Source: Thermodesulfovibrio sp. (GTDB lineage Bacteria; Nitrospirota; Thermodesulfovibrionia; Thermodesulfovibrionales; UBA6898). From it: 60,167 bases of DNA. The DNA lies in assembly GCA_013824615.1 (NCBI GenBank), contig PNOC01000020.1:1-60167 (forward strand), read 5' to 3'. Below the pieces are notes generated by a model. The model did not search any database. It had not been told where the DNA came from and saw only the letters and a list, made by a program, of their open reading frames with translations. Made by a program: the position numbers and the translations under genes. Shown piece by piece: positions 1 through 60,167 of the stretch; the first letter of the stretch is position 1; the number at the start of each line of letters is the position of its first letter.

Positions 1-601
1 ATTTCGCCTGTTCAATAAGCTCTGCCGCTTTTCTGAGAGACGGCCTGTCGGGAGAACTCCTTCTGGGGTGAATGGGGGAAATCATGGCCGTGTGCAGGTC
101 AGCGACGTCCATGGCCGCGATATTCTCCGGAAGCTCCAGCTGTACAGCGCCGGGTTTTTCAGACTCTGCAACCTTGAAGGCCTTGCGCACCATTTCGGGG
201 ATAATCTCCGGGGACTCAATCCGGCCGTTCCATTTGGTCACACTGCTGAAAATCTCGACGATATCTATGTACTGATGAGACTCCTTATGGATCCTTTTGA
301 GGTCTGCCTGTCCCGTAATAGCCACCAGAGGGGCCCCGTCAAGAAAGGCGTCCGCTACGCCGGTAAGAAGATTGGTTGCGCCGGGACCGAGGGTTGCCAT
401 GCAGACACCTGCCTTGCCGGTCAGCCGGCCGTATGCATCTGCCATAAACGCGGCCACCTGCTCATGGCGGGCGACGATAAAGCGTATGCGTGAGGTCCGG
501 AGAGATTCCATGAGGTCAAGCGTCTCCTCTCCCGGCAGGCCGAATATATATTCAACTCCCTCGTTTTCGAGACACTTCACTAAAAGGTCAGATGCCTTCA
601 T
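1..601 (-). CDS. Acetolactate synthase-like thiamine diphosphate enzyme (N-terminal part, cut by window edge)
   Basis: About 200 N-terminal residues are visible and the gene runs off the left edge. It begins MKASDLLVKCLENEG and contains YIFGLPGEETLDLM and IVARHEQVAAFMADAYGRLT, where the Glu of RHEQ is the conserved cofactor-activating glutamate of the thiamine diphosphate family. ATLGPGATNLLTGVADA and PLVAITGQAD follow. This is the Pyr domain typical of acetolactate synthase large subunits (IlvB/AlsS type), which condense two pyruvates. The ATG has an AAGGAG ribosome site and lies 6 bp after the aldehyde dehydrogenase stop, so it is the visible end of the same minus-strand cluster. The FAD-binding and C-terminal domains are outside the window, so a related 2-oxoacid decarboxylase cannot be excluded. 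Confidence 0.8.
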   Translation of the reverse strand, partial: MKASDLLVKCLENEGVEYIFGLPGEETLDLMESLRTSRIRFIVARHEQVAAFMADAYGRLTGKAGVCMATLGPGATNLLTGVADAFLDGAPLVAITGQADLKRIHKESHQYIDIVEIFSSVTKWNGRIESPEIIPEMVRKAFKVAESEKPGAVQLELPENIAAMDVADLHTAMISPIHPRRSSPDRPSLRKAAELIEQAK

Positions 602-607
602 CCTGTG

Positions 608-1972
608 TTACTCCTTTATCACGATAGTCTTGATGTTCACAAATTCCTTCAGCCCGTAGTGGGACAGTTCTCTTCCGATTCCCGACTTTTTTATCCCTCC
701 GAAGGGGAGCCTTGGATCTGATTTTACCATGTCATTGATAACGACGCATCCTGACTCGATCTGCATGGCAAGCTGTTCAGCCCGCACAAGATCACGGGTC
801 CAGATAGAGGCCCCAAGCCCGTATTCCGTATTATTCGCCACCCTGATCGCCTCCTCCTCATCTCTGACAATAATAACCGGGGCAATCGGACCGAATACCT
901 CCTCGGTGAGTATCCTCATCTCCGGGTTTGTATTAAAAACAGCAGTAGGAGGGAAAAAGAGTCCTTTGGCAGAGGCATACTCAGTCTGAAGAACTTCTCC
1001 GCCCTTTTCTTTTGCATCCTGAAGCTGAGCCTGCAAGGTCTCCATAATCTCTTTTCTGGCGACCGGGCCTATGTCAGTCGCCTCCTGCATAGGGTCGCCG
1101 ATCTTCAGTTCTCCCAGGCGTGAGAGGAAAACCTCCCTGAACTCCTGCGCAACCTTTTCCATGACGATGAAACGTTTTGCTGCAATGCAGCTCTGTCCTG
1201 CATTAATTGTCCGTGCGCTCACCGCCATTCTGCCTGCTTTGCTTACATCTGCATCGTCGAGCACGATAAAGGGGTCGGAACCTCCCAGTTCGAGCACTAC
1301 TTTTCTGATCCCTCTGCCTGCACGCTCTGCGACCTGCTCTCCAGCCTTATTGCTGCCGGTCAGGGAGACTGCATCCACCTTGTCCTCATCAATAAGCCTC
1401 AGTGCTTCATGGGCACTGATCAAAAAAGTCTTCATGACATATTCCGGGAAACCCGAAATTCTAAAGGCCTCTTCAATGGCAAGCGCGGACATCGGGACAC
1501 TGGAGGCATGCTTCAGCGCAACAACATTGCCTGCCATGATCGCAGGGACAGCAAAACGGAAGGCCTGCCAGAAAGGAAAGTTCCACGGCATGATAGCCAG
1601 TACAATGCCAAGGGGCTGAAACAGGACGTAGCTTTTTTTCGCTTCAGTCCTGATCTCCTCCGGTTCAAGCATCTTTTCGCCATGCGCGGCATAATAGTCG
1701 CAGAGCAGGGCACATTTTTCTATCTCTGCTGCTGCCTCCCTGATGGGCTTCCCCATCTCAAGGGTTATAGTCCTGGCATACAACTGTTTCGCTGCCCTGA
1801 GATGTGCTCCGAGCTTTCTGATATACTCTGTGCGGGCTGAGACCGCCAGGTCGCGCCATAAGGGGAACGCCTGCCGCAGGCTGCCGATATCGCGGTCTAC
1901 AGAGGCGGGAGGCATGAGCTCAAATTCTTCAAGAACTTCTTCGGTATAAGGGTTGATGGACTGTATCTTCAT
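608..1972 (-). CDS. NAD(P)-dependent aldehyde dehydrogenase, succinate-semialdehyde dehydrogenase-like
   Basis: This 454-residue protein has the normal ALDH length. PWNFPFWQAFRFAVPAIMAG is the Rossmann cofactor region, LELGGSDPFIVLDDADV carries the general-base Glu, and NAGQSCIAAKRFIV carries the catalytic Cys. The C-terminal EEVFGPIAPV is also typical. The N-terminal INPYTEEVLEEFELM and overall shape resemble the Sad/YneI-type succinate-semialdehyde dehydrogenases, but substrate cannot be read from sequence. An AAAGGAG site precedes the ATG. It sits between sdhB and an acetolactate synthase-like gene on the same strand, so it may add an aldehyde or succinate-semialdehyde entry to the succinate-oxidising module; that role is inferred. 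Confidence 0.85.
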   Translation of the reverse strand: MKIQSINPYTEEVLEEFELMPPASVDRDIGSLRQAFPLWRDLAVSARTEYIRKLGAHLRAAKQLYARTITLEMGKPIREAAAEIEKCALLCDYYAAHGEKMLEPEEIRTEAKKSYVLFQPLGIVLAIMPWNFPFWQAFRFAVPAIMAGNVVALKHASSVPMSALAIEEAFRISGFPEYVMKTFLISAHEALRLIDEDKVDAVSLTGSNKAGEQVAERAGRGIRKVVLELGGSDPFIVLDDADVSKAGRMAVSARTINAGQSCIAAKRFIVMEKVAQEFREVFLSRLGELKIGDPMQEATDIGPVARKEIMETLQAQLQDAKEKGGEVLQTEYASAKGLFFPPTAVFNTNPEMRILTEEVFGPIAPVIIVRDEEEAIRVANNTEYGLGASIWTRDLVRAEQLAMQIESGCVVINDMVKSDPRLPFGGIKKSGIGRELSHYGLKEFVNIKTIVIKE

Positions 1973-2006
1973 CTGCAGCTCCTTTGGAAGATCACCCGGG
2001 TTCTTC

Positions 2007-2753
2007 CTATTGCCCGGGCATCTGTGCCTTTATGAACTCCCTGTTCAGTTTTGCGATGAAGGTTGCGCTGATCCCTTTGGGGCAGACTGCCTGGCATTCA
2101 TAGTGATTGCTGCAGCTGCCGAACCCCTGCTTCAGCATTGCCTCGGTCATCAGGCAGACTCGCCTGGCTGCTTCGGTCCTTCCCTGGGGCAAGGCTGCAA
2201 GATGTGCAACCTTGGCCGCGGTGAAGAGCATCGCGGAGCCGTTCGGACAGGCCGCAACGCAGGCCCCGCAGCCGATGCATTCTGCAGCATCCATGGCAGT
2301 GTCAGCGTCAGCCTTGGAGATCAGAACAGCATTTGCATCCGGCACCCCTCCGGTATGCACCGATACGTATCCCCCGGACTGCATGATGCGGTCAAGCGCC
2401 GAGCGATCGACAATAAGGTCTTTAATCACCGGAAAGGCCCTAGCCCGCCAGGGTTCAATGTAGATGGTGTCCCCGTCCCTGAAGCTCCGCATATGGAGCT
2501 GGCAGACGGCTGTTTTCTCCCGGGGCCCGTGAGGCATGCCGTTGATCACCTGGGAGCACGTGCCGCAGATGCCCTCGCGGCAGTCATGATCAAAGGCTAT
2601 CGGCTCTTTGCCGGCCCTGATCAGCCCCTCATTGACTACATCGAGCATTTCGAGGAAGGACATATCCGGGGTTATTGCTTTTACCTGATATTCTTCAAGC
2701 CTGCCCTGATCGTCAGGTCCCTTTTGCCTCCAGACGTAAAGTGTCAGGTCCAT
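2007..2753 (-). CDS. sdhB: Succinate dehydrogenase / fumarate reductase iron-sulfur subunit
   Basis: This 248-residue protein transfers electrons from the flavoprotein to the membrane subunit. [15 protein letters not shown] binds the [2Fe-2S] cluster. [16 protein letters not shown] and [14 protein letters not shown] supply ligands for the [4Fe-4S] and [3Fe-4S] clusters. Its start overlaps the sdhA stop as TAATG, which implies translational coupling. The gene order sdhC-sdhA-sdhB is that of type-B enzymes (Wolinella or Bacillus style), with one membrane subunit. Whether it works as dehydrogenase or fumarate reductase is not decided by sequence; its place in a methylcitrate cluster favours succinate oxidation. 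Confidence 0.93.
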
Positions 2754-4666
2754 TACTTATAGCTCCTTACAGCCAGGTGAACGTTTTCGAATACGAGCTG
2801 CTCCTTATGCAGTTCCGGTTCTCTGCCACTACCCTTGAATTCCCAGGCGCCGACATGACAGAACTTTTCATCGTCACGCCTTGCCTCTCCGTCCGGCATC
2901 TGGTGTTCCACCCGAAAATGGCCTCCGCAGGATTCGTTGCGAAGCAGGGCATCCTTTGCAAGCAGTTCCCCGAACTCCAGGAAGTCTGCCACCCGTCCTG
3001 CTTTTTCGAGTTCCTGGTTCAGGTCCGCCTCTCCGCCGGGGATCTTTACATTTTCCCAGAATTCAGTGCGCAGTTCGGGGATGCGTCTGAGCGCCTCTGC
3101 CAGGCTGTCGCTGCTGCGGGCCATACCGACATGCTCCCACATGATATGCCCCAGTTCGCGGTGAAACTCGTTCACGGTCTTCCTGCCATTAATCGAAAGA
3201 AGCCTCCTGATGGATGCTTCACATCCTTCGACCGATGCAATGAACTCAGGATTCCCGGTGCTGACAGCCCCTGGCTTTGTCTGTGCCAGGTAGCTGCCGA
3301 TGGTATAGGGGATTATGAAATACCCGTCTGCAAGCCCCTGCATAAGAGCGCTGGCGCCCAGGCGGTTGGCCCCATGGTCGGAGAAATTTGCCTCTCCGAG
3401 GACAAACAGCCCCGGGATGCTGCTCTGCAGATTATAGTCGACCCAGAGTCCGCCCATACTGTAATGAGGCGCAGGGTAGATACGCATCGGCTGCTGATAG
3501 GCATTTTCATCGGTTATCTTTTCGTACATATCAAAGAGGTTGCCGTAGCGTTCGCGGATCTTGTCTTCGCCAAGGCGTCTTATGGCGTCGCCAAAGTCAA
3601 GGTAGACGCCGCGTCCGCCTGTTCCAACCCCATGGCCCTCATCGCAGACCTCCTTTGCAGCACGGGAGGAGATGTCCCTCGGCGCCAGATTTCCGAAGCT
3701 GGGGTATTTGCGCTCAAGGTAGTAATCTCTCTCTTCCTCCGGGATATCGTGCGAAGGCCGTCGGTCACCCCTGATCTTTGGCACCCAGACCCTGCCGTCG
3801 TTTCTGAGAGATTCAGACATCAGGGTGAGCTTTGACTGGTGGTCTCCGGTTACCGGGATGCAGGTCGGATGGATCTGTGTATAGCAGGGGTTTGCAAAAT
3901 ATGCCCCTTTTTTATAGGCCCGATAGGTCGCAGTTACATTGCTTCCCATGGCATTGGTCGAGAGATAAAAAACATTGGTATAGCCGCCGGTACAGAGACA
4001 GACTGCGTCAGCCGCATAACAGCTTATTTTGCCGGTTACCATATCGCGCACCGTGATGCCCTTGGCCTCGTTATTCACGACAACGAGATCGAGCATTTCC
4101 GTGCGGGGATGAAGCCTCACACTCCCGGCTGCCACCTGTCGTGACAGGGCAGAATAGGCCCCGAGTAGCAGCTGCTGCCCGGTCTGTCCCCTGGCGTAAA
4201 AAGTGCGCGAGACCTGAGCCCCGCCGAAGGAGCGGTTATCAAGGTATCCGGCGTAGTCCCGGGCAAAGGGGACCCCCTGCGCAGCACACTGATCGATGAT
4301 ATGGTTGCTCACCATAGCCAGCCGGTATACATTTGCCTCGCGGGACCTGAAATCCCCTCCCTTGATCGTATCATGAAAGAGCCGGAAGATGCTGTCTCCG
4401 TCATTGGGATAGTTTTTGGCCGCATTAATGCCGCCCTGGGCTGCGATGCTGTGGGCCCGGCGGGCGCTGTCCTGGTAGCAGAAGGCCTCGACGTTATAGC
4501 CGAGTTCGCCCAGAGTTGCAGCTGCCGAGGCACCGGCAAGTCCTGTCCCGACAACAATGACCCTGTATTTGCGTTTGTTGGCCGGGTTGACCAGCTTCAT
4601 CTCCTGGCAATGCTTGCTCCACTTTTCAGCAAGCGGCCCGGAAGGGCATTTTCCGTCAAGGATCAT
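2753..4666 (-). CDS. sdhA: Succinate dehydrogenase / fumarate reductase flavoprotein subunit
   Basis: This 637-residue catalytic subunit interconverts succinate and fumarate. [20 protein letters not shown] near residue 35 is the FAD Rossmann fingerprint. [20 protein letters not shown] contains the His expected to bind FAD covalently. [10 protein letters not shown] and [18 protein letters not shown] are conserved FAD and active-site segments, the latter holding the proton-shuttling Arg. The protein has the extended length of type-B flavoproteins. It starts at ATG 4666, 57 bp after sdhC, and overlaps sdhB at its stop. The ribosome site is weak, consistent with coupling to sdhC. Confidence 0.94.
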
Positions 4667-4723
4667 GGCTGTACTACCCTTGTTGTTATACCCATTATTC
4701 CCATCGCCCTCATTTTTTCCAAA

Positions 4724-5395
4724 TTACCTCAGCAGTCCTGTAAAAACCGTGATCGGGAATGCTGCATAACCCAGAAATATCAGGATCGCAGCCAAGACCC
4801 CGGCCTTCATCACCTTCGGAAGAGTTCTTTCGTTATTAAGTCCCAGGGTCTGTACTGCCCCCTGAAGGCTATGCATAAGGTGCAGCCCCAGCGCAGCCAG
4901 AGCCCCGAGGTAAAGTAGAGAGACAGGCATTTTTCTGAAGCTGAGCACGACCATCATAAAGACATCCGGCCGGCCCAGGCTGTCGAAGTGACGGCCTGCG
5001 GCAAGCTCAGGATTAATGAGCTGGAGTGTGAAATGCAGAAGATGAAAAAAAATAAACCCTCCGATCAGGAGTCCTGACCAGACCATGCTTCGCCCTGCCA
5101 GTGTTGTGGCGCGGCTTGACTTGATTGCATAGGCCCGGGGCTTTGCAGCTCTGTTTTCGAGCGTCAGCTGGATACCATAAAAAACATGCAGCAGCAGCAC
5201 CGTAAGCAGGAGCAGGCGGAAGGCCCAGACCAGGGCGCCGAAGCGGTGAAGCGCTTCAGCGTAAGCGTTGATGCCATCAGGTCCATAAAAGAGAGTGGTA
5301 TTGCCGAGCAGATGCACCAGCACAAAGGCGATCATCGACAGCCCGGTTACTGACATCACCAGTTTTCTTCCCACTGAGCTCTCCAGCATGTTCAT
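4724..5395 (-). CDS. sdhC: Succinate dehydrogenase cytochrome b subunit (type-B membrane anchor)
   Basis: This 223-residue integral membrane protein has five hydrophobic segments, as in the single-subunit di-haem b anchors of type-B succinate:quinone oxidoreductases. Histidines suited to axial haem ligation lie in FVLVHLLGN, ALHRFGAL, VLLLHVFYGIQL, FFHLLHFTLQ and GLHLMHSLQGA. It exchanges electrons with the quinone pool. In di-haem type-B enzymes, succinate oxidation by low-potential quinone may cost proton motive force; that is family knowledge. The gene begins 26 bp after prpE and is followed by sdhA. A second Met at residue 3 is an equally possible start. Confidence 0.9.
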   Translation of the reverse strand: MNMLESSVGRKLVMSVTGLSMIAFVLVHLLGNTTLFYGPDGINAYAEALHRFGALVWAFRLLLLTVLLLHVFYGIQLTLENRAAKPRAYAIKSSRATTLAGRSMVWSGLLIGGFIFFHLLHFTLQLINPELAAGRHFDSLGRPDVFMMVVLSFRKMPVSLLYLGALAALGLHLMHSLQGAVQTLGLNNERTLPKVMKAGVLAAILIFLGYAAFPITVFTGLLR

Positions 5396-5421
5396 GTCTT
5401 GCCAGTCATCCCGTCAAACCG

Positions 5422-7338
5422 TCACAGCACCAAAGGGTTTTTATCCTTCTTTGCATAGCCGATACCCTTCAGGGCAGTCTCTATCTCGGTCAGGATTCCC
5501 GGATCATCGATCGTCGAAGGGATCTTGAACTCTTCCCCGTCGGCAATTTTCCTCATGGTGCCGCGGAGGATTTTTCCGGAGCGGGTCTTGGGAAGTCTTT
5601 CCACTACTGCTGTTTCTTTGTAGCAGGCAATAGGGCCAATCTCGTCCCGGATAAGTTTTGTCAGCTCTTTCCGGATCTCTGCAGGAGTTTTCTTGGCTCC
5701 TGCCTTCAAAACCGCAAAGCCTACCGGTAATTGACCCTTCAGGGCGTCTCCGGCGCCGATGACTGCGCATTCGGCAACATCAGGGTGAGTTGATATGATC
5801 TCCTCCATTTCGCCGGTCGAGAGTCTGTGCCCGGCGACATTGATAACGTCATCGACGCGGCCCATGACAAAAATATAGCCGTCTTCGTCTCTGTATCCAC
5901 CGTCAGCAGTAAAGTAATATCCCGGAAACATATTCAGGTAGGCCTGGAGAAAACGCTCGTCTGCATTCCAGAGCGTCGGCAGTGTCCCGGGAGGCAGCGG
6001 CAGTTTAATGGCTACAAGCCCCTCCTGTTTGGGCCCCAGGACCTTTCCCTCCGGATCAAGTATCTGGACATCAAACCCCGGGACCGGTTTCGTGGACGAG
6101 CCCGGTTTGATCGGGAACTCCTCAATTCCCATGCAGTTTGCGGTGATCGGCCAGCCGCTTTCAGTCTGCCACCAATGGTCAATAACAGGTTTTTTCAGGC
6201 GGTCATGCGCCCAGTGGTAGGTGTCAGGGTCAAGGCGTTCACCTGCCAGGAAGAGATACTGAAATCTGGAAAGATCATATTTCTTGATATGCTCACCGAG
6301 AGGGTCATCTCTTTTGATGGCCCGGAAGGCTGTCGGAGCAGTGAAGAGGGTTTTGACGTTATGCTGTGAAATGACTCTCCAGAAGGCCCCTGGATTCGGT
6401 GTGCCTACTGGCTTGCCTTCATATATTACCGTAGTGCAGCCGGTGAGGAGAGGGCCGTAGATTATATAGGAATGACCCACAACCCAGCCCACATCCGAGG
6501 CGGACCAGAAGACCTCTCCGGGTTTGGTGTTATATATGTTTTCAAAACTCCATCTCAGGGCAACGGCATGGCCTCCGTTGTCCCGGACAATACCCTTGGG
6601 GATGCCTGTGGTGCCCGAGGTATAGAGGATATACAGAGGGTCCGTGGCCTTTACCGGGACACAGGCAGCCGGCTCTGCTGCATCCGCGAGCTGCTGCCAG
6701 TCGAGATCCCGGCCCCTGTACAGGGCGGCCTTTACAAACTGCCTCTGATAGATTATGCATTTCTCCGGTTTGTGTTTCGCCAGCTCGATGGCCTTGTCGA
6801 TCATCGGCTTATATTCAAGAATCCTTGGGCCTTCCAAAGCACCTGAGGCCGTGAGCAAGACCCTGGGCTTTGCATCATCAATGCGGATGGCCAGTTCATG
6901 GGGTGCAAACCCGCCGAAGACTACCGAGTGTACAGCTCCCAGACGGGCACAGGCGAGCATGGCAACTGCTGCCTGGGGAATCATCGGCATATAAATGATG
7001 ACGGTATCCCCCTTGGTTACGCCGATTCCTTTCAGCCCGCCGGCAAAGCGCGCGACCATATCCAGGAGTTCGGCATACGTAAATTTCTGGATGGTATTGG
7101 TGACCGGGCTGTCATAGATAAGGGCGGTCTGATCAGCCCTTCCCCTCTCGACATGCCGGTCAAGGGCGTTGTAGCAGGTATTCAGCTCTCCCCCGGTAAA
7201 CCAGCGATAAAAAGGTTTGTTCGAATCGTCCAGGACTTTGTCCCATTTCTTATACCAGTCGATCTGCTCAGCTGCCTCTCCCCAGAATCCGGCCGGATCA
7301 TTAATGCTCCGCTGAAATATCTCCTCATACCTGCCCAT
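5422..7338 (-). CDS. prpE: Propionyl-CoA synthetase (acetyl-CoA synthetase family)
   Basis: This 638-residue AMP-forming acyl-CoA ligase activates propionate (and probably acetate) with ATP and CoA. LYILYTSGTTGIPKG is the adenylate-forming phosphate loop. DHWWQTESGWPI and GYRDEDGYIFVMGRVDDVIN are the core adenylation motifs. LPKTRSGKILRGTMRKIAD carries the C-terminal catalytic Lys that acetylation often controls. VGHSYIIYGPLLTGCTTVIY is more like PrpE/ACSS3 than AcsA. The ATG at 7338 is chosen because GGAGG lies 8 bp ahead of it; an in-frame ATG at 7359 has no such site. Location between aconitase and sdhC in a methylcitrate cluster supports propionate as substrate. Confidence 0.87.
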   Translation of the reverse strand: MGRYEEIFQRSINDPAGFWGEAAEQIDWYKKWDKVLDDSNKPFYRWFTGGELNTCYNALDRHVERGRADQTALIYDSPVTNTIQKFTYAELLDMVARFAGGLKGIGVTKGDTVIIYMPMIPQAAVAMLACARLGAVHSVVFGGFAPHELAIRIDDAKPRVLLTASGALEGPRILEYKPMIDKAIELAKHKPEKCIIYQRQFVKAALYRGRDLDWQQLADAAEPAACVPVKATDPLYILYTSGTTGIPKGIVRDNGGHAVALRWSFENIYNTKPGEVFWSASDVGWVVGHSYIIYGPLLTGCTTVIYEGKPVGTPNPGAFWRVISQHNVKTLFTAPTAFRAIKRDDPLGEHIKKYDLSRFQYLFLAGERLDPDTYHWAHDRLKKPVIDHWWQTESGWPITANCMGIEEFPIKPGSSTKPVPGFDVQILDPEGKVLGPKQEGLVAIKLPLPPGTLPTLWNADERFLQAYLNMFPGYYFTADGGYRDEDGYIFVMGRVDDVINVAGHRLSTGEMEEIISTHPDVAECAVIGAGDALKGQLPVGFAVLKAGAKKTPAEIRKELTKLIRDEIGPIACYKETAVVERLPKTRSGKILRGTMRKIADGEEFKIPSTIDDPGILTEIETALKGIGYAKKDKNPLVL

Positions 7339-7410
7339 AGATGTTACCTCCTGTTTCATTATATATTTTTTGTCCTCAAGCGCAACAATAAAACCGTAGA
7401 TTACATTACA

Positions 7411-10176
7411 TCATAGTCTAAAATTCTGCTTGCAGGAAAGCAACCCCCGCAGCACATAAGGCAGGATGCCACCCTGTCGGAAATAGTCAACCTCGACTGT
7501 TGTGTCAATACGGGAGAGGAGCTGCACTTCCTGCCCGCTTCCGTCCCGGTGCCTGATCACCAGGGTCATATCCTGCCGGGGTCTGAGGTCATCCAGGCCC
7601 GGGATAGCAAACTCCTCGTCTCCCCTGATGCCAAGCGACTGGACAGAATCACTGCCCTTGAACTGGAGCGGCAGAACTCCCATGCCGACCAGATTGGAGC
7701 GGTGAATCCGCTCAAAGCTCCTGGCAACTATTGCCCTGATGCCGAGAAGCCGGGTGCCTTTGGCCGCCCAGTCTCTGGAGGACCCGGTGCCATACTCCTC
7801 CCCGCCGAATACAATGGTGGGGGTCCCCTGCAGAAGATACTTCATGGCGGCATCATAAATAAACATCTGTTCCCCTGAGGGCTGAAAAAGGGTGATCCCG
7901 CCTTCCTGCCGGCGGCCCTGCTCATCCTGGGGCAGCATTAGGTTTTGGATGCGTACGTTCGCGAAGGTGCCGCGTATCATGACCTCATGGTTTCCCCTGC
8001 GGGTTCCGTAGCTCTGGAAGTCGGCCCTGGATACCCCGCGTCCTGCCAGATACATCCCCGCCGGAGAGTTTTCCCTGATAGAACCGGCAGGGCTGATATG
8101 GTCGGTTGTGATTGAGTCACCGAAGATTCCGAGTGCGCGAGCATTGGTGATTGCCGTAACTGAACCAGGCTGCAGAGTGAAGTTTTCGAAAAACGGCGGC
8201 TCTGCAATATACGTGGATTCCGGCCAGTCATAGACTTCTTTGGAAGCAGACTCAACGCTGTTCCATAGTGGATGGTCTTTGGTTAAGTCTCTGTACTGGC
8301 GGATGAAGGTTTCCGGATCAGCTGCAAACTTCATGACCGCAGCCACCTCTGTGCTGTCCGGCCATATATCCCTCAGGTAAACTTCTCTGTTGTCGCTGCC
8401 TCTGCCGAGAGGTTCTTTATCGAGATTCCTGAGTACAGTGCCAGCAATGGCAAAGGCTACCACCAGGGGTGGACTCATAAGAAAATTGGCCCGAAGATGC
8501 GGATGGATGCGTGCCTCAAAATTGCGATTGCCAGAAAGGACCGCCGCGCAGGCCAGGTCATTTTTGACAATAGACTCTTCAAGTGCCGGATCCAGCGGGC
8601 CTGTATTCCCGATGCAGGTGGCGCAGCCGTAAGCTGCGATCGAGAATCCAAGTTTTTCAAAATAGGGAAGGAGACCCGCTTTTTCAAGATAATCATGCAC
8701 AACGCGCGAACCTGGAGAAAAAGATGTCTTCACCTTCCTGTTTACCGCAAGCCCTTTTTCCACTGCTTTTTTTGCCAGGAGTCCGGCGGCTAGCAGCAGT
8801 CCGGGGTTTGACGTGTTGGTGCATGAAGCGATGGCTGCGATCATGATATCGCCAGACCCGATATCCAGGCCCTTGTCTGAATCAATATTTGATTCCATGC
8901 CTGCTTCTGTGTCAGGTATTGCCCTTGTTCTGAAGCGAAGCAGCAGGTCTTCTGCCTTCTTTCCAAAACCGCCCTCAGCTATCGGCCTCTCAAACAGATA
9001 CACAAATCTGGCCTTCAGATCAGGCAGGTCTATCCGTTCCTGGGGACGCCTCGGGCCGGCAACAGAGGGTTTGACAGAGGACAGATCCAGCTCGAGCACC
9101 CTCGTGTAATCGATCTCATCAGCTTCAGGAATGCCATACATATTCTGAGCCATGAAGTATGCCTGAAATGCCGAGATTTCAGCTTTAGTGCGGCCGCTGC
9201 CACGGAAAAAATCTATGGTGGTGGTGTCCACAGGAAAATATCCCATGGTTGCCCCGTATTCCGGTGCCATGTTGGCGACCGTTGCCCGATCCGGCAGAGA
9301 GAGGGAAGCTGCTCCTTTTCCCACAAACTCTACAAAAGCTCCGACCACCTTGGCCTTGCGGAGGATTTCGGTTATGGTCAGGGCCAGGTCGGTTGCCGTT
9401 ACCCCTTCTCTCAGTCTGCCCTTCATATTTACCCCTACGACGTCCGGGGTTAGGAAATAGACCGGCTGTCCCAGCATGCCCGCCTCTGCCTCGATGCCTC
9501 CAACACCCCACCCCACAACGCCGAGACTGTTAATCATCGTGGTGTGGCTGTCTGTCCCGACCAGGGTATCCGGGTAGTATATGTCTTCTTTTCTGTGTAC
9601 TCCCCTTGCGAGGTATTCCAGATTCACCTGATGTACAATGCCGACGCCCGGAGGCACGACCCTGAAGGTCCTAAATGCATTCATTCCCCACTTCAGAAAC
9701 TGATAGCGCTCACGGTTGCGCAGGAACTCCAGTTCCATATTTTTCTGAAGGGCCTCCGGCTTCCCGTAATTATCGATCTGGACCGAGTGGTCTACGACCA
9801 GGTCAACCGGGACAAGCGGCTCGATAATACCGGGATTCCTGCCCATCTCTGAAGCCACACGGCGCATGGCAGCAAGGTCGCAGAGAAGGGGCACCCCGGT
9901 AAAGTCCTGAAGGAGAATGCGTGCAACCACAAAGGGGACCTCTGCAGTGCGCGGTGCGTTGGGGCGCCATCCGGCAAGCTGGCGGACATGTTCCTCGGTG
10001 ATCTTAATGCCGTCAACGTTCCGCAGCACGGATTCAAGGACTATCCGAATTGAAACAGGCAGGCGGGAGATCTTGCCGAAGCCGGCGGCCTCAAGAGCGG
10101 GAAGGGAATAGTACTTACCCTTCCCGCTCTGTCCCGGCACAAATTCCCGGAGCGTATTGAACAGGTTGTGGCTCAT
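7411..10176 (-). CDS. acnA: Aconitate hydratase, AcnA/IRP type
   Basis: This 921-residue monomeric [4Fe-4S] hydratase interconverts citrate and isocitrate and, in the methylcitrate cycle, can hydrate 2-methyl-cis-aconitate. Cluster cysteines lie in [11 protein letters not shown] and [14 protein letters not shown]. Substrate-binding segments include [19 protein letters not shown] and [15 protein letters not shown], with [13 protein letters not shown]-type sequence near the C-terminus (here [14 protein letters not shown]). It lies 34 bp after prpD and upstream of prpE. Some bacteria use AcnD with PrpF instead; no prpF is present and prpD is, so an ordinary aconitase serving both cycles is the simplest reading. 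No strong ribosome site is visible, but MSHNLFNTL is a typical AcnA start. Confidence 0.9.
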
Positions 10177-10210
10177 TGCATGATGTGGTGCACGCTGTTT
10201 ACTGCCACTG

Positions 10211-11653
10211 CTATATCACGAACATATCGACGAACTCATTTACCGGCATGGCGTCCAGCTTTGCCTTGTTCAGGCATATTTCCAGGATCGCAGTCTGCTG
10301 CTTTGCAGGAAACCGGCGGGCCAGGTTCGTCCTGAATTTTTCAACGAGTACCGGCATACCTTCTTTCCGGCGGCGGCGATGACCGATCGGATACTCGACC
10401 TCGATCTTTGCGGTCTTTGAGCCGTCCTTAAAAAAGATCTGGATCGCGTTGGCTATGGAACGCTTTGCCGGATCATGATAATCCTTTGTATACTGGGAAT
10501 TTTCAATACAGGCCATCTTGTCCCTCAGGGCATCGATGCGGGGATCTGCCGCGATTGCATCTTCGTAGTGGGCAGAAGTGAGCTGTCCGAAGATCAGGCC
10601 TGTGGCTACCATATACTGCATGCAGTGGTCGCGGTCTGCCGGGTTGTTCAGCGGTCCTTTTTTGTCGATGATACGGATGGCCGACTCGTGTGTGGTGATC
10701 TCTATTTTCTTGATCTGATCAAGCCTGTCTTTCACCTTGGGATGGAGCTGCATGGCGCATTCCACTGCTGTCTGTGCATGAAACTCTGCAGGGAAGGAGA
10801 TCTTGAAGAGGACCTGTTCCATAACATAGGACCCGTAAGGCCGCTGAAACTTGAACTGATTTCCCCGGAAAAGAGAATCATAAAAGCCCCAGGTCTTGGC
10901 AGTGAGCACCGACGGATATCCCATCTCGCCCTTCAACGCCATGAGCGCAAGCCTGACCCCGCGGGCCGTGGCATCGCCCGCTGCCCAGGACTTCCGCGAG
11001 CCGGTGTTCGGTGCGTGGCGGTAGGTCCTGAGAGACTGCCCGTCCACCCAGGCATTTGAAACCGCGTTGATCACCTCTTCTTTTGTGCCGCCGAGCATCT
11101 TTGTTGCGACTGCGGTTGTCGCAACCTTTACCAGGACAACATGATCCAGGCCGACCCGGTTAAAGGCATTTTCAAGGGCGATGACCCCCTGTATCTCGTG
11201 GGCCTTGATCATGGCGGTCAGGACGTCCTTCATGGTAAGCGGAGCCTTGCCTTCTGAAACCGCCTTGCGGGAGATAAAATCGGCTGTGCCAAGGATTCCT
11301 CCCAGGTTGTCCGAGGGATGGCCCCACTCTGCGGCAAGCCAGGTGTCGTTGAAGTCGAGCCAGCGTATCATAGTCCCGATGTTAAAGGCTGCCTGGACAG
11401 GGTCGAGCTGAAACTGCGTGCCGGGGACCTTTGAACCGTTCGGGACGATTGTTCCGGGAACGATCGGGCCCAGGAGCTTGGTGCAGGCAGGATACCCAAG
11501 GGCCTCAAGGCCGCAGCCGAGGGTGTCGATAAGGCAATAGCGTGCCGTATCATATGCCTCTTTTGATTTTATCTGATAATCGCTGACGTATGCAGCAATG
11601 TCAGTAAGTACCTTGTCCGGCGCAGGGCGGACGTTCGAAACAGGTGAACTCAT
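10211..11653 (-). CDS. prpD: 2-methylcitrate dehydratase
   Basis: This 480-residue cluster-free dehydratase of the MmgE/PrpD family removes water from 2-methylcitrate to give 2-methyl-cis-aconitate. Family landmarks are [15 protein letters not shown] near residue 43, [28 protein letters not shown], and SKKAAGDA-like [16 protein letters not shown], together with [16 protein letters not shown]. The ATG has a GAGGTAA site. It sits between prpC (54 bp gap) and acnA. The length and the strong WLDFNDTW motif fit PrpD itself more than MmgE-like paralogues. Confidence 0.92.
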
Positions 11654-11707
11654 TCTATTACCTCATATCTTTCATTAAATTTCTTCCGGCTGCAAAGCTC
11701 CAACATC

Positions 11708-12877
11708 TCAGCCCCTCTGCTCCATCGTGATGTATTTCCGGTCATCGAGCCCGGTATAGTTTGCGGACGGCCGGATGATCTTGTTGTCAAGACGCTGCTC
11801 TATTATATGGGCCCCCCATCCGGTGGTCCTTGAGATCACAAAAATGGGAGTGAACATCAGGGTCGGCACACCCATCATGTGGTAGGAGACCGCCGAATAC
11901 CAGTCAAGGTTCGCAAACATATTCTTTTCGTTCCGCATGACGGCTTCGATCCGGTCGGCCACGCGGTGCAGGTTCATGTTGTCTCCGTCCTTGCAGAGAT
12001 TTCTGGCAATCTCCTTTATAATCGGGTTCCGGGGGTCGGATACGGTGTAGACCGGGTGGCCAAAGCCGATGATGATCTCCTTGTTGGCAACCCTTGCCCG
12101 AATGTCGGCTTCAGCTTCTTCAGGGTTGCGATAGCGCCGCTGGATTTCGTGCGCCACTTCATTGGCGCCGCCGTGCTTCGGTCCGCGCAGTGCCCCGATG
12201 GCCCCGGTGATGGCAGAGTGCGTATCAGAGAGCGTTCCTGCTATGACCCGGGCAGCAAAGGTCGAGGCGGTAAACTCATGCTCTGCGTAGAGGATCAGGG
12301 ACTGGTCCAGCGCACGCTCGTGGAGTTTCGAAGGCTTGCGGCCGTGCAGCAGGTTCAGGAAATGGCCGGCCACGGTGTCGTCATCGGTCTCGACCTCAAT
12401 CCTCCTGCCGTTCTGGCTGAAGTGCCACCAGTAGAGAAGCATCGAGCCGAAAGAGGCAACCAGCCGGTCAATAATGTCGCGTGTGCCCTGGATGTTCCGG
12501 TCATCCTTCTCGGGAAGTACGGTTCCCAGCACTGAGCAGCCGGTCCGCAGCACATCCATGGGATGCGCTGCAGCTGGAATCTCTTCAAGCGCGCTCTTGA
12601 CCCGGGCAGGCAGGCCGCGCAGGCTCGCAAGCTTCTGCTTGTAGTCTTTCAGCTCCGACCGGGCCGGCAATTCGCCATGCACGAGGAGATACGCCACTTC
12701 TTCAAAGGTGGCCTTCATCGCAAGTTCCTGTATATCGTAGCCCCGGTAATGCAGGTCATTTCCGGTGCGGCCCACGGTGCAGACGGCTGTATTCCCGGCG
12801 CAGACTCCTGAGAGGGCAACGGATTTCTTCACCCTGGGAGCTGCTGTTTCTGAGGCTGGTATTGTCTCTGTACTCAT
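11708..12877 (-). CDS. prpC: 2-methylcitrate synthase / citrate synthase
   Basis: This 389-residue citrate-synthase-family enzyme condenses propionyl-CoA with oxaloacetate. [11 protein letters not shown] and [15 protein letters not shown] carry active-site histidines, and the C-terminal [20 protein letters not shown] contains the CoA/substrate Arg region. [10 protein letters not shown] near the N-terminus is also family-typical. It overlaps the prpB stop in an ATGA junction, so the two are translated together. Methylcitrate synthases often retain citrate synthase activity, and no separate gltA is in this window, so it may serve both cycles; that is inference. Confidence 0.91.
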
Positions 12878-13764
12878 TTTTCAGTCTCCTTAGAAAATAT
12901 TTTATTCAGTTTTTCCTCGAATGCATGATAATCAAGATACTCATAGAGCTCGGAGCGGCTCTGCATGAGATCCAGAACGTTCTTTTGTGTACCCTCATTG
13001 CGAATCGCCCCATATACTGACAGCGCTGCCCTGCTCATGGCCCGGAAGGCTGAAAGCGGGTAAAGGACCAGAGAGACGTCTGCGCTGCGCAGTTCCTCGG
13101 TGGTATATAATGGGGTTGAGCCAAACTCAGTGATATTGGCCAGAATCGGTACGTTGACCGCCTCGGCAAACTTCTTGAACATGGCGAGGTCAGTCATCGC
13201 CTCCGGAAAGATCATGTCCGCGCCCGCTGCGACGCAGGCGCAGGCCCGGTCAATGGCCGCCTCAAGTCCTTCTACCGCAAGGGCATCCGTCCTCGCCATA
13301 ATGACAAAGCTGGGGTCGGTCTTTGCGTCGACCGCTGCCTTTATCCGGTCCACCATCTCCTCTTTGCTGACTATGGCCTTGCCAGGCCGGTGGCCGCAGC
13401 GCTTTGCCTGGACCTGGTCCTCCATATGGACTGCGGCAGCGCCGAAGCGAATCATGGACTTCACCGTCCTGGCGATATTGAAGGCCCCGCCCCAGCCGGT
13501 GTCAATATCCACCAGCACCGGCAGTTCAGTAATATCGGTAATGCGGCGGAGGTCGGTGAGTACATCGTCCATGGTGCTGATCCCAAGGTCGGGAACGCCC
13601 AGAGAACTGGCAGCAACCCCGCCACCAGAGAGATAGAGCGCCCTGAAACCCGTCCGCTCTGCCAGGCGGGCAGCATAGGCATTGATAGCCCCGACCACCT
13701 GGAGAGGCCTTTCTTCCTGCACCGCCTTCCGGAAACGCGCCCCTGCTGATAATTTGTTATTCAT
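12874..13764 (-). CDS. prpB: 2-methylisocitrate lyase
   Basis: This 296-residue isocitrate-lyase-superfamily enzyme cleaves 2-methylisocitrate to pyruvate and succinate. [18 protein letters not shown] holds the Mg-binding acid, [20 protein letters not shown] contains the catalytic Cys in its KRCGH motif, and [13 protein letters not shown] is the next conserved strand. It is the first gene of the minus-strand cluster. A strong GAGGAGG site precedes the ATG, and a palindrome-rich candidate control region lies just upstream. Phosphonomutase-type relatives lack the full KRCGHRPGK motif, so the assignment is firm. Confidence 0.93.
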
Positions 13765-13790
13765 AATTTATCGCCTCCTCAAACTCATTT

Positions 13791-13822
13791 CTTGTTTATA
13801 TACTGTATAGCATATTAACAAG
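13791..13822. promoter_or_regulatory. Candidate operator of the prp cluster
   Basis: CTTGTT (13791-13796) and AACAAG (13817-13822) form an inverted repeat that encloses the perfect 11-base palindrome TATACTGTATA (13799-13809). It lies 27-58 bases upstream of the prpB ATG. Such a symmetric AT-rich site in front of a catabolic cluster suggests a dimeric repressor or activator. No convincing -35/-10 pair was recognised here, and no PrpR-like regulator gene is in the window. The binding protein is unknown. Confidence 0.4.
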
Positions 13823-14457
13823 AAGCGTACCAGCTCTTTATGGAGAATTAACAGATGGAGATCAGGCACTGTCTAGGGGCAATAAATACTTTATTTTCAG
13901 ATTGTTAAGTAATTATTATGAAAATGGCAAGGGGGAGGTGAACTAATAACTAGCCAGCTTGAGAGCGCAATAAAATGCGTATAAATTCATTTATTGCATG
14001 CAATATATTGCATTTAAGGGTGCGCTTAGGAGTAGAGGTGTATTCCTGCGGCACCTGCCTGAAGTATTACAATCTGGAGTCAGAGCTGAAGGTTGGCTTC
14101 AGGGGGACGACGAACCATGCGGTTGAGGGAAAGCAGGACTCTCAGAAGACTGTCTGGATCGGATAAAGACCGGATGTGTATTAAAGAATATCAAACGGAA
14201 ATAAATAAGTATGGTGTCACCGGAAATTGTGAATCTTGAGGGCACATAGCACCGGAATGAAAGTTTGTATGAAATGTATTACTATATCAGGGTAATAAGG
14301 GTTGGGTGCAAGGTTTCCGGCCCGGGGAGACGCTGAAGAGTTGTCGAAGTAGTAAACGGTGAAATGTGTGGCTTGCGTTCTTACTGATGTAGTTTTTTTG
14401 TTTAGAAATGCCGACTTATTTGATAATTGAACCCTATTTCGAGAAGGGGGCTGCACC
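13823..14457. other. Gene-poor gap between prpB and the TonB receptor
   Basis: This stretch holds no intact gene. It contains nested palindromes TTGCATGCAA (13994-14003) and TGCAATATATTGCA (13999-14012), and a short YedF-like remnant described separately. The part nearest the receptor (14170-14440) has no reading frame I can support. I looked for a cobalamin-type or other known riboswitch core there and saw none. Confidence 0.5.
14020..14166 (+). pseudogene. Remnant of a YedF-like selenium-metabolism protein (C-terminal fragment)
   Basis: The frame from 14020 reads LGVEVYSCGTCLKYYNLES followed by ELKVG and ends at a stop at 14166. VEVYSCGTCLKYY resembles the conserved C-terminal GVEI-x-CGTCL-x-YY segment of DsrE-like YedF proteins, which are linked with selenium metabolism. 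The upstream sulfurtransferase and DsrE parts are absent, so this looks like a decayed or truncated gene of about 48 residues. An in-frame ATG at 13975 exists but the residues before 14020 do not look like the family. The genome uses selenocysteine (selA, selB and a selenoprotein are present), which makes the identification sensible. Similarity is short and judged by eye. Confidence 0.45.
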
Positions 14458-16512
14458 GTGAATCTCAAAAGAATCTCTCTCACCTGCCTGTTGTTCGTGT
14501 CAGTACTTTGTTCTATCTCGCCTGCCCATGCAATCTCGAAAGAAGAACAGGCATTTCTTTCGATGTATTTCAAGCCCGAGGAGCTGGAGATCTCCACCCG
14601 GCGCGCCATTCCGTTAATAAAAGCCCCTGCTATTGCCACGGTGATTACGGACAGGGAAATACGCACTATGGGGGCGAGGACGTTGATTGATGTTTTAAAG
14701 CTTGTTCCCGGGATGGGCATCTCAATAACCGACCAGGGGTTTTACAGGTTAGAGGTGAGAGGAACGGTCACCGGACAATCTGAAAAGGTCCTCGTCATGA
14801 TCGATGGTCATGGCCTCAACAGAAACGTTGCAGGGAGCGCCTTTCCCTTTTTTCTTGATTATCTCAGTGTCGACAACATTAGGAAAATTGAGATTGTCAG
14901 AGGACCCGGTTCCGCCCTCTACGGTACCAACGCGTTTGTCGCGGTGATAAACATCATCACAAAGAGCTCAGAGGACGTGGAAGGTGCAAATCTATCGGTT
15001 TCAGGGGGAAGCTTTGACACCCGGAAATACAATCTTCTTGCGGGAAAGACTTTTAGTAACGGCCTGAAGATATCGGGCAGCATTGACTATTTGAAAACAG
15101 ACGGACCAGACCTGCTCATAACAAGAGACCGGCTGTCAGGGACGCCGTTCACCACTGCACCGGGCAATGCAGATACCAGGTTTGAAGGGGCAGGTATATT
15201 TCTTGAGGCTTCGTATAAAAATTTAACATACCGCAGCCAGTATCTGGCCAACGACAGGGGGGCATACCTTGGTCTTGGTTATGCACTGACGGATTTCAAT
15301 TCCATCAAGTCATATAATTTCTGGCAGGAACTGAGCTACAGTCATTCCTTCACAGAAAAGTTCTCTTCGAAGATTAAATTATATTATGACTATTTCAATC
15401 AGGACTGGCTTGTAAAAGTCTTTCCGAACGGTTTTGCCGGGTCGTTTCCAGATGGTATGATCGGCGGGCCGAAGGCCAAGGACAGAACAATAGGCGGTGA
15501 AATTCAGTTTGATTACAGCATTTCAGATACAAATCAGCTGCTCGCGGGGATTAATTACGAAGAGTTGAAGCAATATGCTGTGAAAGCCATCTCAAATTTT
15601 AATCCCATCACAGGTGAATACCTTGGAGCCGTTCAGGATATATCGTCGTGGGCCAACTGGAACAGGAATGCCAAGAGGTATATATTCGCCGCCTATTTTC
15701 AGGATGAGTGGAATATCAGAGACAATGTAAGCCTTACCGCCGGGGGACGGTACGACCATTACAGTGACTTCGGCGATACAATAAATCCTCGGTTTGGTGT
15801 AGTCTGGAGGTTTCTTGAAAATGCGGAGCTGAAGCTGCTTTACGGTCAGGCATTCAGGGCACCCACTTTCACAGAGTTATACACCGTCAACAACCCTACT
15901 CTCATGGGAAACCCTGCGCTTGCCCCTGAAAAAATTAAAACGTATGAGGCGAGTATCGGCTACACGTATGCAGGGCGGTTCAGGATCGACCTGAACTATT
16001 TTTACAACGACATGGATGACCTGATCGTTCGTAATCTCTCCACGTCACCGGCGACCTATGCAAACCTGGGACGAGCAAAAAGCAACGGCATCGAGGCAGT
16101 GCTCTCCGGAAAGTACTCTGCGGATAATTACTGGAAGATCTCATATTCCTGGCAGGATCCGAGGGACTCTCATACCGGGGCGAGGCTAGCCTTCGTTCCG
16201 GGCAACAGGGCAAGTGCCAGCGTGAATTATGGTCTTTCGAAATATCTTGTATCACATGTTGATGTCTTATGGACAGGTACACGCCCGAGGCCCAAGGGAG
16301 ATACAAGGGATGATGTGGCATCATATACAACGGTCGACCTGACACTGACACTGAGAAATGTTTATAAGACCCTTGAGATCCAGGCAGCAATTCATAACCT
16401 ATTTGATGAAAAATACGAGGACCCTGATCTATCGGGTGCTTCGCGGTTTATTCCCCATGATTATCCGAGAGAAGGGATTTCTGCACTGTTGCGTATCAGT
16501 TATAAATTTTGA
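14458..16512 (+). CDS. TonB-dependent outer membrane receptor
   Basis: This 684-residue outer-membrane transporter uses TonB energy to import a scarce ligand. The signal peptide ends near SISPAHA. A plug domain follows: APAIATVITDREIRTMGART, GQSEKVLVMIDGH and IEIVRGPGSALYGTNAFVAV are standard plug motifs. The rest is a beta-barrel with many aromatic alternating strands. FDEKYEDPDLSG and a terminal Phe close the barrel. The start is GTG at 14458 with GAGAAGGGGG ahead of it. It resembles cobalamin, haem and siderophore receptors, but the ligand cannot be told from sequence. No exbB, exbD, tonB or ABC importer is adjacent, and its downstream neighbour is convergent, so it is probably transcribed alone. 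Confidence 0.9.
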   Translation: MNLKRISLTCLLFVSVLCSISPAHAISKEEQAFLSMYFKPEELEISTRRAIPLIKAPAIATVITDREIRTMGARTLIDVLKLVPGMGISITDQGFYRLEVRGTVTGQSEKVLVMIDGHGLNRNVAGSAFPFFLDYLSVDNIRKIEIVRGPGSALYGTNAFVAVINIITKSSEDVEGANLSVSGGSFDTRKYNLLAGKTFSNGLKISGSIDYLKTDGPDLLITRDRLSGTPFTTAPGNADTRFEGAGIFLEASYKNLTYRSQYLANDRGAYLGLGYALTDFNSIKSYNFWQELSYSHSFTEKFSSKIKLYYDYFNQDWLVKVFPNGFAGSFPDGMIGGPKAKDRTIGGEIQFDYSISDTNQLLAGINYEELKQYAVKAISNFNPITGEYLGAVQDISSWANWNRNAKRYIFAAYFQDEWNIRDNVSLTAGGRYDHYSDFGDTINPRFGVVWRFLENAELKLLYGQAFRAPTFTELYTVNNPTLMGNPALAPEKIKTYEASIGYTYAGRFRIDLNYFYNDMDDLIVRNLSTSPATYANLGRAKSNGIEAVLSGKYSADNYWKISYSWQDPRDSHTGARLAFVPGNRASASVNYGLSKYLVSHVDVLWTGTRPRPKGDTRDDVASYTTVDLTLTLRNVYKTLEIQAAIHNLFDEKYEDPDLSGASRFIPHDYPREGISALLRISYKF

Positions 16513-16551
16513 TTCCTCGAAGTGGCCGCAAGCGGCCGGAAAACAGTATGC

Positions 16552-17382
16552 TCACGCCGGAATTATCCGGCGCTGTTTTCTGACCAGAAAGCCTTCTGCA
16601 ATCAATTTGTTCAGTATGGCCACAGCCCTTGATTGTTCGCTGTTCAGCTGCTTAAGGATTTGTTGTTCAGTCATGCTCCCTGTATCAAGGACTGTCTTGA
16701 GTATCTGACCCCGAAGCTGACGGTCGGAACCTCTGAAGGTACTTTGCTTCTGGTAGTGAGCGCTTTTTTTGGCGGGATTTCCGTGTTTTTTCTTGAGCAG
16801 GGTTCCATAGTCCATCAGGGCGTTATACCAGTTGCGCGGCTCCTTACGATCAAGGGTCCTCTCAACCAGGGGCAGGATTTCCTTGTCTGCAACCTGGTCC
16901 TGGTCATTGAAAAAGAAATGAATGAAGACGGCCCTGATATTCGTCTCGACAAAGACAACCGGCTGATTATAGGCAAAGGCCATGACGGCAGCGGCAGTAT
17001 ATCTGCCGACCCCGGGAAGTGTTGACAGGGCCTCTGCAGTATCCGGAATCCTGCCGCCCCGTTCATCCGTCACAAACTTTGCCGCGTTATGCAGAGCGAT
17101 AGCCCGTCGGTTATACCCGAGTCCCTGCCAGGCCCGCAGAACCTCAGCGAGAGGGGCTGAGCCCAGCGCCACGACATCTGGAAAGAGTGCAATGAACTGC
17201 TGGTATTTTTCCGTCACCCGGTCGACCTGTGTCTGCTGGAGCATAATCTCTGAAACGAGGATACGGTACGGATCAGTCGTTCGGCGCCAGGGGAGCTTCC
17301 GTCGGTTCAGCTGATAATGGGCATAAATTACTGTTCTGAAGCTCCTGACCCGGTATGGGGTCAGGAGCTTTTCAAGTTTCAT
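16552..17382 (-). CDS. MutY-like adenine DNA glycosylase lacking the iron-sulfur cluster
   Basis: This 276-residue HhH-GPD protein resembles A/G-specific adenine glycosylases. RTTDPYRILVSEIMLQQTQV includes the catalytic Glu and QT motif, and LPGVGRYTAAAVMAFAY is the helix-hairpin-helix. Two things differ from classical MutY. The usual Asp after the hairpin is Glu (VVFVETNIRAV), and the C-terminal four-Cys [4Fe-4S] loop is absent, replaced by GNPAKKSAHYQKQSTFRG. A winged-helix-like tail (TEQQILKQLNSEQSRAVAIL) takes the place of the NUDIX-like domain. The ATG at 17382 is chosen because the frame upstream overlaps the helicase by 127 bp and looks non-coding. It lies 19 bp after that helicase and is probably co-transcribed. 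Related cluster-less proteins exist in other bacteria. Confidence 0.8.
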   Translation of the reverse strand: MKLEKLLTPYRVRSFRTVIYAHYQLNRRKLPWRRTTDPYRILVSEIMLQQTQVDRVTEKYQQFIALFPDVVALGSAPLAEVLRAWQGLGYNRRAIALHNAAKFVTDERGGRIPDTAEALSTLPGVGRYTAAAVMAFAYNQPVVFVETNIRAVFIHFFFNDQDQVADKEILPLVERTLDRKEPRNWYNALMDYGTLLKKKHGNPAKKSAHYQKQSTFRGSDRQLRGQILKTVLDTGSMTEQQILKQLNSEQSRAVAILNKLIAEGFLVRKQRRIIPA

Positions 17383-17401
17383 ACTGGTGCATCCGGAAAG
17401 C

Positions 17402-18979
17402 TTACCGCCGCTGCATTTTTTTGGCGTGCTGAATGCGGACTTTTCTCCCTTTGAGCACAACGTCATTGATCGCGCTGACAACCCTGTCTGCCAGGTCAGC
17501 AGGGACTTCGACAAAGCTGAAAGTGTCATAAAGGGCTATATTGCCTATCCTTCTGGCCGGGATGCCCGCCTCGGCAGAGATGGACTTGACGATATCGACG
17601 ACCTGTATCTTGTCCTTCCTGCCGATCGTCATGAAGAGCTTCACAAACCCCTTGGTCGAAGCTCCTTCAGAGCTGCTGGATTCTTTAATCTCGCTGACAG
17701 CCTGATCACCCGCAATAAGGCTGAGGGCAGCCGCAGCAACCACGGGGGCAGGATGCTGGGCAAGGAGTGTCTCCGCCAACCGGAGATAATCCGTATGCTT
17801 CCCCTGCGTAATTGCCTCGGTAAAATCGGCCACAATGCCGTCCTCCCGGGCTTTCTTGACCTCAGCCGTCGTCGGCAGGGCGCCTTTTTTGATCTTGGTC
17901 TTTGCAGAAAGTTCGATAAGTCTCAGCTGCCGGTATTCCCGGGGCGTTACAAAGGTTATCGCTATGCCGGACTTCCCGGCGCGGCCGGTCCTTCCGATCC
18001 TGTGCACGTAACTGTCGGGGTCCTGGGGGATGCTGAAGTTGATAACATGAGAGACGTCCGAGATGTCGAGTCCCCTTGCGGCAACGTCAGTGGCCACGAG
18101 GATATCAATGTCCCCCTTCTTGAACTTGCGTATCATTTCATCGCGATGGTCCTGGGTGAAATCGCCATGGATTGCGCCTGCATGATATCCCATCTTCTGC
18201 AGCTTGCTCGATACGTCATCGACCTCCCTCTTGGTATGGCAGAAGATGAGTGTCAGGGAAGGGTCTTCGACATCGAGCAGGCGGGTAAGTGCCTTGATCT
18301 TGTCCTCTTCCCTCACCTCGTAGAAAACCTGCTTGATTTTTGCAACGACGAGTTCAGACGCACTGACCTGAACGCTCTCGGGATTGTCCATGAACTTCAG
18401 GGCCAGTGTCCGGATCGGCTTGGGGAGCGTTGCCGAGAAGAGCAGAACCTGTCTTTTCTTCGGAATCTCTTTTAATATCGTCTCCATGTCATCGATGAAG
18501 CCCATGGCGAGCATCTCGTCGGCCTCATCAAAAACAATGCTTTTTATCTCTTTGAGAATAAGGGTCTTCCGCTGGATATGGTCGATGACCCTTCCCGGCG
18601 TGCCGACAATGATATCGACCCCCCTCTTGAGGCTGCGGATCTGCCCCTCCATCGACTGACCGCCATAAATCGCCACACAGGTGACTCCCTTGCTCTGGCC
18701 GATCTTATTGAGCTCCGACGCGACCTGAACGGCCAGTTCACGCGTGGGGACGAGCACGATGGCATAGGGGAATTTGCCTTTTTCGACTTTTTCAATCAGG
18801 GGCACGCCAAAGGCAACGGTCTTGCCCGTGCCGGTTTGTGCCTGGCCAATGACATCCCTGCCCTTGAGAGCCGGGGGGATGGCGATCTTCTGGATAGGAG
18901 TCGGCTCTTCAAAGCCCATGTCGCTGAGAGACTTCAGTACTGCGTCGGATATTCCAAACTCATAGAACTTCTTATACAC
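17402..18979 (-). CDS. DEAD-box ATP-dependent RNA helicase with DbpA-type RNA-binding tail
   Basis: This 525-residue protein unwinds structured RNA, probably in ribosome assembly or mRNA turnover. The Q motif PTPIQKIAIPPAL, Walker A AQTGTGKT, PTRELAVQV, TPGR, DEAD, SAT and HRIGRTGRAG are all present in order. Residues about 445-520 (KLFMTIGRKDKIQVVDIVKS onward) form a DbpA-like RNA-binding fold, with a basic end. This is the CsdA/DeaD group. The start is GTG (18979) with AAAGGAG ahead. The MutY-like gene follows on the same strand. Cold-shock control is usual for this family but no leader feature was identified. Confidence 0.92.
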   Translation of the reverse strand: MYKKFYEFGISDAVLKSLSDMGFEEPTPIQKIAIPPALKGRDVIGQAQTGTGKTVAFGVPLIEKVEKGKFPYAIVLVPTRELAVQVASELNKIGQSKGVTCVAIYGGQSMEGQIRSLKRGVDIIVGTPGRVIDHIQRKTLILKEIKSIVFDEADEMLAMGFIDDMETILKEIPKKRQVLLFSATLPKPIRTLALKFMDNPESVQVSASELVVAKIKQVFYEVREEDKIKALTRLLDVEDPSLTLIFCHTKREVDDVSSKLQKMGYHAGAIHGDFTQDHRDEMIRKFKKGDIDILVATDVAARGLDISDVSHVINFSIPQDPDSYVHRIGRTGRAGKSGIAITFVTPREYRQLRLIELSAKTKIKKGALPTTAEVKKAREDGIVADFTEAITQGKHTDYLRLAETLLAQHPAPVVAAAALSLIAGDQAVSEIKESSSSEGASTKGFVKLFMTIGRKDKIQVVDIVKSISAEAGIPARRIGNIALYDTFSFVEVPADLADRVVSAINDVVLKGRKVRIQHAKKMQRR

Positions 18980-19054
18980 TGGATCTGCTCCTTTGTTAGC
19001 GTGGTTTATACAATGGGGAGCTGGAATATCCTTGCATATACGCCAGCCGGCTTG

Positions 19055-19459
19055 TCAGCTTTTCTTCTTCCGTGAGGAACGTGCCCCGGGTTCGACCCCG
19101 AACCGCGGGTCATTCCGCAGGACGGCCTCGACTATATCTGCAGCAACTGATTCAAAATCTTCTAAAGACTCTGAAAGGTAAAGCCACTTCTTCAACACAG
19201 GGTGCTCTGCTGCAGCGCTGAACTCGCCCTGTATTGCCGGGTGAAACTCTCTTTCAGTCGGGATCAGGATCCCGTTCCAGGGCTCCTCTCCTGAGGCAAG
19301 CACCAATACCAGCCGGCCATGAAGATAGGCCGCAAGACAACCGAACATCGGGCGTTCCAGATAATCCGGCTGATCGAGCAACGGCTCCAGGATCCAGCGG
19401 AGTGTCTGGTGTTTTGGTTTCTTTTGCGCTGCGGGCAAACCTCTGCTCTTTTTTAACAT
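19055..19459 (-). CDS. Conserved small protein, possibly TfoX N-terminal-like
   Basis: This 134-residue protein has no signal peptide or membrane segment. ERPMFGCLAAYLHGRLVLVL resembles the PMFG-x-hGr pattern of TfoX N-terminal and related fold proteins, and PWNGILIPTEREFHPA follows. The C-terminus is basic (SSRKKKS). I do not recognise a defined function. The gene lies between the helicase and a small hypothetical, all on the minus strand. Its ribosome site is weak. Confidence 0.6.
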   Translation of the reverse strand: MLKKSRGLPAAQKKPKHQTLRWILEPLLDQPDYLERPMFGCLAAYLHGRLVLVLASGEEPWNGILIPTEREFHPAIQGEFSAAAEHPVLKKWLYLSESLEDFESVAADIVEAVLRNDPRFGVEPGARSSRKKKS

Positions 19460-19576
19460 GGCTTACGAGTGCGTAAAAGACAGCATACCGAGGTATGGAA
19501 AATACCACCTCCGGGACGACAATTCACAGGAGCTGCCCTTTCTCCCGGAAACAGCCAGGAAGAAATAGGGAAACAA

Positions 19577-19765
19577 CTACTGATAAATATCCACCCTGAG
19601 TTCATCAGCAACCAGCACAGAAAGCGCCATGGCCAACTCTTCCGCATCTCCAGGGCCCGGTACCTTTCTCTCTTGCAGCTCGTTCAGGATAGTAGTGTAA
19701 AGCCTGGTAAAGGTTTCAGTATGCGTACGCCTCGTACTTGCAGGGCATTGCTGTTCCATATTCAT
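19577..19765 (-). CDS. Small hypothetical protein (62 aa)
   Basis: The ATG is preceded by AAGGAG at good spacing, which is the main reason to believe it is translated. The product is soluble and helical, with TFTRLYTTILNELQERKVP in the middle and an acidic second half (AEELAMALSVLVADELRVD). No family is recognised. The flanking sequence holds no other supported gene. Confidence 0.5.
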   Translation of the reverse strand: MNMEQQCPASTRRTHTETFTRLYTTILNELQERKVPGPGDAEELAMALSVLVADELRVDIYQ

Positions 19766-19936
19766 CTCCTTGCCATTAATAATACCATAATTCCCAACTT
19801 CCCCGAATCCGCGCTATAGATTTTTCGTCATCACTGCCTGCCGCTTACAGGGCAACATGACATTTTTATTGATATTATTTTTGGGCTGTTACATAATCAA
19901 GACAGTATTATATTGTTTCACTATAAGGAACAGAAT

Positions 19937-21823
19937 ATGGGAACAGACAAACCCCTGAATAAGAGAAAACATGACCGATATATTATTGATGAAATCCCTG
20001 TTCAGGGAATCGGCGGCATTGTAGAGATCAGCAGAAAAGGCCTGAAGATCAGAAAAACCACCGGCTTCAGCACTGCCGGCCCGGCGTTGAATTTCAAACT
20101 TGGCACGGTCGAGATTAAAACAGATGTCCGCTGGGAAGACAATAATTTTATCGGACTGCAGTTTGCCGGGGCCTTCAATGACCCGTCTTTTATTATCAAA
20201 AGGATCCGAAGACCAAAAGAAGCAGTCATCCCACCCCAGATGAGCGTACCGGCCAAGTCCATCCTGCAATATAAGAAAGACGAGATCCTGACGGCTATGA
20301 TAAACCTTCTCATGGAAGTCGAGAGCTTTGAGCCGAATCTCACCAAAATTGGGACTTTCATCAACGAGATCTGTGCTCTCGAGGAGCAGGAGAGAAAGAG
20401 CGCAGAAGATGCCGCGGAGGGGAAGGAGGAAGAACTGCAGGAGATACGCGAGCAGTCCTTTCAGGAGGAGGTGATTGCGCGGGCGAACAGTCTGCATGCC
20501 CAGGATCAGGGCAGGGTTATAGACATCAATTTTGCGATCACCACTCTTGGGCTTGACAATGTCCGTGAGATATTAAGAAACTATGTTCACAAGAGGATCT
20601 TCAAGGCAGAAAACGCGGTGCCGGTATTCCAGAACCTTGAAGTTTTTAATATTCTCAAGGCAGCTGTTTTCAAGAATCTCTGCCGTATGTTCAGCATGAC
20701 CGAAATTCAGCCCGAGGGCAACGCCCTTCTCTCCTTTGAGACAGCTGGAATCGAGATACTGATACGGGAGAGCAGCGGCATTCTCGAAAGCTATTATAAG
20801 TCGCCTCTGCGCCTGTATGCAGAGATCTCGCGGATGTACGAAAAAGCCTTCTTTGGCATAGACCCGGTACGGATAAACAAATACTATTTTGAAAAGGGGC
20901 TCGGAACTTTCCAGGAGCTCTATAACGGCTATGTTTTAGCTCATGCAACACTCAATCCACAGTACACGCCCTCCGATGACCTCAAGATATCCCTGACGAA
21001 AGATGGTCTGGTCTTTTCCTATATGGCGTACCTGACCTTTCTGGCTGTCTGTTTCATCATGGACAGAGACAGGGACAGCGGGTATGTCCTGAGCCAGCGG
21101 CTCAGGGGCAAGGGGATGGATGATGCGAAAATACTGAATTTTCTCGATACCTCGGTCAATGAGGCACGGACGATCGCAAAGGATTTTGGATTGCAGGCGG
21201 TCTTCACGCGGCCCCCGCTGCCCGCGGGCTCCCTTAAAATTGAAACCTACCTCGGCAAAGACAGCCGGTTCGGATACCTTCTGCAGTCTTTCACTGACTT
21301 CGACCGCCTGAACCTCAGGCGCATGGCGCTCAGATATGAGGACAGTTCCTACGCCCACTTTATACTCGGCAAACTGTTGAACGCTGATGCGCTTGAACTC
21401 AACACCAAGACCTTCTGCGTGATACCGTGCGGAAATACCTCGGACGACCAATGGTATGTCAGGGACTTTACAAATTTCGATCTCCTGATCTTCCGGGACA
21501 TCAATAAACTTCCCGATTTTCATCTCAGCACTTTTATCAAACTCTGGAACAGCTTTGAGGGACAGATTATCGCGACCTTCAGCAACCTCGATTTTCTCGA
21601 TTATACAAAACCACAGCTGTATACCCTTCTTAACAGCAGTCTGGTCGACTTCCCTTCCTATTTCCTCAATGATGCTGTCTACGGAAGGATGGTCGAGCAC
21701 GCGGTGCAATGCCTGAAACCGTATATCGGCGAGCAACAGATTGACAGCAGCAGATACATGAACGAAGTATATACGATGAACCACATCAAGACAGATATCC
21801 TGCTCAACAAAGAGATCGCCTGA
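19937..21823 (+). CDS. PilZ-domain multidomain regulator with HDOD-like region
   Basis: This 628-residue cytoplasmic protein starts with a PilZ-like domain (about residues 1-95). KRKHDRYIIDEIPV supplies the basic RxxxR element used for c-di-GMP binding in this family, and VEISRKGLKI is a degenerate form of the D/NxSxxG element. A helical middle region (about 100-420) resembles HDOD proteins, for example DINFAITTLGLDNVREILRN. The last 200 residues (LLIFRDINKLPDFHLSTFIK and on) are unassigned. The ATG at 19937 has AAGGA upstream; a TTG at 19913 is less likely. It stands alone between divergent and downstream genes. A role in second-messenger signalling is inferred; the weak second PilZ motif leaves real c-di-GMP binding uncertain. 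Confidence 0.65.
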   Translation: MGTDKPLNKRKHDRYIIDEIPVQGIGGIVEISRKGLKIRKTTGFSTAGPALNFKLGTVEIKTDVRWEDNNFIGLQFAGAFNDPSFIIKRIRRPKEAVIPPQMSVPAKSILQYKKDEILTAMINLLMEVESFEPNLTKIGTFINEICALEEQERKSAEDAAEGKEEELQEIREQSFQEEVIARANSLHAQDQGRVIDINFAITTLGLDNVREILRNYVHKRIFKAENAVPVFQNLEVFNILKAAVFKNLCRMFSMTEIQPEGNALLSFETAGIEILIRESSGILESYYKSPLRLYAEISRMYEKAFFGIDPVRINKYYFEKGLGTFQELYNGYVLAHATLNPQYTPSDDLKISLTKDGLVFSYMAYLTFLAVCFIMDRDRDSGYVLSQRLRGKGMDDAKILNFLDTSVNEARTIAKDFGLQAVFTRPPLPAGSLKIETYLGKDSRFGYLLQSFTDFDRLNLRRMALRYEDSSYAHFILGKLLNADALELNTKTFCVIPCGNTSDDQWYVRDFTNFDLLIFRDINKLPDFHLSTFIKLWNSFEGQIIATFSNLDFLDYTKPQLYTLLNSSLVDFPSYFLNDAVYGRMVEHAVQCLKPYIGEQQIDSSRYMNEVYTMNHIKTDILLNKEIA

Positions 21824-21824
21824 T

Positions 21825-21833
21825 TGCTATAAT
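21825..21833 (+). promoter_or_regulatory. Extended -10 promoter for the DUF3617 lipoprotein gene
   Basis: TGCTATAAT is an exact extended -10 element 52 bases before the lipoprotein ATG. No good -35 hexamer is present, as is common with extended -10 promoters. It begins right at the end of the preceding gene. Confidence 0.5.
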
Positions 21834-21885
21834 AGAGGCACATTTATTCAGAGCCGGGACACTGCCGGCAGAAAAGGAGAGTTTG

Positions 21886-22353
21886 ATGAAACGTAATGCA
21901 GGTTTAGTAGTGAGGTTGCTGGTTCTGTTCCTCCTGGGGCTGGCTATTTCAGGATGCAGCAAAAAGCAGGAGACCTCTGCTCCGGCGGACAAGCCAATGG
22001 CCTCTCAGGCTGTCAATATGCAGGATGGCAAGTGGGAGATCACCAACACTCTTGAGATGCAGGGCATGCCTGCAGGCATGATGAAGCCCCAGACCTTCTT
22101 CTCCTGCCTCAGCCAGAAGGATTATGTCCCCAAGGGGGCTGACCAGAAAGACTGCGAGATGAAGAGCATGAAGGTTGACGGCAATACGGTCAACTGGGAA
22201 ATGGCCTGCAAGGATTCCAGCGGCAAGGGCAAAATCACTTACGCCGGCAACTCCTTTGACGGTGTGATGGAGATGATGATGAAAGACGGCGGCAAAGAGA
22301 TGAACGCCAAAATGACCATGAAGGGCAAACATATCGGCCCCTGCGATAAATAG
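21886..22353 (+). CDS. DUF3617 family lipoprotein
   Basis: This 155-residue secreted lipoprotein has a basic N-terminus, a hydrophobic stretch and the lipobox LAISGC, so Cys 24 or so is lipidated. MQDGKWEITNTLEMQGMPAG and the closing MKGKHIGPC fit the DUF3617 pattern, in which two or more cysteines probably form disulfides (FFSCL, DCEM, MACK, GPC). Function is unknown. The ATG at 21886 has AAAAGGAGAG; a TTG three bases earlier is also in frame. A strong terminator follows, so it is a single-gene unit. Confidence 0.75.
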   Translation: MKRNAGLVVRLLVLFLLGLAISGCSKKQETSAPADKPMASQAVNMQDGKWEITNTLEMQGMPAGMMKPQTFFSCLSQKDYVPKGADQKDCEMKSMKVDGNTVNWEMACKDSSGKGKITYAGNSFDGVMEMMMKDGGKEMNAKMTMKGKHIGPCDK

Positions 22354-22376
22354 CTATAGCCGCTGTCGGATGAAAT

Positions 22377-22407
22377 GGGCCCGGAGATAACTTCGGGCCC
22401 TTTTTTT
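22377..22407 (+). terminator. Rho-independent terminator after the DUF3617 gene
   Basis: GGGCCCG (22377-22383) pairs with CGGGCCC (22394-22400) around a 10-base loop and is followed by seven T residues. Confidence 0.88.
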
Positions 22408-22480
22408 CTTCATCCGCGCAGCCTTTCCCTCCCTGAAAGCTTCAAGCCTGGCGAGCAGGGAAACCGCCCCTATACATTGA

Positions 22481-25159
22481 TCAGACCTTGGCCAGCACCG
22501 GCTTTATCGCCACGGCAGCGACCTTATATTCCGGGATCTTCACCACTGGGTCGAGGGCGTCGATCGTCAGTAAGTTCGCCGCGGCCTCGTGATAATGCAT
22601 AGGCATGAATACGAGCCCGGAGGGAATCTTCGAGGTGATGCGTGCGCGCACCTCCAGCTCGCCGCGCCTTGATCTGACACTCACGACCTCGTGGTCCTCA
22701 ATCCTGAGACGCTCTGCATCCGCAGGGTTTATCTCGATGTACGGCGTTCCGGCATGCTCCTCGATCGGCACAACCCGTCTCGTCATCGTCCCTGAATGGT
22801 ACTGGAACAGATTCCTTCCGGTTGTGAGGACAAACGGATATTCGTCGCTGGTAATCTCGGCAGGCGGGGTATACGAAACCGCAGTAAACGGGACCTTGCC
22901 CTTGGGAAACCCGTCTTTATAAAGGTACTCGGTGCCCGGATGCTCCTTTGTCGGACAGGGCCACTGCAGCCCCCGATGCGCAATACGATGATAATCAATG
23001 CCCGCCAGGGCTGGCCATACGCTCCCGAACTCCTCGAATGCACCTGCAGGGCTGGTGAATTTCATGTCATAGCCGAGACGCGCAGACAATGCAAGTATGA
23101 TCGCAAGATCGCCCTTTGCCTCGCCCGGAGATTCGACCGCCTTGCGCACCCGCTGCACCCTGCGTTCGGTATTAGAGAACGTTCCGTCCTTCTCTGCAGC
23201 ACAGGCAGCAGGAAGAACAATGTCGGCAAGCTTCGCAGTCTCGGTCATGAAGATATCCTGAACCACCAGAAAGTCGATATTTTCGAGCGCCTTAATTGTG
23301 TGATGCATATTCGGGTCGGTTAGTACAGGGTTTTCTCCCATGATATACAGCGCCTTGATCTTGCCCTCAACCGCAGCATTCATCATCTCGGTCGCGGTCA
23401 ATCCTGCTGACGGCGAAAGCGGGACACCCCAGGCCTTCTCGAATTTTTCCCTGACTTCAGGCAGATCCACTTTCTGATATCCCGGATAGACATTGGGCAG
23501 ACAGGCTGCATCGGATGCCCCCTGCACATTGTTCTGTCCCCTCAGGGGGTTCACGCCGGTAGACTCACGACCGATATTGCCGGTCAGCGTCGCCAGATTC
23601 GCAATCGCCCTGACATTGTCCGTGCCGCAGGCATGCTGGGTAATACCCATGGTGTAGAAGATGCCGGCACGCCGGGAACCACCATAAAGCCGTGCTGCCT
23701 GGACAATCTTTTCCTTCGGGACACCGGTAATCGTCTCGACATTCTCCGGAGTGAACTCTCCAAGCGATTTTTTCCAGCTCTCATAGCCCTCTGTTTTTTC
23801 AGCAATGAACTGCTCGTTCTGGAGTCCTTCCTTTACAATGACATGCGCTATCCCGTTAAGCAGGGGAATGTCTGTCCCGGGTCTCATGTTTATGAAAAGC
23901 TCAGAGAACTTGACCATCGGCACCTTGCGTGGATCTGCAACAATGATCTTCGCCCCTTTGCGAAACGCCTTTATCATCCTGTTTGCAATGACCGGGTGAG
24001 TCTCCTTGGTGTTCGACCCGATAATGAAGATCACTTCCATATCCTCAATCTCCCTGATCGAATTGGTCATCGCCCCGGATCCGAATATGGCGGCCAGACC
24101 GGCCACCGTGGGGCTGTGTCAGAGTCGGGCGCAGTGGTCTACATTATTCGTGCCGACCGCCGCGCGCATGAACTTCTGGAAGGCGTAGTTCTCTTCGTTG
24201 GTGCAGCGGGCAGAGGAAAGCCCGGCAATAACATCCGGGCCGTGCTCGGCCTTTATACCCTTTATTCTATCGGCAATAAGGTCGAGGGCATCATCCCAGG
24301 AGGCTTCGACAAAAACACCGTCCTTTTTTATCAATGGTTTCCTCAATCGGTCAGGACTGTTCACATATTTATAGGCAAACCGTCCCTTGACACAGAGCAG
24401 ACCCTCGTTGATCGTATCGTCCTTCGAGGTCACCCGGACGATCTCGTTATCTTTGACGTGATAGGTAAGTGAACAGCCGGTACCGCAATACGGACAGGTC
24501 GAATCCACTTCCCTGACCCCCATCTGACGACCCTTCTTGGACCAGAGCTTGCCGGTCAGTGCCCCGGTCGGGCAGACCGCAACACACTGTCCGCAGAATT
24601 CACAGCTGAGGTCCTCTTCAAAAGATGTGCATATCTTGGCGTCGAATCCGCGGTAGCCGAACTCAATCGCCTCGACACCCTGAACCTCGTCGCATATCTT
24701 GACGCACCTGCCGCACATAATGCATTTTTCGAGGTCCCGCTCGATGAACGGATTGCCGTCTTTCTTGGCATACTGCCGGCGCTCCCCTTCAAAGCGGTTC
24801 TCCCTGATGCCGTATTCGTAGGCAAGCTCCTGCAGGGTACAGGCCCCGGCCTGCTCACAGACCATGCAGTCATTGGGATGGTCGGAAAGGATCAGTTCCA
24901 GCACCGTCTTCCTGAGTCTCTCGATTGTCGGGCTGGTGGTCACGACCTCCATGCCCTCACTAACCGGTGTTGTACATGACGTGACCGGTCGGGGCATGCC
25001 CTTGATCTCGACGAGGCAGAGGCGGCAGCCGCCAAACGGGGTCAGCTTCGGATGCTGGCAGAGTGCAGGGATATAGATCCCCGACTTCCGCGCGGCCTCA
25101 AGGACCGTTGTCCCTTCAGGCACTACCACGTCAATGCTGTTTATTTTGAGTGTAGCCAT
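22481..25159 (-). CDS. fdhA: Selenocysteine-containing formate dehydrogenase catalytic subunit
   Basis: The gene is 892 codons long if the in-frame TGA at 24119-24121 is read as selenocysteine (residue 347). Around it the protein reads VDHCARL-U-HSPTVAGLAAIFG, the canonical Mo/W formate dehydrogenase active site with the invariant His after Sec. N-terminal order: [2Fe-2S] ferredoxin domain (CQHP, GGCRLC), a His-Cys [4Fe-4S] region (DHPNDCMVCEQAGACTLQ), two [4Fe-4S] motifs (CIMCGRCVKIC, CEFCGQCVAVCP), then CPYCGTGCS of the bis-pterin domain. LTGNIGRESTGVNPLRGQNN and the C-terminal pterin-binding domain complete it. AAGGAG precedes the ATG. NuoF- and NuoE-like genes lie directly upstream, so this is an NAD-linked soluble complex that oxidises formate or reduces CO2. 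Confidence 0.93.
24089..24121 (-). promoter_or_regulatory. SECIS element for selenocysteine insertion
   Basis: On the minus strand the TGA (24121-24119) is followed after 11 bases by GGTGGCC (24107-24101), loop GGTCT, then GGCCGCC (24093-24089): seven pairs including one G-U. The distance and the GGTCT apical loop match the well-studied E. coli fdhF hairpin that binds SelB. The element lies inside the coding sequence, as is normal in bacteria. Confidence 0.93.
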
Positions 25160-25161
25160 TA

Positions 25162-26943
25162 TTACTCCTTTTTGACTGCCTTGAACTTACATGCGTCAAA
25201 GCAGGCGCCGCACTTGACACAAAGCGATGCATCGATTGAATGCAGCTTCTTCTTTTCTCCGGTGACAGCACCTGCAGGACAGGCCCGCAGGCAGGCACCG
25301 CAGCCCTTACATGCTTCAGGCAGCACCGAATAGGTCAGCAGGTCCCTGCATACTCCCGCCGGGCAGCGCTTCTCGTTTATATGGGCCTCATATTCATGCC
25401 TGAAATACTTGATGGTGCTCAACACAGGGTTCGGCGCCGTCTGCCCCAGCCCGCAGAGTGAGGCAAGTTTAATGTCAACGCTCATCTCTTCAAGCAGCGG
25501 GATATCTCCGGGTTTCCCTTCGCCCCTGGTGATCCGCTCCAGGATCTCCAGGAGTCTCTTGGTCCCTATCCTGCAGGGAACACACTTGCCGCATGATTCC
25601 GACCGCGTGAATTCCAGGAAGAACTTTGCAATATTGACCATGCAGTCAGTCTCGTCGAGCACCACCATACCGCCGGAGCCGACGATCGAGCCTACCTTTG
25701 CCAGAGATTCGAAGTCCACGGGGGTATCAAGCAGATCCGCAGGAATGCAACCGCCCGAAGGGCCACCGGTCTGGACAGCCTTAAACTGTCTGCCGCCTTC
25801 GATCCCGCCGCCGATATCATAAATGATCTCCCGCAGGGGGATGCCCATCGGAACCTCTATCAGGCCCGAGTTCTTTATCTTGCCGGTTATTGCAAAAACC
25901 TTTGTTCCTTTTGATTTCTCTGTCCCGAAGGAGGCGAACCACTCCGGTCCGTTGCGCATGATGTAGGGGACATTGGCAAGGGTCTCAACATTGTTGATTA
26001 CCGTGGGTTTCCCCCAGAGCCCCTGATAGACAGGAAACGGCGGCTTTGCACGCGGCATCCCGCGCTGTCCCTCGATCGAGGCGATCAAGGCAGTCTCTTC
26101 CCCGCATACAAAAGCCCCTGCACCAAGCTTAATCAGAATGTCAAAATCAAACGAAGTTCCCATGATGCCCTTGCCGAGGAGATTCTGCGAACGTGCATCC
26201 TCCAGGGCCTTCTTCAAGCGTTCGACCGCCAGCGGATATTCAGCCCGGATATAAACATAGCCCTTGTCAGAACCGATGGCATACGCGCCGATGATCATCC
26301 CTTCTATCACCGCATGCGGATTGCCTTCAATGACCGAACGATCCATAAAAGCTCCCGGGTCGCCCTCGTCCGCATTGCATATCAGATATTTCCTGGCAGC
26401 TTCCTGCTTGCCTGCTATCTCCCACTTCGTCGCCGTTGGGAACCCTGCACCGCCACGACCCCGCAGCCCCGAGGCCTTAATAATACCGACGACCTCCGAG
26501 GGGCTCATAGAGGTCACCACCTTGCGGGCTGCAACATATCCTTTAACCGCAATGTAGGCATTGATATCTTCAGGATCAATATTGCCGCAGTCAGAGAGAA
26601 CAACTTTCTGCTGACGGTTATGAAAATTATGGTAATCCTCGCCAGCTGCCCACTCCGTCACCGGGGCATTCCCGACTATATGCTCCTGGACAATTCTGGG
26701 CACCATATCTGTCTTGACATGCTCATAGGTTACTTTCTGGTCACCAATTATCACGTCGACCAGAACATCCTTTGCGCAGAGCCCGCGGCAGCCGACTTTT
26801 TCAGAAGAGCAGCGCTTCCCGACTTCTGCAGCAATCCCGGAGGATGAGACCTCTTTAACAAATGCATCCAGAACTTCAGCACCACCGGCAGCAATGCCGC
26901 CCGTACCCATGCAGACTTTTACCGTAATGTTATGCTTGTCCAT
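25162..26943 (-). CDS. NuoF-like flavin/NAD subunit of formate dehydrogenase (HydB type)
   Basis: This 593-residue subunit carries FMN and the NAD site. Residues 1-120 form a thioredoxin-like [2Fe-2S] domain (CSSEKVGCRGLC). The NuoF core follows with GLRGRGGAGFPTATKW for NADH and FMN, GAGAFVCGEETALIASIEG, and ESCGKCVPCRIGTKRLLEI for a [4Fe-4S] cluster. The last 55 residues add a bacterial 2[4Fe-4S] ferredoxin (CKGCGACLRACPAG, CVKCGACFDACKF). That extra ferredoxin is typical of HydB subunits of electron-bifurcating hydrogenases and formate dehydrogenases. It overlaps the nuoE-like gene by 14 bp and ends 2 bp before fdhA. Confidence 0.9.
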   Translation of the reverse strand: MDKHNITVKVCMGTGGIAAGGAEVLDAFVKEVSSSGIAAEVGKRCSSEKVGCRGLCAKDVLVDVIIGDQKVTYEHVKTDMVPRIVQEHIVGNAPVTEWAAGEDYHNFHNRQQKVVLSDCGNIDPEDINAYIAVKGYVAARKVVTSMSPSEVVGIIKASGLRGRGGAGFPTATKWEIAGKQEAARKYLICNADEGDPGAFMDRSVIEGNPHAVIEGMIIGAYAIGSDKGYVYIRAEYPLAVERLKKALEDARSQNLLGKGIMGTSFDFDILIKLGAGAFVCGEETALIASIEGQRGMPRAKPPFPVYQGLWGKPTVINNVETLANVPYIMRNGPEWFASFGTEKSKGTKVFAITGKIKNSGLIEVPMGIPLREIIYDIGGGIEGGRQFKAVQTGGPSGGCIPADLLDTPVDFESLAKVGSIVGSGGMVVLDETDCMVNIAKFFLEFTRSESCGKCVPCRIGTKRLLEILERITRGEGKPGDIPLLEEMSVDIKLASLCGLGQTAPNPVLSTIKYFRHEYEAHINEKRCPAGVCRDLLTYSVLPEACKGCGACLRACPAGAVTGEKKKLHSIDASLCVKCGACFDACKFKAVKKE

Positions 26944-27403
26944 CAGCAGGCCCCTTGATTGCGCGAACTTCTTTGATCAGTTTGTCCGAGGTTGATTTTC
27001 CATAGACCTTCTTGTTGATGATAAAGACAGGAGCAATGCTGCAGGCACCGACGCAGTTCACTTTTTCGAGCGTAAACTGCATGTCCCCGGTAGTTTCTTC
27101 GCCTTCAGCCAGCCTGAGTTCCTGGCGCAGACCATTGATCAGTCGTTCAGACCCTTTGACATGGCAGGCTGTCCCGCAGCAGGCGGTAATGATATTCTTG
27201 CCGCGCGGGTTCAGATGAAATTGTGAATAGAAGGTGGCAACGCCGAAAAAACGGCTCGGGGCAATGCCGAGTTCATCGGCAAAAAAATCGACAGCCTCCC
27301 GTGGAAGATACCCGAACACCTCTTCAGTTTCCTGAAGCAGGTAAATAATATTTGCCTCTTTTTTCCGGTAGGATTCAAGAATTCTGTTTAATTTTTCTTT
27401 CAT
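26930..27403 (-). CDS. NuoE-like [2Fe-2S] subunit of formate dehydrogenase (HydC type)
   Basis: This 157-residue thioredoxin-fold protein completes the NADH module. Ligands for the [2Fe-2S] cluster lie in TACCGTACHVKGS and EKVNCVGACSIAPV. GYLPREAVDFFADELGI near residue 31 is the usual NuoE helical start. It is first in the formate dehydrogenase unit, with GAGAAGG before the ATG, and overlaps the next gene. The set of three genes encodes electron flow from formate through the FeS chain to FMN and NAD, with ferredoxin as a possible second acceptor. Confidence 0.9.
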   Translation of the reverse strand: MKEKLNRILESYRKKEANIIYLLQETEEVFGYLPREAVDFFADELGIAPSRFFGVATFYSQFHLNPRGKNIITACCGTACHVKGSERLINGLRQELRLAEGEETTGDMQFTLEKVNCVGACSIAPVFIINKKVYGKSTSDKLIKEVRAIKGPADGQA

Positions 27404-27445
27404 ACGCCTTCTCTGTTATTGAGTGGTTTATATTATCACAGATAA

Positions 27446-27838
27446 TTACTTTTTTCTTTTTGAAAGACCGCTGCACGTTGAGTCCACGGTAATCACTGTT
27501 TTCACATTCCCCCGCGGATTAAAATCACCGGTTACCTTGAGATAGCGCGGTTTCAGCCTCTTTGCCAGCTCGTCAAAAATCCTGTTGGTGACATCCTCAT
27601 GTGAGACGGGTTCATTTCTGAAGGCATTCAGATAGAGCTTGAGTGCCTTGAGTTCCACGATTTTGTCGGCCGGGACATAGGTGATGATAAAGGTTGCAAA
27701 GTCGGGATAGCCGGACCGGGGACAGAGGCAGGTGAATTCAGAAAAGCTTATATTGATCTCATAATCGCGCTCAGGCTTCGGGTTCGGCCAGATCTCAAGC
27801 CGGGCCTTCCTGATGGCACGTTCGCCGTATTTCATCAT
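27446..27838 (-). CDS. queF: NADPH-dependent 7-cyano-7-deazaguanine reductase
   Basis: This 130-residue protein is a unimodular QueF, which reduces preQ0 to preQ1 in queuosine synthesis. [20 protein letters not shown] contains the catalytic Cys that forms the thioimide with preQ0, and [20 protein letters not shown] is the QueF signature for [17 protein letters not shown] closes it. QueC, the enzyme that makes preQ0, is encoded 22 kb away at 49.2 kb. Two adjacent ATG codons could each be the start and no clear ribosome site is seen. It is divergent from rho. Confidence 0.93.
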
Positions 27839-27877
27839 TCAATCTAACATGCCCTGAAAAAAATTGTAAAGCCATGC

Positions 27878-27905
27878 TTGACAAAGCCTTTTTTGTTGGT
27901 ATAGA
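27878..27905 (+). promoter_or_regulatory. Housekeeping promoter of rho
   Basis: A perfect -35 TTGACA (27878-27883) is followed after 16 bases by TATAGA (27900-27905); TAGATT with an 18-base spacer is an overlapping alternative. It leaves a leader of roughly 110 bases before the rho ATG, a place where Rho often controls its own transcription. Confidence 0.65.
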
Positions 27906-28023
27906 TTATCGATATACGTAAATTGAACAGAACAGTTCTTCATATGTAAGAATCCCGCATGGATAGGCAAAAAACCTTCCGGGAAAAAATCCAAACGCAA
28001 AACCCAGATGAGGTGCATGTTTT

Positions 28024-29283
28024 ATGGGAACAATCTCGATTTCCGAATTAAAAGAAAAAACCATTGATGAGCTGACGGATATGGCAAAAGAACTGAAGGT
28101 GGAGGGTGCCAGCGGCTTGCGGAAACAGGACCTGATATTCGCAATCCTGCAGGCCCAGGCTGAAAATTCCGGAAACGTCTTCTCTGCCGGAGTTCTCGAG
28201 ATCCTTCCTGACGGCTTCGGCTTCCTCAGATCACCTGATTACAGTTATCTTCCCGGACCAGACGATATTTATGTTTCTCCCTCGCAGATTCGCAGGTTCA
28301 ACCTCAGGACCGGAGATCTCGTATCAGGCCAGATCAGACCTCCAAAGGAATCCGAGCGCTATTTTGCCCTGCTGAAGGTCGAGGCCATTAACCACGAATC
28401 TCCGGACGAGAACGTCAAAAGGCCTCTCTTTGATAACCTGATTCCCTACTATCCGACGGAGAGGATCAAGCTCGAATACGATCCTACCGATTATTCGACG
28501 CGTGTCATGGAATTTATCGCCCCTATCGGCATGGGGCAGAGAGGGATGATCGTTGCGGCGCCGAGAACCGGAAAGACGGTCCTGCTGCAGTCGATTGCCA
28601 AGGCGATCAAAAAGAACCACCGCGACATACACCTGATCATCCTCCTCATCGACGAACGGCCGGAAGAGGTGACTGACTGGAAACGGCAGGTCTCTTCTGC
28701 TGAAATCATCGCCTCAACCTTTGACGAGCCGCCGCAGCGCCACTGCCAGGTAGCTGAGATGGTCATCGACCGGGCCAAGCGTCTGGTGGAAAGCAAAAAA
28801 AATGTCGTCATTCTTCTCGACAGTATAACCCGTCTGGCCCGGGCCTATAACGCGATCATGCCGGCAAGCGGCAAGGTGCTTTCGGGCGGACTGGACTCAA
28901 ATGCCCTGCAGAGGCCGAAGAGATTCTTTGGTGCAGCGCGTAATATAGAGACCGGCGGCAGCCTCACGATTCTTGCGACGGCACTGGTCGATACCGGCAG
29001 CAGGATGGACGATGTCATCTTTGAGGAATTCAAAGGGACCGGCAATATGGAACTTCACCTTGACAGAAAGCTGGTCGACAAGAGGATATTCCCGACTATC
29101 GACATTAACAGTTCAGGGACAAGGAAAGAAGAGCTGCTTGTTGATAAAGAAGTCCTCTCCAGAATGTGGATTCTCCGGAAAGTCCTGAATCCGCTCAGCA
29201 CGGTCGAGAGCATGGAGTTCCTCCTCGGCAAACTGACCGGAACAAAGACGAACCGTGAGTTCCTGGATCTGATGAATAAATAG
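28024..29283 (+). CDS. rho: Transcription termination factor Rho
   Basis: This 419-residue hexameric RNA helicase ends transcription. [20 protein letters not shown] is the Rho N-terminal SAP-like helix domain. [18 protein letters not shown] and [19 protein letters not shown] form the cold-shock-type RNA-binding domain. [19 protein letters not shown] is Walker [17 protein letters not shown] is Walker B, and [20 protein letters not shown] contains the Q-loop. [13 protein letters not shown] is the R-loop region. The length is ordinary, with no large insertion. A small membrane protein and a multihaem cytochrome follow on the same strand. Confidence 0.96.
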
Positions 29284-29289
29284 TCCGGG

Positions 29290-29592
29290 ATGGAAAACAG
29301 GAAAAGGGCAAAGCGGTATCTTTTCATTGGCGCTGTTGTCGGAGGGGTCCTCAGCCTCTCTCTTGCCCTTCTCATGGATTCCATGTACGCTGACTCTCTG
29401 CAGGGAACGTGGCGGGATGCCATTGCCAAAGACCTCAATACTTTTTTTAAGCTGGGGGTCACCTCGGGCAGCATTATTGTCTATTTCTTTTTTGCAATCG
29501 TACTGGGCCTGCTGGCGGCCTTCGGAGGGCTTATGGGTTTTATCTTCTCCTTCTTTCTGTATAAATTCTTCAGCCTGCTGGGGTCAAAGTAG
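29290..29592 (+). CDS. Small membrane protein of unknown function (100 aa)
   Basis: The product has a basic start (MENRKRAKRY) and two predicted membrane helices, at about residues 10-30 and 55-95, joined by a short polar loop (SMYADSLQGTWRDAIAKDLN). No family was recognised. It begins 6 bp after the rho stop and ends 6 bp before the cytochrome, which argues for a shared transcript and possibly for work with the cytochrome at the membrane. The function is not known. Confidence 0.65.
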   Translation: MENRKRAKRYLFIGAVVGGVLSLSLALLMDSMYADSLQGTWRDAIAKDLNTFFKLGVTSGSIIVYFFFAIVLGLLAAFGGLMGFIFSFFLYKFFSLLGSK

Positions 29593-29598
29593 CCACGC

Positions 29599-30477
29599 AT
29601 GAGAGACCCCTCTTTCTTTTCAAAGTTTGTCGAGGAACACCATACTTCAATTATTTTACTGCTGCTGCTTATCTCCGTGGTTGGTGGTATCGTAGGCCTC
29701 AGATACTATAAGCATACCAAGGATGATCCTGAGTTCTGCATGTCCTGTCACGTAATGCAGGATGCCTTCAAAACCTGGCAGAAAAGCAAGCACCGTGACT
29801 TCACCTGCCAGAAATGCCATGTGATGAGTCTTCTGGAACAGAACAAGATGCTTATTTCGTATGTGGTCAAAGGGCCTACCGGCAGCACCAGCCAGACCCA
29901 TGGCCGCATCTCCCCGTGGGATGCCTGCAGGTCATGCCACCTTTCTGAAGTTGCTCAGGGGTCTTTGACACTGAATAAGTCATACGGACATGCAAAGCAT
30001 GTCTTTATGCAGAAGATCAACTGCAGCAAATGCCACATGGGCTCACTGCACCTTTTCACCCCTAATGAGCAGGCCTGCTCCGAGTGCCATAAGGATAAAG
30101 TCATCCATGGCATGGGAATGGAAGGCATGTCCTGTCTGAAATGCCACAACTACAGCGAAAAAGACCCAAAGATGATCACGACGGAAAAATGCATGTCCTG
30201 CCATAAGAATATACCGACGAAAGGGGTCATGGCCGCGCTGAAATGTTTTGACTGCCATCATCCCCACGGCAAGATCAAACCTACAAGCCAGGACTGCCTG
30301 AAGAGCTGCCACGGCAATGAGGCCAAGGTGGGCCAGCATGAGCTCCATATGACCAAGGCCAAGATGAGCTGCCTGGATTGCCATAAGGCCCATGTCTGGA
30401 CGGTCGGCAAAAAAGAGGCCGGCAACCTCTGCAACCGCTGCCACAAACTAAAAGACCCGGCGACGTTTATCTATTAA
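29599..30477 (+). CDS. Membrane-anchored multihaem cytochrome c, NapC/NirT-like (11 haem motifs)
   Basis: This 292-residue protein has one N-terminal membrane helix (about 15-37, IILLLLLISVVGGIVGL) and a periplasmic haem domain. Ten CXXCH motifs are seen (CMSCH, CQKCH, CRSCH, CSKCH, CSECH, CLKCH, CMSCH, CFDCH, CLDCH, CNRCH) plus one CLKSCH, a CX3CH variant between the eighth and the last two. The first part, with FCMSCHVMQ, looks like NapC/NirT/NrfH quinol dehydrogenases, which hand electrons from the quinone pool to periplasmic partners. It is larger than NrfH (4 haems), so it may be an independent electron-transfer unit. No reductase gene is next to it. A strong terminator follows. Confidence 0.85.
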   Translation: MRDPSFFSKFVEEHHTSIILLLLLISVVGGIVGLRYYKHTKDDPEFCMSCHVMQDAFKTWQKSKHRDFTCQKCHVMSLLEQNKMLISYVVKGPTGSTSQTHGRISPWDACRSCHLSEVAQGSLTLNKSYGHAKHVFMQKINCSKCHMGSLHLFTPNEQACSECHKDKVIHGMGMEGMSCLKCHNYSEKDPKMITTEKCMSCHKNIPTKGVMAALKCFDCHHPHGKIKPTSQDCLKSCHGNEAKVGQHELHMTKAKMSCLDCHKAHVWTVGKKEAGNLCNRCHKLKDPATFIY

Positions 30478-30478
30478 A

Positions 30479-30513
30479 TCAGGAAGGCCGGGGTTTCCCG
30501 GCCTTCCTGATTT
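30479..30513. terminator. Terminator between the cytochrome and clpB, possibly bidirectional
   Basis: TCAGGAAGGCCGGG (30479-30492) pairs with CCCGGCCTTCCTGA (30497-30510) around GTTT: a perfect 14-bp stem between two convergent genes. The T run is short on the plus strand (TTT). Confidence 0.8.
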
Positions 30514-30538
30514 ACTGCTTTCACTGCTGCAGTAGCCG

Positions 30539-33184
30539 TTATACCGCGGCCCCGGCTACCACCATCCTGGTAAAGACAATCTTTTCATTTTCATAGTCAA
30601 CCTCTACCATATCGCCGTCAGTAAAGGTTCCATCCAGAATCTTCCTGGCAAGCTCATTCAGGACCGTTTTCTGAAGCACTCTTTTCAGTGGCCTGGCTCC
30701 GTAGACCGGGTCGAACCCGATAGAGCCGAAATATTCCTTTGCCCGGTCGGTCAGGACCAGATCAATATTTTTCTCCTTGATATAGCGCTTCATCCTGCGC
30801 ACCTGAATCTCGACGATCTCCTTGAGTATCTCTCTCGTCAGAGGATTAAAGATAACAATCTCGTCAACCCGGTTCAGGAACTCCGGCTTGAAAAAAGTCT
30901 TGAGGTCTTCCATGACCTTGTCCCTGAACCCGGCGGCTGCATTACCCACCCAATGGGAAGGCGGCGTTTTGGACTGTTCTGCCAGCATCTCCTGAATATG
31001 CAGGCTGCCGATATTCGAGGTCATAATCACAACAGCGTTTCTGAAATCAACCGTCTTTCCGTGGCTGTCGGTCAATCTCCCGTCATCCAGAAGCTGCAGG
31101 AGCAGGTTGAACACCTCAGGATGTGCCTTCTCTACCTCATCAAAGAGTATGACGGAGTAGGGTTTTCTCCGGACAGCCTCGGTGAGCTGGCCGCCCTCTT
31201 CATACCCGACATATCCCGGAGGAGCACCAATCAGTCTGGAAACGGTATGCCTTTCCTGGTACTCTGACATATCGATCCGGATCATGGCACCTTCATCGTC
31301 AAACAGGAATTCTGCAAGTGCCCGTGCCAGTTCAGTCTTCCCGACCCCGGTGGGACCCAGAAATATAAACGAACCTATCGGCCTGTTCGGGTCCTGGATT
31401 CCTGCGCGTGCCCGTCTGACTGCGTTTGCCACAGCCTCAATTGCTTCATCCTGGCCGACAACGCGGAGCCTCAGCCGGTCATCCATCTGGAGCAGTTTCT
31501 GGATTTCACCTTCAAGCATCCGCGATACCGGTATATTGGTCCATTTCGATACCACATCGGCGATATCTTCTTCGTCCACCTCTTCCTTCAGCATCTTTCT
31601 TTTCTGCTGTACATCGAGCAGTCTGGCATTTTCAGCCTCAAGCGACTTCTGCAGTTCCAGCATCTGTCCGTAGCGCAGTTCGGCGGCCTTTGCCAGGTTG
31701 CCTTCGCGCTCTGCCTTTTCAGACTCGGTTTTTGTCTGCTCGATCCGGCCCTTGTAATCGCGGATCTTCGCAATGACCTCTTTTTCCCTCAGCCACTGGG
31801 CCCTGAGTTCATCCCGCCCGGACTGGAGTTCGGCCATCTCTTTCCCGAGCTTTCCCAGTTTGTCCTTTGACTCTTTCGAATCTTCGCGCATCACTGCCTG
31901 TTTTTCTATTTCGAGCTGCCTGAGTCTTCGTTCGATCTCGTCGAGTTCAACCGGCATGCTGTCAATCTCCATCCTCAGCTTTGAAGCGGCCTCGTCGATC
32001 AGGTCAATCGCCTTGTCAGGCAGAAAGCGGTCTGTGATATAACGATGCGAGAGCACTGCCGCCGAGATAAGTGCTGCATCCTTGATTTTAACTCCGTGAT
32101 GCACTTCATACTTTTCCTTCAGACCCCGAAGAATCGAAATCGTGTCCTCGACGCTCGGCTCCTTGATCAGCACCGGCTGAAAGCGCCTCTCAAGCGCAGG
32201 GTCCTTTTCGATATGCTTGCGGTACTCACTGATTGTTGTAGCGCCTACGCAGCGGAGCTCCCCGCGCGCCAGGGCAGGCTTCAGCATATTTGATGCATCA
32301 ATCGCCCCTTCAGCTGCTCCTGCCCCAACAAGCGTATGGAGCTCGTCGATGAACAGGATGATCTTCCCTTCGGATTCTTCGACCTCTTTTATGACTGCCT
32401 TCAGCCGGTCTTCGAACTCGCCCCTGAATTTTGCACCCGCGATCAGAGAGCCCATATCAAGGGATACAACTTTTTTCTCCTTCAGGGTTTCCGGCACATC
32501 GCCGGCAACAATGCGCTGGGCGAGACCCTCGGCAATGGCAGTCTTGCCGACTCCGGGATCACCGATCAGCACCGGATTATTCTTTGTCCTGCGTGAAAGC
32601 ACCTGGATGATGCGCCGTATCTCTTCATCCCGGCCTATGACCGGGTCAAGTTTACCCTTTGACGCAAGGTCTGTCAGGTCTTTGCTGAACTTCTTCAGTG
32701 CCTGGTATTTGTCTTCCGGGTTTTGGTCAGTCACCCGCTGCGTTCCCCGGATCTCCCGCATGGCGGTGAGGAGCCTGTCGTGATCTGCCCCGCTTTTTCT
32801 GAGGAGCTCCGAAGCGTATCCGCCGGCTCCTTCAATTGCGATCAGCAGATGCTCGACACTGACATATTCGTCTTTGAGGTGTTCGGCCTCTTCCTGAGCC
32901 TTTGCAAGAACGGCTTTCAGCCGTGGGGTAATATAAATCTGGCCAACTGCCGTCGGGCCAAGCACCTTCGGCAGACGGTCCAGGTGGCCCTCAAGGTCTT
33001 TGCGGAGACTTCCTGTGTTCAGGCCAACGCGCTTTACAAGCTGGGCGGCAACTCCCTCTTCGTCATCCAGGAGCACCTGCAGAAGATGTTCAACATCGAT
33101 CTGCTGATGGCCCTTCTTCTCTGCCAGCCTCTGGGTATTTTGTATGGCCTCCTGACTTTTTACGGTAAATTTTTCCATCTTCAT
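30539..33184 (-). CDS. clpB: ATP-dependent disaggregase ClpB
   Basis: This 881-residue AAA+ chaperone rescues aggregated proteins together with DnaK/DnaJ. Order of parts: Clp N-terminal repeats (residues 1-145), first AAA module with [19 protein letters not shown], a long coiled-coil middle domain (about 400-530, [13 protein letters not shown] and following), second AAA module with [19 protein letters not shown], and [20 protein letters not shown]. The M-domain distinguishes it from ClpA and ClpC. The gene follows hspR by 6 bp and is last in the dnaJ-hspR-clpB unit, so the HspR-type operator upstream of dnaJ probably controls it. Confidence 0.96.
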
Positions 33185-33190
33185 GCCTCC

Positions 33191-33544
33191 TTAGTCTTCT
33201 TTGAATGCCTTTCTCAGCCGCTCTTTGAAGTCTGCCCTTACATCATCTTCAAAGAGCTGCATCATCTCTTCCATTTCGTTCTGCATCACTTCCATGCGCC
33301 GGCGCATGCGCAATATGATGTCCACTCCGGCCTTGTTTACCCCGAGTTCACGCGTCAACTGCAGTATGAGGGTCAGACGCTCCAGATCGCTTTCTGAGTA
33401 CAGACGCTGCGTTCGCCTTCTGAGCGGATGGATCAGCCCTTCTTTTTCATACAGCCGGAGGGTCTGTGGATGAACTCCGAGCATATCGCAGACAACACTG
33501 ATCAGGTATATTGGTTTAGTCCTGTCTTTTTCATGTTTATTCAT
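33191..33544 (-). CDS. hspR: HspR-like MerR-family heat-shock repressor
   Basis: This 117-residue protein has a MerR-type winged helix: [20 protein letters not shown] is the DNA-recognition part, followed by [20 protein letters not shown] and a helical dimer region (residues 75-117). HspR binds CTTGAGT-N7-ACTCAAG sites and represses chaperone genes, with DnaK as co-repressor in the species studied. The gene overlaps the 3' end of dnaJ by 8 bp and is followed by clpB, the usual arrangement. A matching operator-like repeat lies upstream of dnaJ, implying feedback control. Confidence 0.88.
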
Positions 33545-34637
33545 GGTCTTTCACCATCCCTTTTCTCGGCGACTCTTTATAGAGTGCCTCGATCTCCTGA
33601 AGGGCGGCCCGGGCCTTATCAGGGACCCCTTTCGGGACAGCAACCTTTATCAGGACAAACTGGTCGCCCCGCACGCCAGTCTTTGCTGCGGGAAATCCTT
33701 TTCCTGAAAGCTTGAATTTCTGGCCGCTCTGTGTCCCGGCCGGCAGGGTCATGGCCGCGACTCCGTCAATAGTCGGTACCTCGATCCTTGCCCCCAGGGC
33801 AGCCTCACCAAAGGTGACCGGTATCTCGACAGACAGATTGTTATCTTTGCGTGTGAACAGCGGATGCGGCCTGACGGATATCTCTATATGCAGAGAGCCC
33901 GGTGGCCCGCCGGCCGGAGCAGCGCCGCCCATACCCTTGAGCTTTATCTTGGAGCCGTTATCTGCGCCGGCAGGTATCTTCACCTTGAGTGATTCCGTCT
34001 GCTGCAGGCTGCCTCTGCTGCTGCAGAGACGGCAGGCCTTTGTAATTTTATGCCCGCTGCCGTTGCAGCCAGGGCAGGGCTGAGATGCCTTGAAAAACCC
34101 CTTTGAGGTCGCCATACGACCGGTACCCTTGCAGGCATCGCACTGCTGGTAGGTCTCTGCCCCCGTGCCCTTGCAGGCCTTGCAGCTGACCTCGCGGTTA
34201 AAGGATATCGGCCTGGTGACCCCGGAGAAGGCCTCCTCAAGCGAGAGTTCAAGCCCCATTACCAGATCATGTCCGGCCTGTGCCTGCTGCTCCTGCCTGC
34301 CTCCGGCACCAAACAGATCGGAGAATATATCGCCAAAGCCTCCGAAATCAAAATGGTCACCGGATGTATAGGTGCGGTAATCAGCGCCCGGCCCGCCGCT
34401 GCCTCCACCAAACGGAGTTTTCCCGAACTGGTCATATTCGGTTCTCTTCTTCTCGTCGCTCAGGACCTCATACGCCTCGGTAAGCTCCTTGAACTTGTTC
34501 TCTGACGTCTTGTCTCCCGGGTTCAGGTCGGGATGATATTTGCGGGCAAGCTTCCGGTAGGCCTTTTTAAGCTCCTCCTTTGAGACCTTTTTATCAACCC
34601 CGAGTATATCGTAATAATCCTTCGCCGATGGAGCCAT
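33537..34637 (-). CDS. dnaJ: Chaperone DnaJ
   Basis: This 366-residue co-chaperone stimulates DnaK. The J-domain occupies residues 1-70, with the HPD triad in [12 protein letters not shown] Gly-rich linker (FGGGSGGPG) follows. The zinc-binding region has [16 protein letters not shown] and CPGCNGSG, but the fourth motif is degenerate (CRLCSSRGS, lacking the second Gly-x-Gly). C-terminal client domains ([14 protein letters not shown]) end the protein. It is the first gene of a heat-shock operon with hspR and clpB. The ATG has AGGAGG. dnaK and grpE are not in the window. Confidence 0.92.
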
Positions 34638-34662
34638 ATGTCCTCCTAAGTTTATATTTTTT

Positions 34663-34691
34663 ATAATATTACTTTAGTATGTTCTTGTCAA
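34663..34691 (-). promoter_or_regulatory. Promoter of the dnaJ-hspR-clpB operon
   Basis: On the minus strand TTGACA (34691-34686) is separated by exactly 17 bases from TATTAT (34668-34663), a near-consensus housekeeping promoter. The start codon of dnaJ is 26 bases beyond the -10. Confidence 0.82.
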
Positions 34692-34692
34692 G
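34672..34692. promoter_or_regulatory. HAIR-like HspR operator overlapping the dnaJ promoter
   Basis: CTTTAGT-N7-TGTCAAG matches the HspR inverted repeat CTTGAGT-N7-ACTCAAG in 6 of 7 bases on the left and 5 of 7 on the right, with the exact 21-base length. It covers the -35 hexamer and the spacer, so a bound repressor would block polymerase. The hspR gene is in the same operon. Confidence 0.7.
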
Positions 34693-34756
34693 TTAGTTAA
34701 CATGGAATAAAATGTAGCAGGCAGGGGATGTGCTGAAGCAGCACCCTGACAGAAAA

Positions 34757-34892
34757 TAGAGTCTGGGTATAAACTGCCATTTTTGTTTTTGGCCGTCATT
34801 CTCGCGAAGGCGGGAATCCATTATTTCAGGAGGTTCTGGATCCCCGGGTCAAGCCCGAGGATGACGACTTCTGACTTACTACACAGACTCTA
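34757..34892. repeat. MITE-like inverted repeat element (136 bp)
   Basis: TAGAGTCTG (34757-34765) and CAGACTCTA (34884-34892) are perfect 9-base terminal inverted repeats. Inside, CGTCATTCTCGCGAAGGCGG (from 34794) and its partner ending GCCCGAGGATGACG (to 34866) form a long imperfect hairpin. No coding sequence is inside. This looks like a non-autonomous mobile element or a dispersed palindromic unit inserted between the dnaJ promoter and doxX. The same core (GTCATTC-cgcg-GGCGGGAATCCA) is a common dispersed repeat in many bacterial genomes, from memory. Confidence 0.6.
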
Positions 34893-34954
34893 AATAGAAT
34901 TAAGGCTGCAGGAGCTTAGAGGCAGCGGCAAAAAGCTCTGGCTTCAGCCCCGGC

Positions 34955-35407
34955 TCAGAAAGATATATTCCGGGAAAAAAACCTGTCCAGCGACCACTTG
35001 CCGCCGCCGCTGATAATCAGGGCAAGAGATATGGCAACTGCCAGGATGTGAAATTCAAAGCCCTCTCCCTGCTGCTTGCCCATCCAGTTCATGAAAAATC
35101 CGTGCTGAACGTGGTTGCCTGCTGCACAGATAACCATGTTCACCGCGATGCCGAGCGCAGCAATGCGGGTGCCCATTCCGGTAAACAAGGCCAGGACCCC
35201 GGCTGACTCTGCCAGGATAGCAAGGAAGGCCAGAATCCAGGGGATGCCGGCCTTGTCAACAAAAAAGCCCATCGTCACACTGAACCCATTGCCCCCAAAC
35301 CAGCCGAGCACCTTCTGCGCCCCGTGCGGAAAAAAGACGACCGCCAACAGAACCCTCAGAACCAACAACGCAGTACTATCATCAGTGGACAGAATTTTTT
35401 TAAGCAT
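34955..35407 (-). CDS. DoxX family membrane protein
   Basis: This 150-residue protein has four predicted membrane helices and the DoxX pattern: LLVLRVLLAVVFFPHGAQKV near the start, then LAILAESAGVLALFTGMGTR and a final helix ending in GGGKWSLDRFF. DoxX proteins are small integral membrane proteins, some linked to thiosulfate:quinone oxidoreductase or oxidative stress; the exact role here is unknown. GGAGG precedes the ATG. It stands alone between the repeat element and a protease gene. Confidence 0.85.
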   Translation of the reverse strand: MLKKILSTDDSTALLVLRVLLAVVFFPHGAQKVLGWFGGNGFSVTMGFFVDKAGIPWILAFLAILAESAGVLALFTGMGTRIAALGIAVNMVICAAGNHVQHGFFMNWMGKQQGEGFEFHILAVAISLALIISGGGKWSLDRFFSRNISF

Positions 35408-35559
35408 TGCGCTTCCTCCCGCCGGCTTTTTTTAATTTTTCAGGTATTTGCACGTACCCTTGTTTGATTTTGACGCAGCATAGCAATTAAGTCAATGGGG
35501 AGAAACTGCGGCAGCAAATCTTCTGCAGAAAAATGAGAAGGGGGATATCTGAAAAATGT

Positions 35560-36234
35560 TCAGTAAACCTGGAAGAGCTTCAGGAAAAACTTGATCAGGG
35601 GCATAATAAAGAGGTTGGCAATGCCCGAATAGATAAGCACCAGGACGATAATAAAACCGAACGGCTCAATTCTGCTGAATACCATCGCCTGTTTCTGGGG
35701 AAGCAGCCCGGTCAATACTCTTCCGCCGTCGAGCGGCGGGATAGGGATCATATTAAAAGCAGCCAGCACCACGTTGATGACAACACTTGCGGTCGCTATC
35801 AGAAACAGCGGTTGCAGTACTGTTTCATTCACGCCAGCAGGCATAACCATTGACAGCGGCACTATCAGCAGCTTCAGGACAATGGTACTGACAAGGGCCA
35901 GTGCAATGTTCATGACCGGCCCGGCAAGAGCAGACAATGCCATGTCCTTTCGCGGATTCTGAAAATTCATCGGATTGATCGGCACCGGTTTGGCGTAGCC
36001 GAAGACGAACTGCCCATTGGTTAGGAAATGCATCATCAGAGGCAGGATGATTGTGCCGAAAGGGTCTATATGGACAAGCGGATTCAACGTAAGACGTCCG
36101 GTAAATTTTGCCGTCGGATCTCCGAGCTTGTTGGCTACAAACCCGTGCGCCACCTCGTGAAAGGTTATTGCAATCAGAATTGCAGGTGCAGAAATCAAGA
36201 GCCTTTTTATGACATCAACAGAACTAGCTTCCAA
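35560..36234 (-). CDS. Site-2 protease-like membrane metalloprotease (peptidase M50)
   Basis: This 224-residue protein cleaves or would cleave other membrane proteins inside the bilayer. FHEVAHGFVANKLGD supplies the HEXXH zinc site on the first helix and FNMIPIPPLDGGRVLTG supplies the second-half Asp ligand. Six hydrophobic helices are visible. It is the short YwhC-type form with no PDZ or CBS domain. The start is a TTG at 36234 with a modest GGTGA site; no in-frame ATG lies upstream before a stop. Its substrates are unknown. Confidence 0.87.
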   Translation of the reverse strand: MEASSVDVIKRLLISAPAILIAITFHEVAHGFVANKLGDPTAKFTGRLTLNPLVHIDPFGTIILPLMMHFLTNGQFVFGYAKPVPINPMNFQNPRKDMALSALAGPVMNIALALVSTIVLKLLIVPLSMVMPAGVNETVLQPLFLIATASVVINVVLAAFNMIPIPPLDGGRVLTGLLPQKQAMVFSRIEPFGFIIVLVLIYSGIANLFIMPLIKFFLKLFQVY

Positions 36235-36303
36235 AGCAATTCACCATATCTGAAAACCTTTCTCAGGGATTTTCTACCCCGGCCAGCTGCCAAACCTCAG
36301 AAG

Positions 36304-38139
36304 TTATTGCCGGTGCCTGTCTCCCCGGATATATTCTTCTGTATCGTCGATTGAATCATCGATTACGGTATCGATTGAACCAGGGCTGTGGGAATAGGCA
36401 GCACCGGAGATCTTCCAGATAAGTTCAATTTTTGCGATGATGACTTCCGGCTTGCCATAACTATTATTCATAATCTCCCCCTCACTGTCAACGGCCAGCA
36501 GAAGATCATTTGTCTTTAATAACGAACCGTCAAAACCGGCAGACCAAAGCTTTTCCTTGACCTCATCCAGAAAACTCCGGCTGGTCCGTTCATCTATAAT
36601 GCCCTTATAAACAGCCTTGAAAAGATCGACCGGCATATAGAGCTGTCCCCGCTCCGCAACAGAATAATCAGGGCCGTTATAGTAACCGCGAATCGTAATA
36701 TAGTTATGGTTTTCCTGAAGAACAGGATTGCCCTCCGGGTCCAGAATCTCTTCATGAGACCGGTATCGTCTGAAGTCGGCAGAAGCCTCTATCTTTGGTG
36801 TCCCGGTCATATATATGGCCCTGACATAAACCGTTGGTATCTCCAGTTCGTTCAGAGTGCGGGCAACGGCAAATTCCTCAAAAGGACTGTTTATGCCGTA
36901 CTGCCTGATCTTTGGACTGTATCCCTCCTCTGCTTCATCAGGCATCTCCCCGACGCGCGAGGTCTTCCAGACCAGGTGTATATTATCCTTGGTGATGGTA
37001 TAAAAGACCTCTTTTGTATCGGATAATTTCAGCGATGGGGTCTTCCGCCATCTCTCCGGAAGGAAATAATCAAACAGCCGGGCATTTCTGCCAACAACCC
37101 ACAGATTGCCCCCCGTGCTTTCGGCATGCCCATAGATATAAGGAATACCGAAGATCTCCATAGACTGCAGATGGGCAGGCAGCGGAGTTGGTTGAAAGCG
37201 GTCTCTCTGGTCGTCGAGATAGTGGTGCCTTCTTGAATCTTTGACCTTCTGGTCATGCTCCGCAGTCCGCAGAAGCAGTTCATAGTCGATCAGCGAATAA
37301 TGACCCTCTTTTATCAATTGATACAGGAATTCTATCTGTTTCTTACAGGCAGTGCCCCCACGATGCACCCGGCCGATCTCCTCAACGCGCAGAGTATCTG
37401 CTTCACTGAATATTATATGTTCCGGTTTCATATCAGCGACCAGGTACCCCTTCTTGTCCAGCGCCGAAAGCACCTGATAATTGAGAACTTTCAGGTGGTG
37501 AACTATTTCATCATAATTCAGGTCTATCTGCTCGAAGACCTCCGGAAGGTTTTTCCCCTTGATCCACTCATAAATAAGCTTGTACTGTTTCAGGATGTCC
37601 AGGTCAATCCCCGGATGTTTTGCATGTATGCGGTTTATTCTGGAGCGGGACCTGCCGCTCTGCCAGGGCTGCATTCTCTCCGGCGGCACATAAATAGCCA
37701 AGGGCCGCTGAGTCCTGACCCGAATCTCCCGCGGTCCATAGCCGCCTTCCCTCATCTCCATAACCAGGGAAAACTCCTCCCAGGGACTGTTGAACTCAGC
37801 GTCGCAGAATTCCTGCAGGGTATGGGTATCCATGGGAACATCTTCACCAACCCTGCAGTTCTTGACCACCAGATCAAGGGCCCTGCCTTCAACCTCCCTG
37901 GTAGGAACCCTGTAAACAGAACTCGTGCCCCTTAGTTTTGTCCCCTGCTCGTTGAACCAGTCTCTCTCATACCAGTTCCTGATTTCAAAATGCTCGGGAA
38001 ATGGCTCTGCAAAGCGGGTGAGATACAGGTCGCCTCCGTCGCTGGTTTTGGTATGGACATACACCACGCCAAGAATATGGACCAGCGATTTCTTTGCAGC
38101 TATCCTGTCCACGCCTGCTCCGAACAATCCCCCGGACAA
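36304..38139 (-). CDS. Kinase-like protein with duplicated N-lobe module, next to PEP carboxykinase
   Basis: I do not recognise this 611-residue protein, but it carries protein-kinase features (numbered from the TTG at 38139). KLRGTSSVYRVP (68-79) resembles a glycine-rich loop, LVVKNCRVGE has a candidate ATP-binding Lys 93, NSPWEEF (117-123) a candidate helix-C Glu, YEWIKGKNL (190-198) a hinge, ADMKPEH (235-241) a catalytic loop, and LIDYE (283-287) a metal-binding Asp. A second copy of the first part appears later: LVWKTSRVGE around Lys 392 and NSPFEEF (417-423). The second copy has no catalytic loop. The gene follows PEPCK by eight codons in the same frame. A GTG at 38112 with GGAG ahead is an alternative start. 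Confidence 0.6.
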   Translation of the reverse strand: MSGGLFGAGVDRIAAKKSLVHILGVVYVHTKTSDGGDLYLTRFAEPFPEHFEIRNWYERDWFNEQGTKLRGTSSVYRVPTREVEGRALDLVVKNCRVGEDVPMDTHTLQEFCDAEFNSPWEEFSLVMEMREGGYGPREIRVRTQRPLAIYVPPERMQPWQSGRSRSRINRIHAKHPGIDLDILKQYKLIYEWIKGKNLPEVFEQIDLNYDEIVHHLKVLNYQVLSALDKKGYLVADMKPEHIIFSEADTLRVEEIGRVHRGGTACKKQIEFLYQLIKEGHYSLIDYELLLRTAEHDQKVKDSRRHHYLDDQRDRFQPTPLPAHLQSMEIFGIPYIYGHAESTGGNLWVVGRNARLFDYFLPERWRKTPSLKLSDTKEVFYTITKDNIHLVWKTSRVGEMPDEAEEGYSPKIRQYGINSPFEEFAVARTLNELEIPTVYVRAIYMTGTPKIEASADFRRYRSHEEILDPEGNPVLQENHNYITIRGYYNGPDYSVAERGQLYMPVDLFKAVYKGIIDERTSRSFLDEVKEKLWSAGFDGSLLKTNDLLLAVDSEGEIMNNSYGKPEVIIAKIELIWKISGAAYSHSPGSIDTVIDDSIDDTEEYIRGDRHRQ

Positions 38140-38163
38140 TCCCCGGCATGAAACAATACAGGT

Positions 38164-39951
38164 TTAGCCAAGTCGGGCCCTTAACTCCTCAAGCTGCCTG
38201 CGGAGTCGTTCAGGCAGGTGGTCCCCGAAGCGGGCAAAGTGCTTCTCTATGTCAGGCACTTCTGCAGCCCAGGCAGCAACATCAACACTCATCAGCTCCT
38301 TCATATTTTCAGCAGAAATATCAAGGCCGGCAAGGTCAAGGTCCCCGTCCACGGGCAGCAGGCCGATTTGTGTGCTGCGGGCGCGGACCTTGCCTTCGAT
38401 TCTCTCACACATCCATTTCAGCACCCGGCTGTTGTCGCTGAAACCGGGCCACAAAAACATACCGGCCGGACTTTTCCTAAACCAGTTGACATAAAATATT
38501 TTAGGGGCATTGCTGCCGAGCCTGTCGCCCATCTCAAGCCAATGCTGGAAGTAGTCGCCCATGTTATACCCGCAGAACGGCGTCATGGCAAAAGGATCCC
38601 GACGCAGATTGCCCACGGCTCCAATATTTGCAGAAGTCGTCTCGGATGCTGCCGTAGCACCGATAAAAACACCATGGTCCCAACTGGTGGCCTCATAAAC
38701 CAGCGGCACAACACTGCTGCGCCGGCCTCCGAATATAAAGATATCAATGGGGACCCCTGCAGGGTTTTCCCAGTCCTTACAGATAACAGGGCATTGGGAG
38801 GCAGGAGCAGTAAACCGGGCATTCGGATGGGCAGCATCCTGACGGCTCTCCGGTGTCCAGTCGCGTCCCTTCCAGTCGATCAGATGAGCCGGCACTTCAT
38901 CAGACATGCCTTCCCACCAGACATCTCCGTCATCAGTCAGGGCGCAGTTGGTAAATATCACATTCTCCCGTACCGTATCCATGGCCATTGGGTTGGTATC
39001 ATACGACGTGCCGGGAGCCACCCCGAAAAATCCATTCTCAGGGTTGATGGCATACAGGCGGCCGTCAGGCCCGATTTTCATCCAGGCTATATCATCGCCG
39101 ATGCACTCACATTGCCAGCCCGGAATTGTTGGCCTCATCATTGCCAGATTCGTTTTTCCGCAAGCCGAGGGAAAAGCAGCGGCAATGTGATATTGCTTCC
39201 CTTCGGGATTGGTCAGCCGCAGAATAAGCATATGTTCGGCCATCCAGCCTTCACGGCGGGCCATGGCTGACGCTATGCGCAGGGCCAGACACTTTTTCCC
39301 CAGCAGGGCATTCCCGCCATATCCGGATCCGTATGACCAGATCAGGTTTTCCTCGGGAAAGTGACTTATATATTTGCTCTCAATCGGAGCGCATGGCCAC
39401 TGAACGTCTTTCTGGCCTTCCGCGAGCGGCGCACCAATGGAATGCAGACAGGGAATAAATTCACCATCACTGCCAAGCATTTCATAAATCCTGTCGCTCA
39501 CCCGGGTCATGATATGCATGTTGCAGACCACGTAGGGGCTGTCGGTCAGTTCTACCCCTATCTTTGAAATCGGAGAACCCAGCGGCCCCATTGAAAAAGG
39601 GATCACGTACATGGTGCGGCCCTTCATACAGCCCTTATAAAGACCTTTCATCGTCTGCTGTAACTCATCCGGAGGCAACCAGTTATTTGTCGGCCCTGCA
39701 TTATCTTTTGACGAGGTGCTTATGTACGTGCGATCCTCAACGCGGGCCACGTCACTGGGATCAGACCTGAAGAGAAAGCTGTCCCGCCGCTTTTTCAGCA
39801 CGGTGGCGGTGCCGGCTTCGATCATCTGAGTCATCAGGCGATCATATTCCTCCCGGGATCCATCACACCAGCAGATACTGTCGGGCTGGCACATAGCAGC
39901 AACGTCCTTGACCCACCTGTTGAGTTTTTCATTTTTTACCGTTGAATTCAT
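38164..39951 (-). CDS. pckG: GTP-dependent phosphoenolpyruvate carboxykinase
   Basis: This 595-residue enzyme converts oxaloacetate and GTP to PEP, CO2 and [19 protein letters not shown] is the PEPCK-specific P-loop with its reactive Cys, [16 protein letters not shown] binds metal, and [17 protein letters not shown] and [19 protein letters not shown] bind GTP. The start at 39951 is chosen because GAGGAG precedes it; the frame extends 23 codons further with no site. Fumarate from the propionate route can reach PEP through oxaloacetate by this enzyme, giving gluconeogenesis from propionate. The kinase-like gene follows on the same transcript. Confidence 0.93.
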
Positions 39952-40063
39952 AAATATCTCCTCAAAAACGTTTTCCCGGCCGGTCTTTAGTTTACCATTG
40001 ATCAGGCCCCGGTTTTCCATTGGAACTTATTCTTATAAAAAATAACACAAACAATAAATATTC

Positions 40064-40093
40064 TTCAGATTTCATCTCTGCATAGTATATAAT
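40064..40093 (+). promoter_or_regulatory. Likely promoter of the kdsB-selA run
   Basis: TATAAT (40088-40093) is a perfect -10 box. TTCAGA (40064-40069) is a weak -35 with an 18-base spacer. The start of transcription would fall close to the kdsB ATG at 40109, so the leader would be only about ten bases and without a normal ribosome site. Confidence 0.45.
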
Positions 40094-40108
40094 TACTACT
40101 TGGTGTCC

Positions 40109-43343
<3,235 letters not shown>

Positions 43344-43357
<14 letters not shown>

Positions 43358-43871
43358 CCATAGGCCAGATAATCATAGGTATGTATCTCTATACTCCGTG
43401 ATATTCCTGGCGTTCTTCTGCACAGGGGCTTTTGCGGCCGGTCAGGAGACTTCACCTGCCTTTACAAATAAGGATCTCGATCAATACAGGCCGCAGGCCA
43501 CCGCTGCCGAGCCCCCTGCCCGGGAGCCCGGAGACCACAAAGCGGTCAAACAGCAGAAGACCGAGGCAGCCGCCAATAGAAAAGAACAGGAATACTGGTG
43601 CAAGAAAGCCAGACAGATAAAGAAGAGTCTGACTATTGCACAGGATGAAGTCACTGAACATACAGCCCATCTCAATGAACTTTCAGCGGCAAAGACACAG
43701 GCAGCAGGGAGGAAAATAGCGAACCTTGAGAAGCAGCAGAACAAGGCCGGCAGAGACCTGAAGGCAGCCGGCAAGAGGCTGAAAGAACGTCAGCAGACCC
43801 TTGCAGAGCTTGAGGATGATGCCTACCGCAACAACGTCCCGCCGGGGTGGCTGCGATGCCAGTTCGAGTAG
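43344..43871 (+). CDS. Secreted coiled-coil hypothetical protein
   Basis: This 175-residue protein has a signal peptide ([14 protein letters not shown]) and then FTNKDLDQY, a short motif often found in periplasmic helical proteins. The remaining 120 residues are highly charged, rich in Lys, Glu, Gln and Ala, and predicted to form a long coiled coil (for example [20 protein letters not shown]). It ends with [10 protein letters not shown]. No enzyme family is recognised. The start is TTG at 43344 with GAGG ahead and overlaps kdsA. It sits inside the KDO genes, so a periplasmic envelope role is possible. Confidence 0.65.
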
Positions 43872-43884
43872 AGGAAGAAATACC

Positions 43885-44853
43885 TTGGTAAGCCTCATCG
43901 ATACAGCAAAAAAAGTCCTCCGGACTGAGGCTGATGCAGTCTATGGCCTTATCGATAAACTCGACGAAGGATTTGACAGGGCCGTTGAAATTATCTACAG
44001 CAGCTCCGGCAAGGTCATTGTGACCGGCATGGGAAAATCAGGTCTGATCGGCAAAAAGATCGCAGCGACACTCGCCTCGACCGGGACCCCTGCCTTTTTC
44101 ATGCATCCGGCAGAAGCAAGCCACGGTGATCTCGGAATGGTGACTGCTGAGGACGTTGTAATAGCAATCTCAAACAGCGGTGAAACCGATGAGCTGATCG
44201 GGCTGATCCCGTTTCTGAAGAGATTTGATATACATCTCATCTCCATGACCGGCAAAAAAGATTCAACTCTGGCAAAGACGGCAGACGTCAACCTTGATGT
44301 CTCGGTTGCTGAAGAAGCCTGTCCTCTCGGCATCGTGCCGACAGCCTCAACAACGGCAAGCCTGGCCATGGGGGATGCCCTGGCAGTTGCCCTGCTGATC
44401 AAGCGGGGGTTTGATGAGAAAGATTTTGCATCTTTCCATCCAAGCGGAAGCCTTGGCAAGAAACTGCTTATCAAGGTAAAAGACCTCATGCATGCGGGAA
44501 CTGCGCTCCCTTTTGTTGCTCCTGATGCACCGATGATCACGGCAGTGGTCGAAATATCTTCAGGCCGCCTCGGCATTGCCCTGGTCACAGACCAGGATAG
44601 CAGGCTGCTGGGTATTGTCACGGACGGAGATATCCGCAGGGGCGTCGAAAAATGGGGGAAGGTCTTTTTTGACATGACGGCTGCTGACGTAATGACCAGG
44701 AACCCCAAAACAATCACAAGTCATGAACTTGCCGCAAAGGCCCTGTCCCTGATGGAACTTTTTTCTATTACCGTTCTGGTGGTCCCGGATGAGGAGAACA
44801 GGGTTGAGGGGATTATCCATCTGCATGATATACTGAAAAAAGGGATTGTATAG
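43885..44853 (+). CDS. kdsD: Arabinose-5-phosphate isomerase
   Basis: This 322-residue enzyme turns ribulose-5-phosphate into arabinose-5-phosphate, the KdsA substrate. The SIS domain has VTGMGKSGLIGKKIAATLAS and VIAISNSGETDEL, and PLGIVPTASTTASLAMGDAL. Two CBS domains follow (VKDLMHAGTAL, LLGIVTDGDIRRGVEKW, TAADVMTRNPKTI). The true start is the TTG at 43885 with AGAGGAAG ahead; the frame before it overlaps the coiled-coil gene and reads as non-coding. Confidence 0.94.
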   Translation: MVSLIDTAKKVLRTEADAVYGLIDKLDEGFDRAVEIIYSSSGKVIVTGMGKSGLIGKKIAATLASTGTPAFFMHPAEASHGDLGMVTAEDVVIAISNSGETDELIGLIPFLKRFDIHLISMTGKKDSTLAKTADVNLDVSVAEEACPLGIVPTASTTASLAMGDALAVALLIKRGFDEKDFASFHPSGSLGKKLLIKVKDLMHAGTALPFVAPDAPMITAVVEISSGRLGIALVTDQDSRLLGIVTDGDIRRGVEKWGKVFFDMTAADVMTRNPKTITSHELAAKALSLMELFSITVLVVPDEENRVEGIIHLHDILKKGIV

Positions 44854-44857
44854 TACC

Positions 44858-45394
44858 ATGACGAAAACAGCTGTCATACGAAATGCGGCAAAAAAAATAG
44901 AGCTGCTCATCCTGGATGTCGACGGAGTACTGACTGACGGCAGCATTACTCTCGATAATACCGGCAATGAATACAAGTCTTTTTATGTGCGTGACGGCCA
45001 CGGCATCCGGATGCTGATCAAATCCGGCATCCGGGTTGCCATCATTACCGGCCGCGTTTCAGAAGTGGTGGAGCGCCGCGCCGCCGAGCTTGGGATCACA
45101 GAGGTCTTTCAAAAAAGCCATGATAAAAGAGTGGCATACAATAAACTGCTGCAAAAATATGCGCTTGCTGATTCCGCGGTTGCCTATGTCGGTGATGACA
45201 TCGTCGATATCCCGGTCATGAAGAGGGTCGGGCTTCCTGTTGCTGTTGCTGATGCAGCTGAGGAGGTTAAGGAGATTGCCTGTATGGTTACGAAAAACAG
45301 GGGAGGCAGAGGGGCCGTGCGTGAGGTTTCAGACCTGATCCTCAAGGCCAGGGGGCTATGGAAGGCTTTGTTCAATGAGTACCTTAAGACTTAA
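44858..45394 (+). CDS. kdsC: KDO-8-phosphate phosphatase
   Basis: This 178-residue HAD-family phosphatase removes phosphate from KDO-8-P. LLILDVDGVLTDGSITLDN is the catalytic motif with both Asp residues, VAIITGRVSEVVERRAAELG is motif II, and VAYVGDDIVDIPVMKRVGLP is motif IV. The start is ATG at 44858, although a TTG at 44846 is in frame. It overlaps pgsA by 20 bp. With kdsA, kdsB and kdsD it completes the CMP-KDO pathway in one operon. Confidence 0.94.
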   Translation: MTKTAVIRNAAKKIELLILDVDGVLTDGSITLDNTGNEYKSFYVRDGHGIRMLIKSGIRVAIITGRVSEVVERRAAELGITEVFQKSHDKRVAYNKLLQKYALADSAVAYVGDDIVDIPVMKRVGLPVAVADAAEEVKEIACMVTKNRGGRGAVREVSDLILKARGLWKALFNEYLKT

Positions 45395-45917
45395 TCTTCC
45401 GACAGCGCTCACCCTGAGCCGCATTTTCCTGATCCCGTTTTTTGTCCTCTCGGTGTATCACCACCCGGTTCTCGGGGCCCTGGTCTTCGCAATAGCCTCA
45501 ATTACGGACTTCCTGGATGGATACCTTGCCAGGCGCTCCGGCCAGATAACGACCTTTGGGATCATCATGGACCCGATTGCCGATAAGTTTCTGGTCATCT
45601 CCGCCCTGGTCGTCCTGGTGGATATGGAGCGCCTTCCGGCCTGGATAGCCATCATCCTGATCGTCAGAGACTTCCTGATAACAGCACTCAGAGTCGTCGC
45701 TCTTTCAAAGGACATTGTCATCCCGGCTGAAATGGGCGGCAAGCTGAAAACTGCTGCACAAATAACCGGGATACTCTGCATAGTACTCATGGGCACGTTC
45801 TTTGATCATCTCCCTTTTGACCTCTATGACATCGGACTGGTATCCATATGGTTAGCACTCCTGCTGTCCGTGGTCTCCGGAATACAATATACCGTTGCCT
45901 TCTGGAGGAAAACTTGA
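45375..45917 (+). CDS. pgsA: CDP-diacylglycerol-glycerol-3-phosphate phosphatidyltransferase
   Basis: This 180-residue membrane enzyme makes phosphatidylglycerol phosphate. The CDP-alcohol phosphotransferase motif reads TDFLDGYLARRSGQITTFG then IIMDPIADK, with all catalytic Asp residues. LPTALTLSRIFLIPFFV near the start and several membrane helices are typical. Its TGA overlaps the TTG of plsY (TTGA), so the two phospholipid genes are coupled. Confidence 0.93.
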   Translation: MSTLRLNLPTALTLSRIFLIPFFVLSVYHHPVLGALVFAIASITDFLDGYLARRSGQITTFGIIMDPIADKFLVISALVVLVDMERLPAWIAIILIVRDFLITALRVVALSKDIVIPAEMGGKLKTAAQITGILCIVLMGTFFDHLPFDLYDIGLVSIWLALLLSVVSGIQYTVAFWRKT

Positions 45918-46498
45918 CTCTTGTCCTCCTCCTGCTCGCTGCCTTTTTTCTGGGTTCAATCCCGACCGGTCTGCTTATCACCCGGGCGAGGGGCATTGAC
46001 ATCAAGAAGGCCGGAAGCGGAAATATAGGCGCAACCAATGTCCTCAGGACAACGGGAAAACTGCCGGCCTTCCTTACCCTGATCGGTGATATGGCAAAGG
46101 GAGCGGCTGCGGTGGGGATTGCAAAACATTACGGGCTGGATATCTTCTGGGTCGGTATGACCGGGTTTCTTGCGGTCGCAGGGCACATCTTCTCGGTCTT
46201 CCTGAATTTCAGGGGGGGAAAAGGCGTTGCAACCGCTCTTGGCGTCCTGTTGATTTATTCTCCACAAACATGCCTGTTTACTATTATAATATGGCTTATG
46301 ACCGTTGCGATTTTCCGATATTCATCGCTGGGGGCCCTGGTATCCTTCGCCCTGCTTCCGATCAGTATTGCACTGCTCGATTCGCCGGAGAAGCTCCCGT
46401 TTGCCGTCTGCGTACTCGCGCTGATCCTCCTGAGGCACAGGGAGAATCTGCAGAGACTGCTCACCGGGACAGAAGCAAGGCTGGGGCAAAGACCATGA
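45914..46498 (+). CDS. plsY: Acyl-phosphate glycerol-3-phosphate acyltransferase
   Basis: This 194-residue membrane protein begins phospholipid synthesis by acylating glycerol-3-phosphate from acyl-phosphate. The three PlsY motifs are present: GSIPTGLLI, AGSGNIGATNVLRTTG and NFRGGKGVATALGVL. The start is TTG at 45914 with GGAGGAAA, overlapping the pgsA stop; a longer frame from 45848 overlaps pgsA by 70 bp and is less likely. Its TGA overlaps the next ATG (ATGA). Confidence 0.94.
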   Translation: MTLVLLLLAAFFLGSIPTGLLITRARGIDIKKAGSGNIGATNVLRTTGKLPAFLTLIGDMAKGAAAVGIAKHYGLDIFWVGMTGFLAVAGHIFSVFLNFRGGKGVATALGVLLIYSPQTCLFTIIIWLMTVAIFRYSSLGALVSFALLPISIALLDSPEKLPFAVCVLALILLRHRENLQRLLTGTEARLGQRP

Positions 46499-48189
46499 AA
46501 CAGTTTTTTGTTATTATGGTTGTGCTTGCGCTGTTGCTGCCGGGTATCTCCCTGGGAGATGATTTCTACGAAAACCAGCTGAATCAGGGGATCCAGAATT
46601 CCGACTCATATGCCTATCTCCTTATACAGCAGGCGGATAAGAACAGTTCCGGAGCCATGAACCTGCTGAACCAGGCCCTCAGTTATGCTCCGGATCTGCC
46701 TGCAGTTTATTTTGCCCTTGCCAGAAAAAACCTGTCTCTATCCGGTTCGGGCCTGCTGCAGAGTTTTGATTATCTCGTCAACGGCTTCAACGCGTATACC
46801 CGTAATTTTTGGTGGTCATTCACCCTTTCTGGTGCACTTTTTTTCAGCCTGGTTCTTTCCTTTATCCTGGCTTATGCCGTTGTCATTGCCGTGCGACTGC
46901 CCCTGGATATTCCTCTGCTAACACACGACCTTAACGAAAGTCCTGCCCGCATATTCAGTCTGGTTATTCTGGTGCTGCTTTCTGCTCTGAGTCCTCTTTG
47001 TCTCATTGCAGGGACGCTGGTTTTAATCGGAATCTATATGAGCAGAACCGACCGCAATGCGGTCTTTGGCTTTTTGCTTTTTCTGCTTTTCCTGCCTCTG
47101 TTCGTATCCGGAGCTTCCCTGTATATCAGCGCTCCTTCCTCAGGAGCCATAAAGGCTGTGGTGCAGACAAACGAGCTGAAAGGTAATGAATATGCCATAG
47201 CAAACCTGGGCAATAGCAGACTGGACCAGGAGCGCTTCTCCTATGCGCTGGCACTGAAAAGAGCAGGATTATTCCGGGAGGCAATAGCGATATATACACA
47301 ACTTGCGGAAAAAAATCCTGACGCCCGCCTGCTGGTCAACCTTGCCAACTGCTATGTGGGACTTTATAACTTTCAGGAGGAAAACAGGAGCAGCCTGGAT
47401 GAGGCAGTGAAGTTGTATAGCCGCGCAATTGCAGTAAAACCTGTCGCCTCTGCCTATTATAATCTGTCTCAGCTCTCCCGTGAACTGCTTGAATTTGAAA
47501 AAGGGGATGAATACTTCAAGGCAGCCCTCAACACTGACCGGACAGCTGTCGCACGTTTCAGGACCGTTTCCGGCCGGCATATGAACAGGTTTATTGCCGA
47601 TGAGACGCTGACAGGGAGTGAACTGCGAAGCTACGCAAAGGCCAACGCAAAAAAACCTTTTACCTTCGGCCTGACTATTCTGCCGCCGGCAATCATCTCC
47701 CTGATAGCAGTGGTACTGATGTTGGTGTTGGTCCTTCTCCCCGGCCGTCTCAGGCATACCGCCTACCGCTGCAGAAAATGCAGCGCGATACTCTGTAATC
47801 GCTGCGAACGTGATCTGGTCGTGGGCCAGATATGCTCACAGTGCTACGGATCGCTCCTTAAACTCGCTGAGCTCGACGCCAAGAAACGGGTTGCCAGAAT
47901 ACTGGCTATTTACGACCAGCAGAAAAAAAGGCGGGATGTCATGAAAATCCTGTCGTTCGTACTCCCTGGCTCTTCTCATATTTATGCAGGCAAGATTCTG
48001 CTGGGTCTGCTGATACTCTGGCCCTTTCTGTTCTGCACTCTCTTTCCGTTCATCAGTGCATACTTCTTTCCCGGCAACAACCTTATCTCGCACTGTGTCC
48101 TCAGCGTGATATCGGCACTGCTGGCCCTGATCATTTATGGCGTTTCAAATATTTTTACCCGACGGGGGATTGCAAAGGGATGGCTTTAG
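46495..48189 (+). CDS. Membrane protein with TPR repeats and a C-terminal zinc ribbon
   Basis: This 564-residue protein starts with a signal peptide (MKQFFVIMVVLALLLPGISL). An extracytoplasmic helical repeat region follows (NSSGAMNLLNQALSYAPDL), then membrane helices at about 105-130 and 150-200, then a TPR region (KRAGLFREAIAIYTQLAEKN). After another helix comes a zinc ribbon-like segment, YRCRKCSAILCNRCERDL and ICSQCYGSL, and final membrane helices with SFVLPGSSHIYAGKI. I do not recognise the family. The tail resembles proteins with a zinc ribbon before a TM2-like pair. It is coupled to plsY and to the next gene, so envelope-related work is likely. Confidence 0.7.
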   Translation: MKQFFVIMVVLALLLPGISLGDDFYENQLNQGIQNSDSYAYLLIQQADKNSSGAMNLLNQALSYAPDLPAVYFALARKNLSLSGSGLLQSFDYLVNGFNAYTRNFWWSFTLSGALFFSLVLSFILAYAVVIAVRLPLDIPLLTHDLNESPARIFSLVILVLLSALSPLCLIAGTLVLIGIYMSRTDRNAVFGFLLFLLFLPLFVSGASLYISAPSSGAIKAVVQTNELKGNEYAIANLGNSRLDQERFSYALALKRAGLFREAIAIYTQLAEKNPDARLLVNLANCYVGLYNFQEENRSSLDEAVKLYSRAIAVKPVASAYYNLSQLSRELLEFEKGDEYFKAALNTDRTAVARFRTVSGRHMNRFIADETLTGSELRSYAKANAKKPFTFGLTILPPAIISLIAVVLMLVLVLLPGRLRHTAYRCRKCSAILCNRCERDLVVGQICSQCYGSLLKLAELDAKKRVARILAIYDQQKKRRDVMKILSFVLPGSSHIYAGKILLGLLILWPFLFCTLFPFISAYFFPGNNLISHCVLSVISALLALIIYGVSNIFTRRGIAKGWL

Positions 48190-49232
48190 AAGGATCATTA
48201 ACAGACTTTGGTCTCGCTGATATTCTGCAGCTGATCTACTTTCAGCGGAAGACCGGCGTTTTGACGCTCTCCGGAAAGATGGACCGTATCAGGCTGCTTT
48301 TTATCGAGGGAAAGATCACCGGTGCCGAGTCAAAGCGCAGGATTGATGACAACCGGCTGGGCAAGATACTGCTGAAAAAAGGTTTCATAAAAGATGGGGA
48401 TCTGCAGACCGTCCTTGAAGAGCAGAAAAAAACCGGTACAAAGATCGGGTCGATACTGATCCGCAGAGGACTTGTTGAACAGGGCTTGATCCATGAAATA
48501 CTCTCGGGCCAGATAACCGAAACAGTAATACAGCTCTTCAGCTGGAAACACGGGTCATACGAGTTTACTGCCCAGGGAATACCTGTAGACAAGGAACTTG
48601 ATCTTTCTCTTGATACCCAGCACCTTCTGATGGAAGGACTGAGGATTGTCGATGAGTGGTCGATGATCAAGGGACAAATATCCCTTGATACACTCTACAG
48701 AAAGACGGGCGATGAGCCTGCCTCACCGCTATCTGAGGATGAAGCCGAGGTCTTCAGCTTTGTGGATGGAGAAAATGACGTGAGTACGGTTATAGACTTT
48801 ACCGGCAAGGACAACTTTCTGGTTTCGAAAACCCTTTTATCCCTTCTCGAAAAAAAGCTTATCGAGTCTGTGGACCCGGTTCAGGTACGTGAGGAAGCAG
48901 AAAATATTACGGCAGCAGGCAGGCAGAATCTTCTTGATTATGCTGCTCCGGCCTCACTTCTGGCTGCGGTGCTGTTGTCATTCCTGGTCATGTTTCTGCA
49001 GCCGAACAATTATATCAAGGAATACAGGGCCTCAGTTAAAATCAGCGAGCTGCGCTCGTCCCTTGAGACTTATAAGATAGAACATGGGGCCTACCCTGAA
49101 ACCCTCGAGGCAATCAGCACTGTCAGGGATCCCTGGCGAAAACCCTTCCGCTACCGGGTTGCTGACGGTGCATTTTCTCTTTTGAGTACGGGAGTTGACG
49201 GCGCAGAGGGGACCGCCGATGATATCTACTGA
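48180..49232 (+). CDS. DUF4388 (PATAN) protein fused to a type II secretion pseudopilin-like tail
   Basis: This 350-residue protein starts with [20 protein letters not shown] and [10 protein letters not shown], the signature of DUF4388/PATAN domains found in gliding and signalling proteins. A second part (about 60-120) resembles the DnaA-N/GspE-N-like KLGEILLKKG-type repeat ([17 protein letters not shown]). Near residue 255 a membrane helix appears ([14 protein letters not shown]), after which the chain ends [13 protein letters not shown] and [15 protein letters not shown], the C-terminal calcium-loop pattern of the major pseudopilin GspG. Such a fusion is unusual. It overlaps the TPR gene by 10 bp and queC by 14 bp. 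Function is unknown. Confidence 0.7.
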
Positions 49233-49998
49233 GACCCCACTGCCAAACAGGGCGGTAGTCTTATTAAGCGGTGGTCTCGATTCCTCTACGGTAATGGCCA
49301 TGGCCGTTGCTGATGGGTATGATACCTATGCAATAAGCTTTGATTACCACCAGCGCCATAGCATCGAGCTTGAGGCTGCCAGAGCGGTTGCTGTCAGCCT
49401 CGGAGCAGCAAAACATCTCGTTGTATCGTTTGACCTCAGAGAAATTGGCGGCTCCGCCCTCACTGCGGATATCTCTGTTCCGAAACAGGCAGCTGGCACG
49501 CCAGGACAGGAAAACTCTGATATGAATCCGCTCATGCGGGTACCGGTCACCTATGTCCCCGCCCGCAATACTATTTTTCTATCTTTTGCCCTTGCCTGGG
49601 CTGAGGTACTGCAGGCACCCCATATTTTTATTGGTGCCAATGTAATGGACTATAGCGGCTATCCGGACTGCAGACCTGAATATCTGTCCTCATACGAGCA
49701 TATGGCTAATCTCGCGACAAAGACAACTCTTGATGGTACATTCAGGTTTTCGATAAAAGCACCCCTCCTGTCCATGACCAAAGCCGATATTATAGCGAGA
49801 GGATCTGCCCTGGGCCTCGACTACGGACTTACCTGGAGTTGCTATGACCCTCAGCCCCCCGGTGAAAGTTTTCGTGCACTTCCCGGAACTGCTTTTGGCG
49901 GCTATACACCCTGTGGTGAGTGTGACAGTTGCAGGTTCAGAATAAAGGGCTTTGCCGAAGCCGGCCTGAAAGATCCCGGGAGCCTGCATGTACTATAA
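49219..49998 (+). CDS. queC: 7-cyano-7-deazaguanine synthase
   Basis: This 259-residue enzyme converts 7-carboxy-7-deazaguanine to preQ0 with [21 protein letters not shown] is the PP-loop, and SCYDPQPPG with [14 protein letters not shown] gives the four zinc-binding cysteines. [18 protein letters not shown] is the QueC signature. The ATG at 49219 has GAGGGG; a TTG at 49195 is also in frame. QueF (27.4 kb) performs the next step. Its stop directly abuts the selA ATG. Confidence 0.94.
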
Positions 49999-51438
49999 AT
50001 GCCCCATAATCTTCGACAGGATGCGTCCATGATATCGGGTAATCCCGAAAGGCAGAGACTTTTAGCCACTCTTCCTTCTGTTGATGAACTGCTAAAAAGT
50101 TCTGAAGGTGCTGCTTGGCTTGCCCACTGTCAGCGAAGGCTCGTGGTCCAGGCAGTGAGGGAGGCCATCGCCGGGGCCAGGGAAGAAATTCTGTCATTAA
50201 ATTTTTCAGGGTTCACCCGGGCTTCCCTCATACAGGATATAGATCGCCAAATTCTAAAAAAAGCCTCCTTTAGTCTCAGGCATGTTATTAATGCTACCGG
50301 CATTGTTCTGCATACAAATCTTGGAAGATCGGTCCTTTCCGAGAGGATGCTGCAGAATGTTGCTGCTGTCAGCAGCGGTTATTCCAACCTGGAATATGAT
50401 CTGGAAGCCGGTGAAAGAGGCAAGCGTTACGTTCATACAAAAAACCTCATCCGGGATATAACCGGTGCTGAGGATGCTTTTATTGTCAATAATAATGCAG
50501 CGGCTGTGCTTCTGTGTCTGAATACTCTCGCAAGAAACAGGCAGGTCATCGTCTCCAGGGGAGAGCTGGTTGAGATAGGAGGGTCCTTCAGAGTCCCGGA
50601 TGTCATGACTGCCAGCAGTGCACAACTATGCGAGGTAGGTACGACCAACAAGACTCATCTGCATGACTATTGCAATGCTGTAACAGATCAGACGGCCCTT
50701 CTGCTGAAGGTCCACCAGTCGAACTACCGCATCACCGGATTCACCAAGGATGTTCCGGTTGCAGCCCTGGTGGATACCGGAAAGCGGCTCGGCCTGCCTG
50801 TTATGTATGATCTCGGCAGCGGCTGCCTGATTGATTTACGGGCATACGGCATTCACTCTGAACCTTCGGTTAAAGAGATCGTCAGTGCAGGGGTCGACCT
50901 GGTAACCTTCAGTGGGGACAAACTTCTGGGTGGTCCGCAGGGCGGGATTATCGTTGGGAAGAAGAAGTATATTGAGCAGATTCAGAAAAACCCTCTTGCC
51001 CGGGCGCTCAGGGTTGACAAGATGACTATAGCCGCCTTTGAATCTGTCTTCATGTCCTATCTCGATGAAAAGAGTGCTGTCAGCGAGATACCGGTACTGC
51101 GGATGCTCCTGCAGTCTCCTGACAAGATCCGGGGCCGTGCTGTCAAACTTGCAAACAGGCTCAGGAAATACATTAAGCAGGAGCAATTCGAAATCGTAAA
51201 GGACAACTCAAAAGCCGGGGGTGGATCACTTCCCGAAATCGAATTTCCAACATACGCCGTATCCATAAAGCCTGTTCACATCTCAGTTAATGAACTGGAA
51301 CGCCGGCTCAGGGCAGGGACTCCGCCGATTATTGCGAGGATAAAGGGCAGTGTTCTTCTGCTGGATGCGCGCACCATCACTGACCGTGAGGTGGAGGTTA
51401 TAGCCAGCGCAATCGCTGCATCATTTTATCCGGTATAA
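49999..51438 (+). CDS. selA: L-seryl-tRNA(Sec) selenium transferase
   Basis: This 479-residue pyridoxal-phosphate enzyme changes Ser-tRNA(Sec) to Sec-tRNA(Sec) using selenophosphate. Motifs: NATGIVLHTNLGRSVLSERM, VNNNAAAVLLCLNTLA, RGELVEIGGSFRVPDVM and YDLGSGCLIDL. LVTFSGDKLLGGPQGGIIVG contains the Schiff-base Lys. The length is normal. It is last in the kdsB-selA run. selB is nearby, separated only by a small opposite-strand gene. selC and selD are not in the window. Confidence 0.96.
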   Translation: MPHNLRQDASMISGNPERQRLLATLPSVDELLKSSEGAAWLAHCQRRLVVQAVREAIAGAREEILSLNFSGFTRASLIQDIDRQILKKASFSLRHVINATGIVLHTNLGRSVLSERMLQNVAAVSSGYSNLEYDLEAGERGKRYVHTKNLIRDITGAEDAFIVNNNAAAVLLCLNTLARNRQVIVSRGELVEIGGSFRVPDVMTASSAQLCEVGTTNKTHLHDYCNAVTDQTALLLKVHQSNYRITGFTKDVPVAALVDTGKRLGLPVMYDLGSGCLIDLRAYGIHSEPSVKEIVSAGVDLVTFSGDKLLGGPQGGIIVGKKKYIEQIQKNPLARALRVDKMTIAAFESVFMSYLDEKSAVSEIPVLRMLLQSPDKIRGRAVKLANRLRKYIKQEQFEIVKDNSKAGGGSLPEIEFPTYAVSIKPVHISVNELERRLRAGTPPIIARIKGSVLLLDARTITDREVEVIASAIAASFYPV

Positions 51439-51460
51439 CCAATACCGATGGATTTCCAGA

Positions 51461-51775
51461 TTAGGGTTTATTGCTTATTTTTTTCAGTAACAGGGCTGAT
51501 AACAAAAACCTCGGAAATTCCTCCTCTTTGACGACCCTGTAAAAATCACACTGTTCACAGCTTTGATACTTCTGTGCAAAGGTCCCTTGAACGCTGCCCT
51601 GGCAGAGAGTACCGGCGACAATCCAGCAGCTTCTCCCTGCGTTCTGTCCGCTATGGGTACCGTCGAGCCTTCCTTCCTCTGAGGCCGGGCAGATGCCAAG
51701 ATCCTTTGCATGCTCCCCCCCTGTCTCTCTTCCGCATTTTTTGTATTCCCAGCAGTTCTTTTTTTTCGTAGACAT
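51461..51775 (-). CDS. Two-CW domain small cysteine-rich protein
   Basis: This 104-residue protein has two Cys-Trp pairs: NCWEYKKCGRE near the start and GRSCWIVAGTLCQG in the middle, with LGICPA between them and SCEQCDFYRVVKEEE near the end. This matches the two-CW pattern seen in proteins of anaerobic bacteria. Six or seven cysteines could bind a metal or iron-sulfur cluster. It is on the minus strand between selA and selB, and so breaks up the selenium genes. Function is unknown. Confidence 0.75.
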   Translation of the reverse strand: MSTKKKNCWEYKKCGRETGGEHAKDLGICPASEEGRLDGTHSGQNAGRSCWIVAGTLCQGSVQGTFAQKYQSCEQCDFYRVVKEEEFPRFLLSALLLKKISNKP

Positions 51776-51910
51776 GTACTCACCTCGTTATGTTTAACTT
51801 ATCTATTTAATTATTATACTATTAATCTTCCGGGGTTGACGAGAAATACGATAATCTTCGCCGGTGTTAACTAATATTAATATTTGAGAAAAGGTAAAGG
51901 CAATAAAAAC

Positions 51911-53794
51911 ATGCGACATATAATACTAGGGACTGCAGGCCACATCGATCATGGAAAAAGCACCCTGGTCAAGGCACTGACCGGCGTAGATCCTGACCGG
52001 CTCAAAGAAGAGAAAGAACGCGGCATAACCATTGATATAGGATTTGCAGAGCTGACCTTTCCTGATAATAATTTAACCGTTGGGATTGTGGATGTCCCCG
52101 GTCATGAGCGGCTTGTCAGGAACATGCTCGCCGGAGCAGGCGGTATTGATATGGTGCTGCTTGTGATCGCCGCTGATGAGGGAATAATGCCGCAGAGCCG
52201 CGAACATCTGGCTATCTGCAATCTGTTAAGGATAAAGGCAGGCCTTATTGTCATAACAAAGTCTGACCTTGTCGAACAGGAGTGGCTCGATCTCATTCAG
52301 GATGAGATCCGGGAGTTTGTCCGCGGCACCTTTCTCGACGGATCTCCGGTTATACCGGTTTCGTCACGAACCGGAAGTAATATTGAATCAGTCAGGACTG
52401 AGATCGGAAAACTTGCACTCGCAGTCACCCCCAAACCTACGGGAGGGCTTTTCAGGCTTCCTATAGACCGTGTATTCACCCTTAAAGGGTTCGGCACGGT
52501 CGTTACCGGCACTGCTGTATCCGGTTCCCTGACCGTTGAGGACTATGTCGATATCCTTCCTGCGGGCATACGTACAAAGGTAAGGGGTCTGCATAGTCAC
52601 GGCGAGGCCATTAAAAAAGCATATGCCGGTCAGAGAGTTGCCATTAATCTTCAGGCAGTTGAAAAAGAGAGCCTCTGCCGGGGGGATGTTGCGGTGACCC
52701 CTGACCGTTTTTTTCAGACAAAGACTGTCAATACGTATCTGGAACTGCTTCACGATGCACCGGACCTGAAAACGAAAAGCACGATCCATTTTTATTGTGG
52801 AACAGCAGAGGTCGTTGGCCGCCTTATTCTCTTTGAGCGTGATGTTATCAAGGCAACTGAGCAAGGTTATGCCCAGATCAGGCTCAAGGACCCGGTTGTT
52901 GTTATGGCGGGTGACCGGTATATTATCAGGCGGTTATCGCCTCTTGAGACGCTTGGAGGAGGTCTTGTTCTGGATTCTGATCCGGCAAAAAGGAGACGCA
53001 AAGACGGCATTGAAGACCTGAAAATATTGTATACCGGATCGCTTGAAGAAAAGATTACTATCAAAGTTGAGAAGGCAGGCATACAGGGAATATCATTAGC
53101 TAAAGTCGAGGGTTGGATAGATTCTGAAATTACGGCTATTAAGAACGCTGTTAAAAATAGTGTGGCCTCAGGACTTGTTTTGCAGCATGATGACATGCTT
53201 GTCCATAAGAGTTCTTTTACGCTCATGCAGCATAAAATTATTGCCCTGCTTCAGGAATTTCACCGGATGAATCCCATTCGACCCGGTATACAGAAGGAGG
53301 AGATAAGGACTTCTCTTGCCATGGAACCTGGATTGTTTACTTTTATTCTTATGCACTCTGACAGAATTGTTATCGACAAAAACCTCATTCGGTTGAAGGA
53401 CTTCAAGGCTGCACTGACTGTTGGAGAAGAAGAAAATTCTTCGAAAATTCTTGAAATTCTTAATAAAAGCCGGTTTCAGCCTCCTTCAAAAAGTGATCTG
53501 ATGAATATGCTTTCCATAGACCAGAAAAAGATGAGTGATATACTGAATCTATTGATACGGGAACATAAAGTTGAGCGCATCAGTGATTCTCTCTATCTGT
53601 CGAAGGAGACCTATGACGCTATACTGGAACTTGTGCGGGGATTTTATACTGCAAAGAATGAAATGACTGTTGCAGAGTTCAGGGATCTGCTGGATACTTC
53701 ACGGAAGTATGCCTTGCCGTTGATAGAATATTTGGATACCCGGAAAATTACCTTGCGTGTTGGTGACGCAAGAAAACTTATTTCAAAAATATAA
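51911..53794 (+). CDS. selB: Selenocysteine-specific elongation factor SelB
   Basis: This 627-residue GTPase delivers Sec-tRNA(Sec) to UGA codons that carry a SECIS hairpin. [19 protein letters not shown] is G1, [14 protein letters not shown]2, [21 protein letters not shown]3 and ITKSDLVE G4. Beta-barrel domains follow ([17 protein letters not shown]). The last 250 residues contain repeated winged-helix units that bind SECIS RNA, with [17 protein letters not shown] near the end. The ATG at 51911 is preferred; a TTG at 51884 is in frame. The formate dehydrogenase SECIS at 24.1 kb is its natural target. Confidence 0.95.
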
Positions 53795-53976
53795 TGGCTG
53801 TTCTGTATGTATTAACCATATAAAGTCTTTACTATTGCTATAATATTATATATATACATCGTAGTAGTAATAGGTCCTGTCAGTAAGTGAATAATAGATT
53901 TAACCCATTGCTGAATAACGTTAATTAAGTATGATAACCCCGTGAAAAGAAGCAGGGGATCGCCAACAGATCAAGA

Positions 53977-53995
53977 GGGTAATATTTATTTACCC
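53977..53995. repeat. Inverted repeat upstream of dnaA
   Basis: GGGTAA (53977-53982) and TTACCC (53990-53995) form a 6-bp inverted repeat around TATTTAT. It lies 28 bases before the dnaA -35 box, a fitting place for a control site. Confidence 0.4.
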
Positions 53996-54022
53996 GATAT
54001 CAACATACTGAGAACATACTTA

Positions 54023-54051
54023 TTGTCTGGAATCTGAATTTACGCTATAAT
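54023..54051 (+). promoter_or_regulatory. Promoter of dnaA
   Basis: TTGTCT (54023-54028), a 17-base spacer and a perfect TATAAT (54046-54051) give a good housekeeping promoter. Transcription would begin near 54058, leaving a 59-base leader. Confidence 0.75.
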
Positions 54052-54072
54052 AACTACCTCCCATCCTCGTAG

Positions 54073-54103
54073 TTATTAACAATTGTTTGTAAGTTGTTAA
54101 TAA
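54073..54103. repeat. Inverted repeat in the dnaA leader
   Basis: TTATTAACAA (54073-54082) and TTGTTAATAA (54094-54103) are exact 10-base inverted copies with 11 bases between. They fall in the dnaA 5' leader, between the promoter and the start codon. Each copy differs from the DnaA box TTATCCACA at two bases, so they may be weak DnaA sites for self-repression, or an RNA hairpin. Confidence 0.55.
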
Positions 54104-54116
54104 AGGCAAAACTATT

Positions 54117-55451
54117 ATGATTAATGAAGAAATATGGAATAAGTGTCTTTTGATCATCAAGGAAAAGGTTGAAGAAAGCGCCTTTGAATTGTGGTTTAAG
54201 ACGATAAGAATGACCGGCATCAAGGATAATACCGCAACTATTGAAATCCCTAACAGATTTTATAAGGAGTGGATTGAAGACTATCATCCGAATCTTATAA
54301 AGGAATCTCTTGAGCAGGTGACAGGAACCCAGATCACGCTGAAGTATCGTGCTGAGGAGAAACAGCAGAGTGTTCAGATAAAACAGATTGAGCAACTGGA
54401 GAATAAGAGGATCAAGCTCGAAAACAAAGGGATATATCTTAATCCGAAGTATACTTTTGATAACTTTATTACAGGTAACAGCAATCAGTTTGCTCATGCT
54501 GCTGCGATTGCCGTGGCTGAGTCCCCGGGGAAGACCTACAATCCCCTGTTTATTTATGGTGGGGTTGGTCTGGGAAAGACGCATCTGATGCATGCCATAG
54601 GGAACAGGGTGCTGCAGGGCCGGCATAACACCAGAGTGCTGTATATCTCGTCCGAGCAGTTTATGAATGAGGTGGTTCATGCGATACGGCATGAAAAGAT
54701 GGCAGAGGTTCGGGAGCGCTTCAGGAATCTTGATCTGCTTCTTTTTGACGATGTTCAGTTTATTGCCAAGACCAAGGCAACCCAGGAAGAGCTGTTCCAT
54801 ACATTCAATGATCTTTATGAAAAGGCGAAGCAGATCGTGATATCAGCAGACCGGCCACCGAAGGAGATCAGCGAGATCACCGACCGGCTGCGTTCAAGAT
54901 TTGGCATGGGCCTCATTGCGGATATTCAGCCTCCTGATGTCGAGACGAAGATTGCGATTATTCAGAAGAAGGCAGAAATCATGGGCATCAAAAATCTGTC
55001 TGAAGAGGTCATTAACTTCCTTGCCCAGAAGATAAAATCCAATATCAGGGAGCTTGAGGGGAGCCTCATCCGGCTGGCGGCGCTTTCTTCTCTGACCGGT
55101 GAAAAGATCAATGTGGAGACGACGCGTAAGCTTCTGAAGGATATTATTACGGATGATACCAGGCCGGTCACTATAGAATTTATACAAAAAATTGTCTGTG
55201 AGTTTTACAATATAAGTCTCGCTGATATCAAGGCGAAAAAAAGAACCAGGGAGATAGCGATACCCAGACAGGTTGCCATGTACCTCTGCAAGCAGTTGAC
55301 GAAAGTATCCCTGCAGGATATCGGCAATAACTTTGGCGGCAAGGACCACGCTACAGTTCTGTATGCCTGCAGACAGATTGAAGAGCGCCGGGGTAAAGAC
55401 GAGACGATCAATAGAATGATAGAAAACCTTATTCAAAAAATAAAGACTTAG
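54117..55451 (+). CDS. dnaA: Chromosomal replication initiator DnaA
   Basis: This 444-residue AAA+ protein opens the replication origin. Domain I (1-85) starts with IWNKCLLIIKEKVEESAFEL. YTFDNFITGNSNQFAHAAAI begins the AAA+ domain, YGGVGLGKTHLMHAIGN is Walker A and LLLFDDVQFIAKTKATQEEL is Walker B. Domain IV recognises DNA boxes: REIAIPRQVAMYLCKQLTKV and FGGKDHATVLYACRQIEERR. It is followed by dnaN after 13 bp. Confidence 0.98.
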   Translation: MINEEIWNKCLLIIKEKVEESAFELWFKTIRMTGIKDNTATIEIPNRFYKEWIEDYHPNLIKESLEQVTGTQITLKYRAEEKQQSVQIKQIEQLENKRIKLENKGIYLNPKYTFDNFITGNSNQFAHAAAIAVAESPGKTYNPLFIYGGVGLGKTHLMHAIGNRVLQGRHNTRVLYISSEQFMNEVVHAIRHEKMAEVRERFRNLDLLLFDDVQFIAKTKATQEELFHTFNDLYEKAKQIVISADRPPKEISEITDRLRSRFGMGLIADIQPPDVETKIAIIQKKAEIMGIKNLSEEVINFLAQKIKSNIRELEGSLIRLAALSSLTGEKINVETTRKLLKDIITDDTRPVTIEFIQKIVCEFYNISLADIKAKKRTREIAIPRQVAMYLCKQLTKVSLQDIGNNFGGKDHATVLYACRQIEERRGKDETINRMIENLIQKIKT

Positions 55452-55464
55452 GTCAGGAGGGGCA

Positions 55465-56565
55465 ATGAAGATAGTTGTAACAAAAGAAGAGATGCTCTCA
55501 AAACTCTCCACGATACAGAATATCGTTGAGAAGAAAAACACTATGCCCATATTAAGTCACTTTCTGTTGGATGCAGGCAAGCAGGGCTCATCGATAGTTG
55601 CAACAGATCTGGACACAGCCCTGAGGGAACCCCTGAACCTGAAGGTCGAAAAAGAGGGGAAGATCTGCATTCCCGCCCGGAAGCTGTTTGAGATAGTCAA
55701 AGAGGTCGATGGAGAGCTTCTGCTGGAGACGATCGATGATCAGTGGCTGAAATTAAAGGCAGGTGCGGGCTCCTTCAGACTTGCCTGTCTTTCAGCCAAG
55801 GAATTTCCAGCCTGGCCCGGCATGGATGATACGCAGGATTTGACAGTCAAGGCCTCTGTCCTGATAGAGGCGATCGAAAAGACGGTCTATGCTTCCGGAG
55901 AGACTGATACGCGGTATACCCTGAACGGGCTTCTCTTCCATTTTATGGGAGGCAGTAAGCTTACCGTTGTCGGCACCGATGGTCACCGGCTTGCCATTCT
56001 GGTCAGGGAAATAACCGGATCCGTGAAGGAAGAGCAGAAGCTTATTATTCCCCGGAAGGCCTCGACAGAGCTGCGGAAACTGCTGGAAAAGCAGGGAGAC
56101 GAAGTCCGCATAGCCATCGGGCATAATCATGTTTTATTCACGGTTGGAGAGATACAGTTCCTGACGCGGCTGATCGAAGGAACGTATCCAAACTACGAGC
56201 AGGTGATACCTGCGAATAACGACAAGAGTGTTTTTATCAGCAGAGACCTTCTCGCCAGGACAATTCGGAGGGTGGCGATCATGTCTAAAGAGCAGACCCG
56301 GGGTGTGAAGGTCGAAATATCTCACAACCTCATGAAGGTGTCATCTCAAAACCCCGATATCGGCGAGGCCCAGGATGAGTTGGCAATCGAGTACACCGGG
56401 GAAGATCTGACTTTGGGATTTAATGCCAAGTATCTGCTTGATATTCTTGAAGTTATGGATTCAGAAAAGGTCCAGCTGGAGATGCAGGCCCAGTTGAGTC
56501 CCGTACTCATCAGGGATGAGAAGGACCCGCAGTACCGGTGTGTCATCATGCCGATGAGGATATAG
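55465..56565 (+). CDS. dnaN: DNA polymerase III sliding clamp, beta subunit
   Basis: This 366-residue ring-forming protein tethers polymerase to DNA. MKIVVTKEEMLSKLSTIQNI and KNTMPILSHFLLDA form the first domain, TRYTLNGLLFHFMGGSKLTV with VVGTDGHRLAI the second, and FNAKYLLDILEVMDSEKVQL with YRCVIMPMRI the third. AGGAGGGGC precedes the ATG. It is transcribed with dnaA and gyrB. Confidence 0.97.
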   Translation: MKIVVTKEEMLSKLSTIQNIVEKKNTMPILSHFLLDAGKQGSSIVATDLDTALREPLNLKVEKEGKICIPARKLFEIVKEVDGELLLETIDDQWLKLKAGAGSFRLACLSAKEFPAWPGMDDTQDLTVKASVLIEAIEKTVYASGETDTRYTLNGLLFHFMGGSKLTVVGTDGHRLAILVREITGSVKEEQKLIIPRKASTELRKLLEKQGDEVRIAIGHNHVLFTVGEIQFLTRLIEGTYPNYEQVIPANNDKSVFISRDLLARTIRRVAIMSKEQTRGVKVEISHNLMKVSSQNPDIGEAQDELAIEYTGEDLTLGFNAKYLLDILEVMDSEKVQLEMQAQLSPVLIRDEKDPQYRCVIMPMRI

Positions 56566-56577
56566 AAGACGGCGTAA

Positions 56578-59013
<2,436 letters not shown>

Positions 59014-59031
59014 GTAACAGTTTTTATTGTC

Positions 59032-59066
59032 GGCGCATAAGCTTCTGTAGTTTATGCGCCGTTTTT
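59032..59066 (+). terminator. Rho-independent terminator after gyrB
   Basis: GGCGCATAA (59032-59040) pairs with TTATGCGCC (59052-59060) and is followed by GTTTTT. It closes the dnaA-dnaN-gyrB transcript. Confidence 0.88.
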
Positions 59067-59089
59067 ATTTCAGAAGGAGAGGTTCCATT

Positions 59090-59269
59090 GTGATACCCTA
59101 TATTGATTACAGCCTCTGCACCGGATGCGGGGCCTGTGCTGAATTGTTTCCCCTTTTTTTTGAGATGCGGGATGACCGGCCGTGGTTTATTAACTATGAG
59201 AAATTTGTTGTTGAGGAGCACAGGGAGGTCATGTTTTCCTGCCCCTTTCGGGCTATTTCGATCGGATAG
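59090..59269 (+). CDS. Small single-cluster [4Fe-4S] ferredoxin
   Basis: This 59-residue protein has DYSLCTGCGACAELFPLFFE, three cysteines in the CX2CX2C pattern, and a fourth in VMFSCPFRAISIG. That fits a one-cluster ferredoxin of the Fer4_13 type. The GTG at 59090 follows AAGGAGAGG; an upstream ATG at 59054 lies inside the gyrB terminator and is rejected. The electron partner is unknown. Confidence 0.8.
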   Translation: MIPYIDYSLCTGCGACAELFPLFFEMRDDRPWFINYEKFVVEEHREVMFSCPFRAISIG

Positions 59270-59278
59270 TCTGTAGCT

Positions 59279-59302
59279 TTTGTTGCTCTGTTCAGCAGCA
59301 AA
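59279..59302. terminator. Hairpin between convergent ferredoxin and DUF3786 genes
   Basis: TTTGTTGCT (59279-59287) pairs with AGCAGCAAA (59294-59302), nine pairs with one G-U. No T run follows on the plus strand, so termination is only possible, not clear. Confidence 0.35.
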
Positions 59303-59307
59303 GACAT

Positions 59308-59907
59308 CTACATCATTATCAGGATATTCATCATGGCTATCGACCAGAGTACATCTATAGCGAGATGAACCTCGGCGGTTGAGTCGAACAGGAGGTCTGC
59401 CCCCGGAGGGAACTCATCATTCCCCCGCCAGAGTATAAGGGTGACCGGTATTCTGGGGAGGGGGAAGAATCGGACGGCTGCGTCGCCGTGGAGGACCTTT
59501 TCCCCGCCCAGAGAGATCCCTTTATTGAGAAAACCCTCTGTGTCGTCGTTGAATTTTTCTGCAAGTTTGTCCAGCGGCAGGATGTGGGTCCCTCTGAAAA
59601 AGAGGTGCCCCCCCCTGAGGTTGAGCGGATTTATGAGTTTTCCGGAAAGAGCGATATCCTTTGCCGAGACAAGGTACCAGAGGATGGAAAGCCTGGAGAA
59701 ATAGCCGAGCCTTGTCAAAAGAAGTTCCCCGGTCTTACCGCTGCCTGATATTGTTTTGTCAGCCGGCGATATAAGGATTTCAGCGCCAAAGGATTTCAGA
59801 ATATAACAGCCTGAGGATGCATCAAAATCAACTGCCGCGCTTCTGCAGATCGCAGCAGGGTCTGCAGTTGCAAGTATATCCCAGCACTTATTTTCTCCGC
59901 ATTCCAT
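59308..59907 (-). CDS. DUF3786 family protein
   Basis: This 199-residue cytoplasmic protein shows ECGENKCWDILATADPAAIC at its start, LLTRLGYFSRLSILWYLVSA in the middle, and ends PPGADLLFDSTAEVHLAIDV, followed by a hydrophobic tail LWSIAMMNILIMM. This matches the DUF3786 family of anaerobic bacteria, whose role is not established; N-terminal cysteines may bind a cofactor. The ATG at 59907 is chosen over GTG/TTG codons just upstream. No good ribosome site is seen. Confidence 0.7.
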   Translation of the reverse strand: MECGENKCWDILATADPAAICRSAAVDFDASSGCYILKSFGAEILISPADKTISGSGKTGELLLTRLGYFSRLSILWYLVSAKDIALSGKLINPLNLRGGHLFFRGTHILPLDKLAEKFNDDTEGFLNKGISLGGEKVLHGDAAVRFFPLPRIPVTLILWRGNDEFPPGADLLFDSTAEVHLAIDVLWSIAMMNILIMM

Positions 59908-59927
59908 CAACACATTATAAAAGATTC

Positions 59928-59936
59928 TGATAAAAT
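59928..59936 (+). promoter_or_regulatory. Possible extended -10 promoter of tRNA-Ala
   Basis: TGATAAAAT fits an extended -10 element 20 bases before the tRNA. The -35 region is poor. Confidence 0.35.
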
Positions 59937-59955
59937 AGGGGAAGACATTATTGAA

Positions 59956-60031
59956 GGGCGGTTAGCTCAGCTGGGAGAGCGCCACGTTCGCAACGTGGAG
60001 GCCGGGGGTTCGATCCCCCTACCGTCCACCA
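59956..60031 (+). tRNA. tRNA-Ala with anticodon CGC
   Basis: The cloverleaf is complete: acceptor GGGCGGT with ACCGTCC, D-arm GCTC/GAGC, anticodon stem CCACG/CGTGG around loop TTCGCAA (anticodon CGC, reading GCG), T-arm GGGGGTTCGATCCCCC, and an encoded CCA end. The total length is 76 bases. Confidence 0.96.
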
Positions 60032-60039
60032 ATAAAAAA

Positions 60040-60064
60040 GGCAGGTCATAAGACCTGCCTTTTT
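60040..60064. terminator. Terminator after tRNA-Ala, probably bidirectional
   Basis: GGCAGGTC (60040-60047) pairs with GACCTGCC (60052-60059) around ATAA, followed by TTTTT and preceded by AAAAA. It can end both the tRNA and the convergent minus-strand gene. Confidence 0.9.
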
Positions 60065-60105
60065 GCCAGTATCCTGGCTTGGCCAGGGCGTTTGAATGAT
60101 TACTA

Positions 60106-60167
60106 TTAATTGTGGGCCTTAACCTCAGCAGTATCCGTAGCCTTGCCAAAGGAGCCGACCACATCAA
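60106..60167 (-). CDS. C-terminal end of a minus-strand protein (cut by window edge)
   Basis: The minus strand reads DVVGSFGKATDTAEVKAHN and then TAA at 60106-60108. Only about 20 residues are visible. The stop is followed by the tRNA terminator in the right position for its transcript. No family can be named. Confidence 0.4.
   Translation of the reverse strand, partial: DVVGSFGKATDTAEVKAHN

Follow-up and report, generated by a model that had tools for sequence, protein, structure and literature searches.

Directly behind rho and a gene for a small membrane protein (hereafter SMP, 100 residues), this genome carries the gene of a NapC/NirT-type membrane cytochrome c of 292 residues with eleven predicted haem sites. 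The locus raises the question of where such a chain would obtain its electrons and to what it would hand them on: in the source genome neither a reductase nor any acceptor adjoins the gene, and no other CXXCH-bearing reading frame of at least 80 residues was called in the window (the whole 60,167-nucleotide stretch that was analysed). The original prediction had described a NapC-like cytochrome of the quinol type, linked to SMP, that might pass electrons outward.

The locus and its transcript boundaries

Gene order and spacing are as predicted, with 6 bp between rho and SMP and a further 6 bp between SMP and the cytochrome gene, all three reading in the same direction (Table 1). Our scan of the + strand returned a single promoter match, upstream of rho, and none from rho to the cytochrome gene, making co-transcription with rho likely, though weakly supported. 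At the other end, a strong hairpin separates the gene from the convergent clpB and is likely to mark the end of both transcripts, so that the cytochrome transcript probably stops there; it is missing from the terminator scan list, as that scan requires a T run and this hairpin is without one.

Table 1. Features of the cytochrome locus, in window coordinates
Feature	Position	Strand	Remark
rho	28024-29283	+	same direction as SMP and the cytochrome gene
SMP, small membrane protein, 100 aa	29290..29592	+	conserved partner gene
Eleven-haem NapC/NirT-type membrane cytochrome c, 292 aa	29599..30477	+	10 CXXCH + 1 CX3CH
Sole hydrophobic stretch of the cytochrome, residues 17-37	29647..29709	+	read from sequence
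Haem-1 site CMSCHVM, residues 47-53	29737..29757	+	CxxCHxM signature
Haem site 9 CLKSCH (CX3CH), residues 233-238	30295..30312	+	atypical motif
18-bp perfect hairpin, cytochrome gene/convergent clpB	30475..30514		-35.3 kcal/mol, z -8.2

The single hydrophobic stretch of the cytochrome is taken as its membrane anchor, while SMP displays two such stretches (judged by eye). Two family assignments for SMP were rejected, DUF4064 on a sub-threshold Pfam match (18 vs 32.1 bits) and BlpZ on a weak NCBIfam match. Its columns conserved at 70% or more contain no His or Cys, so SMP is unlikely to carry haem.

Haem sites and family relationships

Conservation was read from an alignment of 81 Nitrospirota proteins, namely that of the window and 80 orthologues chosen from the match lists; the 80 neighbourhoods considered below are likewise a selection from the near-relative and phylum lists, not the whole of them. 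Listed matches that were left out include G002, which is divided between two contigs, G115, G082 and G131 (a single internal stop), G332 and G279 (a single stop) and G160 (six stops). The predicted inventory of haem sites is borne out: sites 1-10 are intact in every aligned protein and all eleven in 70 of the 81, site 11 being missing from the other 11. The accompanying figure of about one haem per 26 residues was also right (26.5 residues per site), but the density is ordinary rather than extreme: among PDB entries there are short tetrahaem chains of 86-91 residues, or 22-23 per haem.

The CX3CH motif at site 9 merits closer description. Residues C233, C237 and H238 are invariant (81/81), the motif being CX3CH in 69 proteins and CXXCH in 12, aligned to the same columns with a one-residue gap. 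Because both cysteines and the histidine are never lost, and other members of the family have a standard CXXCH in their place, site 9 is very probably haem-loaded, in agreement with the original prediction. There is precedent for the longer motif, both in ImcH, which has one (PMC6295460), and in MmcA, for which a CXXXCH peptide is reported to have been shown to carry haem (PMC11024163). On the tree, the two states require two changes, the first at the split between classes and the second in L116, whose CXXCH lies inside the CX3CH clade (L116 is a long branch of unsure placement). This natural swap between CX3CH and CXXCH at one site offers a clean test of haem attachment to the longer motif.

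Candidate distal ligands can be assigned in matching number. Ten histidines outside the motifs (65, 101, 131, 134, 151, 170, 223, 247, 250 and 265) are each conserved in 72 to 81 of the 81 proteins, and Met53 of the haem-1 CxxCHxM in 74, giving eleven candidates for eleven haem sites. For attachment of the haems, ResB matches at three places in the source genome (two of them strong) point to a Ccs system as the probable route.

The CxxCHxM arrangement is a signature of NrfH-type quinol dehydrogenases (PMC10654088), and the Pfam model for the NapC/NirT N-terminal region, PF03264, matches residues 18-77 at 33.4 bits (gathering cut-off 24.1), the only PF03264 match in the source genome. Assignment as a quinol-type membrane cytochrome is hence supported at the level of motif and profile; the label NapC-like holds for the N-terminus alone, beyond which Pfam c3/c7 models take over. 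None of the more specific NCBIfam models fits: NrfH (TIGR03153, 52.5 bits) and DmsE/MtrA (TIGR03508, 35.3 bits) score far under their cut-offs of 134.2 and 192.2 bits, as does the TorC model.

A profile built from 28 family members aligns at its N-terminus with NrfH (2j7a, E 7.5e-11) and at residues 158-287 with 6r2q chain A (E 8.1e-11). The latter is listed as a cystathionine beta-synthase, yet the aligned sequence is dense in CxxCH; we take 6R2Q to be the MtrCAB structure and its chain A to be MtrA. Given the location of these two matches, the cytochrome reads as a quinol-dehydrogenase head followed by an MtrA/c7-like tail, most likely a familiar type of electron-relay protein in enlarged form. 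Resemblance to 2j7a does not extend past haem 2, with the consequence that counterparts of NrfH Lys82 and Asp89 are not placeable. From a low-confidence AlphaFold2 model (six sequences, mean pLDDT 39.9, pTM 0.20) we draw the N-terminal helix, residues 15-42, and nothing else.

Partner genes and candidate acceptors

Of 61 near-relative genomes, 51 match the cytochrome and 42 have an orthologue as judged from the scores; across the phylum 283 of 395 genomes match, many of them weakly and not necessarily as orthologues. The named relatives are Nitrospirae/Nitrospirota MAGs. No description of the eleven-haem family was found in the literature searched, within which this conserved family is apparently undescribed; a 2026 paper using both "undecaheme" and "NapC/NirT" deals with other MAGs and with the conduits and inner partners found there (PMC13264449).

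The link to SMP proved stronger than had been claimed. Of the 81 neighbourhoods, 41 contain an SMP: in 32 it immediately precedes the cytochrome gene and shares its strand, in 3 it is upstream but on the opposite strand, and in 6 it occurs elsewhere within ~6.5 kb. These counts rest on SMP matches, as the ORF caller missed some SMPs. Of the 61 genomes, 41 have both SMP and the orthologue, 3 have one without the other and 17 have neither; the two lie within 8 kb of each other in 31 genomes and within 1.5 kb in 28. With rho clustered near the gene in only 25 of 81 neighbourhoods, the rho link is local and the SMP link wider. Separately, L073, L089, L093, L097 and others carry, 1-2 kb downstream of the gene, small membrane proteins of ~107-111 residues that are distinct from SMP; this group numbers 27 copies over 16 loci, frequently in runs of two or three.

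A search for porin-cytochrome genes elsewhere in the source genome identified a candidate conduit on contig C4 (75699-82409; L151:7700-14410), where an MtrC-like 10-haem lipoprotein, a porin-like protein (406 residues, below Pfam cut-offs), a 9-haem protein and a 10-haem lipoprotein are encoded in a row. This gene row would suit a cytochrome dedicated to the entry step of extracellular electron transfer (EET), feeding electrons from quinol through the eleven-haem wire and the C4 conduit to minerals or partner cells in the manner of ImcH or CymA in metal reducers; in the same direction point the 706 CXXCH-pattern matches of the genome (143 for the reversed control pattern) and a report of iron-reduction cytochrome genes in Thermodesulfovibrionia (PMC8478452). 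However, the conduit is unlinked to the cytochrome gene in the source genome, and its porin occurs in 13 of the 42 gene-bearing genomes against 2 of the 19 others, which is not significant (p=0.11, Fisher, kinship ignored; the count covers the C4 porin family alone and leaves out a weak match in G053, E 3.7e-6). For the predicted outward transfer there is thus a candidate conduit without a significant tie to the gene, and we regard a dedicated role in it as unlikely. Elsewhere in the same genome, C1 encodes a multihaem protein with nine CXXCH and one CX3CH (CLAACH) before a 693-residue ORF (L153:3557-4612), and a search for cytochrome c3 gave only two weak matches.

The conserved neighbourhood, in turn, associates the gene with other membrane redox modules. 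In some families it lies near genes for a 7-haem protein, a cytochrome b561 and a 6-9-haem lipoprotein (b561 within 8.5 kb in 7 of 81 neighbourhoods), in others near an FeS/NrfD/multihaem set (also 7 of 81), and in several neighbourhoods near a sensor kinase and an NtrC-type regulator. Strong b561 matches occur in 36 of the 42 gene-bearing genomes and in 4 of the 19 others (Fisher tests here too ignore kinship). In eight genomes the frame of the b561 match contains one stop, TAG in G012, G017, G019, G021 and G023 and TGA in G008, G049 and G058, either real or a match overrunning the gene's own end. The source genome has its b561 set at C3, where a further gene set (L154:579-5571), which we take to be DsrMKJOP-like, suggests sulphur respiration in the host.

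These associations would also suit a larger membrane assembly, in which SMP and either set would exchange electrons with the cytochrome and cycle them between quinones of different potential, with no terminal acceptor being fed. SMP behaves in keeping with this: of the 10 genomes that have it outside an 8-kb range of the cytochrome gene, 5 have it <0.9 kb from the b561 gene. So does a paralogue at C34 (L131:5843-10044; 38% identity over residues 21-221), which lies beside hemL, 4-haem, FeS and NrfD genes. This paralogue shares eleven sites and NrfH-type similarity with the cytochrome of the window, but differs in having CXXCH at all eleven and in its place in an FeS/NrfD-type set; it has no PF03264 match at E 0.01. 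(Copies of it in L141 have CX3CH.) Against such an assembly, either set is missing from most neighbourhoods, that of the window included, and we judge this alternative less likely again than a dedicated EET step.

The predicted absence of an adjacent reductase holds beyond the source genome: no conserved terminal reductase was seen in the neighbourhood clusters of the 81 loci or in the maps listed among 28 of them; at one locus, L129, a large oxidoreductase-like ORF lies 4.8 kb downstream of the gene. At C6 (L155:7761-9440) the source genome encodes an NrfA-like protein whose eight haem sites comprise seven CXXCH and one CXXCK, near genes presumably for CO dehydrogenase and methyl transfer. 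This protein and the TIGR03153 match would lend themselves to a simple NrfH-like role, in which the cytochrome donates electrons to a nitrite-type multihaem reductase encoded elsewhere. Such a role is very improbable, and a dedicated NrfH function was rejected: the TIGR03153 match is below its cut-off, the C6 gene is not adjacent, and NrfA-type PF02335 matches over the cut-off (33 of 61 genomes) are absent from several genomes that have the cytochrome gene.

A putative quinol-oxidising hub and its known counterparts

We return to the cytochrome itself, which is probably a hub that resembles CymA, oxidises quinol and has its own wire built in. It would be a NapC/NirT-type quinol dehydrogenase of the inner membrane, anchored by one N-terminal helix, in which a tetrahaem-type head is continued by about seven haems of c3/c7/MtrA character within one chain. 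A Met-ligated haem 1 would sit at the quinol site, with the other haems forming a wire into the periplasm and supplying electrons to multihaem cytochromes of the periplasm and outer membrane, so that the protein would serve as a distribution hub like Shewanella CymA; the C4 conduit and the C6 octahaem protein are candidate branches. SMP would be a non-redox membrane partner, aiding siting beside, or assembly with, further redox modules of the membrane, the 7-haem/cytochrome b561/9-haem set in particular. A hub would account for the broad conservation of the family, for neighbours that vary and for the absence of any fixed reductase. Outward transfer is possibly one branch of the hub and not its defining job, given that the conduit porin is present in so few (13 of 42) of the genomes with the gene. 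We infer quinol oxidation, the direction of flow, the acceptors and the role of SMP, and flow could be reversed, i.e. toward quinone reduction.

If so, this widespread family may link the quinone pool of mostly uncultured Nitrospirota to periplasmic or outside acceptors. More tentatively, and with some doubt, the cytochrome could serve Nitrospirota as the principal quinol oxidase in periplasmic and extracellular respiration, docked by SMP to redox modules, and a fourth architecture beside CymA, CbcL and ImcH that joins a quinol head and a trans-periplasmic haem wire in one chain. A 2018 survey of electron-exporting quinol oxidases gives, for Nitrospirae, no CymA, one of CbcL type and no ImcH homologue (PMC6295460).

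With NrfH, NapC and CymA the cytochrome has in common a single N-terminal anchor, a CxxCHxM at haem 1 and a match over the anchor and haems 1-2, whereas those proteins are described as having 4 or 5 haems (PMC9600427) against its eleven sites, and it is without an adjacent partner reductase. It falls outside CymA, which is tetrahaem, and outside NrfH, both by profile score and for want of an adjacent nrfA. ImcH of Geobacter, also a quinol oxidase related to NapC, likewise exceeds four haems and has one CX3CH, but is described with three membrane helices and the CX3CH beside them (PMC6295460), whereas the cytochrome of the window has one hydrophobic stretch, its anchor, and its CX3CH at site 9 of 11, which places it outside that family also. 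The C-terminal part resembles MtrA/DmsE and the small c3/c7 cytochromes, matching 6r2q chain A and STC-like chains, but is here fused to an anchor of quinol-dehydrogenase type. CbcL, MtrH and MtoC couple a quinone site to many haems in one chain, CbcL by means of a six-helix b-type domain (PMC6295460) that the cytochrome of the window does not have. Belonging to none of ImcH, CymA or NrfH by these features, the eleven-haem cytochrome may nonetheless work like them.
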